NCBI RefSeq assembly: GCF_020026305.1
Contig: NZ_CP075691.1
Coordinates: 1,736,001-1,800,000, forward strand
Source: Streptomyces sp. 135
Lineage (GTDB): Bacteria > Actinomycetota > Actinomycetes > Streptomycetales > Streptomycetaceae
Length of the DNA stretch: 64,000 nucleotides
Direction: 5' to 3'
Part shown: piece by piece, positions 1-64,000 of the stretch
How the letters are laid out: each line of letters begins with the position of its first letter
Numbering within the stretch: the first letter of the stretch is position 1
Position numbers and translations under genes: made by a program
The notes under the pieces: generated by a model
The model's database searches: none
The model's input: only the letters and a program-made list of their open reading frames with translations
Told to the model about the DNA's origin: nothing

Positions 1-85
1 CGGTGGGTCAGATCCTGGGCAGTGCGGAGGCGCACGTCAACAGGCCGGGCCGGGCGAGTCGGCCTCGGGCGGTCGATCCCGGCGG

Positions 86-104
86 TGGCTATTAATAATG
101 GCCA
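86..104. promoter_or_regulatory. Palindromic operator of the TetR-SDR pair
   Basis: The 19-mer TGGCTATTAATAATGGCCA is a near-perfect inverted repeat, mismatched only at positions 5/15 and the centre. It is unusually AT-rich for this DNA and sits just upstream of the -10 hexamer TAGAGT (109-114). A repressor bound here would block the promoter of the following TetR-SDR operon, so autoregulation by that TetR is the simplest inference. The in-frame ATG at 98 lies inside the palindrome, which argues against it being the start codon. Confidence 0.6.
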
Positions 105-108
105 GCAT

Positions 109-1578
<1,470 letters not shown>

Positions 1579-1584
1579 GGTTGG

Positions 1585-2130
1585 ATGGCCCGCATGACGA
1601 CACACCGCGGGCCCCTGCCCGACCCCCGTGAAGAGATGCTGACCATCGTCGACGAGAACGACGAGGTCATCGGCGAGGCCCCGCGCGGTGAGGCCTACGC
1701 GCGCGGGCTGCGCCACCGCTGTGTGTTCATCCAGGCGCGGGACGCCGAGGGGCGCGTCTTCGTGCACCGCCGCACCGCGACGAAGCTGGTCTTCCCCTCC
1801 CTGTACGACATGTTCGTGGGCGGTGTGGTCGGGGCCGGGGAGTCCTGCGACGACGCGGCGCTGCGCGAGGCGGAGGAGGAGCTCGGCGTCCAGGGGCTGC
1901 CGCGTCCCAGGCCGCTGTTCAAGTTCCTCTACGACGACGGGGCGGGGAAGTCCTGGTGGGCGTACCTCTATGAAGTGCGCTGCGAGCTGCCGGTGAGTCC
2001 GCAGGTGGAGGAGGTCGCCTGGCATGCCTTCCTCACCGAGGACGAGCTGGAGCGGCGGCTCGGCGAATGGGAGTGGGTGCCGGACGGGCTCGACGCCCAC
2101 CACCGGCTGAGGGCGTACCGCGCGAGCTGA
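1585..2130 (+). CDS. Nudix hydrolase
   Basis: A 181-residue Nudix-fold pyrophosphohydrolase. The complete Nudix box GX5EX7REUXEEXGU is present at residues 80-102 (G-VVGAG-E, then REAEEELGV), so metal binding should be intact. The N-terminal EEMLTIVDENDEVIG and the WWAYLYEV core resemble the isopentenyl-diphosphate-isomerase-like/YfcD branch. It starts 6 nt after the SDR stop and probably belongs to the same transcript. A second ATG at 1594 is an equally possible start. Substrate unknown. Confidence 0.88.
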   Translation: MARMTTHRGPLPDPREEMLTIVDENDEVIGEAPRGEAYARGLRHRCVFIQARDAEGRVFVHRRTATKLVFPSLYDMFVGGVVGAGESCDDAALREAEEELGVQGLPRPRPLFKFLYDDGAGKSWWAYLYEVRCELPVSPQVEEVAWHAFLTEDELERRLGEWEWVPDGLDAHHRLRAYRAS

Positions 2131-2156
2131 TCGCCTGGGCCCCCAGGTGCACGGCT

Positions 2157-2162
2157 TATGGT
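2157..2162 (+). promoter_or_regulatory. Possible leaderless -10 (TATGGT)
   Basis: TATGGT lies 6 nt before the GTG at 2169, a start that has no recognisable ribosome binding site. The spacing fits a leaderless promoter. Confidence 0.3.
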
Positions 2163-2168
2163 GCGGCG

Positions 2169-2561
2169 GTGAGCAATTTCGTACGGAGTCTGAGGCTGTG
2201 GTTCGCGCCCGAACGCATCCGCGAGGAGGGCGACACCCCCGACTACCGCTTCTCGCTCGCCAACGAACGCACCTTCCTGGCCTGGCTGCGCACCGCGCTC
2301 GCGCTGATCGGCGGCGGCTTCGCCGTCGACCAGTTCCTGCCGGACCTGCGCTGGGGCTGGCGGATCGGGCTCGCGCTCGCGCTGCTCGCCGCGGGCGTCC
2401 TGTGCTCGCTGCGGGCGGTCAACCACTGGGTGCGCTGCGAACGGGCCATGCGGCGCGGCGAGGACCTGCCCGCGGGCCGCTTCCCGACGGTGCTGAGCCT
2501 GGTCGTCGCCGTGGTGGCGCTCGCCATGGTGGTGGTCGTGCTCTTCGGGTGGGAGGGATGA
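2169..2561 (+). CDS. DUF202 (YidH-type) membrane protein
   Basis: A 130-residue integral membrane protein. After a polar N-terminus comes the family signature (DYRFSLANERTFLAWLRTALAL, written here as two parts: DYRFSLANERT and FLAWLRTAL), then three hydrophobic helices (about 45-65, 72-92 and 108-128). GTG 2169 is chosen because the signature then sits near the N-terminus as in the family. Its stop overlaps the ATG of a second DUF202 gene, so a hetero-oligomer is likely. The function of DUF202 proteins is not established. Confidence 0.85.
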   Translation: MSNFVRSLRLWFAPERIREEGDTPDYRFSLANERTFLAWLRTALALIGGGFAVDQFLPDLRWGWRIGLALALLAAGVLCSLRAVNHWVRCERAMRRGEDLPAGRFPTVLSLVVAVVALAMVVVVLFGWEG

Positions 2562-2887
2562 GCGCCCCGGGCCCGGGGCAGGCGCCGGAGCGCGACCCCG
2601 GGCTCCAGCCGGAGCGGACGCGGCTCGCGTGGCGGCGTACGACGCTGTCCTGCACGGTCGCGGCGGTCCTCGCCGCCCGCGCGGTACTGCACCACGGCCC
2701 CACCGCCACCGGCATCCTGGCCTGCGCCCTGTGCCTGCTGCTCTGGCTCGGCTTCCTCGCGGTCGCCCACCGCAGGATGCTGGCGCTGACCGACCGCCGT
2801 CCCCGGACGCTGACCGTGCGGGGCGCGTGGACGGCGGCGCTGTGCACCCTGGCGCTGGCGGGGTGCGCGGCGGCGATGGTGGTCTGA
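2558..2887 (+). CDS. Second DUF202 membrane protein
   Basis: A 109-residue membrane protein translationally coupled to the previous gene by an ATGA overlap. It keeps a shortened DUF202 signature (LQPERTRLAWRRTTLS at residues 16-31) and has three hydrophobic segments. Tandem DUF202 pairs of unequal length recur in actinobacteria, so this is probably a conserved pair rather than a recent duplication; the two proteins share only the signature. Function unknown. Confidence 0.82.
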   Translation: MSAPGPGQAPERDPGLQPERTRLAWRRTTLSCTVAAVLAARAVLHHGPTATGILACALCLLLWLGFLAVAHRRMLALTDRRPRTLTVRGAWTAALCTLALAGCAAAMVV

Positions 2888-2942
2888 CACCGGCCGGGAA
2901 CCCCCGGCATCGGCCGGCGAACGGGAGAGCAGAGGCCTCGCG

Positions 2943-3878
2943 TCAGTCCTGCCCGTCCACCGTCACGACGATCTTGCCGCGGGTGCGGCCCTCCTCGCTC
3001 AGCCGGTGGGCGTCGGCGGCCCGCTCCAGCGGGAACGTCTTGTCGACGTGGACCGTCACCACTCCCTGCTCCGCCAGCTCCGTCAGCCGCAGCAGGTCGG
3101 CGGCGTCGGGGCGGACGAAGCAGTACTGGCCACCGAGGCCGAGCACCCCGCCGTCCGTGATGGACGCCAGCCTGCCGCCGGTCGTGAGGAGTTCGGCGGA
3201 CGCCTTGAGGGTGTCGCCGCCGATCGTGTCGAAGGCCGCGTCGACACCCTCCGGGGCCAGGGCGCGGACCCGGTCGACCAGCCCCTCCCCGTACGTCACC
3301 GGCTCCGCGCCCAGTTCCCGCAGGAAGTCGTGGTTGCGCTCGCTGGCCGTGCCGATGACGCGGGCGCCCGCGTGCCGCCCGAGCTGCACCGCGAGGGAGC
3401 CGACGCCGCCGGCCGCCGCGTGCACGAGGACGGTGTCGCCGTCCTTGACCTGGAGCGCCTTGACCATCACCTGGTAGGCGGTGAGCCCGGCGAGCGGCAG
3501 CCCCGCGGCCTCCTCGAAGCTGAGGTTGCGCGGCTTGGGGGCGAGGGTGCGCACGGGCGCGGCGACGTACTCCGCGAAGGTGCCGCGGGAGAGGAAGTCC
3601 TCGCGTACGTAGCCGATGACCTCGTCGCCGACCGCGAACTCGGGGGCGGAGGCGCCCGGCTTGACCACCACTCCGGCGACGTCCCAGCCGGGGATGACGG
3701 GGAAGACGGGGTCGAGGAGAGCGTCGAGGTAGCCCTCGCGGCACTTCCAGTCGACGGGGTTCACGGCCGCGGCCCGCACCTTCACGAGGACGGAGTCGGG
3801 GCCGACCTTGGGGTCGCGCACCTCGGCGTATTCGAGGACTTCGGGTCCGCCGTAGCCGCTGTAGCTGATCGCCTTCAT
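2943..3878 (-). CDS. Zinc-independent MDR oxidoreductase (quinone oxidoreductase-like)
   Basis: A 311-residue NADP(H)-dependent medium-chain reductase. A GroES-like domain (residues 1-120, with AAAVNPVDWK at 37-46) is followed by a Rossmann domain with HAAAGGVGSLAVQL at 153-166. The Cys/His/Glu ligands of zinc alcohol dehydrogenases are absent, which places it with quinone oxidoreductases and enoyl reductases. The C-terminal EGRTRGKIVVTVD is typical. It is monocistronic and divergent from the histidine-rich gene. The reduced substrate, a quinone or alpha,beta-unsaturated carbonyl, cannot be specified. Confidence 0.9.
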   Translation of the reverse strand: MKAISYSGYGGPEVLEYAEVRDPKVGPDSVLVKVRAAAVNPVDWKCREGYLDALLDPVFPVIPGWDVAGVVVKPGASAPEFAVGDEVIGYVREDFLSRGTFAEYVAAPVRTLAPKPRNLSFEEAAGLPLAGLTAYQVMVKALQVKDGDTVLVHAAAGGVGSLAVQLGRHAGARVIGTASERNHDFLRELGAEPVTYGEGLVDRVRALAPEGVDAAFDTIGGDTLKASAELLTTGGRLASITDGGVLGLGGQYCFVRPDAADLLRLTELAEQGVVTVHVDKTFPLERAADAHRLSEEGRTRGKIVVTVDGQD

Positions 3879-4036
3879 GGAGTCGCTTTCCTGGGGTCGC
3901 TTTCACGGAACATCCGCACGGGTCACCTGTGCGGAGGGCAGGGAAACATCGCCAGAGTGACATAAGCGAATAGAAGGGGCATCGAGGGCTAGCCTGAGAG
4001 TGTCAGCCTCCCCGGAAGTCACAGAAGGTGCGCGTC

Positions 4037-4333
4037 ATGACCACGCTCCATCACGACCACCCGGTGCACGATCACGTGCACGGTCCGGCCTGCGGCCATC
4101 CCGAGGTGCCGCACGGCGACCACGTCGACTACGCGCACGACGGCCACCTGCACCGGCGCCACACCGACCACTACGACGAGTGCGAGCCGGCCGGTCACGT
4201 CGCCCACCAGGGCCATGACCACCAGCACGGCGACGGCTGCGGCCACGACTCCGTCCTGCACGGCGACCACGTCGACTACGTGCACGACGGACATCGGCAC
4301 GCCGCCCACGACGGACACTGGGACGATCACTAG
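4037..4333 (+). CDS. Histidine-rich repeat protein, putative metal binder
   Basis: A 98-residue soluble protein with roughly a quarter histidine plus many Asp residues and no membrane segment. It contains two copies of a module: CGHPEVPHGDHVDYAHDGHL and CGHDSVLHGDHVDYVHDGHR, separated by about 45 residues. The alternation of His, Asp and single Cys residues suggests binding of Zn, Ni or Cu, as storage, buffering or chaperone; this is inference. AGAAGG at 4023-4028 is a good ribosome binding site for ATG 4037. The gene ends in a strong terminator and is monocistronic. I see no Zur-like palindrome upstream. Confidence 0.75.
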   Translation: MTTLHHDHPVHDHVHGPACGHPEVPHGDHVDYAHDGHLHRRHTDHYDECEPAGHVAHQGHDHQHGDGCGHDSVLHGDHVDYVHDGHRHAAHDGHWDDH

Positions 4334-4353
4334 CCCGTCACCGCCCGCCCCCT

Positions 4354-4376
4354 GCGCCCCGCAAGGGGGCGCTTTT
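4354..4376 (+). terminator. Rho-independent terminator after the His-rich gene
   Basis: Stem GCGCCCC (4354-4360) pairs with GGGGCGC (4366-4372) around a 5-nt loop and is followed by TTTT. It insulates the following acyl-CoA operon. Confidence 0.75.
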
Positions 4377-4388
4377 CGCTCTGGACGG

Positions 4389-4406
4389 CATACCGACTGG
4401 TCGGCA
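4389..4406. promoter_or_regulatory. Operator copy 1 (CATACCGACTGGT type)
   Basis: CATACCGACTGGTCGGCAT contains the inverted repeat CCGAC-TG-GTCGG and lies upstream of the kinase/acyl-CoA dehydrogenase operon. Its first 13 bases recur exactly, on the other strand, at 10007-10019 in front of the SDR/ligase/TetR operon. The TetR at 6844-7446 is the obvious candidate to bind both. Confidence 0.6.
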
Positions 4407-4448
4407 TCATGGGGTGGCACGCCACCGCCACGCCGATCAGGAGCGAAG

Positions 4449-5477
4449 ATGAGCTCAGACCACCCGCCGGGCCTCGACCTGGACCAGTTGCGCGGCCACC
4501 TCGACCGTGAGCGGCCGGGCCTGGTGGGCGGACCGCTCACCGCCCGGCTCATCGAGGGCGGCCGGTCCAACCTCACGTACGCCGTGACGGACGGCGCCTC
4601 GCGCTGGGTCGTGCGGCGGCCCCCGCTCGGCCACGTGCTGGCCACCGCGCACGACATGAAGCGCGAGCACCGGGTGATCGAGGCGCTGCACCCCACGAAC
4701 GTGCCGGTGCCCGCGCCTGTGCTGCTCTGCGACGACGACACCGTCATCGGCGCGCCCTTCTACGTGATGGAGTTCGTGGACGGCACGCCGTACCGCACCT
4801 CGGAGGAGCTCGCGCCGCTCGGCCCCGAGCGCACCCGCGCCGCCGTGCTCGGCCTCGTCGACACGCTCGTCGACCTGCACGCCGTGGACCCGGCGGCCGT
4901 CGGCCTCGGCGACTTCGGGCGGCCCGACGGCTTCCTCGACCGGCAGCTGCGCCGCTGGGGCAAGCAGCTCGACGCGTCCCGCAACCGCGACCTCGCCGGC
5001 ATCGACGAGCTGCACGCGGCGCTCGGGCGCTCCCTGCCCGCCTCGCCCGCGCCGACCGTCGTCCACGGCGACTACCGCCTGGACAACGTCCTGATCGGCG
5101 GGGACGACCGGATCAAGGCCATCCTCGACTGGGAGATGTCCACCCTCGGTGATCCGCTCACCGACCTCGGCCTGCTCGTGATGTACAGCGCGAAGCTGGA
5201 GGTGCCGGACTCCCCCGTCAGCACCACGGCGGGCGCGCCCGGCCACCCCGACCCGGCCGAGCTGATCGAACGGTACGCCGCGCGCTCGGGGCGCGACGTC
5301 TCGGCGGTCTCCTGGTACACCGCGTTCGCGTGGTTCAAGCTCGCCGTGATCCTGGAGGGCATTCACTACCGCTACACGCTCGGCCAGACGGTCGGCGCGG
5401 GCTTCGACCGGATCGGCGAGCTGGTGCCGGTCTTCATCGAGCACGGCCGCCGCACGCTCCAGGAACAGGAAGGCTGA
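4449..5477 (+). CDS. APH-fold phosphotransferase, acyl-CoA dehydrogenase-associated
   Basis: A 342-residue aminoglycoside-phosphotransferase-fold kinase. The catalytic loop HGDYRLDN is at 206-213 (Asp208) and the metal-binding ILDWE at 225-229. Proteins of this subgroup accompany acyl-CoA dehydrogenases, and in the eukaryotic ACAD10/ACAD11 proteins the two domains are fused; those phosphorylate 4-hydroxyacyl-CoAs before elimination. Here it lies 9 nt upstream of such a dehydrogenase, so the same role is likely and antibiotic resistance is not. ATG 4449 follows GGAGCGAAG. The open frame further upstream is not coding, as it runs through the terminator and operator. Confidence 0.88.
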   Translation: MSSDHPPGLDLDQLRGHLDRERPGLVGGPLTARLIEGGRSNLTYAVTDGASRWVVRRPPLGHVLATAHDMKREHRVIEALHPTNVPVPAPVLLCDDDTVIGAPFYVMEFVDGTPYRTSEELAPLGPERTRAAVLGLVDTLVDLHAVDPAAVGLGDFGRPDGFLDRQLRRWGKQLDASRNRDLAGIDELHAALGRSLPASPAPTVVHGDYRLDNVLIGGDDRIKAILDWEMSTLGDPLTDLGLLVMYSAKLEVPDSPVSTTAGAPGHPDPAELIERYAARSGRDVSAVSWYTAFAWFKLAVILEGIHYRYTLGQTVGAGFDRIGELVPVFIEHGRRTLQEQEG

Positions 5478-5486
5478 GACAGCGCC

Positions 5487-6707
5487 ATGGACTTCGCATT
5501 CGACGCCCGCACCGAAGAGCTGCGCGGCAAGCTGCTCGCCTTCATGGACGAGCACGTGTACCCGGCCGAGGCCGTCGCCGACGAGCAGCGCGCCGCCCTC
5601 GCCTCGCCGTGGGAGACCCCGGCCGTCGTCGGGGAACTGAAGGCAGAGGCCCGCAGGCAGGGCCTGTGGAATCTCTTCCTTCCCGACCCGGAGCACGGCG
5701 CGGGGCTCACCAACCTCCAGTACGCGCCGCTCGCCGAGATCACCGGCCGCTCCCCGCAGTTGGCGCCGACCGCGCTGAACTGCGCGGCGCCCGACACCGG
5801 CAACATGGAAGTACTCGCGCAGTTCGGCACCGCCGAGCAGAAGAAGCGGTGGCTGGAGCCGCTGCTCGCCGGGGAGATCCGCTCGGCGTTCGCGATGACC
5901 GAACCGGAGGTGGCGTCGTCGGACGCCACCAACATCACCACCCTCATCGAGCGGTCACCGGACGGCTCCGAGTACGTCATCTCGGGCCGCAAGTGGTACA
6001 TCTCCGGGGCGATGAACCCCGACTGCGAGATCTTCATCGTGATGGGCAAGACCGATCCGGACGGCGCCGACCTACGCCGCCAGCAGTCCATGGTCCTGGT
6101 CCCGCGCGACACCCCGGGCCTCGAAGTGCGGCGCGCCATGCGGGTGTACGGCTACGAGGACCACTACCACGGGGGCCACGCGGAGGTCGTCTTCGACCGC
6201 GTCCGGGTGCCCGCCGCGAACCTGATCGGCGAGGAGGGCGGTGGCTTCGCCATCGCGCAGGCGCGGCTCGGGCCCGGCCGCATCCACCACTGCATGCGGC
6301 TGATCGGCATGGCCGAGCGGGCCATCGAGCTGATGTGCCGGCGGGCGGTGGCGCGTACGGCGTTCGGCAAGCCGCTGGCCCAGCAGGGCGTCGTACAGGA
6401 GTGGATCGCGGACGCGCGGGTCGCCGTGGAGCAGCTGCGGCTGCTGGTGTTGAAGACGGCCTGGCTGATGGACACGGTCGGCAACCGCGGTGCCCACACG
6501 GAGATCCAGGCCATCAAGATCGCCACGCCGCGGGCGGTGGTCGACATCCTCGACCGGGCCGTGCAGTTGCATGGCGCGGGCGGGGTGAGCCAGGACTTTC
6601 CGCTGGCGGAGCTCTGGGCCGCGGCGCGGACGCTGCGGTTGGCCGATGGGCCCGATGAGGTGCATCAGCGGTCCTTGGCCCGGCGGGAGCTCAAGCGGTA
6701 CGTGTAG
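5487..6707 (+). CDS. Acyl-CoA dehydrogenase (ACAD11-like)
   Basis: A 406-residue FAD-dependent acyl-CoA dehydrogenase. The FAD/substrate segment FAMTEPEVASSDATNI lies near residue 132, and RKWYISGAMNPDCEIFIV fills the beta-domain. The C-terminal helical domain has RTAFGKPLAQQG and the ending RLADGPDEVHQRSLARREL, where the Glu of DGPDE is in the family's active-site region. The divergence from classical medium-chain enzymes and the adjacent APH-like kinase point to the ACAD10/11 branch, which handles hydroxylated or branched acyl-CoAs. It ends before a hairpin-bearing repeat shared with the convergent TetR gene. Confidence 0.9.
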   Translation: MDFAFDARTEELRGKLLAFMDEHVYPAEAVADEQRAALASPWETPAVVGELKAEARRQGLWNLFLPDPEHGAGLTNLQYAPLAEITGRSPQLAPTALNCAAPDTGNMEVLAQFGTAEQKKRWLEPLLAGEIRSAFAMTEPEVASSDATNITTLIERSPDGSEYVISGRKWYISGAMNPDCEIFIVMGKTDPDGADLRRQQSMVLVPRDTPGLEVRRAMRVYGYEDHYHGGHAEVVFDRVRVPAANLIGEEGGGFAIAQARLGPGRIHHCMRLIGMAERAIELMCRRAVARTAFGKPLAQQGVVQEWIADARVAVEQLRLLVLKTAWLMDTVGNRGAHTEIQAIKIATPRAVVDILDRAVQLHGAGGVSQDFPLAELWAAARTLRLADGPDEVHQRSLARRELKRYV

Positions 6708-6810
6708 CTCTGGCGGGGCGCGGCGAATTGTGCGCTGAGGCCTCCGCCGGGGCGCGGTTGCGTCTGCCGCGGCAGGTTTTGTGGCGGGTGCGGGCTCGTA
6801 GCTGGTTGCT

Positions 6811-6843
6811 CGCGCAGTTCCCCGCGCCCCTTCGGGGGCGCGC
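6811..6843. repeat. Streptomyces-type palindromic repeat acting as terminator, copy 1
   Basis: CGCGCAGTTCCCCGCGCCCC followed by TTCGGGGGCGC forms a GC stem between the convergent acyl-CoA dehydrogenase and TetR genes. The first 21 bases recur exactly at 30860-30880. This string is, to my knowledge, a common intergenic repeat in Streptomyces. A bidirectional terminator role is inferred from position. Confidence 0.6.
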
Positions 6844-7446
6844 CTAAGGCCGCAGGGCCCGCAGGAGCAGGTCCGCCAAGTGGTCCGCCACCTGTTGGGG
6901 AGTCAGGGGGCCGTCGGGGCGGTACCACGTGGACAGGTGGTGGACGGAGCCGAAGTGGTAGTCCACCACCAGGTCCGCAGGGGTCGCCGTGGAGAAGACG
7001 CCCGACTCCTGGCCCTCCTCGATCAGGGCCCGGAAGCGCTCGTGGTAGCGGCGCCGCTCGGCGCGCACCTGCTTGTTCTTCTCGGGGCCGAGGTGGTGCA
7101 TGGAGCGGAAGAAGATCGAGGCGTCGTCGAGGTTGTCGATGGTGGTGACCACGACGTCGGCGGCGGCGTCGCGGACCCGGCGCTCGATCGGGGCGTCCGT
7201 GTCCGCGATGGCGTCGAGCCGCTCCTGCTGGACGCGGAGCAGACGGGCGTAGACCTCGTGCAGGAGGTCGTCCTTGGAGCCGAAGTAGTGGTAGAGCGCG
7301 CCCTTGGTGACGCCGGCCGCCTCCACGATCTCCTGCACCGAGGTGCGGTCGTAGCCCTGGTCGGCGAAGAGCCGGGTGGCGGCGGCCAGCAGCCGCTGCG
7401 GGACGGGCGTGCCGTCACCGTCCGTCGTCCTGGCCACTGCCGCCAC
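6844..7446 (-). CDS. TetR family regulator of the acyl-CoA regulon
   Basis: A 200-residue TetR repressor. The HTH is at about residues 15-60 (LLAAATRLFADQGYDRTSVQEI, quoted in part, then GALYHYFGSKDDLLHEV). It is the third gene of the leftward SDR-ligase-TetR operon, 12 nt after the ligase, with no promoter of its own visible. Two copies of CATACCGACTGGT, before this operon and before the facing kinase/dehydrogenase operon, are its probable binding sites. By analogy with other fatty-acid TetRs an acyl-CoA would be the inducer; that is inference. Confidence 0.88.
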   Translation of the reverse strand: MAAVARTTDGDGTPVPQRLLAAATRLFADQGYDRTSVQEIVEAAGVTKGALYHYFGSKDDLLHEVYARLLRVQQERLDAIADTDAPIERRVRDAAADVVVTTIDNLDDASIFFRSMHHLGPEKNKQVRAERRRYHERFRALIEEGQESGVFSTATPADLVVDYHFGSVHHLSTWYRPDGPLTPQQVADHLADLLLRALRP

Positions 7447-7458
7447 CTGCCTTTCGTG

Positions 7459-9147
7459 TCACTGACTGTTCTTCGGACGGGAACGCAGTTCCCGCCGGAG
7501 GATCTTCCCACTTGTGGTCTTCGGCAGCTCCGCCAGGATCTCGACCTCGCGCGGGTACTTGTACGCGGCCAGCCGCTCCTCGCAGTACGCCGTCAGTTCC
7601 GCCGGGCGGGTGTCGCTGCCCGGACTCAGACTGACGTACGCCTTGACGCTCTCCCCCCGGTAGCTGTCGGGCACGCCGACGACCGCCGCCTCGCGTACGG
7701 CCGGGTGCGTGTAGAGGACGTCCTCGACCTCGCGCGGCCAGACCTTGAAGCCGGAGGCGTTGATCATGTCCTTCTTGCGGTCGACGACGTAGAGCCAGCC
7801 GGCCGGGTCCATGAACCCGATGTCGCCCGTGCGCAGTTCGCCGCGGGGGAAGGTCTCGGCGGTGGCGTCGGGCCGCCGCCAGTAGCCGGGCACGACCTGG
7901 GGTCCGCTCACGGCGATCTCGCCGTGCTCGCCGAAGGGGACCTCCTGACCGGCCTCGTCCAGGATGCGTACGACCGTCTCGGGCCCCGGGACGCCGACGG
8001 CGAGGGTCCCCGAGAGCGGGTCGACGGGCGCCTCCTGACCGGGCGGCACGGAGGCGCAGGGCGCGGTGCACTCGGTGAGGCCGTAGCCGTTGTGGAGGTA
8101 GGGCCCGAAGGCGGCGCGGAACTTCTCCACGAGGGCCGGGGGCAGCGGCGCGCCGCCCGAGGAGATCAGCACGAAGGAGTCGAAGTGGGCGCGGGTCGCC
8201 GAGGGGTGGGCGGCGAGCGCCATGAAGGCCGTGGAGGGGCCGACCGTGTACGCGGGGCGGTGCTCGGCGAAGGCGTCGAGGACCACCCCGGCCTCGAAGC
8301 GGTAGCTGAGGGCGAGCGTGCCCGCGTTGGTGATGCACCCCGCCAGCTGCGCGACCATGCCGGTGATGTGGAAGAGCGGCGCCAGCGCGAAGTAGCAGGC
8401 GCCTTGGGGGATGCCGGCGCCGGTGCGCTGGCGTTCGGCGTTGTAGGTGATGTTGCCGTGGGTGTTCATGGCGCCCTTGGGGGTGCCGCTCGTGCCGGAC
8501 GTGTAGCTGATGAGGGCCACGTCGGAGGGGCCGAGTTCGCGGCCGGCGGGGGCGGGCAGCCCTTGGCGCGCGACCGCCACCAGGTCGTCGGCGTCGGCCG
8601 GGACCGGCAGTCGCTCGAAGTCCAGGACGCGGGTGTCGCCCCTGCTCTGCAGGTCGAGTTGGCAGGCGGTGAGCACGACGCGCACGGACGAGCCCGCCGC
8701 CGTGTCGCGCAGGTACGTCTCCCAGGCGCGGTCCGCGCAGATCAGCGCGGTCACGCCGGCGTCGGCGAGGACGTGACCGACCTCCGCCGACTTGTACATC
8801 GGGTTGACGGGCACGACCGTCGCGCCCGCCTTCCAGGCACCGAGGAGCGCGAGCACGAAGTGCGGGGTGTTCTGGAGGAGGATCGCGACGCGGTCGCCGC
8901 GTGCGACGCCACGCGCGGCGAGGTGTCCGGCGACGGAGTCGCTGAGGGCGTCGGTCTCGCGGTAGCTCAGGCGGCCGTCGAAGTAGGCGAGGGCGGTGTG
9001 CTCGGGGGCCCTGGCGACGGCGGCGCGGAAGGCGTGCACCACGGAGGCGGCGGGGGTGACGGGGCCGCGCTGGGCGTCGTTGAGGCGGGCGAGCCAGGGC
9101 TTGGCGGCGTAGATCGAGCCGTCCGGGATCGCGGGGGATGTGGTCAC
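7459..9147 (-). CDS. Acyl-CoA synthetase (AMP-dependent, class I adenylate-forming)
   Basis: A 562-residue ligase activating a carboxylic acid via an acyl-adenylate to its CoA thioester. The P-loop YTSGTSGTPKG is at 215-225, ELRTGDIGFMDPAGWLYVVD in the hinge region, and the C-terminal catalytic lysine is Lys548 in PKTTSGKI. The GTG at 9147 overlaps the TGA of the upstream SDR gene, which decides the start; the frame is open further upstream only because of base composition. Length and motifs fit long-chain fatty acid-CoA ligases. With the divergent transporter and the facing dehydrogenase operon it forms an acid uptake and beta-oxidation unit. Confidence 0.92.
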   Translation of the reverse strand: MTTSPAIPDGSIYAAKPWLARLNDAQRGPVTPAASVVHAFRAAVARAPEHTALAYFDGRLSYRETDALSDSVAGHLAARGVARGDRVAILLQNTPHFVLALLGAWKAGATVVPVNPMYKSAEVGHVLADAGVTALICADRAWETYLRDTAAGSSVRVVLTACQLDLQSRGDTRVLDFERLPVPADADDLVAVARQGLPAPAGRELGPSDVALISYTSGTSGTPKGAMNTHGNITYNAERQRTGAGIPQGACYFALAPLFHITGMVAQLAGCITNAGTLALSYRFEAGVVLDAFAEHRPAYTVGPSTAFMALAAHPSATRAHFDSFVLISSGGAPLPPALVEKFRAAFGPYLHNGYGLTECTAPCASVPPGQEAPVDPLSGTLAVGVPGPETVVRILDEAGQEVPFGEHGEIAVSGPQVVPGYWRRPDATAETFPRGELRTGDIGFMDPAGWLYVVDRKKDMINASGFKVWPREVEDVLYTHPAVREAAVVGVPDSYRGESVKAYVSLSPGSDTRPAELTAYCEERLAAYKYPREVEILAELPKTTSGKILRRELRSRPKNSQ

Positions 9148-9908
9148 CGCTGCGTCGCCTCCCACTTCTGCTGGATGTGGTTCATGCCGGCCAGCCACTT
9201 GTCGGGGGTGGCGGCGCGTGCCTCGTAGTACGCGGCGACCTCCGGGTGCGGCAGGATCAGGAAGCGGTCCTCGGCCATGCCCGCGAAGAGCGCGTCGGCG
9301 ACGTCCTGCGGTTCGATCGCGGTGGGCGCGAGGACGAGGTCGCCCGCGGTGCCGGTGGCGGCGAGCATGTCGGTGCGCACGCCCTGCGGGCAGATCGCGT
9401 GGACCTTGAGCCCGCGGTGGCGGTAGGTGAGCGAGAGCCACTCGGCGAAGGCGTACGCGCCGTGCTTGGTCACGCTGTAGGGCGCGGCGCCGATCATGGT
9501 GAGCAGCCCGGCCGCGGAGACGGTGGAGACGAAACGGCCGCTGCCGCGCTCCAGCCAGCCGGGGAGCAGCGCGTGGGCCGCCCGGACGTGCGCCATGACG
9601 TTGACGTCCCAGGCCGCGGCCCAGACCTCCTCGGGCGCGGCCTCGTCGCCGCCGGAGCCGAGTCCGGCGTTGGCGCAGTACACGTCGACCGTGCCGCCGA
9701 GCGCCTCGACGGCCTGCGGCACGATGACGGAGGCGTCTCCGGGGACGGCGATGCCGCCCACCTCGTCGGCGACGGCTCGCGCCTTGGCTCCGTCCAGGTC
9801 GTTGACGGCGACGCGCGCCCCCTCGGCGGCGAAGCGGCGGGCGAGCGCGGCTCCGATCCCGCCCCCCGCCCCGGTGACGACAACTCCCTTGTCCCGCAGG
9901 GTCTCCAC
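9144..9908 (-). CDS. SDR family oxidoreductase
   Basis: A 254-residue classical SDR and first gene of the SDR-ligase-TetR operon. TGAGGGIG is at residues 13-20, NAG at 81-83, Ser132 in STVSAAG, and Tyr145/Lys149 form YxxxK. The GTG at 9908 is preceded by AAGGAG with 7 nt spacing. The C-terminal half carries LPHPEVAAYYEARA, common in SDRs that travel with acyl-CoA ligases. It probably acts as a hydroxyacyl or alcohol dehydrogenase in the same catabolic route. Confidence 0.9.
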   Translation of the reverse strand: METLRDKGVVVTGAGGGIGAALARRFAAEGARVAVNDLDGAKARAVADEVGGIAVPGDASVIVPQAVEALGGTVDVYCANAGLGSGGDEAAPEEVWAAAWDVNVMAHVRAAHALLPGWLERGSGRFVSTVSAAGLLTMIGAAPYSVTKHGAYAFAEWLSLTYRHRGLKVHAICPQGVRTDMLAATGTAGDLVLAPTAIEPQDVADALFAGMAEDRFLILPHPEVAAYYEARAATPDKWLAGMNHIQQKWEATQR

Positions 9909-10002
9909 GACCGGTCTCCTTCGACGTCGGACTCGACCACGGACTCGGCCACGGACTCGGCCACGATTCGACCACAGCTCGGGCGCCCGCCTGACACGGC
10001 AG

Positions 10003-10020
10003 ACTAACCAGTCGGTATGT
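10003..10020. promoter_or_regulatory. Operator copy 2 (CATACCGACTGGT type) between divergent genes
   Basis: ACTAACCAGTCGGTATGT contains, on the minus strand, the same 13-mer found at 4389-4401. It lies between the leftward SDR operon and the rightward MHS transporter, so it could repress both. Confidence 0.6.
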
Positions 10021-10122
10021 GATGGCGGAAGAGGGGCGGCCGCCAGGCCCCACCTGCGGTCTCCGGCGGTCTCATTGGGCGAGACAGGCCGTCCCAAGTA
10101 TTGACTGGCCCCTACATCCACC

Positions 10123-11466
10123 ATGAGAGTGCCGCTCGTGCGGAGCGAAACGACAGCAGCGGAGAGACAGCCGGCCCCCGACGCGCAGGGCGCCGACGGC
10201 AGCCCGGAGAGCCTGCGCCGGGTGGCCGTCGCCTCCTTCATCGGGACGGCCATCGAGTTCTACGACTTCTACATCTACGGCACAGCGGCCGCCCTCGTCC
10301 TGAACGAGGCGTTCTTCCCGACCCTCGACCCGGTCAACGCCACCCTCGCGTCGTTCTCCACGTACGCGGTGGCGTTCGCCGCGCGGCCCATCGGCTCGGT
10401 GGTCTTCGGTCACTTCGGCGACCGGGTGGGCCGCAAGTCCGTCCTGGTGGCCTCGCTGCTCCTGATGGGCCTGTCGACCGCCCTCGTCGGGCTCCTGCCC
10501 GGCTACGGCACCCTCGGCATCTGGGCGCCGCTGCTGCTGATCCTGCTCCGCTTCCTCCAGGGCATCGGGCTCGGGGGCGAGTGGGGCGGGGCCGCGCTGC
10601 TCGCGGTGGAGCACGCGCCGAAGAAGAAGCGCGGACTGTACGCCGCCTTCCCCCAGCTCGGGCCCTCCGTCGGCTTCTTCGCGGCGACCGGCGTCTTCTG
10701 GCTGCTCTCGGCCGTGCTCTCCGACGACGCGTTCCGCGGCTGGGGCTGGCGGGTGCCGTTCCTGCTCTCCTTCCTGCTCGTCGGCGTCGGCCTCTTCGTG
10801 CGGCTGCGGATCAGCGAGACGCCGGTGTTCGCGAAGGTCATGGAGGCGCAGGAGGCCAGCAAGGTCCCCACGCTCGACGTGCTGCGCCACCATCCGCGCG
10901 AACTGCTGCTCGGCGCGGGCGGCATGGTCGTCGCCTACGGCCTCTTCTACACCGCGACGACCTACTGCCTCGCCTACGCCACCGGCACCCTGGACGTCCC
11001 CCGCAACACCATGCTGGGGCTGTCCCTCGTGGCCTGTCTCTTCCTCGCGGCCGGCACCTGGCTCGCCGCGACGCGCTCCGACGGCGACGGGCGGCGCAAG
11101 CTGGTCCTGGCGGGCGCGGGGCTCTCGGTGGTGTGGGGGTTCGTGCTCTTCCCGCTCCTGGACACCGAGCGGCCCGTGCTGATCGCGCTCGCGCTCGGCG
11201 GTGCCCTGTTCTGCATGGGCGTGGTCTACGGCCCGATGGGCGCCTACCTGCCTGAGCTGTTCGGCACGAACGTGCGCTACTCGGGCGCCTCGCTCGCCTA
11301 CAACCTCGGCGGCGTGCTCGGCGGCGCGGTGTCGCCGCTGGTGGCGACCCGGCTCCAGGCGGCGTTCGGCTCCTCGTCGGTCGGCTGGTACGTGAGCGCG
11401 ATGGCGGTCGTGTCGCTGGTGTGCGTCCTCGCGCTGCCCGAGACCCGGGAGCGCGAACTGACCTGA
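10123..11466 (+). CDS. MFS transporter, metabolite:H+ symporter (MHS) family
   Basis: A 447-residue, 12-helix secondary carrier. The opening helix GTAIEFYDFYIYGTAAAL is the hallmark of the MHS branch (dicarboxylate, proline/betaine, shikimate and aromatic acid symporters), and GHFGDRVGRKSVL is the loop 2-3 signature. The start is uncertain: ATG 10123 has no clear ribosome binding site and a GTG at 10138 is possible. It is divergent from the SDR/ligase/TetR operon across an operator, so it probably imports the acid activated by that ligase. Confidence 0.88.
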   Translation: MRVPLVRSETTAAERQPAPDAQGADGSPESLRRVAVASFIGTAIEFYDFYIYGTAAALVLNEAFFPTLDPVNATLASFSTYAVAFAARPIGSVVFGHFGDRVGRKSVLVASLLLMGLSTALVGLLPGYGTLGIWAPLLLILLRFLQGIGLGGEWGGAALLAVEHAPKKKRGLYAAFPQLGPSVGFFAATGVFWLLSAVLSDDAFRGWGWRVPFLLSFLLVGVGLFVRLRISETPVFAKVMEAQEASKVPTLDVLRHHPRELLLGAGGMVVAYGLFYTATTYCLAYATGTLDVPRNTMLGLSLVACLFLAAGTWLAATRSDGDGRRKLVLAGAGLSVVWGFVLFPLLDTERPVLIALALGGALFCMGVVYGPMGAYLPELFGTNVRYSGASLAYNLGGVLGGAVSPLVATRLQAAFGSSSVGWYVSAMAVVSLVCVLALPETRERELT

Positions 11467-11478
11467 CGTGCGCGGAGT

Positions 11479-12774
11479 ATGGCCAGGTTGCCGAAGCGGC
11501 AGGACCATACGGGCGTGGAGCCCTATTGGGAACTGACCTTCGACGCCGACGGCGACGTCGACACCGCGCAGCGCGCGGAGCTGCTGTCCGGCACGGAACG
11601 CGCACGCGTCACCGATCTGCTGGTCTTCGCGCACGGCTGGAACAACGACAAGAAGGGCGCCCGCTCGCTGTACCGGCGCTTCTTCGCCCCCTGTCAGCGC
11701 CTGGCCGCGCCGGAGGTGCGCCTCGGCTACGTCGGCGTGCTCTGGCCCGCCATCCGCTTCCCCGACGAACCCATCCCCGACTTCGAGCCCTCGGCGGCGC
11801 CCGCCGCCCCCGTCCCGCCGGGCGGGCCGGTGCTCGACGCGGCCACCCGGCAGGCGCTGGACCGCGCCTTCCCCGACCACGGCCCGACCCTCGACCGCCT
11901 CGCCGAGCTGCTGGCGGAGCGCTCGGACGTCCCCTCCCGCCTCTACGAGTTCGGGCGGCACGTCCGTGAGCTGGTCTCCCTGCGCGAGACGAGCCCGGCC
12001 CGCCACCTCGGTGAGGACACCGGCGCGGGCGAGCCCGCCATGCTCACCGACGACGCGGTCCAGGTCTGCGAGATACTCGCGGCGGCCCGCGCGGACACCG
12101 GGCAGCCCGAACTCCTCGGCGCCCCGCGCAAGCGGGTGTGGAACGGCGCCCACGAGCTGCTGCGCCAGGGCACCTACTACGCGATGAAGCGCCGGGCGGG
12201 CGCGGTGGGGGGGCTCGGCCCCGCCATCGGCCTGCTCGCCGCCGACGCGCCCCGGATCAGGGTGCACCTCATCGGGCACAGCTTCGGCGCCCGCCTCGTC
12301 GCGTACGCGCTGCGCGGCATGCCCGCCGACGTCCGCACGGTGAAGTCGGTGACGCTGCTCCAAGGGGCCTTCTCGCACTACGCGTTCGCCGACCGGCTGC
12401 CCCATGACAGGTCACGCGGCGGCGCCCTGCGCGGCGTACAGCGGCGTATCGACGGCCCCCTCGTCTCCTGCTATTCGCGCCACGACGACGCCCTGGGGCG
12501 GCTCTACCCCCTGGCGTCGAAGCTGGCCGGTGACTCCACGAGCTTTTTGAACCTGTGGGAGCGCTGGGGCGCCGTCGGCTACCACGGCATCCGGGCGGTG
12601 GAGGGCACCAAGCGGATCAAGCTCGGCGAGAGGCTGCCCGCCAAGGGGTGCGTGAGCGTGGACTCGGCGTCGGTGGTGCGGCGCGGCGGGCCGCCCGCCG
12701 GCGCGCACAGCGACGTATGCCACGAGGAGCTGGCGCGCGCCGTGTTCGCCGCGGGGCGGATCGCGATGGCCTGA
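11479..12774 (+). CDS. Alpha/beta-hydrolase-fold protein
   Basis: A 431-residue cytoplasmic protein without signal peptide. FAHGW (50-54) resembles the oxyanion strand and IGHSFGARLVAY contains the nucleophile elbow GHSFG (266-270, Ser268). A candidate Asp and His lie in the C-terminal 150 residues (SCYSRHDDALG; GYHGI). A proline/alanine-rich insertion at 104-120 separates the halves. I do not recognise a characterised subfamily. The gene follows the transporter by 12 nt and may be co-transcribed; its stop is immediately followed by a MITE-like element. Confidence 0.78.
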   Translation: MARLPKRQDHTGVEPYWELTFDADGDVDTAQRAELLSGTERARVTDLLVFAHGWNNDKKGARSLYRRFFAPCQRLAAPEVRLGYVGVLWPAIRFPDEPIPDFEPSAAPAAPVPPGGPVLDAATRQALDRAFPDHGPTLDRLAELLAERSDVPSRLYEFGRHVRELVSLRETSPARHLGEDTGAGEPAMLTDDAVQVCEILAAARADTGQPELLGAPRKRVWNGAHELLRQGTYYAMKRRAGAVGGLGPAIGLLAADAPRIRVHLIGHSFGARLVAYALRGMPADVRTVKSVTLLQGAFSHYAFADRLPHDRSRGGALRGVQRRIDGPLVSCYSRHDDALGRLYPLASKLAGDSTSFLNLWERWGAVGYHGIRAVEGTKRIKLGERLPAKGCVSVDSASVVRRGGPPAGAHSDVCHEELARAVFAAGRIAMA

Positions 12775-12777
12775 TGG

Positions 12778-12986
12778 CTAGGGCCTGTCTGACCATTCCC
12801 GTCGTCGCCCGGAGGGCGGCCCCGCGGCGTCAGGTGCGTGCTCTCGGCGTGCCGGGCGTAGGGCCTCGTACTGGATGTACTTGGCTCAGCGCCCGGTGCG
12901 GCGAGTGGGGGCACCCCCTGCTCGAAGAGCTCGGGGGAGCGTGCATGGCGTCGCGAGGCAGGCGGGCATGGTCGGACAGGCCCTAG
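12778..12986. mobile_element. MITE-like element with 19-bp terminal inverted repeats
   Basis: The left end CTAGGGCCTGTCTGACCAT (12778-12796) and right end ATGGTCGGACAGGCCCTAG (12968-12986) are inverted repeats with one mismatch. CTAG at both outer ends can be read as a 4-bp target duplication around GGCCTGTC termini, which fits the YTAR target preference of IS5-family elements. The 209-bp interior is too short for a transposase. It is wedged between two convergent genes. A short frame inside (starting ATG 12774) is element sequence, not a gene. Confidence 0.75.
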
Positions 12987-15823
12987 GGGCGGTGGCGGGG
13001 GAACTCGACGACCTGCTGGTAGGTGGGGCGGTTCTGCCACTGGACCGGCTTGTGCGTGATGCCGCCGAGCGCCCGGTGGATGATCGCGTCCGCGCACCAC
13101 TGGTCGCCGGGCTTGCACGCGTCGTCGCCGGGATAGACCTCCGTGGCGGGCTTCGCGACGGCCTGCGCGAGGGTGGTCAGCAGGGCGTCGCGGCAGGCGT
13201 CGAGCTTGCCGTCACCGCAGTAGGTGTGGGCCAGTTCGCCCTTGACCGGCTGCCCCAGGACCTTGCGCAGGTCCTTGTCGGCGTACCCCCACCAGCCGTA
13301 CTGGAAGGCCGATCCGGCGTGCGCCCCGGTCGGCCCGTGGCCCGCCGAGGGTGCCTCGTCGGTGGCCAGCTGCGCGGTCAGGGCGTCGTACAGCTCCTTG
13401 CCCATGCCCGGCTTGAACTCGGCCTCGATCAGCAGCGGCCACCAGGCGTCCATGACGCGCACGGCGTCGGGGTGGGCGTACGTCTTGGAGCCCGCGGCCG
13501 TCTGGTTGCGCTGGGCGCCCGCTGCGCGCCAGGCCTCCAACTGCCGCACCGCCGTGTCCAGTTGCGGGTCGGTGACCGGCTTGCTCCGTACGACCTTCAG
13601 CAGCTCCGGCAGCACCTGTTCGCCGCGCAGGTCGGTGACGGCGGCCTCGGACATGGCCTGTGTCAGCTTGGCGCGGGTGACGCCACCCGCCTCGGTGAGC
13701 TTCCTGACCCGCCCGTCGAGCAGATCGCCGCGGTGCACGGCGCTGACGCCGAAGCCTGCCGTGCTGAAGTCCTTGGCCTGCTTGTTGTTCCAAGAGATGT
13801 AGTAGTCCTGGTTGACGGAGTGCGGGTGTTCGGCGGGCGGGGTCTGCGCCGAGGTGTTGTTCTCGGGGCCGAAGTCACGCCATTCGTACTCCTGTTGGGC
13901 CTTGACCGGCAGCGCCGGGTCGATGTCCGCCGCCCGCTCCGGGTTGGCGCCGCTGTTGTAGTACGCGATGTCGCGCGAGTCGGCGTAGAACCAGTTGAAG
14001 GCATAGCTGATGTGCTGCGCCGCCTTCATGAAGCTCGCGGCGTCCTTCACGTATCCGGGGTCGTTCAGCATCTGGAAGCCGATGATCGAGTCGGCCTCGT
14101 GACGGTAGGTGGAGCGCAGCGAGACGTACGCGACGGGCTTGCCGTCGAGGCTCGCGCGGTGCGTGACGATTCCGTACTTGGTGCGGAAGACCTGCATGCG
14201 GTACGCGCCGGCGGCCGTGGAGTCGGCGAGGGTCGGCTTCCAGGCGTTCTTGCGCTCCAGCTTCTCCATGGGCGTGCAGGTGCCCCGGTAGAGGTAGCCG
14301 GTGGACCGCTTGGTGGGGGTGCCGCCGCCCGGCTCGCACAGTTCGACGGCGTACGTGTCGGTGATGTCCTGCCCGGCGGACGTCGCCGACCAGGCGTAGT
14401 CCTGGCCGCGCCCCAGCTGGACGTACATCCCGACGCCCGCGACGGAGACGCCGCGTGCGCTGATGCCGGGGCCCTGGAGCTCCTGCTGCATGAGGAGCTG
14501 CGGCGCGAAGTAGCCGGTCTGCGGGCCGAAGACGGCGACGGGGTTGCCGCTCGCGGTGTGCTTGCCGGAGACCAGCAGGGCGTTCGACATGCCCTTCTTG
14601 TGGCCGTCGGGACGGAAGAGGTCGGCAGGCAGGACGCCCTTGTCGTACATGCCCTGGAGTGGCTTGAGCTTCTTCGGGGCCTTCACCGGTTCCTTCGCGC
14701 CCGTCTTCGCGCCCCCCTCGCGGTCGTACACGAGCTGCTCGCGCTCGACGGAGCCGGGGTCGGGCATGGCGGTGCCGCGTGCCTTCTCCGGCTTCCCGGC
14801 GTACGGGAAGCTCGTGCCGTCGTGGATGGTCTGGACGGCCTCGGGGTCATTGCGGGCACGGAAGGACTCCCAGACCTTCGTGCCCTTCTCGACGCCGTAC
14901 TTCTCCTGGGCCTTGAGGAGGGAGAGCGCGGATTCGACCTCTCCGCCGCCGCCGTTGCCGAAGAGGCCGCCGACGACGGAGGCGAGCGCGATCATGTCGG
15001 TGACCTTGAAGGGTTCGATCTCGCCGGCGTTGGTGATCGCGTCGATCTTGCCGGTCAGGACGTACTCGCCGGGGAAGTAGCGGCCGTTCTTCGCCTTCAC
15101 GCGGTAGGCGTTGAGCCCGTCTATGTAGGCCTGCGCGTCCTCCATGGCCTGCCTGCCGCGCTCGCCCTGCGTCGACCTGATGTACTCGACCTGCTTCTCC
15201 AGGTCCTTCTCCGTGTACGGGGCCTGCGGCCAGAACTGCTGCTCAAGCCCCTGGTTGGCGGGCGCGCCGCCCGCGAACGAGGTCAGCTGCCCGCGGCCTA
15301 TGTGGCGGAAGAGGTCGATGAGCCAGAGCCGGTCCTGCCCGGCGGCGTAGCCCGCGCCGAACTCGGTGCCGTAGCGGGTGGTGCCCTTGATGTGCGGCAC
15401 GCCGTACTTCTTGTCACGGGTGATCGTCACGTCGTCGCGCGGCCTGGTGACGGAGGCGACCTGGCCGTCGCGCACGCCGAAGGAGGCGTCGTCGAAGAAC
15501 TCGGTGAGCCGCTCGTCGGTGAGTGAGGGGTAGCCCGAGGAGAGCGCGTCGTAGGGAGCCAACTGGTCGTCGGCGTGCGGCGGTTGGGTGCCGAGGACGC
15601 GGTGGGAGAGGATCTCGGCGAGCGTCGCGTTGCCGTTGGCCCCCGGCGGCAGGATGTCCGCGCACCGGCCCTCGCAGTAGTCGGTGCTCTCCTCGCGCTC
15701 CTTCCCGGCGGCCGGCTGCCCCGGTGCGGCCCCGGCTCCGGGCAGCGGTGCCAGGAGACCGGCACCGAGGGCGAGCGCGGCCCCCGCCATGAGGGTTCTG
15801 GGTCTGACGGTGCGTGGTCGCAT
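12983..15823 (-). CDS. Secreted penicillin acylase family (Ntn-hydrolase) enzyme
   Basis: A 946-residue exported amidase precursor. It has a signal peptide (residues 1-32, PLPGAGA-AP), an A-chain region with YGVPHIKG (140-147) and TEFGAGYAAGQDRLW, a linker, then Gly-Met-Ser413-Asn as the self-cleavage site that exposes the B-chain N-terminal serine nucleophile. FGPQTGYFAP follows shortly after, as in penicillin and acyl-homoserine-lactone acylases. The natural substrate may be an N-acyl amide or AHL rather than a beta-lactam. The TAG stop lies in the end of the MITE, so the last residues could have been altered by its insertion. Confidence 0.9.
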   Translation of the reverse strand: MRPRTVRPRTLMAGAALALGAGLLAPLPGAGAAPGQPAAGKEREESTDYCEGRCADILPPGANGNATLAEILSHRVLGTQPPHADDQLAPYDALSSGYPSLTDERLTEFFDDASFGVRDGQVASVTRPRDDVTITRDKKYGVPHIKGTTRYGTEFGAGYAAGQDRLWLIDLFRHIGRGQLTSFAGGAPANQGLEQQFWPQAPYTEKDLEKQVEYIRSTQGERGRQAMEDAQAYIDGLNAYRVKAKNGRYFPGEYVLTGKIDAITNAGEIEPFKVTDMIALASVVGGLFGNGGGGEVESALSLLKAQEKYGVEKGTKVWESFRARNDPEAVQTIHDGTSFPYAGKPEKARGTAMPDPGSVEREQLVYDREGGAKTGAKEPVKAPKKLKPLQGMYDKGVLPADLFRPDGHKKGMSNALLVSGKHTASGNPVAVFGPQTGYFAPQLLMQQELQGPGISARGVSVAGVGMYVQLGRGQDYAWSATSAGQDITDTYAVELCEPGGGTPTKRSTGYLYRGTCTPMEKLERKNAWKPTLADSTAAGAYRMQVFRTKYGIVTHRASLDGKPVAYVSLRSTYRHEADSIIGFQMLNDPGYVKDAASFMKAAQHISYAFNWFYADSRDIAYYNSGANPERAADIDPALPVKAQQEYEWRDFGPENNTSAQTPPAEHPHSVNQDYYISWNNKQAKDFSTAGFGVSAVHRGDLLDGRVRKLTEAGGVTRAKLTQAMSEAAVTDLRGEQVLPELLKVVRSKPVTDPQLDTAVRQLEAWRAAGAQRNQTAAGSKTYAHPDAVRVMDAWWPLLIEAEFKPGMGKELYDALTAQLATDEAPSAGHGPTGAHAGSAFQYGWWGYADKDLRKVLGQPVKGELAHTYCGDGKLDACRDALLTTLAQAVAKPATEVYPGDDACKPGDQWCADAIIHRALGGITHKPVQWQNRPTYQQVVEFPRHRP

Positions 15824-16117
15824 GGGTGCTCCTCCGGGTCCTGCGGAAGGCGGTTGCGGCGGAGGCTACTGGCGGGTTGGCGAACTCGAAAGATGAACAA
15901 CCTTCGCCTTTTCCGAATCACCACAACGCGCCCCCCTCATGGGCGCATCACCACAGCTCAGGCGGGCAGGCGAAGAAGGGTCGTCCCGAAAGGGAGCCGA
16001 ATCGCGTGTCGATACGTCTACTCGGCGACGTCGTTTCGACTTCGACTCGACTGCGACGGCGGCAGATACGGAACACGGGGTACCAGGACGAAGTACGTGT
16101 GACGGAGGTGCAGGGCG
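15824..16117. other. Intergenic region between penicillin acylase and zinc-ribbon gene
   Basis: These 294 bp separate divergent genes and must hold both promoters. I see clustered TCGAC/CGACT motifs at about 16012-16060 and no confident -10/-35 pair, RNA or ORF. Confidence 0.4.
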
Positions 16118-16726
16118 ATGGCCGGATTCCGGAGTCTCGCGAGACAGGTACGTGATCCGCGGAACGATTTGGCACTGCGGCGCTACTCGCTGCGCAAGTG
16201 CCTGGAGAGGTTCGCCCCATACGGACACCGGGCCACCTGGGACCATCTGTGCTCCCGGGCGGGATTCGGGTGCGAGGACAGGTCGCCCGATCCGGCGCGG
16301 CTGGTGGCCGCGCTGGAGGAGCTGGAGGCGGCACGGGCGGTCTGGCTCGCCTACGAGGCGGACTTCGCCGAGCGCCGCCGCAAGGAGAAGCACGACGGGC
16401 TCAGGCGCCCCGGCAGCGACGACGACTGGCACCGCCGCACCTGGGGCGGCTGCGGGGTCGCCTGGTGCGACGACCCCGACGTCCACCCCCGGGCCCCCCT
16501 CGCCGAAGTGCTGCGGCGCCTGATCGCGGCGCTGGAGCGGGAGCCGGGCGCGTCCTGCCCGGTCTGCGGGGACACCTCCCTGGTGTGGAAGCGCGGCCTG
16601 GCGCACGAGCCGTCCTCCGGGGCGGTCTGCACGGGCTGCGGCATCGTCGTGCCCGCTCCGGTGCTCACGCCGGACGCGGTGGCCCGTGCACGGGCGCGCG
16701 CACTGCGCACACTGGTGTCGGCGTGA
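16118..16726 (+). CDS. Hypothetical protein with C-terminal zinc ribbon
   Basis: A 202-residue soluble protein of unknown function. The C-terminus has CPVC (147-150) and CTGC (171-174), a four-cysteine zinc-ribbon arrangement with a 20-residue knuckle gap. A helical, charged segment spans 60-95 (LVAALEELEAARAVWLAYEA), and WGGCGVAWCDDPDVHP contributes further Cys/His near 109-123. ACGGAGG precedes the ATG at good spacing. A nucleic-acid or protein-binding role is possible from the zinc ribbon, but I do not recognise the family. Confidence 0.65.
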   Translation: MAGFRSLARQVRDPRNDLALRRYSLRKCLERFAPYGHRATWDHLCSRAGFGCEDRSPDPARLVAALEELEAARAVWLAYEADFAERRRKEKHDGLRRPGSDDDWHRRTWGGCGVAWCDDPDVHPRAPLAEVLRRLIAALEREPGASCPVCGDTSLVWKRGLAHEPSSGAVCTGCGIVVPAPVLTPDAVARARARALRTLVSA

Positions 16727-16793
16727 GGGCCTGAGGATCTGCGGGTCTGAGGCCTTGAGGAACGGCGCGGTCAGAACGTGATGCGGGCTCGGC

Positions 16794-17312
16794 TCAGGGC
16801 CTGATCACGTCCGTGTGTATGGCGAGTTTGAACTGGGCGTGCGTCAGCGGCGTGGCGAGCCTCGCGTCTCCCACGCCGCGTGCCGAGATCTTCAGCCCGA
16901 CGGGCGTCTGGGGGTGGACGAACATCTGCCACACGTACGACCTGAACTGACTGCCCCTGGTGGGCGCGGAGTCGGTGGTGCCCGTCGAGTCGTACCCGGT
17001 CGCCAGGCCCAGCGGGTCGCGGACGAAGCGGGCGCGGTACTCGGTGGGGCCACCGTCCGGCTTCCAGAAGACCAGCGCGGAGAGCACGCCCCAGCCGTCG
17101 TGGCTGGGCCATATCAGCCCCGAGCGGGCGCTCGGGAACCGCGCGGGGCTGGTGCCGCCCTTGGCCGGATCATGCATGTGCCACGGGTCGTACGACTCCT
17201 CATCGGCCCCGTAGGGGAACCGCACGAGGTGGTAGCCGTCGCTGTCGTACCTGATGGACTGCGGCTCGTTCCGCGCCGCGTCCCACTTCAACGAGCAGAT
17301 GGCAACGGACAT
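16794..17312 (-). CDS. Hypothetical protein, divergent from the RNA ligase gene
   Basis: A 172-residue protein without signal peptide or membrane segment. It is rich in Tyr, Trp and Phe (DSDGYHLVRFPYG; YDPWHMHD; YVWQMFVHPQTPVG) and probably a beta-rich domain. ATG 17312 is preceded by GGGGGAGG, an excellent ribosome binding site, whereas the longer frame to 17354 lacks one. I recognise no family. It shares a 131-bp divergent promoter region with the RNA ligase gene, which may mean joint regulation. Confidence 0.65.
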   Translation of the reverse strand: MSVAICSLKWDAARNEPQSIRYDSDGYHLVRFPYGADEESYDPWHMHDPAKGGTSPARFPSARSGLIWPSHDGWGVLSALVFWKPDGGPTEYRARFVRDPLGLATGYDSTGTTDSAPTRGSQFRSYVWQMFVHPQTPVGLKISARGVGDARLATPLTHAQFKLAIHTDVIRP

Positions 17313-17443
17313 CGGCCCTCCCCCTGAGTGATGACGCCCACGGTTCCATACCACACGGAAAATCCGATAGTCCTCTGATATGACCTCTGGAGAGGGTGAC
17401 CGGCGATGAAGGATCTTCCCGAGTACCTGAGGAGCACCCTCCC

Positions 17444-18511
17444 ATGTCGACGCTGCGCGTCACCGCCGAGACGCTGACGATCCACCGGCATCCGGGCGCC
17501 GAGGCCCTCGAACTCGCCCAGGTGGGCCTGTACCGCGCGGTCGTCGCGAAGGGCGCCTACCGGACCGGCGACAGCGCGGTGTACATCCCGGAGCAGGCGG
17601 TCCTGCCGGCCGCGCTGATCGAGGAACTGGGCCTCACGGGCCGTCTCGCCGGCGGCGAACAGGACCGGGTCAAGGCGGTACGGCTGCGCGGCGAGCTGTC
17701 CCAGGGCATCGTGTGCCGCCCGGCGGCGCTCGCGGACGTCGACCTGGCGCGGGCGGCGCGGGAGGGCACGGACTTCGCGGAGCGGCTCGGCATCACCAAG
17801 TGGGTGCCGCCGATCCCGCCCACGATGAGCGGCGACGCCGAGGCCGCGCCGGACCTGCTCCCGTGGGTCGACATCGAGAACATCCAGCGCTACCCGGACA
17901 TCTTCGCGCCCGGCGAGCCGGTCGTCGTGACCGAGAAGCTGCACGGCTCGGCCTGCCTCATGACGTACGTCGCCGGGAGCGGGCGCGTCCACGTCTCCTC
18001 CAAGGGCTTCGGCGCCAAGTCGCTCGCCCTGCGGGAGGATCCGCGCAATCTGTACTGGCGGGCGGTCCACGGCCACGGCGTCGCGGCCGTCACGGCGAAG
18101 CTCGCCGAGCGGCTCGGGGCGCGCCGGGTCGGCCTCTTCGGCGAGGTGTACGGCGACGGGGTGCAGGACCTGTCGTACGGCGCGGACGGGCGGCGCGACA
18201 CGCTCGGGTACGCCGTCTTCGACGTCAGCGCGGAGATCGACGGCCACGTGCGCTGGCTCGACGCGACGCGGCTGCTCGACGGCGAACTGCCGCTGGTGCC
18301 GCGGCTGTACGAGGGTCCCTACGACGCCGGCCGCGTCCTGGAGCTCGCCTCGGGCCGCGAGACGGTGTCGGGGCGCGAGCTGCATCTGCGCGAGGGCGTG
18401 GTGATCCGGCCGGCCGTGGAGCGCTACAGCCCGGTGACCGGCGGGCGGGCCATCGCGAAGGCGGTCAGCACGGCGTATCTGACGCGCAAGGGCGGCACCG
18501 AGTACGAGTGA
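17444..18511 (+). CDS. ATP-dependent RNA ligase, Rnl5/DraRnl-like
   Basis: A 355-residue covalent nucleotidyltransferase. Residues 1-125 form the N-terminal module typical of the Deinococcus-type clade (GDSAVYIPEQAVLP). The ligase core has motif I EKLHGSA with Lys165, motif IIIa FGEVYG (232-237), motif IV EGVVIRP (317-323) and motif V AIAKAVS with Lys339. It should seal 5'-phosphate/3'-OH RNA ends through an AMP-enzyme intermediate. ATG 17444 has GAGGAGC upstream. No RtcB, polynucleotide kinase or toxin is adjacent, so the substrate is open. Confidence 0.88.
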   Translation: MSTLRVTAETLTIHRHPGAEALELAQVGLYRAVVAKGAYRTGDSAVYIPEQAVLPAALIEELGLTGRLAGGEQDRVKAVRLRGELSQGIVCRPAALADVDLARAAREGTDFAERLGITKWVPPIPPTMSGDAEAAPDLLPWVDIENIQRYPDIFAPGEPVVVTEKLHGSACLMTYVAGSGRVHVSSKGFGAKSLALREDPRNLYWRAVHGHGVAAVTAKLAERLGARRVGLFGEVYGDGVQDLSYGADGRRDTLGYAVFDVSAEIDGHVRWLDATRLLDGELPLVPRLYEGPYDAGRVLELASGRETVSGRELHLREGVVIRPAVERYSPVTGGRAIAKAVSTAYLTRKGGTEYE

Positions 18512-18528
18512 GCCGGCGCGGCCCCGGT

Positions 18529-18598
18529 ACTACGGGTGACCCGCGCGGCGCCCCTGCACTACGGGTGACCGCGCACCGCCCCGTGCACTACGGGGTGA
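18529..18598. repeat. Three tandem 29-bp units
   Basis: ACTACGGG(G)TGA occurs at 18529, 18558 and 18587, exactly 29 bp apart, with a GC-rich remainder that diverges more. It lies between the convergent RNA ligase and soxR genes. No spacers of unrelated sequence are present, so it is not a CRISPR. Confidence 0.65.
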
Positions 18599-18694
18599 TG
18601 CCGCGCGCGGCCTCAGCCCGAGTGCCGCGAGTGACCGCGCGCCGCCTCTCACCCCGTGCGGCGAGTGGGCCCGCGTGCCGCCCCCCTTCCGCGC

Positions 18695-19162
18695 TCAGGA
18701 CCGGTGGCGGCGCTCCACCATCAGGCGGGAGCCGGTGAGCCGCTCGCCGAACTCGTCGTCCGGGTTGGAGAGCACGCAGGTCTCCAGGGACAGGCAGCCG
18801 CAGCCGATGCAGTCCGTGAGGTGGTCGCGCAGCCGGCCCAACTGCTTGATGCGCTCGTCCAGTTCGGAGCGCCAGTGCTCCGAGAGGTGCGCCCAGTCCT
18901 CGCGGTTGGGCGTGCGCTCCTCGGGCAGCGAGTCGAGCGCCTCGCGGATCGTGGCGAGCGGGATGCCGACGCGCTGGGAGGCGCGGATGAAGGCGACGCG
19001 GCGCAGCGTGTCCCGGTGGTAGCGGCGCTGGTTGCCCGAGGTGCGGCGGCTGCTGATGAGGCCCTTGGACTCGTAGAAGTGCAGGGCGGAGACGGCGGCG
19101 CCGCTGCGGGCCGACAGCTGGCCGACCGTGAGTTCGTGGACCTTCTCTGGAATCTGGGGCAC
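18695..19162 (-). CDS. soxR: Redox-sensitive MerR-family activator SoxR
   Basis: A 155-residue [2Fe-2S] regulator. The MerR winged HTH is at 10-55 ([23 protein letters not shown]), followed by a dimerisation helix and the cluster motif with Cys118, Cys121, Cys123 and Cys129 (CIGCGC, five residues, C). In Streptomyces SoxR responds to redox-active metabolites and there is no SoxS. No SoxR operator was identified next to it. It is convergent with the RNA ligase gene across the 29-bp repeats. Confidence 0.93.
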
Positions 19163-19338
19163 CCCACGAACCCTAATGGCTGGTCCGGCGGCGGATTCAG
19201 GGTGCCGACGCGCCCGGCCGGCGGCGGCGGTCCGCGTCCGGTCCGCGCCGACGGACGTACGAGCCCGCGGTCTGACGTCACGTGAGGGTCAAGTGCCGGG
19301 CCCGGGTCCGTTGACACGCGTCGGCGCACCCCGCATGC

Positions 19339-19353
19339 TGAGCAAGCGCTTAG
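19339..19353. promoter_or_regulatory. Operator TGAGCAAGCGCTTAG, copy 1
   Basis: This 15-mer with core palindrome AAGCGCTT lies 45 bp before the MaoC gene and is repeated identically at 20537-20551 before the TetR gene 19854-20498. The pairing strongly suggests that TetR controls both itself and the hydratase. Confidence 0.65.
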
Positions 19354-19398
19354 TCCGCGCGGTTGGTGTATGTCGCACACGTCTGGGAGGCCAGGGAC

Positions 19399-19863
19399 AT
19401 GGCGGAGCCGAGGATCTTCACGTCGGCCGAGGAACTGCGCGCCGGAGTCGGCGGGCAGCTGGGATACAGCGACTGGCTGGAGATCGACCAGAAGCGGATC
19501 GATCTCTTCGCCGAGGCCACGGGCGATCACCAGTGGATCCACGTGGACGCCGAGAAGGCGGCCGCGGGCCCCTTCGGGACGACCATCGCGCACGGCTATC
19601 TGACCCTCTCCCTGCTGCCGGCCCTGGTGCCGCAGATCATGCGGGTCGAGGGCATGAGGATGGGCATCAACTACGGCACCGACAAGGTCCGCTTCCCCTC
19701 CCCCGTGCCGGTCGGTTCCCGGCTGCGGGCGACCGCCACGCTCACGGACGTGACGCCCACCAAGGACGGCGGCGTGCAGGTGACGGCGCAGGTGACCGTG
19801 GAGCGCGAGGGCGCCGACAAGCCCGCGTGCGTGGCCCAGTCGGTGTCGCGCTACTACTTCTGA
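19399..19863 (+). CDS. MaoC-like (R)-enoyl-CoA hydratase
   Basis: A 154-residue single hot-dog domain. The hydratase-2 motif is FAEATGDHQWIHVD with catalytic Asp43 and His48, and GTTIAHGYLTLSL follows. Such proteins hydrate trans-2-enoyl-CoA to (R)-3-hydroxyacyl-CoA. ATG 19399 follows GGGAGGCCAGGG. The 3' end overlaps that of the convergent TetR by 10 bp. The matching operators make it the presumed target of that TetR. Confidence 0.9.
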   Translation: MAEPRIFTSAEELRAGVGGQLGYSDWLEIDQKRIDLFAEATGDHQWIHVDAEKAAAGPFGTTIAHGYLTLSLLPALVPQIMRVEGMRMGINYGTDKVRFPSPVPVGSRLRATATLTDVTPTKDGGVQVTAQVTVEREGADKPACVAQSVSRYYF

Positions 19864-20498
19864 GCCACCTGCGGACGGGCACCCACCATCCGCAGCACGA
19901 GGTCGGCGTAGAGCGCGCCGACCTCGTCGGGCGTCCGGTGCCCCGCCACGTTGAACCAGCGGGCCACGTCGATGCAGAGGGAGAGCACGGCGAGCGTGGT
20001 GCCGGGCACGTCCGGGACGTCGAACTCCCCCGCCCGCACCCCGTCGTTGATGATCTCCCGCACCGCGGCGTCCGACTGGCGGCGCAGCGCGACGATCTCC
20101 GCGCGGTGCTCCTCGCCGAGCGCGTCCAGCTCGTACTGCACCACGCGCGCGGTCGTGTGGTGGGCGGCGTGCCAGCCGACGAAGGAGCGCACGGCCGCCG
20201 CGAGCCGCTCGGCCGCGGTGCCCTCGCCGTCCGCCGCGGTGCGCAGGATGGCGAGGGCCTTGTCATGGCCGATCCTGCTGATGCGGTGGAGCAGCTCTTC
20301 CTTGGTCTTGTAGTGGATGTACAGCGCGGCGGGGCTCATCCCCGCGCGACCCGCGATGTCACGGGTCGTCGTCGCGTGGTAGCCGCGCTCGGCGAAGGCC
20401 TCGACGGCGGCGATCAGCAGCCGCCTGGCCGCGTCGGGGCTGACCTCGCCCCACGGCCGCTCCTCGACGCCGGTCTCCTCCGCCGCGCTCATGTCCAC
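19854..20498 (-). CDS. TetR family regulator (AGCAAGCGCTT operator)
   Basis: A 214-residue repressor with HTH at about residues 25-70 (AFAERGYHATTTRDIAGRAG; ALYIHYKTKEELLHRI). A GGAG ribosome binding site precedes ATG 20498. The same 15-bp palindromic sequence lies 39 bp upstream of its start and before the convergent MaoC gene. It probably senses an acyl-CoA. It is unrelated in its operator to the other TetRs of the window. Confidence 0.88.
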   Translation of the reverse strand: MDMSAAEETGVEERPWGEVSPDAARRLLIAAVEAFAERGYHATTTRDIAGRAGMSPAALYIHYKTKEELLHRISRIGHDKALAILRTAADGEGTAAERLAAAVRSFVGWHAAHHTTARVVQYELDALGEEHRAEIVALRRQSDAAVREIINDGVRAGEFDVPDVPGTTLAVLSLCIDVARWFNVAGHRTPDEVGALYADLVLRMVGARPQVAQK

Positions 20499-20536
20499 TC
20501 CTCAGCATTCGGGAGGGGACACCATACCCCTGATGG

Positions 20537-20551
20537 TGAGCAAGCGCTTAG
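20537..20551. promoter_or_regulatory. Operator TGAGCAAGCGCTTAG, copy 2
   Basis: Identical to 19339-19353 and placed upstream of the TetR start at 20498, consistent with autorepression. Confidence 0.65.
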
Positions 20552-20558
20552 CGAGCGG

Positions 20559-20849
20559 TCAGGAGACGGGCTTGAACGGGTCGTGCTCGGCGAGGATCTT
20601 CTCCAGGCGCGCCTGGTCGACACGGCTGACGATCTGGTCGGCTTCCTGCCGGTCCCTGACCACCTTGGCCAGGGTGAACGCGGATGTCGTCAGGTACAGG
20701 ACGGAGACGGCGAGGAAGGCGCGGATCCAGCCGCTGACATCGAGGCTGTAGATGCCGACCGCCGTCGCGCCGAGCGCCACGGCGAACGACGCGACCGCCT
20801 GACCGTAGTAGGCGGTGGTGCTCTGCTGCTTGACCGGAGTGTCACTCAT
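20559..20849 (-). CDS. YiaA/YiaB two-helix membrane protein
   Basis: A 96-residue inner-membrane protein. Two hydrophobic helices (about residues 13-33 and 38-58: YYGQAVASFAVALGATAVG; WIRAFLAVSVLYLTTSAFT) match the YiaAB domain, followed by a charged cytoplasmic tail. ATG 20849 is chosen because GGTGAGG precedes it and it removes a proline-rich extension. Function unknown. Confidence 0.8.
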   Translation of the reverse strand: MSDTPVKQQSTTAYYGQAVASFAVALGATAVGIYSLDVSGWIRAFLAVSVLYLTTSAFTLAKVVRDRQEADQIVSRVDQARLEKILAEHDPFKPVS

Positions 20850-20971
20850 GGCCTCACCCTGATCCAGAGGCGGCCCCGCCACATCCGCTCCCGTACTCAA
20901 CTCACGTACTCAACCCCCGTACTCCGGCGCCTGCTCGGCCCCCGCACGGCCCCCGCGCGGGCGGCCCGCGC

Positions 20972-22123
20972 TCAGAAGGCGGAGACGCCCGTCAGCGCGC
21001 GGCCGATGACCAGCTTCTGGATCTGGCTGGTGCCTTCGTAGAGCGTCATCACGCGGGCGTCCCTGAGCAGCTTGCCCGCCGGGTACTCGTCGATGTAGCC
21101 GTAGCCGCCGAAGACCTGGAGCGCGTTGTTGGCGGCGCGCACGGCGGCCTCCGAGGCGAAGAGCTTGGCCGTGGAGGACTCGGTGGCGAAGGGCCGCCCT
21201 CGGTCGATGAGGTCGGCGACCCGCCAGGTGAGCAGGCGCGCGGCGTCCACGTCCACCGCGATGTCGCTGATCAGCTCCTGGACCAGCTGGTGGTGGGCGA
21301 TGGTCCTGCCGAACTGCTCGCGCTCACCGGCGTACTTCACCGCGGCGTCCAGAGCGGCCTGTCCGATGCCGACACAGCCGGCCGCCACCGACATGCGGCC
21401 CTTGGCCAGCGCCGACATGGCGACGGAGAAGCCCTTGCCCTCGGGCGCCAGCATGGCCGAGGCCGGGACGCGGACGTCCTCCAGGACGAGCTCCGCGGTG
21501 GCCTGGCCGCGCAGGCCGAGCTTGCCGTGGACGGTGCGGCGGCTCAGGCCGGGCGTGTCGGTGGGCACCAGGAAGGCGGAGACGCCCCTGTGCCCGGGCG
21601 TGTCGTTCGTGCGTGCGAAGAGGAGGACGACATCGGCCCACGTGCCGTTGGTGATGAACATCTTGGCGCCGTTGACCACGTAGTCGTCGCCGTCGCGCAC
21701 GGCCCTGGTGGTGAGGTTGCCCGCGTCGGAGCCGGTGCCCGGCTCGGTGAGCCCGAAGCAGCCGACGTACTCGCCGGAGGTGAGGCCCGGCAGCCACCGC
21801 CGCTTCTGCTCCTCGCTGCCGAAGGACGCGATGGTCTTGGCGACGAGGCCGAGCGAGACGGAGACGATACCGCGCACGGAGGAGTCGCCGCGGCCCAGCT
21901 CCTCAGTGACCAGGCAGTACGCGAGGTGGTCGCCGCCCGAACCGCCGTACTCCTCGTCGATGGTGAGCCCCAGGAAGCCGACGTCGCCGAGCCTCTTCAC
22001 GAGGGCCCGGTCGACGCTCTCGGCGCGGTCCCACTCGACGACGTGCGGGGTGATCTCGCGCGCGACGAACTCCTCGGCCAGCTGCCGGACGGCGGTCTGC
22101 TCCTCGCTGAGCTCCAGGTTCAT
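20972..22123 (-). CDS. Acyl-CoA dehydrogenase, short/branched-chain type
   Basis: A 383-residue FAD enzyme introducing a C2-C3 double bond into an acyl-CoA. LTEPGTGSDAG lies in the FAD-binding strand, and the catalytic base is Glu363 in LYEGTSQIQ, the position used by short- and medium-chain enzymes. KLFASEAAVRAANNALQVFG, GYGYIDEYP and R-DARV complete the signature. ATG 22123 (MNLELSEEQ) has AGAGGGTG before it. A palindrome at 22152-22170 separates it from a divergent TetR that probably represses it. Confidence 0.92.
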   Translation of the reverse strand: MNLELSEEQTAVRQLAEEFVAREITPHVVEWDRAESVDRALVKRLGDVGFLGLTIDEEYGGSGGDHLAYCLVTEELGRGDSSVRGIVSVSLGLVAKTIASFGSEEQKRRWLPGLTSGEYVGCFGLTEPGTGSDAGNLTTRAVRDGDDYVVNGAKMFITNGTWADVVLLFARTNDTPGHRGVSAFLVPTDTPGLSRRTVHGKLGLRGQATAELVLEDVRVPASAMLAPEGKGFSVAMSALAKGRMSVAAGCVGIGQAALDAAVKYAGEREQFGRTIAHHQLVQELISDIAVDVDAARLLTWRVADLIDRGRPFATESSTAKLFASEAAVRAANNALQVFGGYGYIDEYPAGKLLRDARVMTLYEGTSQIQKLVIGRALTGVSAF

Positions 22124-22151
22124 CGCGGGCACCCTCTTTACGTCGACATTT

Positions 22152-22170
22152 AAATTAGCACTGCTAGTTT
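22152..22170. promoter_or_regulatory. Operator AAACTAGC-type, copy 1
   Basis: AAATTAGCACTGCTAGTTT (plus strand) is an inverted repeat around TTAGCA-C-TGCTAG between the divergent acyl-CoA dehydrogenase and TetR genes. Its complement matches 15 of 19 positions of the site at 28066-28084. Confidence 0.65.
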
Positions 22171-22183
22171 CTGTTGGCAGCCC

Positions 22184-22189
22184 TACTAT
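22184..22189 (+). promoter_or_regulatory. -10 hexamer TACTAT for a leaderless TetR
   Basis: TACTAT is followed by 7 nt and the ATG at 22197, with no Shine-Dalgarno between. The operator lies directly upstream. Confidence 0.55.
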
Positions 22190-22196
22190 GTGCCGC

Positions 22197-22853
22197 ATGG
22201 CCCGACCGCGCAAGCCCCTCCTCAGCCGAGAACGCATCGTCGAGACGGCGCGCGCCCTCGTGGACGCGGAGGGCCTCGCGGCCGTCTCCACGCGCCGCCT
22301 CGCCGCCGAGCTGGGCGTCAGCGGGCCGTCCCTCTACAACCACTTCCGCACCAAGGACCAGATCCTGGAGGCGGTCGCCGACTCGGTGAGCGCGCAGGTC
22401 GACCTGTCGATGTTCGACGCGGACGACGGGCGCGACTGGCGTACGGCGCTGCACGACTGGGCGGTCTCCTACCGGGCCGCGCTCACCCGGCACCCGAACA
22501 TCGTTCCGGTGCTCGCCCGCGGCCCCGGCCGCCGCCCGGCGGGACTGCGGCTCGCGGACGCCGTGTTCGGGGCGATGGTCGACGCGGGCTGGCCACCCGC
22601 GCAGGCCACGTCGATCGGCGCGCTGATGCGGTACTTCATCATGGGCTCCGCGCTCGGCTCCTTCGCGGGCGGCTTCGTGGACGACGAGACGGCGTACGAC
22701 CCGGCGGACTACCCCCACCTCGGCCAGGCCCACCTCCTCGCGGACCGCCAGCAGGTCATCGACGAACGCGCCTTCGAGACGGGCCTCAGGGCGTTGCTCG
22801 ACGGATTGGCGTTGCAGTACGAGCAGGTGGGCGGCGCGGTGCGGGGACGCTGA
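22197..22853 (+). CDS. TetR family regulator (AAACTAGC operator)
   Basis: A 218-residue repressor. The HTH spans about 10-55 (RIVETARALVDAEGLAAVST; GPSLYNHFRTKDQILEAV) and the C-terminal domain resembles the TetR class with PNIVPVLARGP. The ATG at 22197 is supported by the leaderless -10 spacing; the frame upstream of it overlaps the divergent dehydrogenase and is not coding. Predicted targets are the dehydrogenase and the aldehyde/alcohol dehydrogenase pair at 25500-28035, whose promoter carries a matching palindrome. Confidence 0.9.
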   Translation: MARPRKPLLSRERIVETARALVDAEGLAAVSTRRLAAELGVSGPSLYNHFRTKDQILEAVADSVSAQVDLSMFDADDGRDWRTALHDWAVSYRAALTRHPNIVPVLARGPGRRPAGLRLADAVFGAMVDAGWPPAQATSIGALMRYFIMGSALGSFAGGFVDDETAYDPADYPHLGQAHLLADRQQVIDERAFETGLRALLDGLALQYEQVGGAVRGR

Positions 22854-22925
22854 CGGCAGTGGGGCCCTCCGGCGCCCCCATACGCTTCGGCGCCGGCCGA
22901 AGCGTCCGTGCGGCATCGTGACCGT

Positions 22926-23636
22926 ATGACGCCCCGATCCGGCAAGAACGACAGCGCCTTCGCCCTCGCCTCCCTGGCCGGGCTCCTCGCGGACGAGACA
23001 CGCGCCGCGTGCCTGCTCGCGCTGCTCGACGGGCGGGCCTGGACCGCCGGTGAGCTGGCGCGGCACGCGGGGGTCGCCGCGTCGACGGCCAGCGAACACC
23101 TGGGGAAGCTGGTCGCGGGCGGGCTGCTCGCCGAGGAACGGCAGGGCAGGCACCGCTACGTCCGGCTCGCCGACGCCGGGGTCGCGCAGCTCGTGGAGGA
23201 CCTCGCCGCCCACGCGGTGCCCGGGGCCACCGCGAAGCCCGGCACGCTGCGCGAGTCCGGCGCGGGCAGCGCGATGGCGCGGGGCCGCACCTGCTACGAC
23301 CACTTGGCGGGGCGGCTCGGGATCACGATCACCGGGGCGATGACGGCGCGCGGCCTGCTGCGGCAGGACACCGGCTTCGCCCTGACCGACCAAGGCGTGG
23401 CGTGGTTCGGGGAGTTGGGCATCGAGCTCGCGCGCGGTGGGCGCCGGCCGCTGGCCCGCGCCTGCCTGGACTGGACCGAGCGCAGGCCCCACCTGGCCGG
23501 GGTCGCGGGCGCGGCGCTGTGCGGGCACGCGCTGGACTCGGGGTGGTGCGTACGGATCGGCTCGCAGCGCGCCGTGAAGGTCACCCCTGCCGGGGCGCGG
23601 GCGTTCGGCGCCCACCTCGGCATCGAAGACCTCTAG
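22926..23636 (+). CDS. ArsR-type winged-helix regulator
   Basis: A 236-residue transcription factor. The N-terminal winged helix (about 20-90) reads LLADETRAACLLALLDGRAW, then LARHAGVAASTASEHLGKL and a wing AEERQGRHRYVRL, as in ArsR/SmtB proteins. The extra C-terminal 130 residues contain YDHLAGRLG and end in a second small domain found in this larger actinobacterial subgroup. No metal-binding cysteine motif is evident. CATCGT lies 6 nt before ATG 22926, a possible leaderless promoter. Confidence 0.82.
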   Translation: MTPRSGKNDSAFALASLAGLLADETRAACLLALLDGRAWTAGELARHAGVAASTASEHLGKLVAGGLLAEERQGRHRYVRLADAGVAQLVEDLAAHAVPGATAKPGTLRESGAGSAMARGRTCYDHLAGRLGITITGAMTARGLLRQDTGFALTDQGVAWFGELGIELARGGRRPLARACLDWTERRPHLAGVAGAALCGHALDSGWCVRIGSQRAVKVTPAGARAFGAHLGIEDL

Positions 23637-23651
23637 GACCGCCGGGGCCGG

Positions 23652-24236
23652 TCACTCGGTGACGATGCGCTCCACCGCCGCGTCCACGAGTGCGTCCCGC
23701 TCGGCCTCCGAGAGCACGCCCGGCAGCGTGAGCTGCTCCACGATGAGCCAGTTGAAGGCCAGGTAGAGCAGCCGCACGGCGGTCGCGTCGCCGGGCAGGC
23801 CGGAGCCCTCGTGGTAGGCGACGTTGGCGTCGAGGTCCGCCCGGACGCGTTCGGTGAGGACGGCACGCAGGTCCGGGCGCCTGGTCGCCTCCAGGCGCAG
23901 TTCGAGCAGGGCGAGATAGCCGGTGCGAAAGCCGCTGACCCGCCCGACGACCTCGCACATCAGCGTCTTGTACGTCTCCTTGTCCGGCTCGGCGGTGCGC
24001 TGGCGCTCGACCTCCTCCTCGCTGGGCTGGAGCCGCTCGTAGACCCGGGCGCCCGCCTGGGTCAGCAGGTCGTCGCGGTTGCCGAAGTAGTTGGAGGCGG
24101 TGCCGGTCGGCACCCCGGCCTCGGCGTCGACCGCGCGGAAGGTCAGCCCGCGGGCGCCCTCCCTGGCCAGCACCTCGATGGCGGCGTCGACCAGAGCCGC
24201 ACGCCGTTCGTCGTTCCTGCGCACCATTGACGTCAC
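23652..24236 (-). CDS. TetR family regulator
   Basis: A 194-residue repressor with HTH at about 10-55 (AAIEVLAREGARGLTFRAVD; PTGTASNYFGNRDDLLTQA). The upstream region holds two direct copies of a TAGTACTAC-like motif 27 bp apart, probably its own operators. The neighbouring rightward gene is a urea-transporter homologue whose promoter shares this 120-bp region, so it may be the target. Confidence 0.88.
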   Translation of the reverse strand: MTSMVRRNDERRAALVDAAIEVLAREGARGLTFRAVDAEAGVPTGTASNYFGNRDDLLTQAGARVYERLQPSEEEVERQRTAEPDKETYKTLMCEVVGRVSGFRTGYLALLELRLEATRRPDLRAVLTERVRADLDANVAYHEGSGLPGDATAVRLLYLAFNWLIVEQLTLPGVLSEAERDALVDAAVERIVTE

Positions 24237-24243
24237 TCCATCC

Positions 24244-24281
24244 GTAGTACTACACCCCTACCACTACGATTACAGTACTAC
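24244..24281. promoter_or_regulatory. Paired TAGTACTAC operators
   Basis: GTAGTACTACA (24244-24254) and ACAGTACTACA (24271-24281) are direct repeats, each with core AGTACT, in the divergent promoter region between the TetR gene and the urea-transporter-like gene. The 27-bp spacing is not an integral number of helical turns. Confidence 0.5.
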
Positions 24282-24356
24282 AAGCGAGGACCCCCCGTAG
24301 ATGTACTCTGCACCCGTCCTGCCGGACGAAACACGGACGTAACGCGGGGGTGGACC

Positions 24357-25388
24357 GTGGGACACGCGACGGATGCGCCGGGCGCCGAGGGCTCGGCGAA
24401 GGCCGCGGGGGGCTCGGCCCGGGCCGGGGCGCGGGTACTTGGCCGCCCGCCCCGCCTCCGTGGTTTCGCCGCCCAGGTGCTGCGCGGGCAGGCCCAGGTC
24501 ACCTTCCTGCCGAGCGCCGTCGCGGGCGCGGTCTTCTGCCTCGCGCTCTCCGCGGCCGGCTGGGAGTACGGGCTCTACGGCCTGGCGGGCACCGCCGTGG
24601 GTACGGCCACCGCGCGGCTCCTCGGCGCGGACCGCGACCGGGTCGGGACCGGCCTCGAAGGGTTCAACGCCTGCCTGACCGCGCTCTGCTGCGCCGTCTT
24701 CCTGGGCACGCGCCACCTCTCGACGGCGCTGCTGGCACTCGCGGCCTGCGTGGTCGTCACGGTCGTGACGGCGGCCGTGGTCCACCTGCTGGGCGTCTGG
24801 GGGCTGCCGTCGCTCACCCTGCCGTTCTGCCTGGTCGCGAGCGTCATGACCATCGGCGCGCCCGGCTTCCGGCGGGTCTGGCACCACGGCGAGGGCCTCG
24901 CCGCCCTCCCCCGGCCCGCGACCGGCACCACCGCGCTCGGGCCGGCCGAACTGGCCCGCGGCTTCTTCGCCGACTTCGCGCAGATCTTCTTCATGCCGCA
25001 GTGGTACGTGGGCGCGCTCCTGCTCCTCGGCCTCCTCCTCGCCGACCGGCGGGCGGCGGGCGTGGCGTGTCTCGGCAGCGCCGTCGGGATCGCCACGGCG
25101 TGGGCACTGGGCGCGCCCGCCGCGCGGATCGCCGACGGCACGACGGGATACAACTCCGTCCTCGTCGCCCTCGCCCTGTGCGGCGTCTTCCTGCCGGCGC
25201 GACCCGCGGCCCTCGCGTACGCACTCGTGGGCGCCGGCGCCGCGACGGCGGTCGCCCCGGCCATGGCGGCCCTCTTCGCCCCGTCCGGCGGCCACGCCTT
25301 CACGTGGCCGTTCGTGGTCACGACGCTGGTGTTCCTGGCGGGGGCCAAGTCCTTCCCACGCGTAGGCGGTCCACCCACAGCGGCGTGA
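24357..25388 (+). CDS. Urea transporter (UT) family membrane protein
   Basis: A 343-residue polytopic protein with internal two-fold repetition. LRGQAQVTFLPSAVAG (about 41-56), GLEGFNACLTAL (about 100-111), LTLPFCLVASVMT (about 155-167), then RGFFADFAQIFFMPQWYVG and GYNSVLVALALCGVFLPA in the second half, are the conserved elements of UT channels. It would conduct urea or a related amide passively. No urease genes lie in the window. GTG 24357 follows a G-rich CGGGGGTGGA. TetR control is suggested by the divergent operators. Confidence 0.82.
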   Translation: MGHATDAPGAEGSAKAAGGSARAGARVLGRPPRLRGFAAQVLRGQAQVTFLPSAVAGAVFCLALSAAGWEYGLYGLAGTAVGTATARLLGADRDRVGTGLEGFNACLTALCCAVFLGTRHLSTALLALAACVVVTVVTAAVVHLLGVWGLPSLTLPFCLVASVMTIGAPGFRRVWHHGEGLAALPRPATGTTALGPAELARGFFADFAQIFFMPQWYVGALLLLGLLLADRRAAGVACLGSAVGIATAWALGAPAARIADGTTGYNSVLVALALCGVFLPARPAALAYALVGAGAATAVAPAMAALFAPSGGHAFTWPFVVTTLVFLAGAKSFPRVGGPPTAA

Positions 25389-25499
25389 CCAGTCGCCGCG
25401 CCCTTCCCGGCAGGAGTGAAGCCCGCTCCACGCCGCGGCGGTTCGCCCCGGCACGGCGTGACCGAGCCGCACCACCCACCCGCCCGGCGGCGCCTCGGT

Positions 25500-26579
25500 T
25501 CAGAAGATGACCAACGCCCGGCCGCCCTTGCCCGCGAGCATGTGCTCGAAGGCCGTCGGGATGCCGTCGAGGGTGATGCGGTCGGTCACCAGGGCGCTCA
25601 GGTCCAGGCGTCCCGCCCGGATGTGCTCGGCCAGGACCGGCAGGTCCGCCGCCGGGTCGGAGTTGCCGTAGACGCAGCCGGAGAGGGTCCTGCCCCAGTG
25701 GAAGAGTTCCAGGGCGTTGAAGGTGACCTGCTGGTCCTTGCCGCCGATGCCCACGACCGTGGTGCGGCCGCCGCGTCGCGTGGACTCCCAGGCGGTGCGG
25801 ATCGTCACCGCGCGGCCCACGCACTCCACGGCCACGTCCACGCCCTGGCCACCGGTGAGCCCGCGGATGTCGCGGGCCGTCTTCTCCGAGGCGACCACGT
25901 ACTCGGTGGCGCCCGCCGAGCGCGCCAGCCCCTCCTTCTCCGGGGAGACGTCGACCGCGACGATCCGCGAGGCACCGGCGATCCGGGCGGCCTGGAGCGT
26001 GGCGAGGCCGACGCCGCCCACGCCGTACACCGCGACGCTCTCCCCCGCGCGGACCTTCGCCGAGTGGTGCACGGCGCCGTACCCGGTCAGGACGGCGCAG
26101 CCGAGCAGGGCCGCGTCGGCGAGCGGGACGCCGTCCGGCACCGGCAGGACGCAGCGCTGCGAGACCACGGTCTCCTCGGCGAACGCGGCGACGTTCAGGC
26201 CGGGGTGCAGGTCCGTGCCGTCCGGCCGCTTCGCGTAGACGTCGGCGGCGCCCGCGACGGCGTTCGCGCAGAGCCACACCTCGCCGATCGAGCAGGCGTG
26301 GCAGGTGCCGCAGGACGGCGCCCAGTTGAGGACGACGCCGTCGCCGGGGGCGACCCCGGTGACGCCCTCGCCGACGGAGACCACGGTGCCCGCGCCCTCA
26401 TGGCCGAGGACGGCGGGCACCGGGACCCGCATCGTGCCGTTGGACAGGGACAGGTCGGAGTGGCAGACCCCGGCGGCGGCGAGACGCACCCGCACCTGGC
26501 CGGGACCTGGCTCAGGAAGGTCGATGTCGGCGATCTCCAGCGGGGAGCCGACGGCGGGGAGGATGGCGGCGCGGACCAC
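25500..26579 (-). CDS. Zinc-dependent alcohol dehydrogenase, class III-like MDR
   Basis: A 359-residue NAD(P)-dependent alcohol dehydrogenase. Catalytic zinc ligands are Cys39 (GVCHSD) and His60-Glu61 (GHEGAG); structural zinc ligands are Cys90, 93, 96 and 104 (CGTCHAC, then WLC). The Rossmann motif is GVGGVGLATLQAA. Two GTG starts exist; the second (26579) lies 9 nt after AAGGAG while the first (26585) is only 3 nt away, so I prefer 26579. It lies 40 nt behind the aldehyde dehydrogenase gene, and together they would oxidise an alcohol to an acid. Confidence 0.92.
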   Translation of the reverse strand: MVRAAILPAVGSPLEIADIDLPEPGPGQVRVRLAAAGVCHSDLSLSNGTMRVPVPAVLGHEGAGTVVSVGEGVTGVAPGDGVVLNWAPSCGTCHACSIGEVWLCANAVAGAADVYAKRPDGTDLHPGLNVAAFAEETVVSQRCVLPVPDGVPLADAALLGCAVLTGYGAVHHSAKVRAGESVAVYGVGGVGLATLQAARIAGASRIVAVDVSPEKEGLARSAGATEYVVASEKTARDIRGLTGGQGVDVAVECVGRAVTIRTAWESTRRGGRTTVVGIGGKDQQVTFNALELFHWGRTLSGCVYGNSDPAADLPVLAEHIRAGRLDLSALVTDRITLDGIPTAFEHMLAGKGGRALVIF

Positions 26580-26625
26580 GTTCACGTACTCCTTGGGGAA
26601 GCGGGCGGGCTCGAACGGCTGGGTA

Positions 26626-28035
26626 TCAGAACTGGAGCGACTTCGTCTGGAGGTACTCCATCAGGCCGTGCGCGCCCAGCTCGCGGCCGACGCCCGACTG
26701 CTTGTAACCACCGAAGGGGGCAAGGGGGTTGAAGCTGCCGCCGTTGATGTCGACCTGGCCGGTGTCCATGCGGCGGGCGAAGGCCACCGCCGCCGCGTCG
26801 TCGGCCGCCCAGACGGCGCCCGCGAGACCGTACACCGTGCCGTTGGCGATGCGCAGGGCGTCGTCCTCGTCCTCGTAGCGGATGAGGGAGAGCACGGGGC
26901 CGAAGATCTCCTCCTGGGCGATGGTCATCTCCGGGGTGACGTCGGCGAAGACGGTCGGCTGCACGAAGTAGCCCTGCTCCTTGGGCGCTTCGGGGCCGCC
27001 CGCCACGAGCCGGGCACCCTCCTCGACGCCCTTCTCGATGTAGCCGCGCACGCGCGCCCGCTGCTTGGCGTTGACGACGGGGCCGATCCGGGGGCCGTAC
27101 TTGGCCGCGGCGGCGGCCGCCAGCTCCACCGCCTCGTCGTACCGGTCGGTGTGCACCAGCATGCGGGTCCACGCGCTGCACGTCTGCCCGGAGTTGGACA
27201 TGACGTTCGCGACACCGACGGCCACGGCCTTGGCGAGGTCGGCGCCCGGCAGGATGACGTTGGCGGACTTGCCGCCGAGCTCCAGGGCGACGCGCTTGAC
27301 CGCCGCGCCCGCCGTGGCGCCGATCCGCTTGCCGACCGCCGTCGAGCCGGTGAACGAGACGAGGTCGACGCCCTCGTGCTCGGCGAGGGCCTGCCCCGCG
27401 ACCGGGCCGAGGCCGGTGACGAGGTTGAAGACGCCCGCGGGGACGCCCGCCTCGTGCACCGCCTCGGCGAAGAGCTGGGCGGTGAGCGGGGTGTCCTCGG
27501 CGGGCTTGAGCACCACCGTGCAGCCCGCCGCGAGCGCGGGGGCCACCTTGTTGACGATCTGGTGGAGGGGGTAGTTCCACGGCGTGATCGCACCGACCAC
27601 GCCGACCGGCTCCAGGTAGACGGTGGAGTTGCCCACCTTCTCCTCGAAGGGGTGCGCCGCGGCCAGTTCGGCGTACGAACCGCAGACGGCGATCGGCACC
27701 CCGGCGTGCACGGCCTGCGAGAACGGCAGCGGGGCGCCCAGTTCGGCGGTGACGGTCGCGGCGATCTCGTCCTTGCGGGCGACCAGCCGGTCGCGGAGCG
27801 CGCCGATGAGGGCCGCGCGCTCGGCGGGCGGCGTGGCGGCCCAGCCGGGCAGGGCGGCGCGGGCCGCGCGCACCGCGGCGTCCACGTCCTCGGCGGTGCC
27901 GGCCGGGACCTGGCCGAGGGGTTGTTCGTCGGCCGGGTCGACGACCGTGATCATGTCGGTGCCCGCGGCCGGGCGCCAGGTGCCGTCGATGTACATGCCG
28001 TCGTGGGCCTTGTACATGCCGTCGTGGGCCTTCAT
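26626..28035 (-). CDS. Aldehyde dehydrogenase family protein
   Basis: A 469-residue NAD(P)-dependent aldehyde dehydrogenase. Catalytic residues are all present: Asn154 in TPWNYP, Glu252 in LELGGKS and the nucleophile Cys286 in [19 protein letters not shown] is the cofactor-binding turn. It is first in an operon with the alcohol dehydrogenase. The N-terminus holds a perfect 7-residue duplication (KAHDGMY twice) caused by a 21-bp tandem repeat. A palindrome at 28066-28084 matches the operator of the TetR at 22197, suggesting distal control. Confidence 0.93.
27991..28032. repeat. Perfect 21-bp tandem duplication at the aldehyde dehydrogenase 5' end
   Basis: Positions 27991-28011 and 28012-28032 are identical. 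On the coding strand this duplicates codons 2-8 (KAHDGMY), adding seven residues in frame. An ancestral start [11 protein letters not shown] would explain it. Confidence 0.85.
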
Positions 28036-28065
28036 CGCATTCCTCCAGGTAGTCGTCCGCGGTAC

Positions 28066-28084
28066 AAACTAGCGCTGATAGTTT
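28066..28084. promoter_or_regulatory. Operator AAACTAGC-type, copy 2
   Basis: AAACTAGCGCTGATAGTTT is an imperfect inverted repeat 30 bp before the aldehyde dehydrogenase start and matches 15/19 positions of the complement of 22152-22170. Confidence 0.6.
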
Positions 28085-28207
28085 TCCGGCACCAGGGCGG
28101 CCGGGCGCCCCAGGAGCCCAGGAACCCCAGGAGCCCCGTACGTAGCCGATCGGGGGCTTTATCCGGCAGGCGCGTCGGAACAGCCCCGTCCGCCGCCTCC
28201 GCGGCCC

Positions 28208-28213
28208 TACTGT
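28208..28213 (+). promoter_or_regulatory. -10 hexamer TACTGT for a leaderless secreted protein
   Basis: TACTGT ends 7 nt before ATG 28221, and no ribosome binding site intervenes. Confidence 0.5.
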
Positions 28214-28220
28214 CGCCCGT

Positions 28221-29168
28221 ATGCTGCTGCGCCGGAAGTTGCGTATGACCCTGGCCCTGACCGTGACCCTCGCCGCCGCCCTCCTCGGGGCGACCGGAGG
28301 AAGCGTGAGCACGGCTCACGCCGAGGAGAAGCCGCCGCGCGAGCGGCAGCTGCTGTTCTACAACCACGCCTACGGAGTCGTCGACCGGGAGACCGCCGAC
28401 GCCGTCGAACACTCCGGGTATCTGCGGAAATTCGCCGACTTCGAGGTCCGCACCACGACCGGGTCCGACGGCTACACCTGGACCGGCCGCTATCTGAAGG
28501 GCCGCGAGACCTACCTGGAGATCTTCGGGGTGGGCGATGTGCCCGACACGCCTCTCGGCGGGGCGGGCCTGGCCATCTCCACCGAACGCGACGGAGACCT
28601 GGCGACCGTCCTCGAACGGCTGCGGGACCAGGGGATCACCGATCCGGTCCGGTTCCAGCAGACCCGCGATTTCGGCGACGGGGTGCCGGTGCCGTGGTTC
28701 GACGCGGTCTTCACCACCGATCAGTACGACACCTTCGGCACCTGGGCGATGGAGTACCGGCCCGAGTACTTCGCCGACCCGCGCGGCAAGACGGAACCGG
28801 CCTCCTACCCCGGTGACGTCGGCCGGGAGCGCTACCTCCCCGACGTCTACCGCGACCGCCTGATGCGCGACGTGGCCTCCGTCCGCCTCGCGGTGACCTC
28901 GCGCGACCTGGACAACACGGTGCCGCTGCTGCGGGCCGGCGGGTTCGTCGTACGCCCCACGGCGGGCGGCGGCGTCGTCGCGGACCGCGGCGGGACCACG
29001 ATCCGCCTCGACGCGGTGCCGCGTGACCGGGTGGGCCTGCGGCAGTTCACGTTCGTACTGAACAAGGCCGTGCACAAGCGTCACGTGGAGCGGCTGGGCC
29101 ACTCGACCCTGACGGTCGGTCCCGGCCCGCGCGCGGTGTGGGACTTCGAGGAGCGCGGGCGGGGCTGA
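28221..29168 (+). CDS. Secreted protein of unknown function (DUF5829-like)
   Basis: A 315-residue exported protein. The signal peptide has basic residues at 4-8, a hydrophobic core at 9-27 and probable cleavage after AHA (32-34). The mature part begins RQLLFYNHAYGVVDRETADA and contains YLEIFGVGD; the alternation of such strands suggests a glyoxalase-like beta fold, resembling DUF5829 proteins as I recall them. No catalytic residues can be assigned. The start is supported by a leaderless -10 element, and a perfect palindrome follows the stop. Confidence 0.7.
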   Translation: MLLRRKLRMTLALTVTLAAALLGATGGSVSTAHAEEKPPRERQLLFYNHAYGVVDRETADAVEHSGYLRKFADFEVRTTTGSDGYTWTGRYLKGRETYLEIFGVGDVPDTPLGGAGLAISTERDGDLATVLERLRDQGITDPVRFQQTRDFGDGVPVPWFDAVFTTDQYDTFGTWAMEYRPEYFADPRGKTEPASYPGDVGRERYLPDVYRDRLMRDVASVRLAVTSRDLDNTVPLLRAGGFVVRPTAGGGVVADRGGTTIRLDAVPRDRVGLRQFTFVLNKAVHKRHVERLGHSTLTVGPGPRAVWDFEERGRG

Positions 29169-29186
29169 CCGAGCCGAGGACCGTCA

Positions 29187-29212
29187 CGGCCGGGTGGGGC
29201 CCCACCCGGCCG
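29187..29212. terminator. Perfect 26-bp palindrome, intrinsic terminator
   Basis: CGGCCGGGTGGGG is followed immediately by its exact complement (29200-29212), then AAAACCCC. It lies 18 bp after the secreted-protein gene. With no loop bases the hairpin would have to open its centre; termination or a cruciform is inferred. Confidence 0.65.
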
Positions 29213-29439
29213 AAAACCCCACATTCACCGCGCATTTGCCCGGAATTTGATTTCCGTTGCGTGACATACGCATGACAACGCGTCGACTCTCTTGATCTAC
29301 CCCTGTGGAGGGGCCACGCTACTGCTCGCGACGGGAGCGGAACCGCACCGCTCCCTTCTGTGTGTGCGATCACGCGCACACCCCCCACAGTCGCGTGCCC
29401 CACCCCGGGCGCGCCGCCTATGAGGAGGACTCCCTCGTA

Positions 29440-30651
29440 ATGGCAATGCCGCGTAGCAAGAAGACTGTGATCGCCGCCGCGATCTCGACCGCCGCCGCCG
29501 CCGTTCTCGGCACGGTCACCGCTCTGCCCGCCCAGGCCGCCCCCGCCGAGGGCACCGTGATCGCGGCCGGCTCCGCCGACGCCGTCAAGGGCAGCTACAT
29601 CGTCACGCTGAAGAAGAGCTCGGGCCTCAAGGCCGCCACGAGCCAGGGCAAGAACCTCATATCCGAGTACGGCGGTTCGGTCACGAAGACCTTCAAGTCC
29701 GCGCTCAACGGCTACACCGCGAAGCTGAGCGCGGCGGAGGCGAGACGCCTCGCCGCCGACCCGGCGGTCGCCTCCGTCGAGCAGAACCAGCGGGTTCGGG
29801 CCGACGCGACGCAGACGAACGCCCCCTGGGGTCTGGACCGCATCGACCAGGCCAGGCTGCCGCTGAACGGCAGCTACACCTACCCGGACACCGCGGGCTC
29901 CGGCGTCACCGCGTACGTGATCGACACCGGGGTGCGGATCTCGCACTCGGAGATCAGCGGCCGCGCGGTCAACGGCTACGACGCCGTGGACGGCGACACC
30001 ACCGCCCAGGACGGCAACGGCCACGGGACGCACGTCGCCACGACCGTCGCGGGCAAGACGTACGGCGTCGCCAAGAACGCCAAGGTCGTGGCCGTGCGCG
30101 TGCTCGACAACAACGGCTCCGGCACCACCGCCGGGGTCATCGCGGGCATCGACTGGGTGACCAGGCACCACACCGCCGGGGCCCCGGCCGTGGCCAACAT
30201 GTCGCTCGGTGGCGGCGCCTCCACCTCGCTGGACACCGCGGTGAAGAACTCCATCGCCGACGGCGTGACCTACGCGGTCGCCGCGGGCAACGAGAGCACC
30301 AACGCCGCCAACTCCTCGCCCGCGCGCGTCCCCGCGGCCATCACGGTCGGCGCGACCAGCAACACCGATGCTCGGGCGAGCTTCTCCAACTACGGCTCGG
30401 TCCTGGACATCTTCGCGCCGGGCGTCTCCATCAAGGCGGGCTGGCACACCGGCGACACGGCGACCAACACCATCTCCGGTACGTCGATGGCGACCCCGCA
30501 TGTCGCGGGCGCGGCGGCGGTCTATCTGGCGGGCCACACGTCGGCCACGCCGGCGCAGGTCGCTTCCGCTCTGGTGAACGGGTCCACGCCGAGTGTCGTG
30601 ACGAACCCGGGTACCGGTTCGCCCAACCGGTTGCTCAAGATCGTCCCGTAA
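29440..30651 (+). CDS. Secreted subtilisin-like (S8) serine protease
   Basis: A 403-residue preproprotease. A signal peptide (1-33, ending AQA), an inhibitor-I9 propeptide (about 50-122: YIVTLKKSSG, then SVEQNQRVRAD) and a mature domain starting near TQTNAPWGLDRI. The catalytic triad is Asp162 (VIDTGV), His195 (GHGTHVA) and Ser349 (GTSMATPHVAG). GAGGAGG lies 9 nt before ATG 29440, which is preferred over the longer frame. The mature domain is proteinase K-like, about 28 kDa, without extra C-terminal domains. A strong terminator follows. Confidence 0.94.
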   Translation: MAMPRSKKTVIAAAISTAAAAVLGTVTALPAQAAPAEGTVIAAGSADAVKGSYIVTLKKSSGLKAATSQGKNLISEYGGSVTKTFKSALNGYTAKLSAAEARRLAADPAVASVEQNQRVRADATQTNAPWGLDRIDQARLPLNGSYTYPDTAGSGVTAYVIDTGVRISHSEISGRAVNGYDAVDGDTTAQDGNGHGTHVATTVAGKTYGVAKNAKVVAVRVLDNNGSGTTAGVIAGIDWVTRHHTAGAPAVANMSLGGGASTSLDTAVKNSIADGVTYAVAAGNESTNAANSSPARVPAAITVGATSNTDARASFSNYGSVLDIFAPGVSIKAGWHTGDTATNTISGTSMATPHVAGAAAVYLAGHTSATPAQVASALVNGSTPSVVTNPGTGSPNRLLKIVP

Positions 30652-30675
30652 CTGGTGGCTTTGTACGGGTAGTTG

Positions 30676-30706
30676 CGCCCCGGAGGTTGTCGACGCCTCC
30701 GGGGCG
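30676..30706 (+). terminator. Rho-independent terminator of the S8 protease gene
   Basis: An 11-bp perfect stem, CGCCCCGGAGG (30676-30686) with CCTCCGGGGCG (30696-30706), 9-nt loop, followed by TTTCCC. Confidence 0.8.
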
Positions 30707-30859
30707 TTTCCCGTGCCGGGTGCCTCTGGCTGTCTGCCGGTGCGGGTTGTCGGGGGCTGGGCGCGCCCCCGCGCCCCTGGGGCAAGGCCGTGCTCGGCGC
30801 CGACCGCCTTGTGCCGCAGGCTTGCCCGCGTCTGACGGTGCGGGACGTACGTGGCTGAG

Positions 30860-30880
30860 CGCGCAGTTCCCCGCGCCCCT
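30860..30880. repeat. Streptomyces-type intergenic repeat, copy 2
   Basis: CGCGCAGTTCCCCGCGCCCCT matches 6811-6831 exactly. It lies between the S8 protease terminator and the 3' end of the convergent MFS gene. Confidence 0.55.
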
Positions 30881-30893
30881 GGGTGGGCTGCCG

Positions 30894-32069
30894 TCAAGGG
30901 CGGGAAGTCCGCGTGCCCAGGCTCGCCGCGACGAGCAGCAAGCCGCCCAGCATCACGAACGGTGCCGCCACCCCCGCCGCTCCTGCCACCAGGCCCGCCG
31001 ATGCGGGCGCGGCGACCTGGCCGAGGCGGTTGCCGGTGAGGCGTAGGGCCAGGGCCGTCGAGTGGGCGCCGGCGGGAGCGGCCTGGACGACGGTCGTCAT
31101 GGAGAGCGGCTGTCCCACGCCGAGGCAGAAGCCCAGCGCGCCGAGCATCAGGGCGAGGCCCCACACCGGTACGGGCAGCGCCATCCCCGCGCACAGGACT
31201 CCGCCGAGCAGGCACGAGCCGGTCAGGAGTGCCGTCCTGCCGAGCAGTCGGATCATCGGCGTCATCACCAGGCGGCAGGCGATGGTCGACGCGGCCCGCA
31301 GGCTCAGGAGCAGTCCGACGGTGGCGGGCGCGATGCCTCGGTGTTCGCCGACCACCGGCAGGTAGGCGGTGAGGATGTCCGTCGCGGAGAGCACGGCGAG
31401 GCTGATGAAGATGCCCGCGGGCACGCCCCGGGCGCGCAGGATGCCGAGTACGGGAACCCGTTCGTCCCGCTGCCGCACGGCCGGCGCGTGGCGCATGTGC
31501 TCGATGCGCCACAGCGACGTCAGCGACACCGCGCCGACCGCCGCCGAGACGAGCAGGGCGAGCGCGCTGGTGCGGCCCATGTCGGCGCCGATCAGGGCGC
31601 CCGCGGCGATCGGCCCGACCAGCTGGCCGAGCGAGGCGCCGATGGTGAAGTGCCCGAAGTTGCGGTCCTGTTCGGCGGGGGCGGACTGCCGGGCGACGAT
31701 CGACTGCGCGCCGATCACGAAGCAGAGGTGGCCGAGCCCCATCACGCCGCTCCACGCGGCCATCGCGCCGAGGGAACCCGCCAGGCCGCTCAGGGCGCAA
31801 CCGCCGGAGATCAGGACGACGCCGAGGGGCAGCAGCGGCGCGCACCGCCCGTTGTCGGTCCTGCGGCCGAGCGGTACGGCGGCGAAGAGCGGCAGCAGCG
31901 CGTACACGCCCGCGATGACGCCGACTGCGCGTTCGTCGGCGCCCAGCGCGAGGGCCCGGTAGGAGACGGCGGGCCGCGCCATCGAAACCGCCCCCTGCGC
32001 GAAGCCGAAGGCGATGACGAGACGGAGCAGCCAGCCCCTGCCACCGGGCCCGGGTATGGCGTACGGCAT
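30894..32069 (-). CDS. MFS transporter
   Basis: A 391-residue carrier with about 12 hydrophobic helices and the loop signature PLGRRTDNGRCAPL (a GxxxDxxGR relative) near residue 68. The second half repeats the pattern with TPMIRLLGRTALLTG. It resembles drug/metabolite efflux or uptake carriers without a specific match. ATG 32069 overlaps the TGA of the broken citrate-transporter gene (TGATG), so its translation was coupled to an intact upstream gene and may now be impaired. Confidence 0.85.
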   Translation of the reverse strand: MPYAIPGPGGRGWLLRLVIAFGFAQGAVSMARPAVSYRALALGADERAVGVIAGVYALLPLFAAVPLGRRTDNGRCAPLLPLGVVLISGGCALSGLAGSLGAMAAWSGVMGLGHLCFVIGAQSIVARQSAPAEQDRNFGHFTIGASLGQLVGPIAAGALIGADMGRTSALALLVSAAVGAVSLTSLWRIEHMRHAPAVRQRDERVPVLGILRARGVPAGIFISLAVLSATDILTAYLPVVGEHRGIAPATVGLLLSLRAASTIACRLVMTPMIRLLGRTALLTGSCLLGGVLCAGMALPVPVWGLALMLGALGFCLGVGQPLSMTTVVQAAPAGAHSTALALRLTGNRLGQVAAPASAGLVAGAAGVAAPFVMLGGLLLVAASLGTRTSRP

Positions 32070-33435
32070 CAGATGATGCCGAAGAGGATTCCGGCGCCGA
32101 GCACCACCAGCGAGGTGAGCACGGCCCACTTGACCGTGAACCTGGTGTGGTCGCCGAACTCGACCTTGGCCATGCCGACGAGCACGTACACGACATCGCG
32201 ACGCGGGCGAAGCGTGGAGGCGGGGCGATGGGTGGAGACGCCGTGCGCCTGGCCTCAGGACCGGCAGGCCCATAGAAGCCGTGCGGGCCCATGCCCTCGG
32301 GGATCGCGCCGACGAGCCAGTCGGCCATGTGCTCGACCATGCCGGTGCCGGTGAGGACGCCGGTGAAGACGGCAGCGGCGAAGACCATGCCGGTGACGTT
32401 GAGGACGTTCTCCGCGTGGGCGGCGATACGGGCCTTCTGGTCGGGCATGTGCGGGAAGTTGACCGTGAGGGCGAGCGCGGCGCCGAGCAGGAAGAGGACC
32501 GGGATCGGCAGCCACTCCATGATCATGGCGGTGAGCAGGAGAACGGTGAGGCCCGCGTTGAACCAGTAGAGCTTGGGGCGGAGGGTGGCGCGGTGGGGGT
32601 CGAGCCCCTGGAACCCGTCGTCGTCGGAGGCATCCGAGCCGTCTGAGGCGGCTGAGGCGGCCCCGGTACCCTCGGCGCCCTCCGTCCCGACGCCGTCCGT
32701 GCCGGAAGCCGTGCCGCCGGTGGCCCCCTTGGTGAGCGACGTCCGCTCGTCGCCGCCGCCCGCGCCCACGAGGACCGTCTCCTCGGCCGTCTCCTTCTCC
32801 AGCACCTCGTCCAGCGACAGCACGCCGAGCCGCTTGCGCTCCCGCAGGCCCAGCGCGTACGAGAGGAGGAACACGGCGACCAGGCCCATGGCGAGCGCCG
32901 GGATCATGGGGACGAAGATGTCGGCCGCGTCGACCTTCAGCGCGGTCGCGGCGCGGGCCGTCGGACCGCCCCAGGGCAGGGTGTTCATGACGCCGTTGGC
33001 GGTGGCCGCGACGCCCGTCATCACGACGAGGCTCATCTTGAGGCGCTTGTACAGCGGGTACATCGCCGAGACCGTGATCATGAAGGTGGTCGAGCCGTCG
33101 CCGTCGAGGGAGACGATGGCGGCGAGCACGGCGGTGCCCACCACGATGCGCATCGGGTCCGCCTTGCAGAAGCGCAGGATGCCCCGGACGATCGGGTCGA
33201 AGAGGCCGACGTCGATCATGACGCCGAAGTACACGATGGCGAACATGAGCATGGCCGCCGTGGGTGCCAGATTGCCGACGCCGTCGAGGACGTAGTCCCC
33301 GAGATGGGCTCCCTTTCCTACGAACACGCAGAAGAGGGCGGGGATCAGCACCAGCGCCGCGATCGGCGACATCTTCTTCATCATGATCAGCACCAGGAAG
33401 GTGGCGATCATGACGAATCCGAGGATTGTCAGCAT
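32069..33435 (-). pseudogene. Citrate transporter (CitMHS family), internal deletion plus frameshift
   Basis: The N-terminal part from ATG 33435 is a normal Mg/Ca-citrate:H+ symporter: MLTILGFVMIATF, LDGDGSTTFMITVSAMYP, VMNTLPWGGPTARA, an acidic Gly-rich central loop, then EGMGPH (32281-32298). There homology stops. About 85 bp of unrelated sequence (32196-32280) follows, and the C-terminal helix resumes in another frame (YVLVGMAKVEFGDHTRFTVK to LFGII-stop at 32069). The segment normally carrying the SNDAFFFG and PLVPA motifs is missing, so transport should be lost. The broken frame itself stays open for some 3.2 kb to 29047, but that extension is not protein-like. Confidence 0.85.
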
Positions 33436-33506
33436 GGGGGCTACCTAACGTTCACCATCGAACTCCCACCAGGTCTGGCGGTTCGGTTGACGGTAGGACC
33501 CGCAAT

Positions 33507-33533
33507 CGCGCGTTAACAAGATGTTGACGCGCG
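33507..33533. promoter_or_regulatory. 27-bp palindrome upstream of the citrate transporter
   Basis: CGCGCGTTAACA (33507-33518) and TGTTGACGCGCG (33522-33533) are inverted repeats (11/12) around AGA. It is 72 bp before the transporter start and 62 bp beyond the 3' end of the next TetR gene. The regulator is unknown; a GntR- or LacI-like dimer is possible. Confidence 0.55.
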
Positions 33534-33594
33534 AGCAATAAGCGCAAAACTCCAGGTCAACGCGGTGCGGCTGGGAGCCGTCCGGCGGAAGCGC

Positions 33595-34227
33595 TCAGTC
33601 CAGCGTCCGCGCGAAGTACGCGTGCAGCAGGGTCCGTGCCTCCTCGACGAGGTCCGGGTCCCCGGCGGGACGGCCGCGGAAGGCCAGCTGGAGCACCGCG
33701 TCGACCGCCTCGACGCCGACGAGCACGGTCCGGCGCAGCCGCTCGTCCAGCGGACTGCCGAGGTGGTCCGCGAGCAGGGCCGCCACCCGCTCCGCCACCT
33801 GGACGTTCGCGTCGGGCATCGCGTCCGGCGCCGAGGGAACGCCGAAGTCGACGAGGCCGAAGCCCGGCACGGTGCGCTTCATCGCCAGGTACTCGTCGAA
33901 GGCGGCGTCGACCGCGCCGCGCCAGTCGGCGTGTCCGACACCGCTCACCCTTGCGGCGACCCGCTCGGCGTAGGCGTCGAGATTGCGGTGGGCGAGCGCG
34001 TCCGTGAGGGCGCGCTTGTTGCCGAAGAAGCGGTAGACCGAGCCGATCGGGACGCCCGCGTGCCGGGCGACCGCGCGGGTGGTCAGGTCTTCGTAGCCGA
34101 CCTCGTCCAGGACGGCGGCGCAGGCGTCGAGGATCCGGGTCAGGCGCTCCGCGCTGCGCTCCTGCACTGGCACGTGGCGCAGGGAGGCCGGGGGCCGCGA
34201 TTCCTTGGGCGGGTTGCGGTGAGGCAT
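33595..34227 (-). CDS. TetR family regulator divergent from hmgA
   Basis: A 210-residue repressor with HTH at about 25-70 (ILDACAAVLDEVGYEDLTTR; PIGSVYRFFGNKRALTDAL). ATG 34227 (MPHRNPPKE) is taken because the longer frame to 34371 is proline/arginine-rich. It shares a 166-bp promoter region with homogentisate dioxygenase, whose -35 and -10 overlap short inverted repeats, so hmgA is its likely target. Confidence 0.87.
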   Translation of the reverse strand: MPHRNPPKESRPPASLRHVPVQERSAERLTRILDACAAVLDEVGYEDLTTRAVARHAGVPIGSVYRFFGNKRALTDALAHRNLDAYAERVAARVSGVGHADWRGAVDAAFDEYLAMKRTVPGFGLVDFGVPSAPDAMPDANVQVAERVAALLADHLGSPLDERLRRTVLVGVEAVDAVLQLAFRGRPAGDPDLVEEARTLLHAYFARTLD

Positions 34228-34335
34228 TCCGGGAGAGTAGGGCACCACTCGGCCTCCCGGCTTCCCGCGCCCACATTCCGGTCGCTGCCGGGCCGGAGCC
34301 GGGCGCCCGGCCGGGCAGGAAGAGGGCGTTTCCTC

Positions 34336-34364
34336 TTGCGGAAGCAAAATCCGAATCCTACGGT
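34336..34364 (+). promoter_or_regulatory. Promoter of hmgA
   Basis: TTGCGG (34336-34341), a 17-bp spacer and TACGGT (34359-34364) form a good housekeeping-type promoter. TTGC-GGAA-GCAA overlaps the -35 and CCTA-(10)-TAGG (34356-34373) spans the -10, both candidate operator half-sites for the divergent TetR. Confidence 0.55.
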
Positions 34365-34393
34365 GTCCCATAGGAATCAGTCACGAGGGAGCG

Positions 34394-35755
34394 ATGATGA
34401 GCGGGGACCACGTGAGGGACGCGAGCCGAGCGGGCGAGGGCGACGCGCGCAAGACGGCCGAGCAGCTGACCTATCTCTCCGGCTTCGGCAACGAACACGG
34501 CTCGGAGGCGGTGCCCGGCGCGTTGCCCCACGGCCGCAACTCCCCGCAGCGCGCGCCCCTCGGCCTCTACGCCGAGCAGCTGAGCGGTTCGGCCTTCACC
34601 GAGCCCCGCGCGCACAACCGCCGCTCGTGGCTGTACCGCATCCGCCCCTCGGCCGCGCACCCCGAGTTCACCCGCGCGGGCAACGGCGCGATCCGCACGG
34701 CCCCCTTCACCGAGACGGTGCCCGACCCGAACCGGCTGCGCTGGAACCCGCTGCCGGCGCCAGCGCCCGGCACGGACTTCCTCGCGGGCCTGTGGACCCT
34801 CGGCGGCAACGGCGACGCGGCGCAGCGCACCGGCATGGGCATCCACCTCTACCACGCCAACTCCTCCATGACGGGCCGGGTGTTCAGCGACGCGGACGGC
34901 GAGCTGCTGATCGTGCCCGAGCACGGCGGGCTGCTGCTTCGCACCGAGTTCGGGCTGCTGCGCGCCGAGCCGGGTGAGGTCGCGCTGATCCCGCGCGGCG
35001 TCCGCTTCCGCGTGGAACTGCTCGACGAGAGCGCGCGCGGGTACGTCTGCGAGAACTACGGCGCCCCCTTCCAGCTCCCCGACCTCGGCCCGATCGGCGC
35101 CAACGGCCTGGCGAACGCACGGGACTTCAGGGCGCCCGTCGCCGCGTACGAGGATGTGGAGGGCCCGGTGGAGGTGGTGAACAAGTTCTGCGGCAACCTC
35201 TGGCGCGCGACCTACGGCCACTCCCCGCTCGACGTCGTCGCCTGGCACGGCAATCACGTCCCGTACGTCTATGACCTGCACCGCTTCAACGTCATCGGCT
35301 CGATCAGCTACGACCACCCGGACCCGTCGATCTTCACGGTGCTCACCTCGCCGTCCGACACCCCGGGCCTCGCGGGCGTCGACTTCGTCGTGTTCGCGCC
35401 GCGCTGGCTGGTGGGCGAGGACACCTTCCGGCCGCCGTACTTCCACCGGAACGTGATGAGCGAGTACATGGGGCTGATCGAAGGCGCGTACGACGCCAAG
35501 ACGGCCGGAGAAGGGGGCTTCGTACCGGGCGGCGGCTCGCTGCACAACATGATGTCCGCGCACGGCCCCGACCGCGAGACGTTCGAGAGGGCGTCGGCCG
35601 CCGAGCTGAAGCCGCAGAAGATCGACGACGGCCTCGCCTTCATGTTCGAGACCCGGTGGCCGGTGACGGCGACGGAGCAGGCGGCCACCGCGTCCCACCT
35701 TCAGCGCGGCTACGACGACGTATGGCAGGGTCTGGAGCGCCACTTCCGCAACTGA
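34394..35755 (+). CDS. hmgA: Homogentisate 1,2-dioxygenase
   Basis: A 453-residue Fe(II) dioxygenase that opens homogentisate to maleylacetoacetate in Tyr/Phe degradation. [18 protein letters not shown] (about 27-44), [15 protein letters not shown] sequence ([14 protein letters not shown]) and the metal-binding region [21 protein letters not shown] (quoted in part: [14 protein letters not shown]) are diagnostic. Length matches the family. ATG 34394 or 34397 follow CGAGGGAGCG. The rest of the pathway is not in the window. A GntR regulator follows after 27 bp and a TetR is divergent. Confidence 0.96.
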
Positions 35756-35782
35756 TTGCAGCGCGACTGATTCGGAGAGACC

Positions 35783-36532
35783 GTGACCGCCTTCGCCCCG
35801 GACTCGATCGTCCTGAATCGGAAACTGCCGCTCTGGTACCAGGTGTCGCAGTCCCTGCGCGCGTCGATACTCGGCCGCACCCCCGACGCCCCGCTCCGGC
35901 TGCCCACGGAAGAGCAGTTGGCGGGGCACTACGGGGTGAGCGTGCTGACCATGCGGCAGGCGCTCAAGGAGCTTGAGGACGAGGGGCTCATCACCCGCCA
36001 CCGGCGGCGCGGCACCTTCATCGAGCCGAGCGCGCGACGCGGCTCACCGGTGCGGCTGCTCGGCTCGGTCGACGCGATCGTGGCCCAGCAGTCGGGCATG
36101 ACCACCCGGCTCCTCGAACACGGCACCGCCCCGCTCCCCGCCGAACTGGCCGGGCACTTCCCCGACTCGGCCGAGGTGGCGACGTACCACCGGCTGCGCA
36201 GCGACGAGAAGACGGGCGAGCCGACCAACCACGCCCGCAACTACATCCGCCCGGAACTGGCCGCCCGCATCGACCCGGATGACCTCGTGCGCTGGCCGAT
36301 GACGAAGGTCCTGCGCGACGTGGTGGGGGTGCGCATCAGCCGCATCACCGACACCGTCGAGGCCACCCTCGCCGACCCGGAGACCGCCCGGCTCCTCCAA
36401 GTGCCGCTGCTCAGCCCGATCCTGCACTACACGGGCATCACGTACGACGAGGACGGCCGGACCCTGGACGTGGCCCGCATCCACTACCGCGGCGACCGTT
36501 TCTCCTTCTCGGTCACTCTCGACGCGACGTGA
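35783..36532 (+). CDS. GntR/HutC family regulator with UTRA domain
   Basis: A 249-residue regulator. The winged helix is at about 15-85 (PLWYQVSQSLRASILGR; LPTEEQLAGHYGVSVLTMRQ; LEDEGLITRHRRRGTF), followed by a UTRA effector domain (about 105-245) ending ARIHYRGDRFSFSVTLD. GTG 35783 follows CGGAGAGACC. Being directly downstream of hmgA it may sense an aromatic-catabolism metabolite, giving hmgA two candidate regulators. Confidence 0.9.
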   Translation: MTAFAPDSIVLNRKLPLWYQVSQSLRASILGRTPDAPLRLPTEEQLAGHYGVSVLTMRQALKELEDEGLITRHRRRGTFIEPSARRGSPVRLLGSVDAIVAQQSGMTTRLLEHGTAPLPAELAGHFPDSAEVATYHRLRSDEKTGEPTNHARNYIRPELAARIDPDDLVRWPMTKVLRDVVGVRISRITDTVEATLADPETARLLQVPLLSPILHYTGITYDEDGRTLDVARIHYRGDRFSFSVTLDAT

Positions 36533-36553
36533 CGGGCCGGGGCGCCCCCGTCG

Positions 36554-36559
36554 TACGAT
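36554..36559 (+). promoter_or_regulatory. -10 hexamer TACGAT for a leaderless start
   Basis: TACGAT ends 7 nt before GTG 36567; the ATG at 36558 overlaps the hexamer and is therefore less likely as a start. Confidence 0.5.
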
Positions 36560-36566
36560 GCCGGGC

Positions 36567-37766
36567 GTGACGCACGACCAAGCGCCGCTGCTCGCGGACC
36601 TCATGCCGTGGTCCGTCGCACCGCTCCGGCCGGGCCGCGGGTGGCCGATGGGACCGGACGCCGTCTCTCTGAAGGCCCGCTGGGCCGCCCTCGTCCGCGC
36701 CGAGGGCGCCGAGCGCGAGGCGCTGTTCCGCCCGACCCGCTCCCGCACCCCGCACACCGCGGTCGCCCAACTCCCGGGCCACCGGGGCGGGACGGGCCGG
36801 CTCGCCGGGGAGCGGGGCCCCTGCCCCGAGCCCCTCCGGATCCTGCACGGTCCCTTCGACGAGCAGTGGCTGATCCCCGACCACCGCCTCATCGACGTCG
36901 CCCGGCCCGAGCTGTGGCGGGTCGCGGGCGCGGGCCAGCTCTTCGCGGTGGAACAGGGGTACGTCGCCGGGGCCGCGGGACCGGTGGTCCTCGCCTCGGC
37001 CGTGCTGCCGGACGGCCACTCACCGGCCGGGCGGCCGGGGCGGATCCGGCCGCTCTTCCGCCGCCCCGGGGGCCGTGAGCCCAATGTGGCGCCCGGGCTG
37101 CTCGGGCATCTGTCGCAGGCGCTGGGCCAGGAGGTCACGGCTCGCGCGCTGCTCGCGTGGGTGCTCGCCACGGCGTCCGGCTCGGCGGCGGGCTGCCGGG
37201 TACCGCTCACGGCCGACGCGGGTCTGTGGGCGCGGGGCGTGGAGCTCGGTGAGCGGCTGCTGCGGCTGCACCTGCGCGGCGACGGCGAGCGCCCGAAGCT
37301 GCCCGGAGGGCGCAGGCCCTATGTCCGCGCGCCCCTGCCCGCGCGCCCCGGCTCACTGTCGTACGAAGCCGAGGAGCGGGTTCTGCGGGTCGGCGATGAG
37401 GGTGTGATCTCACCGGTGCCGAAGGAGGCGTGGGAGTTCGAGGTGAGCGGGGTGCGGGTGCTCGAACGGTGGTTCGCGGCGCGCGCGGCGGGAGGGGGCG
37501 CGGAGCCGGGGACGCTGGAGGCGATCCGGCCTGCCGCATGGCCGCAGGCCTGGACCTCTGAGCTGCTTGAGCTGATCACGGTTCTCGCGCTGATCGCGGA
37601 ACTCGCTCCGGACCAGGAGGAGTTGGCGGGGGAAGACGGTCGCCGGATCACCGTGGACGAGCTGGGCCGAGCGGGAGTACTGCCCGCGCCCGACGGGGCG
37701 CGGCGCCCCGCGTCCGTCCTCGACCACCGTGAAGAGGGACCCGGGGGGCAGTTCGCACTGATCTGA
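36567..37766 (+). CDS. Orphan type ISP restriction/modification specificity-domain-like protein
   Basis: A 399-residue soluble protein. Several segments match, by eye, the C-terminal target-recognition region of LlaBIII-type single-polypeptide restriction enzymes: ILHGPFDEQWLIPDHRLIDV with ARPELWRV, PLFRRPGGREPNVAPGLLGHL, and KEAWEFEVSGVRVLERWF. No helicase, nuclease or adenine methyltransferase (NPPY) motif is present in it or its neighbours. Similar stand-alone proteins occur in Streptomyces and are often labelled methyltransferase; that label is not supported here. DNA recognition without modification is possible. Confidence 0.68.
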   Translation: MTHDQAPLLADLMPWSVAPLRPGRGWPMGPDAVSLKARWAALVRAEGAEREALFRPTRSRTPHTAVAQLPGHRGGTGRLAGERGPCPEPLRILHGPFDEQWLIPDHRLIDVARPELWRVAGAGQLFAVEQGYVAGAAGPVVLASAVLPDGHSPAGRPGRIRPLFRRPGGREPNVAPGLLGHLSQALGQEVTARALLAWVLATASGSAAGCRVPLTADAGLWARGVELGERLLRLHLRGDGERPKLPGGRRPYVRAPLPARPGSLSYEAEERVLRVGDEGVISPVPKEAWEFEVSGVRVLERWFAARAAGGGAEPGTLEAIRPAAWPQAWTSELLELITVLALIAELAPDQEELAGEDGRRITVDELGRAGVLPAPDGARRPASVLDHREEGPGGQFALI

Positions 37767-37816
37767 GCCGCGTGACGGGGGGAGGGAGGAGGGGTGAGCG
37801 GGTGGGTGGGAAAGAT

Positions 37817-37833
37817 CCGCCGCGGAGCGGCGG
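37817..37833. terminator. Hairpin between convergent genes
   Basis: CCGCCGC-GGA-GCGGCGG forms a 7-bp stem between the ISP-like gene and the convergent small basic protein, a likely bidirectional terminator. Confidence 0.45.
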
Positions 37834-37857
37834 CTCAGTCCCGGGGACCACCCGTGA

Positions 37858-38127
37858 TCAGCGTCCGCCGAAAAGCGTCCGCCGCAGCCTGCGCAGCGGC
37901 GCGAAGAGCGAGACGTGCCTCACTCGAGAGCCCCTGCTGCCACGGGCATGCACGGCGTCACGTGAGGTGAGCTCACGCATCAGCAGCGTCGCCTCGTGCG
38001 CCTCGCGCTGCGGGACGGCAGGGCCGCCCAGCACCGAGAGGTGACGGTCGAGGCGCGAGCTGCTCGCGCTGCTCCCACAAGTGATCGCAGGGACACGCGC
38101 CCTGCTGCGCACCGTTATCTGTTCCAT
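37858..38127 (-). CDS. Small basic conserved hypothetical protein
   Basis: An 89-residue Arg/Ser-rich protein (MEQITVRSRARVPAITCGSS at the start, SLFAPLRRLRRTLFGGR at the end) without membrane segment. GGGGAGTG precedes ATG 38127. I recall very similar short proteins in other streptomycetes but know of no function. The composition, strongly basic with one cysteine, suggests nucleic-acid or membrane-surface binding. It is divergent from the Ser/Thr kinase gene across 274 bp. Confidence 0.6.
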   Translation of the reverse strand: MEQITVRSRARVPAITCGSSASSSRLDRHLSVLGGPAVPQREAHEATLLMRELTSRDAVHARGSRGSRVRHVSLFAPLRRLRRTLFGGR

Positions 38128-38401
38128 GTCACTCCCCACCCGTACGAGGGCACCCGGCCCAGGGCAGGTTAACCCTATCGCCCCGTCGTGACACACGTGT
38201 ATCCCGGTCGCAGGATTCACCACCCCCACAAGGGGGTTGACGACTACTCTCCGAATACGACCGATTCCAGGGCGAGTTGGACATACAGCTCGACCAGCCA
38301 GCGGTCCAGGGGTCCTTGCGTGGGCTATCTCACCTGTCGTCATCCACGCGGACGGTTGCTACTTTTGTGGAGAATCGCACCGCTGCGGATGGGGGCGCCC
38401 C

Positions 38402-40144
38402 GTGAGTCAGCCAGAGCGCGTGATCGCCGGGCGGTACCGCCTCCTGGCGCCGCTGGGCGAGGGCGGCATGGGCACCGTGTGGCGGGCCAGGGACGACGTG
38501 CTCGGGCGTGAGGTCGCCGTCAAGGAGGTGCGCGCGCCCGCCGGGCTCCCGGCGGACGACATCGACCGGCTGTACGCCCGCCTGGAGCGGGAGGCATGGG
38601 CCGCCGCCCGCATCCCCCACCGGAACGTGGTCACCGTCTACGACGTCGCGACGGAGGGGGGCCGCCCGTGGATCGTCATGGAGATCGTGCGGGGCCTCTC
38701 GCTCTCCGACGTGCTCGACGCGGAGGGCGTGCTGCCGCCGCGGCGCGCCGCCCGGATCGGCGCCGAGGTGCTCGCGGCCCTGCGCGCCGCCCATGACGCC
38801 GGGGTCCTGCACCGCGACGTGAAGCCCGGGAACGTACTGATCGCCAATGACGGCCGCGTGGTCCTCACGGACTTCGGCATCGCGACGGTCGAGGGCAGCT
38901 CCGCGCTGACGATGACCGGGGAGGTCGTCGGATCGCCCGAATTCCTGGCGCCGGAGCGGGCGTTGGGCCGCAGCCCAGGCCCCGCGTCCGATCTGTGGTC
39001 CCTCGGGGTGCTGCTCTACGCGGCCGTCGAGGGCAGTTCGCCGTTCCGCCAGGACACCCCGCTGAGCACGCTGCGCGCGGTCGTGGACGAGGAGCCGCCG
39101 CCCGCCCGCGCCGCGGGGCCGCTCGCCCCGGTCATCGAGGGGCTGCTGCGCAAGGACCCGGAGGAGCGGATGCCGGCCGCCGACGCCGAACGCGATCTGC
39201 GGCTCATCGTCTCGGGCGGCAGGCCACTCACCGAGACCCCGCTCCCGCACCAGCCGACCGTCACGGCCGAACGCGGACCGACGGGCCCCACTCCCCCCAC
39301 CCCCTTCCCCGCCGCCTCACCCCGGCCCGCGCCCGCCTCCACGGCTGCCGACACCGCGACGACCACGACCACCGGGCCGACGCCGCGCCGCCGCACGGCC
39401 GTCCTGATCGCCGGGCTCATCGCACTGGCGCTGGCCCTCGGCGGACTCGCGTACGCGCTGATCGGCCGCGACGGCGGCGGTGGCGGCAGTGGCAGCAGCA
39501 GTTCAGAAGGCGCCGGTGATGGCTCTTCGGACGGCAAGGGCGGCGAGGACGGCAAGGCAGGCGAGGGCGGTAAGGGAGGGGGCGGCAGCGCGTCGGAAGG
39601 CTCGGACGGCGGATCCGGCGGATCCGGCGGGTCCAGCGGGTCCAGCGGGTCCGGCGGGTCCGGCGGGGGCAAGACCGACGGCGGCGGAGGCGACGGCGGG
39701 AGCGGTAACGGTACGACCCCTCCGCCCGCCCAGACCGTCAAGGTGCACGTCTCCGGGGCCCACACCCAGTACGAGGGGCGATGTCCGCCGGCGGCCGGTC
39801 AGGCGCCGTCCTTCACGGCGGCGTTCACGGTGGGGCGGGTACCGGTCGAGGTCGAGTACCGCTGGGTCACGAAGACCGGGGAGCCGAGCGAGCCGGGGTG
39901 GAAGACGCTGTCCTTCCCCGCCGGGAGCGGCAGGACGAAGCAGGTGAGTCAGGTCGAGACGGCGTACGACCAGGACGGCGGGACGTATACGAACACGATC
40001 AGCGTGCAGGTGCGCGCTCCCGTGACCACCGCGTCCAACGCCGTGGCGTACTCGGTGACGTGCGAGCAGGAGACCCCGACGGGCGGGGGCTCCTACTCGC
40101 CGTACGCGTCGGTTCAGCCGGTGGGGGTCAGGCCGCCGAGGTGA
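38402..40144 (+). CDS. Transmembrane Ser/Thr protein kinase (PknB-type)
   Basis: A 580-residue Hanks-type kinase. Gly-loop GEGGMG (19-24), Lys41, HRDVKPGN with Asp139 (137-144) and DFG (157-159) are intact. A Pro/Ala/Thr-rich juxtamembrane segment (about 250-335), one membrane helix (about 339-362), a 90-residue Gly/Ser-rich stalk and an extracellular domain of about 130 residues with two cysteines (YEGRCPP; YSVTCEQ) follow. There are no PASTA repeats, so the ligand differs from PknB. GTG 38402 gives the canonical start just before the kinase fold. TACTTT at 38360-38365 is a candidate -10. Its 3' end overlaps the convergent lipase by 17 bp. Confidence 0.92.
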   Translation: MSQPERVIAGRYRLLAPLGEGGMGTVWRARDDVLGREVAVKEVRAPAGLPADDIDRLYARLEREAWAAARIPHRNVVTVYDVATEGGRPWIVMEIVRGLSLSDVLDAEGVLPPRRAARIGAEVLAALRAAHDAGVLHRDVKPGNVLIANDGRVVLTDFGIATVEGSSALTMTGEVVGSPEFLAPERALGRSPGPASDLWSLGVLLYAAVEGSSPFRQDTPLSTLRAVVDEEPPPARAAGPLAPVIEGLLRKDPEERMPAADAERDLRLIVSGGRPLTETPLPHQPTVTAERGPTGPTPPTPFPAASPRPAPASTAADTATTTTTGPTPRRRTAVLIAGLIALALALGGLAYALIGRDGGGGGSGSSSSEGAGDGSSDGKGGEDGKAGEGGKGGGGSASEGSDGGSGGSGGSSGSSGSGGSGGGKTDGGGGDGGSGNGTTPPPAQTVKVHVSGAHTQYEGRCPPAAGQAPSFTAAFTVGRVPVEVEYRWVTKTGEPSEPGWKTLSFPAGSGRTKQVSQVETAYDQDGGTYTNTISVQVRAPVTTASNAVAYSVTCEQETPTGGGSYSPYASVQPVGVRPPR

Positions 40145-40937
40145 ACACGGGGAGGTAGCCACCGGACTGTCCGGCGGCCGTGGGGTGGTAGGACTCGCCG
40201 ATGTTGAGCCAGTTCACGCTGTGCAGCCACGCGCTGCCGGAGCAGATCTCGTGGCCGGTGAAGGTGCGGGTGACGTCGCCGAAGGTGAAGCCGTGGTCGG
40301 CCGCGCGCTTGGCGGTGGCCGTGTTGAGGTAGTCGGCGGCGTCGTTGATGGCGGCCCGCTCGCGCTCGGAGAGGCCGGTCGTGCAGGAGCCGCTCAGCTT
40401 GTAGAAGCGGGGGTAGCCGAGCACCACCACGCGGGCGGCCGGAGCTTTCGCGCTGATCGCCGAGTAGACCTTGTCGAGGTTGCCGGGGAGTGTGGAGTCG
40501 ACGTACGCGCGCGCCTGGGCGATGCGGGACAGGCAACTGCTCTCGGACTGGAGCACACACGTCGTCATGACGTCGGCGAAGCCCGCGTCGTTGCCGCCGA
40601 CGGTGATCGAGACGAGGCCCGTGCCGGATCCGAGCGGGCCCAGCTGATTCGCCAGAACATCACCCGTACGGGCTCCCGAGCAGGCCGTGAAGTGGAAGCT
40701 GGAGGGTGAGTTCGATGCCGCCCAGAGTGCCGGGTAGGCGCGCTTGCTGCGCTTGCAGTCGCCGCTCGCGCTGTCGTAATTGCCGGCGCCGACGCCCGAG
40801 GAGTAGGAGTCGCCGAGCGCCACATAGCCGGTGGCTGCGGCGTTCTGGTCCGCTTGAGCCGCCGTGGCCCCGGTGAGGGCGAAGGCGGCGGCGAGGAGGA
40901 GCGAGGACGTATATGCCGTGATGCGGGACAATCTCAT
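40128..40937 (-). CDS. Secreted SGNH/GDSL-type lipase/esterase
   Basis: A 269-residue exported hydrolase of the Streptomyces GDSL lipase type. Signal peptide 1-29 (AAQA), block I GDSYSSGVG with Ser44, SGART (block II), GGNDAGF (block III) and the C-terminal SYHPTAAG carrying the catalytic His. Six cysteines in pairs (DCKRS/TACSG; TCVLQ/SSCLS; GSCTT/EICSG) would form three disulfides. AGGGAGGT precedes ATG 40937. It hydrolyses lipid or phospholipid esters outside the cell. Confidence 0.92.
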   Translation of the reverse strand: MRLSRITAYTSSLLLAAAFALTGATAAQADQNAAATGYVALGDSYSSGVGAGNYDSASGDCKRSKRAYPALWAASNSPSSFHFTACSGARTGDVLANQLGPLGSGTGLVSITVGGNDAGFADVMTTCVLQSESSCLSRIAQARAYVDSTLPGNLDKVYSAISAKAPAARVVVLGYPRFYKLSGSCTTGLSERERAAINDAADYLNTATAKRAADHGFTFGDVTRTFTGHEICSGSAWLHSVNWLNIGESYHPTAAGQSGGYLPVFTSAA

Positions 40938-41170
40938 GGAACCTCCCTTAGCAGGGTTTCCGCCTCGACCGTGGTAGCACGCACTCCGGCCCGTCGATAG
41001 TGTCCATGTCAACGATTTCCAAAACAATTCGCTTCGCCGCGCCGGGAGTTCACCCCTGTCACAGCCGTCTGACGGGAACATCTGCACGCTTCCTCCGCGT
41101 CTTGACGGGTCGCCAGGGACTGCGCGACATTGAAGCCCGGCATCCGGCGCGTCGGGGGGCAAAGTCGCCA

Positions 41171-41596
41171 ATGCAGACCATCGGGAGCAAGGCGCCGCCA
41201 TCGGACACGGGGCGGCGCACCGTGCGGGGCCGCGACAAGGATCTGCTGCCGCTGCTCGCGGGAGCGGCCGTCGCCGTGGGGGGCGTCGGCGCGACGCTCG
41301 CGCTCGTCGACCTGAGTTCGCCGCTGCGCGGCCCCTTCACCCTCTTCTTCCTCCTCGCCGCACCCTCGGCCGCGCTCGCCGCCGCGCTGCGGGCGCTCGC
41401 GCCCTTGGGCCGCGCCGTGGCCGCCGTGGCCGGCGCCGTCGCGGTCAACCTCCTCGTGGCGCAGGGCATGCTGGCGCTGCGCGTGTGGTCGGTGCGCGGC
41501 GGGGTCGTCACCGTCACCGTCCTCAGCGCTCTCGCTCTCCTGCTGACGGTGGCACGGCGCCTGCGCCGCCGTGCGGCGAGAAGGTGGACCACCTGA
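41171..41596 (+). CDS. Small polytopic membrane protein heading the polysaccharide cluster
   Basis: A 141-residue protein with about four hydrophobic helices (LLPLLAGAAVAVGGVGATLA; GPFTLFFLLAAPSAALAAAL; RAVAAVAGAVAVNLLVAQGM; VVTVTVLSALALLLTVA) and a basic C-terminus. No family recognised. ATG 41171 is chosen because the upstream extension is not membrane-protein-like; the ribosome binding site is weak. Its stop is 1 nt before the GTG of the next gene, so the two are coupled, which ties it to the glycan cluster. Confidence 0.65.
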   Translation: MQTIGSKAPPSDTGRRTVRGRDKDLLPLLAGAAVAVGGVGATLALVDLSSPLRGPFTLFFLLAAPSAALAAALRALAPLGRAVAAVAGAVAVNLLVAQGMLALRVWSVRGGVVTVTVLSALALLLTVARRLRRRAARRWTT

Positions 41597-41597
41597 C

Positions 41598-42734
41598 GTG
41601 AACATCACCGTGCACCGCCCCGGCGAACTCACCGCCGCCGACCGGGCGGCGTGGACCGCCCTTCAGTCCAAGGCGCACCTCGACGGCTCGCCTGAGCTCG
41701 CCAACCCCTTCCTCGCCCCGGAGTTCACCCTCGCCACGGCGCACGGCCGGCGCGGGGTGCGGATCGCCGTCGTACGCGAGGACGGCGAACCGGCGGCGTT
41801 CTTCCCCTTCCAGCGGTCCGTCACCGGTGTGGGCCGCGCCGTCGGCCTCGGCGTCTCCGACTGCCAGGGGCTGGTGCACCGCCCCGGTTTCCGCTGGGAC
41901 GCCCAGGAGCTGCTGCGGGCCTGCGGGCTCGTGCTGTGGGAGTTCGATCACCTGGTCGGCGGCCAGGGCCCGTTCGAGGCGGGTGCCGCCGGCAGCTTCC
42001 CCTCTCCCGTCATGGACGTCGACCGGGGCTACGAGGTCTATCTCGGCCAACTGCGCGCCAAGGCACCGAAGTTCACCCGGTCGACGCTGGCCAAGCAGCG
42101 CAGGCTCGGGCGCGACCACGGGGCGGTGCGCTACGTCCACGACGAGCGCGACCCCGGGGCCCTGGCCACCCTGATGGGCTGGAAGTCGGCGCAGTACCGC
42201 AGGACGGGGCGCAGCGACCGCTTCGCGCATCCCTGGATCACCGAGCTGGTGCGCCGGCTCTTCCACACCAGGACCGGCTCGTTCGCCGGGATCCTCTCGG
42301 TGCTCTACGTGGCCGACGTGCCGGTCGCCGCGCACTTCGGGCTGCGCAGCGAGCGGGTCCTCGCCTGCTGGTTCCCCGCGTACGACCCGGCGTTCGCGAA
42401 GTACTCGCCGGGCCTCGTCCTGCACCTGCGCATGGCCGAGGCTGCCGCCGCCGACGGGATCGCGTACCTCGATCTCGGCCGCGGCCAGAAGGACTACAAG
42501 GACTCCCTGAAGACACGCGAACTGGCCGTGTCGGAGGGGTGGGTGGCGCTGCGCCACCCGGTGGCTCTCGGGCACCGGGCGCGGCGCGCTCCGGTCCGGG
42601 CACTGCGGAACACCGTGCTGTCCAGGCCGGAATTCTTCGGACCTGCCGATAAATTACTCAAGCGGATGGGCCAAATCCGATCCCTTGGCAAGGAGTCGGG
42701 CAAGGAGACAAGCAGGCAGCCGGGCAAGGAATAG
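41598..42734 (+). CDS. FemAB/BioF2-type GNAT-fold transferase
   Basis: A 378-residue cytoplasmic protein with two GNAT-like halves. Residues 150-185 (YEVYLGQLRAKAPKFTRSTL) and 275-300 (HFGLRSERVLACWFPAYDP; YLDLGRGQKDYK) are characteristic of the CelD/BioF2 acetyltransferase group that accompanies exopolysaccharide genes. It probably acylates a sugar or lipid-linked intermediate. GTG 41598 is 1 nt after the previous stop. Codon 353 is TTA (42654-42656), the rare Leu codon that makes translation depend on bldA tRNA in Streptomyces. Confidence 0.8.
   Translation: MNITVHRPGELTAADRAAWTALQSKAHLDGSPELANPFLAPEFTLATAHGRRGVRIAVVREDGEPAAFFPFQRSVTGVGRAVGLGVSDCQGLVHRPGFRWDAQELLRACGLVLWEFDHLVGGQGPFEAGAAGSFPSPVMDVDRGYEVYLGQLRAKAPKFTRSTLAKQRRLGRDHGAVRYVHDERDPGALATLMGWKSAQYRRTGRSDRFAHPWITELVRRLFHTRTGSFAGILSVLYVADVPVAAHFGLRSERVLACWFPAYDPAFAKYSPGLVLHLRMAEAAAADGIAYLDLGRGQKDYKDSLKTRELAVSEGWVALRHPVALGHRARRAPVRALRNTVLSRPEFFGPADKLLKRMGQIRSLGKESGKETSRQPGKE
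42654..42656 (+). promoter_or_regulatory. In-frame TTA (bldA) codon
   Basis: TTA is codon 353 of the FemAB-like gene (ADK-L-LKRM). In Streptomyces such codons are read by the developmentally timed bldA tRNA and usually mark genes expressed during differentiation. Confidence 0.8.
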
Positions 42735-43093
42735 GGCAGTCCGAATGTGACCGCATAGATTGCTCAAATCATGTAAAACGCGAGGCAACGTTCCAGGTCT
42801 TGCCATACAGTCTCAATCATCAATACCGTCGTACATCCACCCGCAACGGTCCATCATGTAATGCGATCCAGGGGAGGGCTCAAGATCGCGATGGTACCGG
42901 CGCGGGGCGCGGTAGGGGGGTGCCGTGCCCGGTGATCGCTCTTCGGCCGGGTCACGTCCCGCGCGATGCCAGCTCACTCGGCATGCACGGAGATCTGTTT
43001 CGTCATGCTCGAGTGAGAACCCCCCTTTCGAACCGGATCAATTACCGGACCGCCCGGGGGCGGGTGGTCCACCGGACGAGAGGGACCACCGTC
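42735..43093. other. 359-bp gap with two hairpins before the glycosyltransferase operon
   Basis: No gene is visible. The first 100 bp are relatively AT-rich. CTCACTCGGCATG (42973-42985) is complementary to CATGCTCGAGTGAG (43004-43017), apart from one bulge, and GGACCGCCCG (43047-43056) pairs with CGGGTGGTCC (43061-43070), 14 nt before the ribosome binding site of the next gene. A promoter and a structured leader or attenuator are the likely contents. Confidence 0.5.
42973..43070 (+). promoter_or_regulatory. Structured 5' leader (two stem-loops)
   Basis: The 13-bp stem 42973-42985/43004-43017 with an 18-nt loop, followed by the 10-bp GC stem 43047-43056/43061-43070 with a GGGG loop, lies directly before the GT2 gene. 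No known riboswitch class is recognised. Confidence 0.4.
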
Positions 43094-43927
43094 ATGACTT
43101 CTTCTGTGCGCCCGGCGGACGCCGGCCAGGACCCGCTGGAAGAGATCTCCAGGAACTATCGCCCGATCTCCACGCACTTGGCGATCACGCCGCCGGTGAG
43201 TGTGGTGATACCCGCGATGAACGAAGCGGAGAATCTTCCCTACGTATTCAAGACATTGCCCGACTGGATCCATGAGGTGGTCCTCGTGGACGGCAACTCC
43301 ACCGATGACACGGTGGCCGTCGCCCGCGAGCTGTGGCCGGACGTGAAGGTGGTGCGCCAGCTCGGCAAGGGCAAGGGCGACGCCCTGATCACCGGCTTCG
43401 CCGCGTGCACGGGCGACATCATCGTGATGGTCGACGCCGACGGCTCCGCCGACGGCCAGGAGATCGTCTCGTACGTCTCCGCCCTCGTCTCGGGCGCGGA
43501 CTTCGCCAAGGGCTCGCGGTTCGCCAACGGCGGCGGCACGGACGACATGACGCCGATCCGCAAGGTCGGCAACCACGTCCTGTGCTCCGTGGTCAACGCC
43601 AAGTTCGGCGCGCGCTACACCGACCTGTGCTACGGCTACAACGCCTTCTGGCGGCACTGCCTCGACGAGATCGAGCTCGACTGCACCGGCTTCGAGGTCG
43701 AGACCCTGATGAACATCCGGGTCGTCAAGGCCGGGCTCAAGGTGCAGGAGATCCCGAGCCACGAGTACCTGCGGATACACGGCGCCAGCAACCTCAGAGC
43801 CGTCCGCGACGGCATCCGCGTACTGAAGGTGATCCTCACCGAGCGCTCCGGCCGCGGCAGACGCGGGGCGCGGCGCGCGGCGGCGCGGGGCCTTCCGTTC
43901 CGCAAGGGCCAGGGAGAGGTGTCTTGA
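43094..43927 (+). CDS. GT2 glycosyltransferase, polyprenyl-phosphate sugar synthase-like
   Basis: A 277-residue GT-A glycosyltransferase. SVVIPAMNEAENLP (36-49) binds the nucleotide sugar, VDADGSADG holds the DAD metal motif (114-116), and CYGYNAFWR is near the acceptor site. Without C-terminal membrane helices it resembles dolichol-phosphate-mannose synthase-type enzymes that load a sugar on a lipid carrier. ATG 43094 follows GAGAGGGA. It is the first gene after a structured leader and is coupled to the next glycosyltransferase. Confidence 0.9.
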   Translation: MTSSVRPADAGQDPLEEISRNYRPISTHLAITPPVSVVIPAMNEAENLPYVFKTLPDWIHEVVLVDGNSTDDTVAVARELWPDVKVVRQLGKGKGDALITGFAACTGDIIVMVDADGSADGQEIVSYVSALVSGADFAKGSRFANGGGTDDMTPIRKVGNHVLCSVVNAKFGARYTDLCYGYNAFWRHCLDEIELDCTGFEVETLMNIRVVKAGLKVQEIPSHEYLRIHGASNLRAVRDGIRVLKVILTERSGRGRRGARRAAARGLPFRKGQGEVS

Positions 43928-44952
43928 GCGCGGACATATCCGTCGTCGTCTGCGTGTACACCGAGGACCGCTGGGAGGACATCCTCGCGGCGGTCGCCTC
44001 GGTGCGCGCGCAGTCACTGACGGCCCGGGAGACCCTGCTCGTGGTCGATCACAACGCCTCGCTCCTGGACCGGCTGACCAGGCAGTACAAGGAAGCCGGG
44101 GAGAGCGGTGAGGTGCGGGTGCTCGCCAACGCGGGCCCCCGCGGCCTCTCGGCGGGGCGCAACACCGGCATCGCCGCCTCGCGCGGCTCCGTCATCGCCT
44201 TCCTCGACGACGACGCCGTGGCCGAGCGGGACTGGCTGCGCCACCTCGCCGAGGCGTTCGAGGACCCGCGGGTGTTCGCCGTCGGCGGGCGCACCCTGCC
44301 CCTGTGGGAGTCGGGACGGCGGCCCACCTGGTTCCCCGAGGAGTTCGACTGGGTCGTCGGCTGTACGTACCGGGGGCATCCCGAGGGCCGGGCGCGGGTG
44401 CGCAACGTCCTCGGGGGCAACGCCTCCTTCCGCCGCTCCGCCTTCGACGTGGCGGGCGGCTTCGCGACCGGCATCGGCAGGGACGGCGACCGACGGCCGC
44501 TGGGCTGCGAGGAGACGGAGTTCTGCATCCGCCTCACCCGCGCCCGGCCGGACGCCGTCCTGCTGACCGATGACCGGGCGGTGATCCACCACCGGGTGCC
44601 CGGGGCGCGGGAGCGGTTCCGCTACTTCCGTACGAGGGCGTACGCCGAGGGCCTCTCGAAGGCGCTGGTGTCCCGGAGCGTCGGCGCGGGCAAGGGGCTT
44701 GAGTCCGAGCGGCGCTACACCACGCGGGTACTGCCCGCCGGGGTCGGCCGCGGTCTGCGGGACGCCGTGCTCGGGCGGCCCGGCGGAGTGGGGCGCGCGG
44801 GTGCCATCGTGACGGGAGTGGCCGCCGCGGCCGGGGGGTACGTACTCGGCAGCGTCCGTGCGCGCAGGGGAGCCGCCGCGTTCCGCGTCGTGGAGATCGG
44901 CGGGGAGCCGGGCGGGGTACGGGGCACGGGCGGCGAGGGGGCTGCCGCATGA
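43924..44952 (+). CDS. GT2 glycosyltransferase (TTG start)
   Basis: A 342-residue GT-A enzyme. ISVVVCVYTEDRWEDILAAV starts the fold, DDD (95-97) is the metal motif, GGNASFRR and CEETEFCIRL lie in the acceptor half. The start is TTG 43924, overlapping the TGA of the previous gene (TTGA) with AGGGAGAGG upstream; the frame is open far upstream but that is shadow. The C-terminus has a short hydrophobic stretch (AIVTGVAAAAGGYVLGSV) that may attach it to the membrane. It should extend a lipid-linked glycan. Confidence 0.88.
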   Translation: MSADISVVVCVYTEDRWEDILAAVASVRAQSLTARETLLVVDHNASLLDRLTRQYKEAGESGEVRVLANAGPRGLSAGRNTGIAASRGSVIAFLDDDAVAERDWLRHLAEAFEDPRVFAVGGRTLPLWESGRRPTWFPEEFDWVVGCTYRGHPEGRARVRNVLGGNASFRRSAFDVAGGFATGIGRDGDRRPLGCEETEFCIRLTRARPDAVLLTDDRAVIHHRVPGARERFRYFRTRAYAEGLSKALVSRSVGAGKGLESERRYTTRVLPAGVGRGLRDAVLGRPGGVGRAGAIVTGVAAAAGGYVLGSVRARRGAAAFRVVEIGGEPGGVRGTGGEGAAA

Positions 44953-45752
44953 GCACGGGACCCGTGCCGATACTGATGTACCACTCGGTCGCGCGCCTGC
45001 CGAACGAGGCGACGCACGATCTGTCGGTGTCACCCGACGCGTTCGCACGCCAGATGGAGGTGCTCGGCGAGCGGGGCTTCACCCCGCTCACCACCGCCCA
45101 GCTGGCCGCCGCCTGGCGCTCGCCGGGCGCCCCGCTGCCGGACCGCCCCGTCCTGATCACCTTCGACGACGGCTATGAGGGCGTGCACCGCCACGCGCTG
45201 CCCGTGCTCGCCGAGCACGGCTTCGCCTCCACCCTGTTCGTCTCCACGGGCTGGCTGCGCGGGGAGCACGACACCGGGGGCGGCCTCGACCTGATGCTCG
45301 ACTGGGACCAGGTGCGCGAACTGGCCGCAGCGGGCACCGAGATCGGCGGGCACAGCCACACCCACCCCGAACTCGACCAGCTCCGCGACGAGGAGCTGTG
45401 GTCCGAGCTGTGCCGCTGCCGGGACATCGTGGCCGACGAGCTGGGCACCCGGCCCGCCTCCTTCGCCTACCCCTACGGCTACTCCAGCCGCCGGGTGCGC
45501 GCGCGGGTGCGAGAGGCGGGGTTCGCCCAGTCGCTCGCCGTCGGCAACTCCCTGGCCTGCCGCGCCCAGGGCCCCTACGCCCTGCGGCGGGTCACCGTGC
45601 GCCGCTCCACCGGGGCCGAGGAGTTCGAGCGCCTGGTGGAGGGGCGCGCCCTCGCCCGTACGTTCGCCGTGGACCACGCCCTGACCAAGGGGTACGCGCT
45701 GGTCCGCAGAGCCCGACAGGTCCGCCGGAAGGCCATCCGTTCCCGTGTCTGA
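44949..45752 (+). CDS. NodB-type polysaccharide deacetylase
   Basis: A 267-residue CE4 enzyme. PILMYHSV opens the domain, TFDDGY gives the catalytic/metal Asp73-Asp74, and HSHTH provides metal ligands His136 and His140; FAYPYGYSSR is motif 3. There is no signal peptide, so it acts in the cytoplasm or is membrane-associated, perhaps on lipid-linked N-acetylated sugars. ATG 44949 overlaps the previous stop (ATGA), and its own stop overlaps the next GTG, a continuous coupled operon. Confidence 0.9.
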   Translation: MSTGPVPILMYHSVARLPNEATHDLSVSPDAFARQMEVLGERGFTPLTTAQLAAAWRSPGAPLPDRPVLITFDDGYEGVHRHALPVLAEHGFASTLFVSTGWLRGEHDTGGGLDLMLDWDQVRELAAAGTEIGGHSHTHPELDQLRDEELWSELCRCRDIVADELGTRPASFAYPYGYSSRRVRARVREAGFAQSLAVGNSLACRAQGPYALRRVTVRRSTGAEEFERLVEGRALARTFAVDHALTKGYALVRRARQVRRKAIRSRV

Positions 45753-48700
45753 CACGACCACCGCCCGGGCCGGCACGTCCGGCGGGCCGCGCGGCATACG
45801 CCTGCCGGGGTCGGGCGGTGGCAGCCCGCTGTTCCGCAACGCCTACGCGCTGATGCTCAACACGGGCATCTCCGGAGTGCTCGGCGTCGGCTTCTGGCTG
45901 GCCGCCGCCCGCTACTACTCGGAGTCGGCGGTCGGCCAGGGCTCGGCGGCGATCGCGGCGATGAAGCTCCTCGCGGGGCTCACCGCCCTGACCCTGACCG
46001 GCGCGCTGGCGCGGTTCATCCCGGTCGCGGGCCGCGCCACGGGCCGCCTCATTTTCCGTACGTACGTGGCCAGTTCGGTGGCGGTGGCGCTCGCCGCGGT
46101 GGTCTTTCTGCTCACCCTCGACGTGTGGGGGCCCTCGTACCGCTTCCTGCACGGGCCCGTCCACGGCGTCGGGTTCGTCCTCGCCGTCGTGGCCTGGTCG
46201 GTGCTGACCCTCCAGGACGGCGTGCTGACCGGGCTGCGCAACGCGCTGTGGGTGCCCGTCGGCAACACCGTCTTCTCCGTGGCCAAGCTGGCGCTGCTCG
46301 TCGCGATGGCCGCGGCGATCCCGACCGCGGGCGTCTTCGTCTCCTGGGTCGCCTCCATCCTCGTATCGGTGATCCCGCTCGGCTGGCTGGTCTTCCGGCG
46401 TCTGGTGCCGCGCCATGTGAAGGCCACCGACGGCAGGGCGAGGCCGCCGACGCTGCGCGAGATCGGCCGTTTCCTGGCGGGCGACTACACCGGCTCGCTC
46501 TTCTCGCTGGCCGTGGTCTATCTCGTCCCGGTGATCGTCGCCTCGCAGGTCAGCTCGGTCGACAACGCGTACTTCTACATCACCACCACCATCGGCGGCA
46601 CCGTCAACCTCTTCGCCATCAACATGGGCGCCTCCCTGACCGTCGAGGGCGCGCACGACCCGGCGCTGCTCGCCGCCAACACCCGTGCGGCGCTGCGCCG
46701 GATGACCGTGATCATGCTGCCGGTCTGCGGCATCCTCTTCCTGGCCGCGCCGCTCGTGCTGCGCGTGTTCGGCCAGGGGTACGCGGACGCTGCCACTGGG
46801 CTGCTGCGCTGGTTCGCGGTGGGGGCGCTGCTGCGGGTGGTCATGGAGACGTACTTCGCGGTGCGGCGCGCCCAGAGCGAGACCTCCGGGATCGCCTGGC
46901 TCCAGGGGCTGCTGTGCGTGCTGGTCCTCGGCCTCACGCTGATCCTGCTGCCGCGGATGGGGCTGACCGGCGCGGGCATCGCGGAGATCGCCGGCCTGAC
47001 CGTGATCGTGGCGATCGCGGCGCCCAAGCTGTACCGCGTGGCGCGGGCGGCCCCCTCGGCCGGGCCGGCCGGTGGCGCGGCGGCCCCGGACGGGGACCTC
47101 GCCGACCTCGGCACGCCGGACGCGCCCGCCGCCCCGCCGGGAGGCAAGGAGCGGCACGGGCCCGCCTGGGCGTTGCGGGAGTCGCTGGACTCGGACACGC
47201 TTCAGCTCGCCGTACAGCTCGACTTCGAACATCAGGAACGCAGGCCGGACGTGCGGCCGGGCCCGCCCGTGGCGCAGACCGAGGGGGACGACATGGACCA
47301 CCGGCCCACATGGGCGCCGAGAACCCCGGTCACAGGGCCTTCCTCGCCTCCTCCGGAGCCGGCGGGGCCCGCGGAGCCTTCGCGGGAGGAGTCCGCCGCA
47401 CCGGGCGGCACCGAGGAGTTCACACCCGAGGAACCCGAGGCGTCCGCTCCCCCACGCGCCCGCCGGCTCCGCGTGCTGCTCGTGGCGCTGCTGCTCGCCG
47501 CCGCGCTCGCCCTGTACTGGCTGCCCGTCCTCGGCCTCGGCGAGGAGGACCTGGACGGCATGGGCGGGCTCGGCCTGATCTCCGTGCTGCCGGTGCCGAC
47601 GCTGGCCGGCGCCGCGCTCCTGGTCGTCGTGTTCGCCGTACTGCTGTGGATGGACCGGCCGCTCAAGGGCCTCCTGCTGGTGACGCTGCTCGCCACCGTC
47701 GTGTCGCTGCACGCGCTGCCCGCGGTCATCGAGGCCGAGCCGCGGTTCGCCACGGCCTGGCAGCACCTGGGCTTCCTGGAGTACATCGACCGGACGGGCA
47801 CCGCGGTGCCCGACCTGGACGCGCGCTGGAGCTGGCCCGGGTTCTTCGCCGCGGCCACGTTCGTCGCCGAGGCCTGCGGTGTCTCGGACATGACCGAGGT
47901 GATCCGCTGGTGGCCGACGGCCATGCAACTGCTCTACCTGGCGCCGATGTTCCTGCTCGTGCGCTCCGTGCGGGCGGCCTGGCGCGCCAAGTGGGCGGGC
48001 CTGTGGATCTTCGTGCTGAGTGGCTGGGTCGGCCAGGACTACTTCTCCCCGCAGGGCTTCACGTATCTGCTCTACATCGCCTTCGTCGCCGTACTCCTGG
48101 TGTGGTTCCGCGCCCCGCGCGTGCTGTGGGCCAAGCGGCGTCCCGGTGAGAGCGAGGTGGAGCCGACGGGCCGCCGGGAGCGCGCGGTGCTGCTCCTGAT
48201 CCTCGTCGGCCTCTTCGCGGCGACCGTGCCCGCGCACCAGCTGACGCCGTTCGTGATGCTCGGCGTCCTCACGGTGCTCGTCCTGGTCGGCCGCTCGGAG
48301 CTGCGCGGCCTGCCGACGCTCTTCACGGTGATGGTCCTCAGCTGGCTGGGCTTCCTCGCCGAGCCGTACTGGTCGGGGCATTTCGACGAACTGTTCGGCG
48401 GGGTCGGCGGCCTCGGCGGCAATGTGTCGTCCTCGGTCTCCGGACGCATCGAGGGCGGCAGTTCGACGCACCAACTGGTGCTGTACGTGCGTGTGGCGAT
48501 GGCCGGCGCCGTCCTGGCGTTCGCCTGCTGGGGCTGGTGGCGGCGGCGTTTTTGCCGGTACGGCGAGCGCTCGCTGCTCGTCCTCACCTTCGTGCCGTTC
48601 CTCGGTTTCGCCATGCAGTCGTACGGCGGTGAGATGGCCCTGCGGGTCTTCATGTTCGCGCTGCCGGGCGCGGCCCTGCTCGCCGGGCTCGCGCTGTTCC

Positions 48701-49470
48701 CGCGCGCGGGTGTCACCGCCGAGGAGCGGGACCGCGACCGGGTGAGCCTCGCCCCGCTTGCCGCGCTGATGGCCGGGCTCGTGCTGATGGGCGGCTTCCT
48801 CGTGGCGCGCTGGGGCAACGAACCCTTCGAGCGGATCCGGCCCGGCGAGGTCGCGGCGATGGAGTACGTGTACGCGCACGACGACCCGACGGTGCGGCTG
48901 CTCTGGATGAGCGACGACACCGTCGAGAACGTGACGCCGGCGCTGCCGTGGGGCGCCCGTGACATGGAGAAGATCAGTTACGTCCCCACACTCGCGCCCG
49001 CCGACCCGGCCCTTGTCTCCGGCCTGGTGAAGGCGCTCAGGGACGCGGGGCCCCACTCGTACCTGATGATCAACAGCAGCCAGTCGACCTCTCTCCAGCT
49101 GGACGCGGGCTACTCGCCGACGTGGGAGCAGCGGCTGCTGCGCCACCTCGACGACCGCCGGGAGCTGAAGAAGGTCTTCGCCAACGACGACGCGGCCCTC
49201 TACAGCCTGCGGGAGCAGCCGGACGGCAGGGTGCCCGAGGCCGACCCGGGGCCGGTGGGGCCGAAGGTGACGTGGACGCCGTGGTCGGTGGTGGGCGCGC
49301 TCGCCGCCGTCGCGCTGGTGCTGCTGCTCACCACGCGCGAGGTGGTACGGGTCGCGGCGGCGCCGGGCGTGCGGCAGCAGCGGTGGCTCCAGAGCAGCTT
49401 CTGGTTCTCGCTGCCGCTGCTCGCGGTGCTGCTGGCGTCGCTGATCCAGCGGTTCTTGACGATGGCGTGA
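45745..49470 (+). CDS. Flippase fused to polytopic membrane transferase-like module
   Basis: A 1241-residue membrane protein. Residues 30-440 form a Wzx/MATE-like flippase (about 12 helices: LMLNTGISGVLGVGFWLAAA, then YFYITTTIGGTVNLFAINMG). Residues 440-570 are a hydrophilic Pro/Ala/Glu-rich linker. Residues 570-1241 hold another 10 or more helices with large loops (GWVGQDYFSPQGFTYLLYI; ISYVPTLAPADP), resembling GT-C-type glycosyltransferases or glycan polymerases. GTG 45745 overlaps the deacetylase stop. It would export and possibly polymerise or modify the repeat unit. No frameshift or stop separates the halves. Confidence 0.85.
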   Translation: MSDTTTARAGTSGGPRGIRLPGSGGGSPLFRNAYALMLNTGISGVLGVGFWLAAARYYSESAVGQGSAAIAAMKLLAGLTALTLTGALARFIPVAGRATGRLIFRTYVASSVAVALAAVVFLLTLDVWGPSYRFLHGPVHGVGFVLAVVAWSVLTLQDGVLTGLRNALWVPVGNTVFSVAKLALLVAMAAAIPTAGVFVSWVASILVSVIPLGWLVFRRLVPRHVKATDGRARPPTLREIGRFLAGDYTGSLFSLAVVYLVPVIVASQVSSVDNAYFYITTTIGGTVNLFAINMGASLTVEGAHDPALLAANTRAALRRMTVIMLPVCGILFLAAPLVLRVFGQGYADAATGLLRWFAVGALLRVVMETYFAVRRAQSETSGIAWLQGLLCVLVLGLTLILLPRMGLTGAGIAEIAGLTVIVAIAAPKLYRVARAAPSAGPAGGAAAPDGDLADLGTPDAPAAPPGGKERHGPAWALRESLDSDTLQLAVQLDFEHQERRPDVRPGPPVAQTEGDDMDHRPTWAPRTPVTGPSSPPPEPAGPAEPSREESAAPGGTEEFTPEEPEASAPPRARRLRVLLVALLLAAALALYWLPVLGLGEEDLDGMGGLGLISVLPVPTLAGAALLVVVFAVLLWMDRPLKGLLLVTLLATVVSLHALPAVIEAEPRFATAWQHLGFLEYIDRTGTAVPDLDARWSWPGFFAAATFVAEACGVSDMTEVIRWWPTAMQLLYLAPMFLLVRSVRAAWRAKWAGLWIFVLSGWVGQDYFSPQGFTYLLYIAFVAVLLVWFRAPRVLWAKRRPGESEVEPTGRRERAVLLLILVGLFAATVPAHQLTPFVMLGVLTVLVLVGRSELRGLPTLFTVMVLSWLGFLAEPYWSGHFDELFGGVGGLGGNVSSSVSGRIEGGSSTHQLVLYVRVAMAGAVLAFACWGWWRRRFCRYGERSLLVLTFVPFLGFAMQSYGGEMALRVFMFALPGAALLAGLALFPRAGVTAEERDRDRVSLAPLAALMAGLVLMGGFLVARWGNEPFERIRPGEVAAMEYVYAHDDPTVRLLWMSDDTVENVTPALPWGARDMEKISYVPTLAPADPALVSGLVKALRDAGPHSYLMINSSQSTSLQLDAGYSPTWEQRLLRHLDDRRELKKVFANDDAALYSLREQPDGRVPEADPGPVGPKVTWTPWSVVGALAAVALVLLLTTREVVRVAAAPGVRQQRWLQSSFWFSLPLLAVLLASLIQRFLTMA

Positions 49471-49509
49471 GCGGGACTGACGGCGGGGGCGCGGGCAGGG
49501 GTGCGGGGC

Positions 49510-50931
49510 TCAGCGCTGGAGCCACTTCACCTCGTACCCCTCCATGTCGAACCGCTTGCCGTCGACCTCGGCACTGACGCGCCGGTCGAGGGTGTTGACG
49601 ACGAGCACCGCCTCGTCGTCGGCGAGCACGCGGACGTCCGGCCGGTCGTCGGCGGCGATCGTGACGTGCTCGAACTCCGTGCCGGGGCCGAACTCCGCGC
49701 CGAACCGCTCGATGAGCTCCAGCATGGGCAGCTCGCGGCCGCCGTCGGCGCGTTGGGTGGGCGTCCACAGGCAGCCCGCGCACTTGGCGCCCCGTTTCTG
49801 CGGGTTCCAGTAGAAGCCGCTGGTGGCGCCGCCGCGGGCCATCGCCATCAGGCCCGACGCCTGGACGGCGACGCGGTGCGCCTCGGACCAGTCGTCGCGG
49901 TCGTCCTGGCTGTCGCCCGGCTCCACGTAGTACTCGGCCCACCACAGGGGCAGGCCGCCGGTCCGCTCGCGCACCCACTCGCCGACGGCCGTCAGCTTGT
50001 CGGTGGCCTTGAACTCGTCGGGGAACATCTCGTCGTCGGCCGTGTAGCTGGCGCCGTCGACGACGACGAAGTCCGCGCCCGCCTTGTTCTTGTTCCAGTA
50101 CGTGAAGGCGTCCAGGACCCGCTGGTCCAGGCGGCCCCAAGGGCCCTTGACCTGTGAGGCGTTGGCGCTCTGGCGCGGGTGGACGCTGTCCATGACCAGG
50201 TAGGGGCCGCCGACCATGATGTCCTTGTCGACCTTCTTGAGCTCCTTGTGGACGAGGTTGTAGAGCTCGGTGTAGCCCTCGTGGTCCCAGCGGGCCTTCT
50301 CCTCGTTCCAGAAGCCCTTGAACTCGTTCCAGACGATGAAGTGGCGTACGTCGGGGTAGCGCCTGGCGATGGTCGCGGCGAGCTTCGCGAAGTCGTCGTA
50401 GTGCGCTCGGTCCGGGGCGGTCTCCAGGGCGCGCCGGCTCCAGTCGGTGTTGTCCGCGCCGGGCTCGCCGCCCTTCATCCAGTCGGGGGCGCAGCAGAGG
50501 GTGACCACGGGCGTGCCCTCGCTCGCCCGGACGAAGTCGATGCGCCGGTCCATCTCGGAGAAGTCGTAACGTCCCTTGACCGGCTCGGGGTTGCCCGCGC
50601 CCCAGCCCATGACGTGCTGGATCTGTGGGACGGGCCGCCGCTGCCCGGCGAGTTCGGCGCGGACGCGTTCGACCGCCGCAGGCTCGCCGTCGTCCGCGCT
50701 GTACTGGGTGTGGGTGAAGCCCCAGCCCACCTCCGGCGCGGCCGCGCCGGGCGGGACCGCGGGGGTGCCGTGCACCTTGTCGCCGTCGGGGGTGGTGCCC
50801 GCGGTGCTGCCTCCGTCGCCGGGCAGCGTGTTGACCAGGGTGACCGCCAGGGCCAGCGCGGTCAGCGCAACACCGAGCAGTGCGGTGAGCCGCCACCGCC
50901 GTGCCCCCGAGAACCCCCCATGACGTCCCAT
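49510..50931 (-). CDS. Secreted/anchored clan GH-A glycoside hydrolase
   Basis: A 473-residue exported enzyme. An N-terminal signal-anchor (about 14-34, LLGVALTALALAVTLVN) precedes a (beta/alpha)8 barrel: VGWGFTHTQYSADDG, HFIVWNEFKGFW with the acid/base Glu of the NE pair, and LPLWWAEYYVEPGD with the probable nucleophile Glu. The layout resembles GH39-type beta-xylosidases and related clan-A enzymes. It is convergent with the glycan operon and separated by 39 bp, so it may trim or release that polymer. TACACT 8 nt before ATG 50931 suggests a leaderless transcript. Confidence 0.85.
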   Translation of the reverse strand: MGRHGGFSGARRWRLTALLGVALTALALAVTLVNTLPGDGGSTAGTTPDGDKVHGTPAVPPGAAAPEVGWGFTHTQYSADDGEPAAVERVRAELAGQRRPVPQIQHVMGWGAGNPEPVKGRYDFSEMDRRIDFVRASEGTPVVTLCCAPDWMKGGEPGADNTDWSRRALETAPDRAHYDDFAKLAATIARRYPDVRHFIVWNEFKGFWNEEKARWDHEGYTELYNLVHKELKKVDKDIMVGGPYLVMDSVHPRQSANASQVKGPWGRLDQRVLDAFTYWNKNKAGADFVVVDGASYTADDEMFPDEFKATDKLTAVGEWVRERTGGLPLWWAEYYVEPGDSQDDRDDWSEAHRVAVQASGLMAMARGGATSGFYWNPQKRGAKCAGCLWTPTQRADGGRELPMLELIERFGAEFGPGTEFEHVTIAADDRPDVRVLADDEAVLVVNTLDRRVSAEVDGKRFDMEGYEVKWLQR

Positions 50932-50939
50932 CGGCGACC

Positions 50940-50945
50940 AGTGTA
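50940..50945 (-). promoter_or_regulatory. -10 hexamer TACACT of the glycoside hydrolase gene
   Basis: On the minus strand TACACT lies 8 nt before the ATG at 50931, without a Shine-Dalgarno. Confidence 0.45.
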
Positions 50946-50959
50946 TCGGGGGGCCTCGG

Positions 50960-50984
50960 CGGTGGGACAGGTTTCGTCCCACCG
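50960..50984. promoter_or_regulatory. Inverted repeat between divergent hydrolase and ATPase genes
   Basis: CGGTGGGAC (50960-50968) and GTCCCACCG (50976-50984) form a perfect 9-bp inverted repeat around AGGTTTC, just upstream of the hydrolase -10. It is a candidate operator or hairpin. Confidence 0.5.
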
Positions 50985-51048
50985 CGACAGGACTCGCACC
51001 ATTGCAAACCGGATGCACGAGGGCGGGTGCGTGCCGGATCATGGCGGC

Positions 51049-52152
51049 ATGTCTGCGAACCCTCACGACGCCCTGCCGATCCGGCTCAACGTCGACGACA
51101 GCGACTCTCCGTCGGATGTCGTGGACGCGCTGTTCCTCGGCCGCTTCGCGACGGGCGAGCAGCCCTTCTCGCACAGCGCGAACATCGAGCGCGTCAAGTC
51201 CGGCGTGACGCTGCTCCCGCCCGGGGCGACGGTGCTGCGGGCGGCCCGCGACGACGACCGCAGCGCGACGCTCGCCGAGGGCGAGGGGTGGACGCTGCTG
51301 ATCTCCCGCTGGAACCGCGGCGCGGACGTCACGGTGACGGCGACCGGCGCCGAGCTGGCCGAGCGCGTCCTGAAGCAGGCCACGGAGGGCGCGCAGGACG
51401 AGCCCGAGCCCCAGCCGGAGAACGTGGCCATGGGGTTCTGGTACGTGTCTCCGCGGCGCGGCCCGCACCGCACCACCCGGCAGATCTCGGCCGGTACGTG
51501 GGAGGAGGTGCGGCCCAACTACACGGCGCCGGTCGCCGACGCCATGGACAAGCTGATGAAGACGACGCCGGAGGACATCTCCGGGCGCCTGCTGCTCCTG
51601 CACGGGCCGCCGGGCACGGGCAAGACGTCGGCGCTGCGGACGCTGGCCCGGTCGTGGCGCGACTGGTGCCAGGTGGACTGCGTCCTGGATCCGGAGCGGC
51701 TCTTCAGTGACGTCGGTTATCTGATGGACATCGCGATCGGTGAGGACGACGGCACGGCGAAGGGGCGCTGGCGGCTGCTGCTCCTGGAGGACTGCGACGA
51801 GCTGATCCGCGGCGAGGCGAAGCACACGGCGGGGCAGGCGCTGTCCCGTCTCCTCAACCTCACGGACGGACTGCTCGGCCAGGGCCGCAACGTCCTGGTG
51901 GGCGTCACGACCAACGAGGACCTGGAGCGCCTGCACCCGGCGGTCGTCCGCCCCGGCCGCTGCCTGGCCCGCATCGAGGTCGGCGCGCTGACCCGCCCCG
52001 AGGCGGTGGAGTGGCTCGGCACGGAGGAGGGCATCTCCCGCGACGGCGCCACCCTCGCCGAGCTCTTCGCCCTGCGGCGCGGTACGACGCCGACGTCGGT
52101 CCCGGACCAGCGGGAAGGGCGGGCGGGGGTGGACGCGGGGCTGTATCTGTGA
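51049..52152 (+). CDS. AAA-family ATPase (DUF5925-type)
   Basis: A 367-residue soluble ATPase. Residues 1-110 form an N-terminal domain of the DUF5925 kind (LFLGRFATGEQPFSHSANIE). The AAA core has Walker A GPPGTGKT (186-193), Walker B LLLLEDCDE (243-251), sensor 1 VGVTTNED and RPGRCLARIEV with the arginine-finger region. It resembles ATPases acting as protein remodellers. ATG 51049 has GATCAT 6 nt upstream, a possible leaderless promoter. No substrate or partner is apparent; the divergent hydrolase is the only neighbour on that side. Confidence 0.85.
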   Translation: MSANPHDALPIRLNVDDSDSPSDVVDALFLGRFATGEQPFSHSANIERVKSGVTLLPPGATVLRAARDDDRSATLAEGEGWTLLISRWNRGADVTVTATGAELAERVLKQATEGAQDEPEPQPENVAMGFWYVSPRRGPHRTTRQISAGTWEEVRPNYTAPVADAMDKLMKTTPEDISGRLLLLHGPPGTGKTSALRTLARSWRDWCQVDCVLDPERLFSDVGYLMDIAIGEDDGTAKGRWRLLLLEDCDELIRGEAKHTAGQALSRLLNLTDGLLGQGRNVLVGVTTNEDLERLHPAVVRPGRCLARIEVGALTRPEAVEWLGTEEGISRDGATLAELFALRRGTTPTSVPDQREGRAGVDAGLYL

Positions 52153-52217
52153 CGGCTGAATCGCACATCCATGGCATTGTCGATGACGCTTCCGCCTCCC
52201 GATGCTCGTCGGCACCC

Positions 52218-52331
52218 CAGGTCACGACCTGTGCGGACGCTCTGGTGCGCCCCGGCCGGCCAGGTCTACGTTCGGGTCCACGACGCCCGGACCGGGGCAT
52301 CACGACCTGGATCACGAGCTACATCACGACC
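52218..52331. repeat. TCACGACCT motif array upstream of the small secreted protein
   Basis: CAGGTCACGACCTG (52218-52231) is an inverted repeat; ATCACGACCTGG, ATCACGAGCTAC and ATCACGACCTAG follow at 52299, 52311 and 52323, exactly 12 bp apart and ending at the ribosome binding site. Multiple operator sites or slippage repeats are both possible. Confidence 0.55.
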
Positions 52332-52342
52332 TAGGGGGAACA

Positions 52343-52690
52343 TTGCGCAAGCTCGTTGCGTCGGCCGCAGGCATGGCTCTCGCTCTCAGCGCCGTCGGAC
52401 TCGCCGTGGCTCCCGGCGCCACCGCGGCAACGCCCTGTCCGTCGGGAGCGGTCTGCATCCGTGAGGCGAACGGCACCATCCTGACCAAGAACATCTTCTA
52501 CCGCTACGGCGCCCACAACCTGTCCAACGTGACCGGCGTCCGCGTGATCGTCAACAACCAGACCGGCGGCGCCGGCTTCCAGATCTGCAAGGGGTACAAC
52601 GGAACCAACTGCTACCCCGTGCAGCGCTACGTGGGCGAATACGCGCCGTACGACTTCACGCCGATCAACTCGGTCGTGCTCGTGCGGTAA
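52343..52690 (+). CDS. Small secreted cysteine protein, inhibitor I36-like
   Basis: A 115-residue exported protein. TTG 52343 follows AGGGGGAACA and opens a proper signal peptide (RKLVASAAGMALALSAVGLA, cleavage near ATA-A at 28). The mature 87 residues have four cysteines in two pairs (CPSGAVC; CKGYNGTNC) and are rich in Asn and aromatic residues. CPSGAVC at the N-terminus is common in I36-type inhibitor or gamma-crystallin-like Streptomyces proteins. The longer frame from 52202 has no signal peptide. Function inferred only loosely. Confidence 0.7.
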   Translation: MRKLVASAAGMALALSAVGLAVAPGATAATPCPSGAVCIREANGTILTKNIFYRYGAHNLSNVTGVRVIVNNQTGGAGFQICKGYNGTNCYPVQRYVGEYAPYDFTPINSVVLVR

Positions 52691-52723
52691 GGCAGTCCGC
52701 GGGAAGCCTGTCGCGGCGGCGCG

Positions 52724-53104
52724 CTAGCCGGACGTCCCGTACGCGGCGCGCACGGCGTCGCGTACGGCGGCCAGGGCGTCGTCCTCGGAGAGACCGAGCC
52801 GCCGGACCCGCTCGGCGTACGCCTGCGCGGCGTTGGACGCCTCCTTCGCGGCGGCGTCCCCCGCGGCGGCGACGAACGTGCCGTTGCGGCCCCGGGTCTC
52901 GATGACCCCGTCGGCCTCAAGGGCCCGGTAGGCCTTGGCCACCGTGTTCGCCGCGAGCCCCAGCGACTGGGCGAGCCCCCGGACCGTGGGCAGCTTGTAG
53001 CCGACGGGCAGCTCGCCCGAGCGGACCTGTCCGGCGATCTGGGCCCGCACCTGCTCGTAGGGCGCGTCGCCCGCGTCCGCGTCGATGTCGATCTTCAAAG
53101 TCAC
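52724..53104 (-). CDS. GntR family regulator, short YtrA-type
   Basis: A 126-residue regulator consisting of the winged helix (about 10-80: YEQVRAQIAGQVRSGELPVG; LPTVRGLAQSLGLAANTVAK; LEADGVIETRGRNGTFV) plus a short helical tail (ERVRRLGLSEDDALAAVRDA). GTG 53104 has GACAAT 6 nt upstream on its strand (53111-53116), which fits a leaderless start. It usually regulates ABC transporter operons, but none is adjacent; the divergent double-GNAT gene is the nearest candidate target. Confidence 0.88.
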   Translation of the reverse strand: MTLKIDIDADAGDAPYEQVRAQIAGQVRSGELPVGYKLPTVRGLAQSLGLAANTVAKAYRALEADGVIETRGRNGTFVAAAGDAAAKEASNAAQAYAERVRRLGLSEDDALAAVRDAVRAAYGTSG

Positions 53105-53258
53105 GGAGCGATTGTCCCGCACTACCTGCCTCCGGCGGCACACGTCACCCGGCGGCGCCCGGCGGAAGGCCGGTGTGCCCCGCCTTGGCCCCGGGAGTGC
53201 CGAGCGCCCCCGGAAAATGGGAGGCACCCCCGCGTGCCCCCGCGTACCGTGCGGCCCC

Positions 53259-54197
53259 ATGACTGTGATCGTCCGAGCCCTCCGCGCCGACGCCGCCACC
53301 GCCGCCGCGGACGACGCGGGTTTCGCCGCCGTACGGCGGGCGTGTGTGCCCGCCATGCTCGCCACCCCCGACTCCGTGTCCTTCGACCGCGCGCACGCCC
53401 ATCCAGACTCCCGCTACCGGCAGTTGATCGCCGAGGCCGACGGTGAGGTCATCGGTACGGCGCAGGTGGGCATCGCCTACGACAGCCCCGAGCCGGGCCA
53501 GGGCTTCGCCAACGTCTACGTGCACCCGCAGCGGCTCGGTACCGGCGCCGGAACGCTCCTGCTGCGCACCGCCGAGGAACATTTGGCGGACGCGGGCGCC
53601 ACCACCGTCTACTCGTGGGTGCTCGACGAGCCGGCGAACCTCGCCTTCGCCGCCCGCCACGGCTACCGCGCGAGCCGTCGCGCGCACTTCCTGCGCCTGG
53701 ACCTCGCGCACGCCACGCTGCCGCCCCGCCGGGAGCCGCCCGCCGGGGTGGAGCTGGTCAGCGGCTCGGTGTACGCGGACGACGCGCGGCCGCTCTTCGC
53801 GCTCGACGCGGAGACGGTGGCGGACGAACCGGGCGACGTGGCCGCGGAGTTCACGGACTACGAGCACTGGCTCGCCGAGACCTGGCACCATCCGCTGGTC
53901 AGCCAGGAGCTCACCACGGTGGCCCTGGTGGACGGCCGCCCCGCGGCGTTCAGCCTGGCCCGCACGGACGGCGCGGGCCGCTACGCCTCCGGCATGACGG
54001 GCACGGCGCGCGCCCACCGCGGCCGGGGCCTCGCCAAGCTCGTGAAGAACGACTCCCTGCACCGCGCCCGCGCGGCCGGCTGCACGGAGGCGTTCACGGG
54101 CAACGACGCCGGGAACGAACCGATGCTGGCGATCAACGACTGGTTCGGCTACGAGGTCTGCGGTACGGAGGTGCGCCATGTCCGAGACTTCGGCTGA
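53259..54197 (+). CDS. Tandem GNAT-domain acetyltransferase
   Basis: A 312-residue protein with two GNAT folds. The first (about 3-155) has the acetyl-CoA loop HPQRLGTGAGTLLLR; the second (about 165-312) has ARAHRGRGLAKLVKN and GNDAGNEPMLAINDWFGYE. The layout resembles mycothiol synthase and other double-GNAT actinobacterial enzymes, though I cannot assign that function. ATG 53259 follows TACCGT by 8 nt. It overlaps the DUF402 gene by 20 bp. Confidence 0.86.
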   Translation: MTVIVRALRADAATAAADDAGFAAVRRACVPAMLATPDSVSFDRAHAHPDSRYRQLIAEADGEVIGTAQVGIAYDSPEPGQGFANVYVHPQRLGTGAGTLLLRTAEEHLADAGATTVYSWVLDEPANLAFAARHGYRASRRAHFLRLDLAHATLPPRREPPAGVELVSGSVYADDARPLFALDAETVADEPGDVAAEFTDYEHWLAETWHHPLVSQELTTVALVDGRPAAFSLARTDGAGRYASGMTGTARAHRGRGLAKLVKNDSLHRARAAGCTEAFTGNDAGNEPMLAINDWFGYEVCGTEVRHVRDFG

Positions 54198-54675
54198 GCC
54201 CCTGCCCACCCTGGAGATCGCCCTCGTCAAAGCGGGCCGCACCAAGATCCGCTACCCGGCCGGGCTCCTCCAGGACGACGGCACCCGGATCACGGTCCGG
54301 GCCCCCTGGGCGGCCCCCGGCGTCCGCGACTTCGGCTTCGTCCGCTTCGAACCGGGCGACGTCTTCACCGAGCACTACTGGCGCGACCGCTGGTACGCGA
54401 TCAAGGAGGTGTACGCCGCCGACGGCACCCTCAAGGGCTGGTACTGCGACGTGACGCGCCCCGCGTCCCGCGACGGCTCACTCCTGACGGTGGAGGACCT
54501 GGACCTCGACCTGTGGTGCTCGGCGGACGGCGCGACGGTCCTGCGCCTGGACGAGGACGAGTTCGAGGCAAGCACCCTGCCCACCGAGGACCCTACCGCC
54601 GCGTCGGCGGCCCTGCGCGCCCTCGCGGAACTGGAGTCGTTGGCGCGTGGGGGGCTGCTGCCAGGGGGGTCGTAG
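54178..54675 (+). CDS. DUF402 domain protein
   Basis: A 165-residue protein. DVFTEHYWRDRWYAIKEVYA, then LKGWYCDVTRPA and LTVEDLDLDLW match the DUF402 barrel, which includes nucleoside tri/diphosphate phosphatases and the RNA-linked FAU-1 group. The conserved acidic residues (YCDV; EDLDLDL) are present. It overlaps the 3' end of the GNAT gene, so both are co-translated. Confidence 0.85.
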   Translation: MSETSAEPLPTLEIALVKAGRTKIRYPAGLLQDDGTRITVRAPWAAPGVRDFGFVRFEPGDVFTEHYWRDRWYAIKEVYAADGTLKGWYCDVTRPASRDGSLLTVEDLDLDLWCSADGATVLRLDEDEFEASTLPTEDPTAASAALRALAELESLARGGLLPGGS

Positions 54676-54777
54676 CCCGCCCCGGCCGCCGGTTCGGGCA
54701 GGTGCTCGATCAGAAAGGTGGGGCGGGGAGGTCTAGCGCGCCGCTTCGGTGGACATCGGTAAGGCAGGGAGGCAGCC

Positions 54778-54918
54778 ATGCGCCGAGTGACCACGCACAA
54801 GCCCGTCGGCAAGTCCGTCAGCCGCCGGGTGCGGGAACGCCAGGAAGCCGAGGTCCAGCCGAGGGAGAGGCCGGAGGTCCGCAAGGACGTCCAGCGGACC
54901 TGGTGGCCGGAAGGATGA
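54778..54918 (+). CDS. 46-residue highly basic protein
   Basis: ATG 54778 is preceded by AGGGAGG at good spacing and opens a frame MRRVTTHKPVGKSVSRRVRE ending in QRTWWPEG. Third-position GC stays high across the 46 codons. The protein is rich in Arg, Lys and Glu and ends in a Trp pair. No family known; nucleic-acid binding is a guess. It is followed by the convergent GNAT. Confidence 0.55.
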   Translation: MRRVTTHKPVGKSVSRRVRERQEAEVQPRERPEVRKDVQRTWWPEG

Positions 54919-54925
54919 GAGCCCC

Positions 54926-55408
54926 TCAAGTGGTCAGCCGCTTGCGGTAGTGCAGCCGGTCGTACGGGCCCTCGACGCGCCGCTCCACGAGGTCGTACCC
55001 GTACCGGGGGTAGATCTTCTGGTTCTCCCACATCAACGCGTTGGTGTAGAGCCGGACTTCCGGCAGGCCCAGGGCGCGCGCGTGTGCGTCCACGAAGGCC
55101 AGCAGGGCGCGGCCCACCCCCTTGCCCGCGGCATCGGGGCGGACCGCGATCGACTCCAGGAAGAGATGGGTGTCCTCGCGCGGTGCGGTGACCGGGACGA
55201 GGACCAGGACGCCGACGACCGGGTCCCCGGTGACGTACACCCGGCCCGCCGCCACGTCGGCCGCGTGGTCGGCCTCCATCGGCGCGGGGACGACCCCGAT
55301 GCGTTCGATGTAGTGGCGGTAGGCCGCGTCGGTCACCGCCCGCACGGCGGGCACGTCGGCGACGGTGGCGGGGCGGATGCCCGTGAACGTGCTGGGTGTC
55401 GTCGTCAT
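54926..55408 (-). CDS. GNAT acetyltransferase coupled to tctA
   Basis: A 160-residue single GNAT domain: [20 protein letters not shown] holds the acetyl-CoA loop (Q/RxxGxG/A) and [20 protein letters not shown] is motif B. ATG 55408 overlaps the tctA stop (ATGA) and has GTGGAGG upstream, so it is the last gene of the tctCBA operon. Its substrate is unknown; N-acetylation of a transported acid or of an aminoacyl compound is possible. Confidence 0.88.
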
Positions 55409-56913
55409 GCCTCCACGTCTATGTCACGGCGACGTACCCGCGACAGCGCCTTCTTCCACAACGGCCACGTCACGATCAGGACGATGAGGCCATAGACCGT
55501 CAGGGAGAAGGGCGTGTCGACGAGTCCGCGGACGCTGCCGTCGCTGATCTGCAGCGCGCGGCGCAGCTGTTGCTCGGCGTTGGGGCCGAGGATGACGCCG
55601 ATGACGGCGGGCAGGACGGGCAGGCCGTAGCGCCGCATGCCGAAGCCGATCAGGCCGATGACGAGCAGGATGACGAGGTCGACCGGTTCGCCGCCGACCG
55701 CGTAGGCGCCGACCGCGGCGAAGAACAGGATGCCCGCGTAGAGGTGGGGCCGCGGGATGCGCAGCAGCTTCGCCCAGAGGGGGGCGAGGGGCAGGTTCAG
55801 GGCCAGCAGGAGCACCATCCCGACGAACAGGGAGGCGATCAGGCCCCAGACCAGGTCGGGTTCGCGTTCGAAGAGCAGGGGGCCGGGCTGGATGCCGTAC
55901 TGCTGGAATGCGGCGAGCATCACGGCGGCGACGGCGGTCGTGGGCAGGCCGAGCGTCAGCATGGAGACGAGGGTGCCCGCGGCGGACGCGGACGACGCCG
56001 ACTCGGGGCCCGCGACGCCTTCGATGGCGCCCTTGCCCCACTCGTCCTTGTGCTTGGAGAGGCGTTTCTCGGTGACGTAGGAGAGGAAGGTGGGGATCTC
56101 CGCGCCGCCGGCCGGGATCGCGCCGAACGGGAAGCCGATGAGGGGGCCGCGCAGCCAGGACTTCCAGGTGCGCCGTACGTCGGCCCTGCCGAGCCAGGGG
56201 CGGCCGACGGGGATCGCCTCGGCGCTGGTGCGGCGCAGGTGCGCGGCGACCCACAGGGCCTCGCCGATCGCGAAGAGACCGACCGCGACGATCACCACGT
56301 CGATGCCGTCGGCGAGTTGGAGCGAGCCGAACGTCAACCGCTGCTGGCCCGTCATCTGGTCCAGGCCCACCAGGCCGATCGTCAGGCCGATCAAGAGGGA
56401 CGCGAGGCCGCGGATGCGGGAGGAGCCGAGCACCGAAGTGACCGCGATGAAGGCGAGCACCATGATCGCGAAGTAGTCGGGCGCGCCGATGTCGACGGCG
56501 AGGTCGGCGACGGTCGGGGCGAGCGCCACCAGGAGGAGCGTGCCGATCATGCCGCCCGCGAAGTGGCCGATGGCGGCGGCCGCGAGGGCCTGGGAGCCGC
56601 GTCCCGCCTTGGCCATCGGATGGCCTTCCATGGCGGCGACGACGGCGGCGCTCTCGCCGGGGGTGTTGAGCAGGATCGAGGTGGTCGAGCCGCCGAACAT
56701 GGCCCCGTAGTAGATGCCGGCGAACATGATGAAGGCGCCGGTCGGTTCGAGTCCGTACGTCACCGGGAGCAGCAGGGCGACCGCCATCGCGGGCCCGATG
56801 CCGGGCAGGACGCCAATGGCGGTGCCGAGGAGGACGCCGACGGCGGCCCACAGGAGGTTGACCGGGGTGAGGGCCGTGCCGAAGCCGTCGATGAGGGAGG
56901 TGAAGGCGTTCAT
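55405..56913 (-). CDS. tctA: Tripartite tricarboxylate transporter large permease TctA
   Basis: A 502-residue permease with about 12 helices. [20 protein letters not shown] and [20 protein letters not shown], with ALGLPTTAV in the repeat half, are the TctA signatures that bind the carboxylate. It lies 1 nt after tctB and works with TctB and the extracellular TctC in ion-driven uptake of citrate or another carboxylate. Confidence 0.94.
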
Positions 56914-56914
56914 G

Positions 56915-57445
56915 TCACAGCACTCCCATCAGGGGGCCGCCCGGCAGCGGAACGCCGAGCAGGTTGTTGAAGATCACGTACGTGACGACGGAGAGCACGG
57001 CGGCGATCAGCGGATCGCGGTCGAGGTGCCGGCTGCCGAGCGCGTACGCCGAGCCCCAGAAGAGCAGGGCGCCGGTGACGGGGAAGCCGAGCGGTTCGAT
57101 GAGGACGGCGGCGGCGAGGAAGACGCCCGCGAGGAGCAGCACGGTGCGCCGGTCGGCGGGTTCGGACAGGTCGATGTCCTCGCCGCTCTCGGCCTCCCCG
57201 CGGCCGCCGCGCAGTACGTCGACGGCGAGCAGCAGGGCGACGACGAGCAGGCCGATGCCGACGGCGACCGGCACGGTCTTCGGGCCGATCGGGCCGCGCT
57301 GGGCGATCTCCACGTCCATGGTGAGCGCGTCGGTCAGGACGAGCGCGCCGAGGGCAAGGAGCAGGACACTGACTCCGAGTTCGGAGTGCTCGCGCAGCCA
57401 GGCACGGCGGTCCGGGCGCTCGGGGGTGACGTCGGTGGTGGTCAC
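56915..57445 (-). CDS. tctB: Tripartite tricarboxylate transporter small subunit TctB
   Basis: A 176-residue membrane subunit with four helices ([80 protein letters not shown]) and the conserved GPKTVP and [11 protein letters not shown] 57445 overlaps the tctC stop (GTGA). Confidence 0.92.
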
Positions 57446-58437
57446 AGCCCCAACTCCGTCAGCACCGAGACGACGCGCTTGTCCTGGGCGTCCAGGAAGT
57501 CGCCGAACTTCTCGCCGGTCAGGAACGCGTCGTCCCAGCCGTTGGTCTTGAGGGACTTGCGCCACTCGGGCGAGGCGTGCAGCTTGGTGATCAGTACGGT
57601 GAGCTTCTCGCGCTCGGTGTCACTGAGGCCGGGCGGGGCGACGATGCCGCGCCAGTTGGTGAACTCCACGTCGTAGCCGGACTCCTTGAGGGTGGGCCCG
57701 TCCAGGCCGCGCACCCGCTTCGGCCCGGTCACGGCGAGCAGGCGCAGCTCCCCGGACTTGATCTGGTCCAGGTACTCGCCGACTCCGGAGACGCCGAAGG
57801 CGACCTTGCTGCCGAGGATGGAGGCGAGCAGTTCGCCGCCGCCGTCGAAGGGCACGTAGTTGACCTTCTTCGGCTCGATCCCGACGGCGCGCGCCATCAG
57901 CATCGGGGCGAGGTGGTCGGGGCCGCCGGGCGCGGAGCCGCCGCCGACGGGCAGTTTGCCGGGGTTCTTCTTCCAGGCCCCGATGAGCTGGCCGATGGTC
58001 TTGTACGGGGAGTTCTTGGCGACCACGACGACGTCCTGCTCCTCGGTGAGCCGGGCGATCGGGGTGGTGTCGGAGAGGGTCTTCGGGGAGTGGTTGGAGC
58101 GTGCGGCTCCGACGACGCCGAGCCCCATGGACATGGCGAGCTTGCCGTTGCCGTGCTCACCGACGAGCCGGGTCAGGCCGACGGTGCCGCCGGCGCCGGG
58201 CAGGTTGAACACCTCGATGTTGTGGGTGAGTCCGGCGTCCTCGGCGTTCTTCGCCGCGGTGCGGGCGGTGATGTCGTAGCCGCCGCCGGGGGTGTTGGGG
58301 ACCATGAAGCGCAGGCCGGGGATCTGGGTGCCGGTCTCGGCGCCGCTGCCCGCGGTGAGCAGGGGCGGCGCCACGAGCGTGAGGAGCGCGGCGCCGAGCA
58401 GGGCGAGGGGTGTGCGCAGGCGCACGGGTGCCACCAC
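57442..58437 (-). CDS. tctC: Tripartite tricarboxylate transporter binding protein TctC (Bug family)
   Basis: A 331-residue exported binding protein. After a signal peptide (LRTPLALLGAALLTLVAPPL) come FMVPNTPGGGYDITART (ligand loop of Bug proteins), NLPGAGGTVGLTRLV and VPFDGGGELLASILGSKVAF. There is no lipobox Cys, so it is periplasm/wall-located rather than a lipoprotein. The start is uncertain: GTG at 58437, 58434 and 58425 are possible and an ATG at 58494 would give a longer n-region. It heads the leftward operon and is divergent from an orphan response regulator. Confidence 0.9.
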   Translation of the reverse strand: MVAPVRLRTPLALLGAALLTLVAPPLLTAGSGAETGTQIPGLRFMVPNTPGGGYDITARTAAKNAEDAGLTHNIEVFNLPGAGGTVGLTRLVGEHGNGKLAMSMGLGVVGAARSNHSPKTLSDTTPIARLTEEQDVVVVAKNSPYKTIGQLIGAWKKNPGKLPVGGGSAPGGPDHLAPMLMARAVGIEPKKVNYVPFDGGGELLASILGSKVAFGVSGVGEYLDQIKSGELRLLAVTGPKRVRGLDGPTLKESGYDVEFTNWRGIVAPPGLSDTEREKLTVLITKLHASPEWRKSLKTNGWDDAFLTGEKFGDFLDAQDKRVVSVLTELGL

Positions 58438-58540
58438 CAGTCGGTACGTCGAAGGGACCTTGCGGGGGACATGCGGATGTGAGGTGGCCCACATGTTGCC
58501 CGGGCGTTGACAACCTGTCTCTCTTCCGGAACCAATGGAC

Positions 58541-58558
58541 GTTGTGGTCGTTGTGGTC
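58541..58558. promoter_or_regulatory. Tandem GTTGTGGTC repeats
   Basis: GTTGTGGTC occurs twice head-to-tail (58541-58549, 58550-58558) between tctC and the response regulator. The 9-bp period is typical of response-regulator half-sites and the regulator next door is the candidate binder. Confidence 0.5.
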
Positions 58559-58565
58559 ACGCCCA

Positions 58566-58571
58566 TAGCCT
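58566..58571 (+). promoter_or_regulatory. -10 hexamer TAGCCT of the response regulator
   Basis: TAGCCT ends 6 nt before ATG 58578, with no ribosome binding site. Confidence 0.45.
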
Positions 58572-58577
58572 GCGGCG

Positions 58578-59264
58578 ATGACAAGGGTCCTGGTCGTGGA
58601 CGACGACTTCATGGTCGCCAAGCTGCACAGCCGGTACGTCGCCGCGGTGGCCGGATGCACCGTGGTCGGCGCCGCCCACACCGGCGCCGAGGCGCTCGGC
58701 GCGGCGGAACGGCTCCGCCCCGACCTCGTGCTCCTCGACGTCTATCTGCCCGACATGGACGGACTCGCGGTGCTCCGGGAGCTGCGGGCCGCCGAGGAGC
58801 GTGATCCGGGGCGCCGGCCGGTTGACGCCCTGTTCATCACGGCGGCGCGGGACGCCCGGATCGTACGGGCGGCGCTGCGCGCGGGGGCCCTGCACTATCT
58901 GATCAAGCCGTTCAACCAGGCGGCGCTGCAAGAGCAGTTGCGGCACGTGGCGGCGGTGCGGGCGCGGCTCGACGGGCTCGGTCAGGCGCGCCAGGAGGAC
59001 GTGGACCAGATCTTCGGCACGCGGCCGCCCGGCTCCCGGGAGCTGCCGAAGGGCCTCGCGGCCCACACCGCCGAGCTGGTGGAGCAGACCCTGCGGGAGC
59101 ATCCCGGGGGCCTGTCGGCCTCGGAGTGCGCGGCGGCGGGCTCGCTCTCCCGCGTGAGCGCCCGCCGCTACCTGGAGTTCTTCGTGGACACGGGCCGCGC
59201 CGAGGTGACGCTGCGCTACGGCGGGACGGGGCGGCCGGAGCGGCGGTACCGGTGGCTGGGGTGA
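58578..59264 (+). CDS. CitB/DpiA-type response regulator (orphan)
   Basis: A 228-residue two-component regulator. The receiver has DDD (8-10), phospho-acceptor Asp54 in LLDVYLPDMDG and Lys110 in LIKPF. The C-terminal region (about 150-225: HPGGLSASECAAAGSLSRVS; ARRYLEFFVDTGRAEVTLRY) is the HTH of the citrate/malate regulator group. Such regulators pair with a CitA-type sensor kinase, but none is adjacent. The divergent tctCBA operon with its 9-bp repeats is the obvious target. Confidence 0.88.
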   Translation: MTRVLVVDDDFMVAKLHSRYVAAVAGCTVVGAAHTGAEALGAAERLRPDLVLLDVYLPDMDGLAVLRELRAAEERDPGRRPVDALFITAARDARIVRAALRAGALHYLIKPFNQAALQEQLRHVAAVRARLDGLGQARQEDVDQIFGTRPPGSRELPKGLAAHTAELVEQTLREHPGGLSASECAAAGSLSRVSARRYLEFFVDTGRAEVTLRYGGTGRPERRYRWLG

Positions 59265-59272
59265 GAGCGTCG

Positions 59273-60077
59273 TCAGCGGCCGCGGGCGTAGCGGCCAGGC
59301 GGGACGCCCACCACGCGCTTGAAGTGCCGGGTCAGATGTGACTGGTCGTAGAAGCCGCAGGCCGCCGCCGTCTCGCCGGGCGGCCGTCCGGCCAGCAGGA
59401 GGCGCCGCGCCCGGTCCACGCGGCGGGCCGTCAGGTACTGGTGCGGGGCGATGCCGTACGCCGCCGTGAAGGAGCGCACCAGGTGCGCCGGGTGCGCGTG
59501 CAGGAGACCGGCGGCCTCCTCCAGGGCGATGCCCTCGACCACGCGTGCGTCGAGGAGTTCGCGCAGGGCGGCCGCGACCCGGCGGTCGGGGCGGGTCCGC
59601 CGCCCCGGCCGGGCGGGGACGCAGCCGCTCGCGCAGCCGCTCCGCGACGAGCGCGAGCCGGGCGGCCGCCTCCAGTTCGTCGCCCGGGTGCGCGAGGGCC
59701 GTGTGGAGCTGTCCGATGCGGCGCCGCAGCAGCGGGTCGACCAGGTCGGGGGCGTCCGCGGCGGGTCCGATGAACGAGGGGTCGAGCGGCCCGTCCTCCG
59801 TCGCCTCCAGGTACAGGACGCGCTTGCGGAAGCCGTCCGGGGTGGCCGCTGAGCCGTTGTGCGGGACCTGGGGCGGCAGCAGCGAGACCGTGCCGAGCGG
59901 GGTGCCGTGCGGGTTCCGCTCCAGGTCGTAGCGGACCGCGCCCTCGTCGACGATCAGCAGCGTCCAGGTGTCGTGCACGTGCATCGGGTAGGAGTGGCGC
60001 GTGAAGTGGGCGTGGAAGACCTCCGTCACTCCCCGCACCGTGGGACGCCACGCGGTGATCTTCTCGCCGGCCGCCAT
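59273..60077 (-). pseudogene. AraC family regulator, frameshifted
   Basis: From ATG 60077 the first frame gives a cupin-type sensing domain (MAAGEKITAWRPTVRGVTEV; HSYPMHVHDTWTLLIVDEGA; VSLLPPQVPHNG) down to RERLRPRP. After about 59620 the frame degenerates to Pro/Arg. The AraC DNA-binding domain continues in the +1 frame from about 59600 (DRRVAAALRELLDARVVEGI; AHLVRSFTAAYGIAPHQYLT; GFYDQSHLTRHFKRVVGVPP) to a stop at 59273. A single inserted or lost base in the GC run 59594-59620 explains it. Either a real loss of function or a sequencing error. Confidence 0.8.
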
Positions 60078-60126
60078 GCAAAGAACGTACAAGACCGGGG
60101 CGCGCGGTGATCGGCAGTCTCGACGC

Positions 60127-60621
60127 ATGAGCACAGACACCGCCACCGCGCCTACTCCTCCGGCTGCCACCGCCGCCCCCGCCACGGCCGCCGCCACCGA
60201 CCGGCCGCCCGTCCGCTTCGACACCAAGATCGCCGTACTGCTCCGGGACGACCTGGAGAGCTGGCAGCGGCTGAACGTGACCGCGTTCCTCGTGAGCGGG
60301 CTCGGCACTCGGCTGCCCGAGCTCGTCGGGGAGCCGTACGAGGACGCCGACGGCACCGCCTACCTGCCGATGTTCCGGCAGCCGGTGCTCGTCCTCGAAG
60401 GTGGCAAGGAGGTGCTGACCGCCGCCCGGCGGCGCGCGCTGGGGCGGGGCCTGCCGTGCTCGGTGTTCACCTCCGGCCTGTTCGCCACCGGCAACGACAC
60501 CGACAACCGGGCGGCCGTCCGCGCCGTCACCGGGGACGAGTTGGACGTGGTGGGGCTCGCCGTCCACGGGCCGCGGGGCGCGGTGGACAAGGTACTGAAG
60601 GGAGCGCGGATGCATCCGTGA
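60127..60621 (+). CDS. DUF2000 family protein
   Basis: A 164-residue protein. After an Ala/Thr/Pro-rich N-terminus (1-30) the DUF2000 domain starts RFDTKIAVLLRDDLESWQRL and NVTAFLVSGL, with a C-terminal HGPRGAVDKVLKG. The family has a peptidyl-tRNA hydrolase-2-like fold; function unknown. It is divergent from the AraC regulator, a combination that would make it the regulatory target. CAGTCT lies 6 nt before ATG 60127. Confidence 0.82.
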   Translation: MSTDTATAPTPPAATAAPATAAATDRPPVRFDTKIAVLLRDDLESWQRLNVTAFLVSGLGTRLPELVGEPYEDADGTAYLPMFRQPVLVLEGGKEVLTAARRRALGRGLPCSVFTSGLFATGNDTDNRAAVRAVTGDELDVVGLAVHGPRGAVDKVLKGARMHP

Positions 60622-60838
60622 CCGGGGCTCCACCTGAGCCCTTGGTTAGCCCTCCCTTAAACGCACCATAAGGATCTCCGTTTCCCCTCCTCAGCAGGGG
60701 ATTTCGCGGATCTCAGGGGTTAGCTTTCCGGTCACCGGGGCGGTGCCGAACCGTCGGTGCCGCTGGTGATCGGGGGGCGGTGCCGCCCGTTCGCCACCGC
60801 CCCGCGCCCCTCTGAACCGCCGTTTGAGGAGAACCCGC
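60622..60838. other. Intergenic region upstream of the LPMO gene
   Basis: These 217 bp contain a small hairpin CCCCT-(7)-AGGGG near 60685-60701 and GGGCGGTGCCGCCC-like GC stems nearer the gene. I see no perfect DasR-type ACTGGTCTAGACCAGT element and no convincing -10/-35. Confidence 0.35.
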
Positions 60839-61876
60839 ATGCCCGCACGCCGCAAGGCCGCCGCGATCGCCGCCGCCGGAGTCGCCCCGCTCGCCCTGAC
60901 CGCTCTGACCGTCCTGCCGGCGCAGCCCGCCGCCGCGCACGGTTCGATGACGGATCCGGTCAGCCGGGTCTCGGCCTGCTTCCAGGAGGGCCCGGAGTCC
61001 CCGGAGTCGGCCGCCTGCAAGGCCGCCGTCGCCGCGAGCGGCACGCAGGCCTTCTACGACTGGAACGGCGTGAACATCGCCAACGCCGCCGGGAAGTCGA
61101 GGCAGATCATCCCCGACGGCAAGCTGTGCAGCGCGGGCAACGACAAGTACAAGGGACTCGACCTGCCGCGCGCCGACTGGCCGTCCAGCAAGCTGTCCGC
61201 CGGGGACCACACCTTCCGCTACAAGGGCACGGCTCCGCACCGGGGTTCCTTCGCGCTGTACGTCACGAAGGCGTCGTACGACCCGACGAAGCCCCTGAAG
61301 TGGTCGGACCTGGAGGAGAAGCCCTTCGTCGAGGTCAAGGACCCGAAGATGGAGAACGGCGACTACGTCTTCGACGGCAAGGTCCCCGCCCGGTCGGGCC
61401 GCCACCTGATCTACTCGATCTGGCAGCGCTCGGATTCCCCCGAGGCGTTCTACACCTGCTCCGACGTCGTCTTCGGCAAGGACACCGGCGGCTCCGGTTC
61501 CGGCTCCGCCCCCGCCGCGTCGGCTCCCTCGGACGAGGAGATCGCGGCGGGCGCCGAGAAGTCCTCGGTCGAGCACCACGGCCACGGCGACTCCGATGCG
61601 AAGACGGGCGCCAAGGCCACGGAGGCCGCCCCGGCCGCCGGTGCCGCCGATGCCGAGAAGGCCGCCGGCGCCGCGGGGACCTCCGGCAACGAACCCGAGG
61701 TGAACGGCGGCGCCGAGAAGCCCGCCACCGCCGCCACCGGCGACAACCTCGCCGAGACCGGCGGCGACAGCACCACCTCGTACATCGCGATGGGCGGTGC
61801 CGCCGCTCTCGCCGTCGGCGCCGCGGCGATGTTCGCCACGACGCGCCGCCGCGCGGCCGGACGCCACGGCCGATGA
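60839..61876 (+). CDS. AA10 lytic polysaccharide monooxygenase with LAETG wall anchor
   Basis: A 345-residue exported copper enzyme. The signal peptide ends at Ala33, leaving His34 as mature N-terminus (AAA-HGSMTDPVSR), the first ligand of the copper histidine brace. The second His is in GTAPHRGSF and the axial Phe in CSDVVF. An Ala/Glu/Gly-rich linker (about 220-310) precedes LAETG, a hydrophobic helix (YIAMGGAAALAVGAAAMFAT) and an Arg-rich tail, a class E sortase signal. It should oxidatively cleave chitin or cellulose while wall-bound. ATG 60839 has GAGGAG 8 nt upstream. Confidence 0.93.
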   Translation: MPARRKAAAIAAAGVAPLALTALTVLPAQPAAAHGSMTDPVSRVSACFQEGPESPESAACKAAVAASGTQAFYDWNGVNIANAAGKSRQIIPDGKLCSAGNDKYKGLDLPRADWPSSKLSAGDHTFRYKGTAPHRGSFALYVTKASYDPTKPLKWSDLEEKPFVEVKDPKMENGDYVFDGKVPARSGRHLIYSIWQRSDSPEAFYTCSDVVFGKDTGGSGSGSAPAASAPSDEEIAAGAEKSSVEHHGHGDSDAKTGAKATEAAPAAGAADAEKAAGAAGTSGNEPEVNGGAEKPATAATGDNLAETGGDSTTSYIAMGGAAALAVGAAAMFATTRRRAAGRHGR

Positions 61877-61904
61877 GGCGCCTGAACCGCCCGGCGATGT
61901 CCTC

Positions 61905-62777
61905 CTAGGACAGGCACGTGCTCGGGGTGGCGTGCGCCGGATCCAGCGCGTTCGCCACCTCGTGGTGGGCGACGCGGTCCAGGATGCCGACGGCCACATG
62001 CTCGGAGACGTCGGCGCGGCACAGGTCCTGGACGGTGACGTTGCGTACGCCGGGGCCGTCGAGGAACTGGCTGCGGTACGGAGTGACCACCTCGTCGTAC
62101 TTGGTGGCGATGACGGTGTAGCGCACACCCGGCACGGTGTCCCCGCCCGCGTTGAGCTTCGTCAGGAAGGGCGATCCGGCCACCTGGTCGGCGAGGGCCG
62201 GCGTCTTGGTGGTCAACAGGTCCTCGACGCCCGGGAAGTACGGCAGCAGCCTGGTGAGGCCGAGCAGGGTGGTGCCGTGGTTGTCGGGCGCGAGGCCGAT
62301 GAGGGCGTTCACCTTGTCCGCGCCGCCGAGGAACTTGAGGTAGTGACGGGGCATCATGCCGCCCTGCGAGTGACCGACGAGGTCCGCCTCCTTCGCGCCC
62401 GTCGAGGCGAGCACCTTGTCGACGAAGCCGTCGAGCTGCTCGGCCGACTTCTCGATGGGCCCGAGCCCGTGGAAGAACGGCACGCCCTCCAACTGGCCGT
62501 AGTCCAGGGAGTAGACGCAGTAGCCGCGCGCGACGAGGTAGGGCGCGAGGACGACCCAGTTGTCCACGGAGTTCCCGAAGGTGCCGTGCACGAGGACGAC
62601 GGGGCGGGGATGCGCGGCGGACGGCTGGCAGTCGTAGTCGTTCCAGCCCCTCGACACGGAGGCGGTGGCGGCCTGTGCCGTGGTGTCGGCGGTGGCCGCC
62701 GGGGCGAGGGTGGTGGCCGCGCCCGTGATGAGCAGGGCGGCGGCGAGCGCGCGCAGGGCGCGTCTCCAGGGCAGCAT
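61905..62777 (-). CDS. Secreted lipase/esterase (alpha/beta hydrolase)
   Basis: A 290-residue exported hydrolase of the Streptomyces triacylglycerol lipase (class 2/EstA-like) group. Signal peptide 1-30 (ATA-DT), oxyanion region VLVHGTFGNS (62-71), nucleophile GHSQGG (Ser137), then KYDEVVTPY with the probable Asp and HHEV with the probable His. Four cysteines could form two disulfides. CGAGGAGAT precedes ATG 62777. It is convergent with the LPMO gene. Confidence 0.9.
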   Translation of the reverse strand: MLPWRRALRALAAALLITGAATTLAPAATADTTAQAATASVSRGWNDYDCQPSAAHPRPVVLVHGTFGNSVDNWVVLAPYLVARGYCVYSLDYGQLEGVPFFHGLGPIEKSAEQLDGFVDKVLASTGAKEADLVGHSQGGMMPRHYLKFLGGADKVNALIGLAPDNHGTTLLGLTRLLPYFPGVEDLLTTKTPALADQVAGSPFLTKLNAGGDTVPGVRYTVIATKYDEVVTPYRSQFLDGPGVRNVTVQDLCRADVSEHVAVGILDRVAHHEVANALDPAHATPSTCLS

Positions 62778-62951
62778 CGTGTGATCTCCTCGCGGCTCAA
62801 GGAAGGTGCGATGGCGGGATGCCCCGGGATCCGGATCACCAGGCTGTTGCGTACACGACAAGCTACGCGCCGGTAGGTGAGGAGTGAAGTCGCGCGTCGG
62901 CAAAACTTCCAGTGTTCACTGGCACGGTTCCGGTGACGCCACCCTCCGCCG

Positions 62952-63653
62952 TCACCGCGGTGGAGCCACCAGGCCCTCCTCGTACGCGATGATGACCAGC
63001 TGGACCCGGTCGCGGGCGTCGAGCTTGGTGAACAGGCGTGCCACGTGCGCCTTCACCGTGGCCACGGTGATGAAGAGCTGGGCGGCCACCTCGGCGTTGG
63101 ACAGGCCGCGCCCGATGAGGGTGAGGACCTCGCGTTCCCGGCCGGTGATGCCCTCCACCGCCCCCTTCACCCCGCCCTTCGCCCCGGCCTCCACCGAGCG
63201 CGGCGCCGACGGCGGGCCCGGCTCGGGGCGGGCGGCGAACTCCTCGATCAGGCGCCGGGTGACGCTCGGCGCGATCAGCCCGTCCCCGGCGGCGACCACG
63301 CGGATCGCCGCGAGGATGTCCTCCAGGGCCATGTCCTTGACGAGGAAGCCGCTCGCGCCGGCCCGGAGCGCGCCGTAGACGTACTCGTCGTCGTCGAAGG
63401 TGGTCAGGACGAGGACACGGACCGGTCCCCCGCCCTCCTTGATCAGGCGGGTGGCCTCGATGCCGTCCATGCCGGGCATGCGGATGTCCATGACGACGAC
63501 GTCGGGGCGTGCGTCCCTGGCCAGGCGCACCGCTTCGGTGCCCGTGCCCGCCTCTCCCACGACGTCGATGTCCGGGGCGTCGGCCATCAGGACGCGCAGG
63601 CCCGCGCGGACCAGCGGCTGGTCGTCGGCGAGGACGACGCGGACCGCCGTCAC
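62952..63653 (-). CDS. NarL/LuxR-family response regulator
   Basis: A 233-residue two-component regulator. Receiver with Asp10-Asp11, phospho-acceptor Asp56 (VVMDIRMPGMDG) and Lys106; a Gly/Ala/Pro-rich linker; LuxR-type HTH (about 168-225: TGREREVLTLIGRGLSNAEV; TVKAHVARLFTKLDARDRVQ). GTG 63653 overlaps the stop of the sensor kinase gene (GTGA), so the pair is co-translated. Confidence 0.93.
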   Translation of the reverse strand: MTAVRVVLADDQPLVRAGLRVLMADAPDIDVVGEAGTGTEAVRLARDARPDVVVMDIRMPGMDGIEATRLIKEGGGPVRVLVLTTFDDDEYVYGALRAGASGFLVKDMALEDILAAIRVVAAGDGLIAPSVTRRLIEEFAARPEPGPPSAPRSVEAGAKGGVKGAVEGITGREREVLTLIGRGLSNAEVAAQLFITVATVKAHVARLFTKLDARDRVQLVIIAYEEGLVAPPR

Positions 63654-64000
63654 CGGGTCTCCCCCGTGGGCACGGGCAGCCGGGCCGTCACCCGGAAGCC
63701 GCCCTCGGGGCGCGGCCCGGCGGTGAAGCGGCCGTGCAGCAGGGCGGCGCGCTCGCGCATGCCGACGATGCCGTACCCGGCGCCCGCGGGCAGCCCGCCA
63801 CGGCCGTCGTCCTCGACCTCCACGCCCACCTCGCCGGCGCCGTACTCGACGGTCACCCGGCAGGTGTCGGCGCCCGCGTGCCGTACGACGTTGGTGAGGG
63901 CCTCCTGGAGGATCCGGAACGCCGCCAGGTCGATGTCGGCGGGCAGCGGCCGCTGTTCGCCCCGCAGGCGCACGGCGGCGCGGACCCCGGCGTCGCGCGT
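63650..64000 (-). CDS. Sensor histidine kinase (HPK7-type), 3' part only
   Basis: The last 117 codons of a kinase that runs off the window. The HATPase domain has the N box FRILQEALTNVVRHA, the G1 box VEDDGRGG and GYGIVGMRERAALL with the G2 region. It is the cognate partner of the adjacent response regulator. The sensing and dimerisation domains lie outside the window. Confidence 0.88.
   Translation of the reverse strand, partial: TRDAGVRAAVRLRGEQRPLPADIDLAAFRILQEALTNVVRHAGADTCRVTVEYGAGEVGVEVEDDGRGGLPAGAGYGIVGMRERAALLHGRFTAGPRPEGGFRVTARLPVPTGETR

Follow-up and report, generated by a model that had tools for sequence, protein, structure and literature searches.

The locus lies at 41171..50931 of a 64,000-nucleotide stretch of the Streptomyces sp. 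135 genome (hereafter the window), a genome that consists of a single contig of 8.83 Mb. It begins on the plus strand with a small membrane protein (41171..41596, 141 aa), called from its open reading frame and hydropathy and matching no Pfam family, which is a possible membrane partner of the first glycosyltransferase, GT2a. This gene is followed by a GNAT/FemAB-like acyltransferase (Acetyltransf_6; 41598..42734, plus strand, 378 aa; PF13480, 1.9e-42), which is accessory and variable. After a gap of 359 nt (42735..43093), for which an Rfam search returned no riboswitch or other match, the plus strand continues with the GT2 enzymes GT2a (43094..43927, 277 aa) and GT2b (43924..44952, 342 aa), a CE4 polysaccharide deacetylase (44949..45752, 267 aa; PF01522, 1.4e-28), and a large fusion protein (45745..49470, 1241 aa). 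On the minus strand, a GH39-like glycosidase (49510..50931; PF01229, 28.1 bits against a cut-off of 26) is convergent with the operon. These gene families were already named in an initial annotation of the window (a membrane protein, a GNAT-like acyltransferase, two GT2 enzymes, a CE4 enzyme, a flippase fusion, and a glycosidase), and sequence and family searches agree with all of them. Its description of near-complete translational coupling applies to 43094-49470, where neighboring genes overlap by 4 nt (GT2a/GT2b), 4 nt (GT2b/CE4), and 8 nt (CE4/fusion), but not to the first two genes, which are set apart by the 359-nt gap where the coupled operon probably starts. Likewise, the glycosidase does close the locus, but in convergent orientation.

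Among NCBIfam models, GT2a scores best against AglJ (141.5 bits, below its curated cut-off of 325), and the dolichol-phosphate-mannose synthase structure 5mlz in the PDB matches with an E-value of 6.2e-20, while for GT2b the best model is AglG (218.7 bits, below its curated cut-off of 440). When the two models are run across the whole genome, GT2a is the top protein for AglJ (140.6 bits, the next protein reaching 72.7) and GT2b for AglG (218.7 bits, the next reaching 49.2). The same pairing is recovered in ten relatives from other loci, for which AglJ is the best model of 5/5 GT2a and AglG of 5/5 GT2b sequences. The DxD-type motif of GT2a and the DDD motif of GT2b are each kept in 76/76 of the Streptomyces loci that we fetched, which are the best 80 of 429 fusion matches and not a sample of all Streptomyces. 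Because the AglJ and AglG scores fall under the curated cut-offs, we claim kinship and a likely role rather than family membership or sugar identity: GT2a is a predicted polyprenyl-monophosphate sugar synthase of AglJ/DPMS-like type, and GT2b a predicted AglG-like transferase of the second sugar. In Haloferax, according to the available text of one report, the first four sugars are added to a dolichol phosphate carrier by AglJ, AglG, AglI, and AglE (PMC3871713). The initial annotation had found the locus to be without an initiator, a view that we revise, as GT2a resembles polyprenyl-phosphate-sugar synthases and could start a chain on a monophosphate carrier. Pfam finds no phosphoglycosyltransferase (WecA/WbaP), Wzy, or Wzz/Wzc family among the eight proteins scanned, in support of its model of a pathway other than the standard Wzy, ABC, and synthase ones. 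A cellulose reading was also rejected by Pfam/NCBIfam family scans.

The CE4 enzyme retains three CE4 motifs, covering metal and catalytic residues, in 79/79 Streptomyces loci among the best 80 of 429 matches. In none of the same 79 (again from the best 80 of 429) does a 19-residue stretch exceed a hydropathy threshold of 1.6, with each match read from its first residue, and the window's own enzyme has neither a signal nor a membrane segment. Since a membrane segment is missing, deacetylation is predicted to be cytosolic and to precede flipping. The PDB relatives of the enzyme are PgaB and BpsB structures, and PgaB models match as well; PgaB and IcaB are exported deacetylases. In the GH39-like protein, the glutamates of the WNE and WWxE motifs are invariant in 8/8 aligned rows, and the PDB matches of its profile are beta-xylosidases and PslG. 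This glycosidase is probably secreted or membrane-anchored. It is convergent in 77/77 loci whose contig reaches its position and lies at most 308 nt away in 76 of those 77, both counts being taken among the best 80 of 429 matches.

The fusion protein consists of an N-terminal domain (45745..47070), a linker placed between the two homologous domains (47071..47445), and a C-terminal domain (47446..49470). Sequence searches yield little for either half: the fusion has no Pfam family (one sub-threshold match, 12 bits), PDB searches with the fusion and with the flippase profile return no match, and a PDB search with the GT-C profile gives a single, chance-level match (E 0.24). The N-terminal domain is modeled by AF2 with a pLDDT of 76.3 and a pTM of 0.77, and in Foldseek its first match is WzxE (9g9n; E 4.5e-7, TM 0.68/0.72), followed by MATE and MurJ. 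Within the family, PF01943 is found in 2/14 aligned members and MurJ in 1/14, and the window's own flippase has neither. An identity as PelG was considered, as one relative carries PF16933 and another is named PelG, but is not claimed here, the best fold match being WzxE. The predicted WzxE/MATE/MurJ fold would make this domain a flippase of MOP/Wzx type, and thus the flippase component (GtrA, Wzx, or MATE type) of a multi-component glycosylation system.

For the C-terminal domain, the STT3 and Wzy Pfam families give no match, and the family to which it belongs has no Pfam entry. The VIA/Foldseek matches of its AF2 model are GT-C folds, with STT3 and AglB nearest; the caveats that attach to helical folds apply, and the Z differences to ALG12 (13.1) and ArnT (12.9) are small. 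In an alignment of 13 rows, E396 is invariant in 13/13 (numbering of the 674-residue domain, in which R400 is invariant as well), and by-eye counts give an acid at residues 96-98 in 12/13 and, at position 198, either D or E in 12/13. We place these acidic loop residues (96-98, 198, and E396) presumptively relative to the PglB/STT3 positions. Matched PDB families such as Pmt, ALG, Emb, Aft, and DPY19 count among the GT-C enzymes. Several of them are named as such in the available part of one report (PMC11127046). With the helical-fold caveats in mind, the domain is a predicted GT-C glycosyltransferase and would provide the GT-C-fold transferase of multi-component transmembrane glycosylation. 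The giant flippase fusion of the initial annotation is upheld, and its second half, which had gone unnamed, is the predicted GT-C that would complete the pathway.

The gene order is conserved beyond what chance would give. In 76/76 loci with enough contig, among the best 80 of 429 matches, we observe membrane protein-GT2a-GT2b-CE4-flippase-GT-C on one strand, and the small membrane protein is present in this fixed order in 76 of the 80. Among more distant relatives, the same modules occur in other arrangements. In three genomes of another family (L119-L121), the cassette is kept, but flippase and GT-C are encoded separately, by genes that overlap by 4 nt in L119; a profile with two of the three among its members finds its best named matches in Planomonospora, Planobispora, and Streptosporangium. 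All four core genes are found at 45 bits or more in 12/20 distant GT-C loci. Alternative fusions are also observed: flippase-GT2b-GT-C forms a single 1311-aa frame in L138, GT2b and GT-C are fused in L129 (1151 aa), and flippase and GT-C are fused in L123 and L126. In L123, GT2a and the fusion are present, CE4 was not found, and the sole trace of GT2b is a match of 43 bits.

Across 150 Streptomyces genomes, which include the source genome and for which counts are uncorrected for shared ancestry, the GT-C family occurs in 76, with a match of at least 64% identity in 54 and only a more distant one in 22. GT2a is found in 75 of the 150, all within the 76 GT-C carriers and in 0/74 genomes without GT-C; in G380, the sole carrier lacking GT2a, the GT-C is present only as two pieces that lie apart. 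This near-perfect co-occurrence of GT2a and GT-C in Streptomyces argues for one pathway. The initial annotation had counted scattering of the genes in other genomes against such a pathway, and by this measure the outcome is mixed: the order is fixed in the loci above, but 22 genomes have a distant GT-C only. In 2 of these, GT-C is within 20 kb of GT2a, in 7 it shares a contig with GT2a at a distance above 1.4 Mb, and in the remaining 13 it is on another contig, where distance is not readable. A comparison for mutual exclusion of close and distant GT-C loci gives 4/54 versus 22/96 genomes (p 0.023, uncorrected for phylogeny), and we draw no claim from this.

In five Streptomyces genomes with a distant GT-C (G123, which is in both samples, and G133, G182, G216, and G261 from the class sample), GDSL-GT2a-GT2b-CE4 is kept in 5/5, and the 19-kb stretches show no match to the fusion, glycosidase, acyltransferase, or membrane protein. 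Gene calls in three of the five place a kinase in L139 and L140 and an AAA ATPase in L140 and L142, neighbors that point to the same genomic site. Three of these genomes have their distant GT-C together with a flippase 54-57% identical to that of the window (L131-L133). In the class sample of 296 genomes, uncorrected for kinship, GT2a is present in 51/52 genomes with GT-C, within 20 kb of it in 42/51, and in 20/244 without. These 20 genomes show that GT2a can have other partners outside Streptomyces, and in five that were inspected, flippase or GT2b relatives are near GT2a in 5/5.

We infer from these observations a scheme, including its carrier, sugars, and order of steps, to which we assign a probability of roughly 60%. 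A short chain would be initiated on polyprenyl monophosphate by GT2a and lengthened by GT2b, and CE4 would de-N-acetylate it in the cytosol. The flippase domain of the fusion would then carry the lipid-linked chain outward, and the GT-C domain, possibly by direct channeling, would hand it to an extracellular acceptor. As acceptor we favor an extracellular polysaccharide, either still growing or already in place, that the convergent GH39-like enzyme could cut; a polysaccharide is most likely because the glycosidase is co-conserved and because the imp cluster of Actinoplanes, discussed below, is needed for a normal sporangium matrix. Of the deacetylated, acylated glycan on a lipid carrier that had been suggested as the product, deacetylation and the lipid carrier are retained in this model, while acylation is a weak point, since the acyltransferase is missing from 23/76 relatives among the best 80 of 429 fusion matches and lies outside the coupled operon. 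In kind, the scheme would amount to multi-component transmembrane glycosylation carried out with an oligosaccharide, with flippase and transferase as one protein. More tentatively, it may constitute a route distinct from Wzy, ABC, and synthase pathways, in which an AglJ/AglG-type oligosaccharide on polyprenyl monophosphate is deacetylated before export and handed directly by the flippase to a GT-C domain of a new, oligosaccharyltransferase-like family, to be polymerized or transferred en bloc to the surface acceptor.

The alternative that survives best, although we consider it somewhat unlikely, is a Wzy-like polymerization, in which GT-C links flipped repeat units to form a polysaccharide, free outside the cell or in the spore matrix, that the GH39-like enzyme trims. 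Such a product would fit the invariably convergent glycosidase (77/77 of the loci above, from the best 80 of 429), the match of its profile to PslG, and the imp cluster of Actinoplanes, where the available text describes a Wzx-type ImpC, an Alg6/Alg8-like ImpE (a proposed Wzy), and a small membrane protein, ImpD, together with a neighboring glycosidase (PMC12691653, PMC13390465). According to the same sources, imp single mutants have misshapen sporangia, and the impD mutant has no matrix. The imp cluster, however, comprises three GT4 and one GT2 enzyme with no AglJ/AglG-like pair apparent in the available text, and the window's locus has no Wzz. Wzy-like polymerization can also be viewed as a special case of the GT2a-to-GT-C scheme, with the growing chain as acceptor.

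A plain three-component decoration, in which GT2a charges a single sugar that GT-C transfers to a wall polymer while GT2b and CE4 act elsewhere, appears distinctly less probable. The known three-component systems do consist, in the accessible parts of two reports, of a GT-A synthase, a flippase of GtrA, Wzx, or MATE type, and a GT-C (PMC8035078, PMC11127046), and L123 comes close to this minimal set. Nevertheless, the fusion of GT2b to GT-C in L129 and L138 and the persistence of GT2a-GT2b-CE4 at five sites without the fusion argue against it. Protein glycosylation, with GT-C as an oligosaccharyltransferase acting on secreted proteins in a bacterial counterpart of the haloarchaeal AglJ-AglG-AglB system, is less probable still: the proximity of the model to STT3 and AglB is offset by the small Z differences to ALG12 and ArnT, the missing STT3 Pfam match, and AglJ/AglG scores under the cut-offs, and the co-conserved glycosidase suggests a cleavable glycan. 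Lastly, a PNAG-type (Ica/Pga, MatAB-like) exopolysaccharide locus, which the PgaB models and structures matching CE4 might suggest, is very improbable and was rejected, as the GT2 enzymes reach only 30.8 and 23.8 bits against a PgaC/IcaA cut-off of 422.3, leaving no processive synthase, and the CE4 enzyme has no export signal.

If the GT2a-to-GT-C scheme is correct, about half of the sampled Streptomyces genomes would build a surface glycan by this route, a function would be assigned to a GT-C family that lacks relatives in Pfam and the PDB, and the archaeal AglJ/AglG logic of building a chain on a monophosphate carrier would also be bacterial. The natural flippase-transferase fusion would make direct hand-over of a lipid-linked glycan testable, and species in which the two modules are naturally separate offer a ready test of their partnership.

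Full-text literature searches, screened by titles and the beginnings of abstracts and with most subscription journals outside their coverage, showed no description of this locus among the papers listed. The comparisons that follow are drawn from the portions of the cited sources that were available. Close in logic is the variant proposed for Streptococcus pyogenes, in which a review describes a separate membrane protein, a Wzx flippase, and a GT-C (PMC8035078). Common to both are a GT-A synthase-like enzyme, a Wzx/MOP flippase, and a GT-C (all three predicted here), and a small membrane protein (here nearby), whereas the window adds a further GT2 and a CE4 of cytosolic type in the operon, unites flippase and GT-C in one protein, and uses a GT-C family without a Pfam entry. 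The GT136 pentofuranose system likewise combines a lipid-phosphate-sugar synthase, a MATE/MOP flippase, and a new GT-C family, and itself forms a phosphoribose-derived pentofuranose side chain, the GT-C families being compared here by description (PMC11127046). Arabinogalactan galactosamine (PpgS/Rv3631) is a mechanistic parallel only, and a Lactobacillus exopolysaccharide is associated with GtrA/GtrB-like genes (PMC7117936).

The Haloferax volcanii AglJ-AglG-AglB system resembles the window in its adjacent AglJ- and AglG-best enzymes and in the proximity of the GT-C model to STT3/AglB (PMC3871713, PMC9943897); the window differs in its sub-cut-off scores, its missing STT3 Pfam match, its bacterial origin, and its CE4, GH39-like enzyme, and fused flippase. 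The Actinoplanes missouriensis imp cluster shares a Wzx-type protein, an Alg6/Alg8-like enzyme, a small membrane protein, and an adjoining glycosidase, and its product, compared by description, is an extracellular matrix polysaccharide as in our model (PMC12691653, PMC13390465), but it has three GT4 enzymes and separate flippase and GT-C-like proteins, and in the available text none of its seven genes is named as a CE4. As far as these sources extend, the logic of multi-component transmembrane glycosylation is thus already known, including the S. pyogenes variant and GT136 with its MATE flippase, whereas the GT-C family without a Pfam entry, its fusion to a flippase, the AglJ/AglG-like pair with a cytosolic-type CE4, and the near-perfect co-occurrence of GT2a and GT-C are new.

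On its upstream side, the locus is preceded by a GDSL esterase/lipase gene on the reverse strand (40128-40937), which likewise lies upstream in 76 of the 80 fetched Streptomyces loci, these being the best of 429 matches to the flippase-GT-C fusion, and which is also present at all five sites read where GT2a, GT2b and CE4 occur without the fusion. The locus is further flanked by a Ser/Thr protein kinase gene (38237-40144, forward strand) and by a gene at about 51049-52152 (forward strand) that, reading by eye, we take to encode an AAA ATPase; each was found at two of the three fusion-less sites with called genes. Elsewhere in the window, a homogentisate 1,2-dioxygenase gene (34394-35755, forward strand) is followed by a GntR/UTRA regulator gene.

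The domain arrangement varies among the relatives, with single open frames encoding GT2b-GT-C (L129:8645-12100, 1151 aa) and flippase-GT2b-GT-C (L138:8510-12445, 1311 aa). At L127:8123-13180, two GT-C paralogues enclose a small 4-TM protein, and such proteins again adjoin GT-C at L125 and L126. The GT-C match is split into two or three separate pieces in three genomes (G380, G407 and G426), which may reflect misassembly or gene copies in decay. Among the 150 Streptomyces genomes, G380 alone has the GT-C but lacks GT2a.

Three Streptomyces genomes (G216, G182 and G261) carry a second locus (L131-L133), unlinked to the GT2a-GT2b-CE4 site, that comprises an acyltransferase, a GT2, a CE4-like gene and a distantly related GT-C with about 33% identity, alongside a divergent flippase (54-57% identical), with an additional small 3-TM protein in L131. 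In these genomes, the GT2a-GT2b-CE4 site itself is without the fusion.
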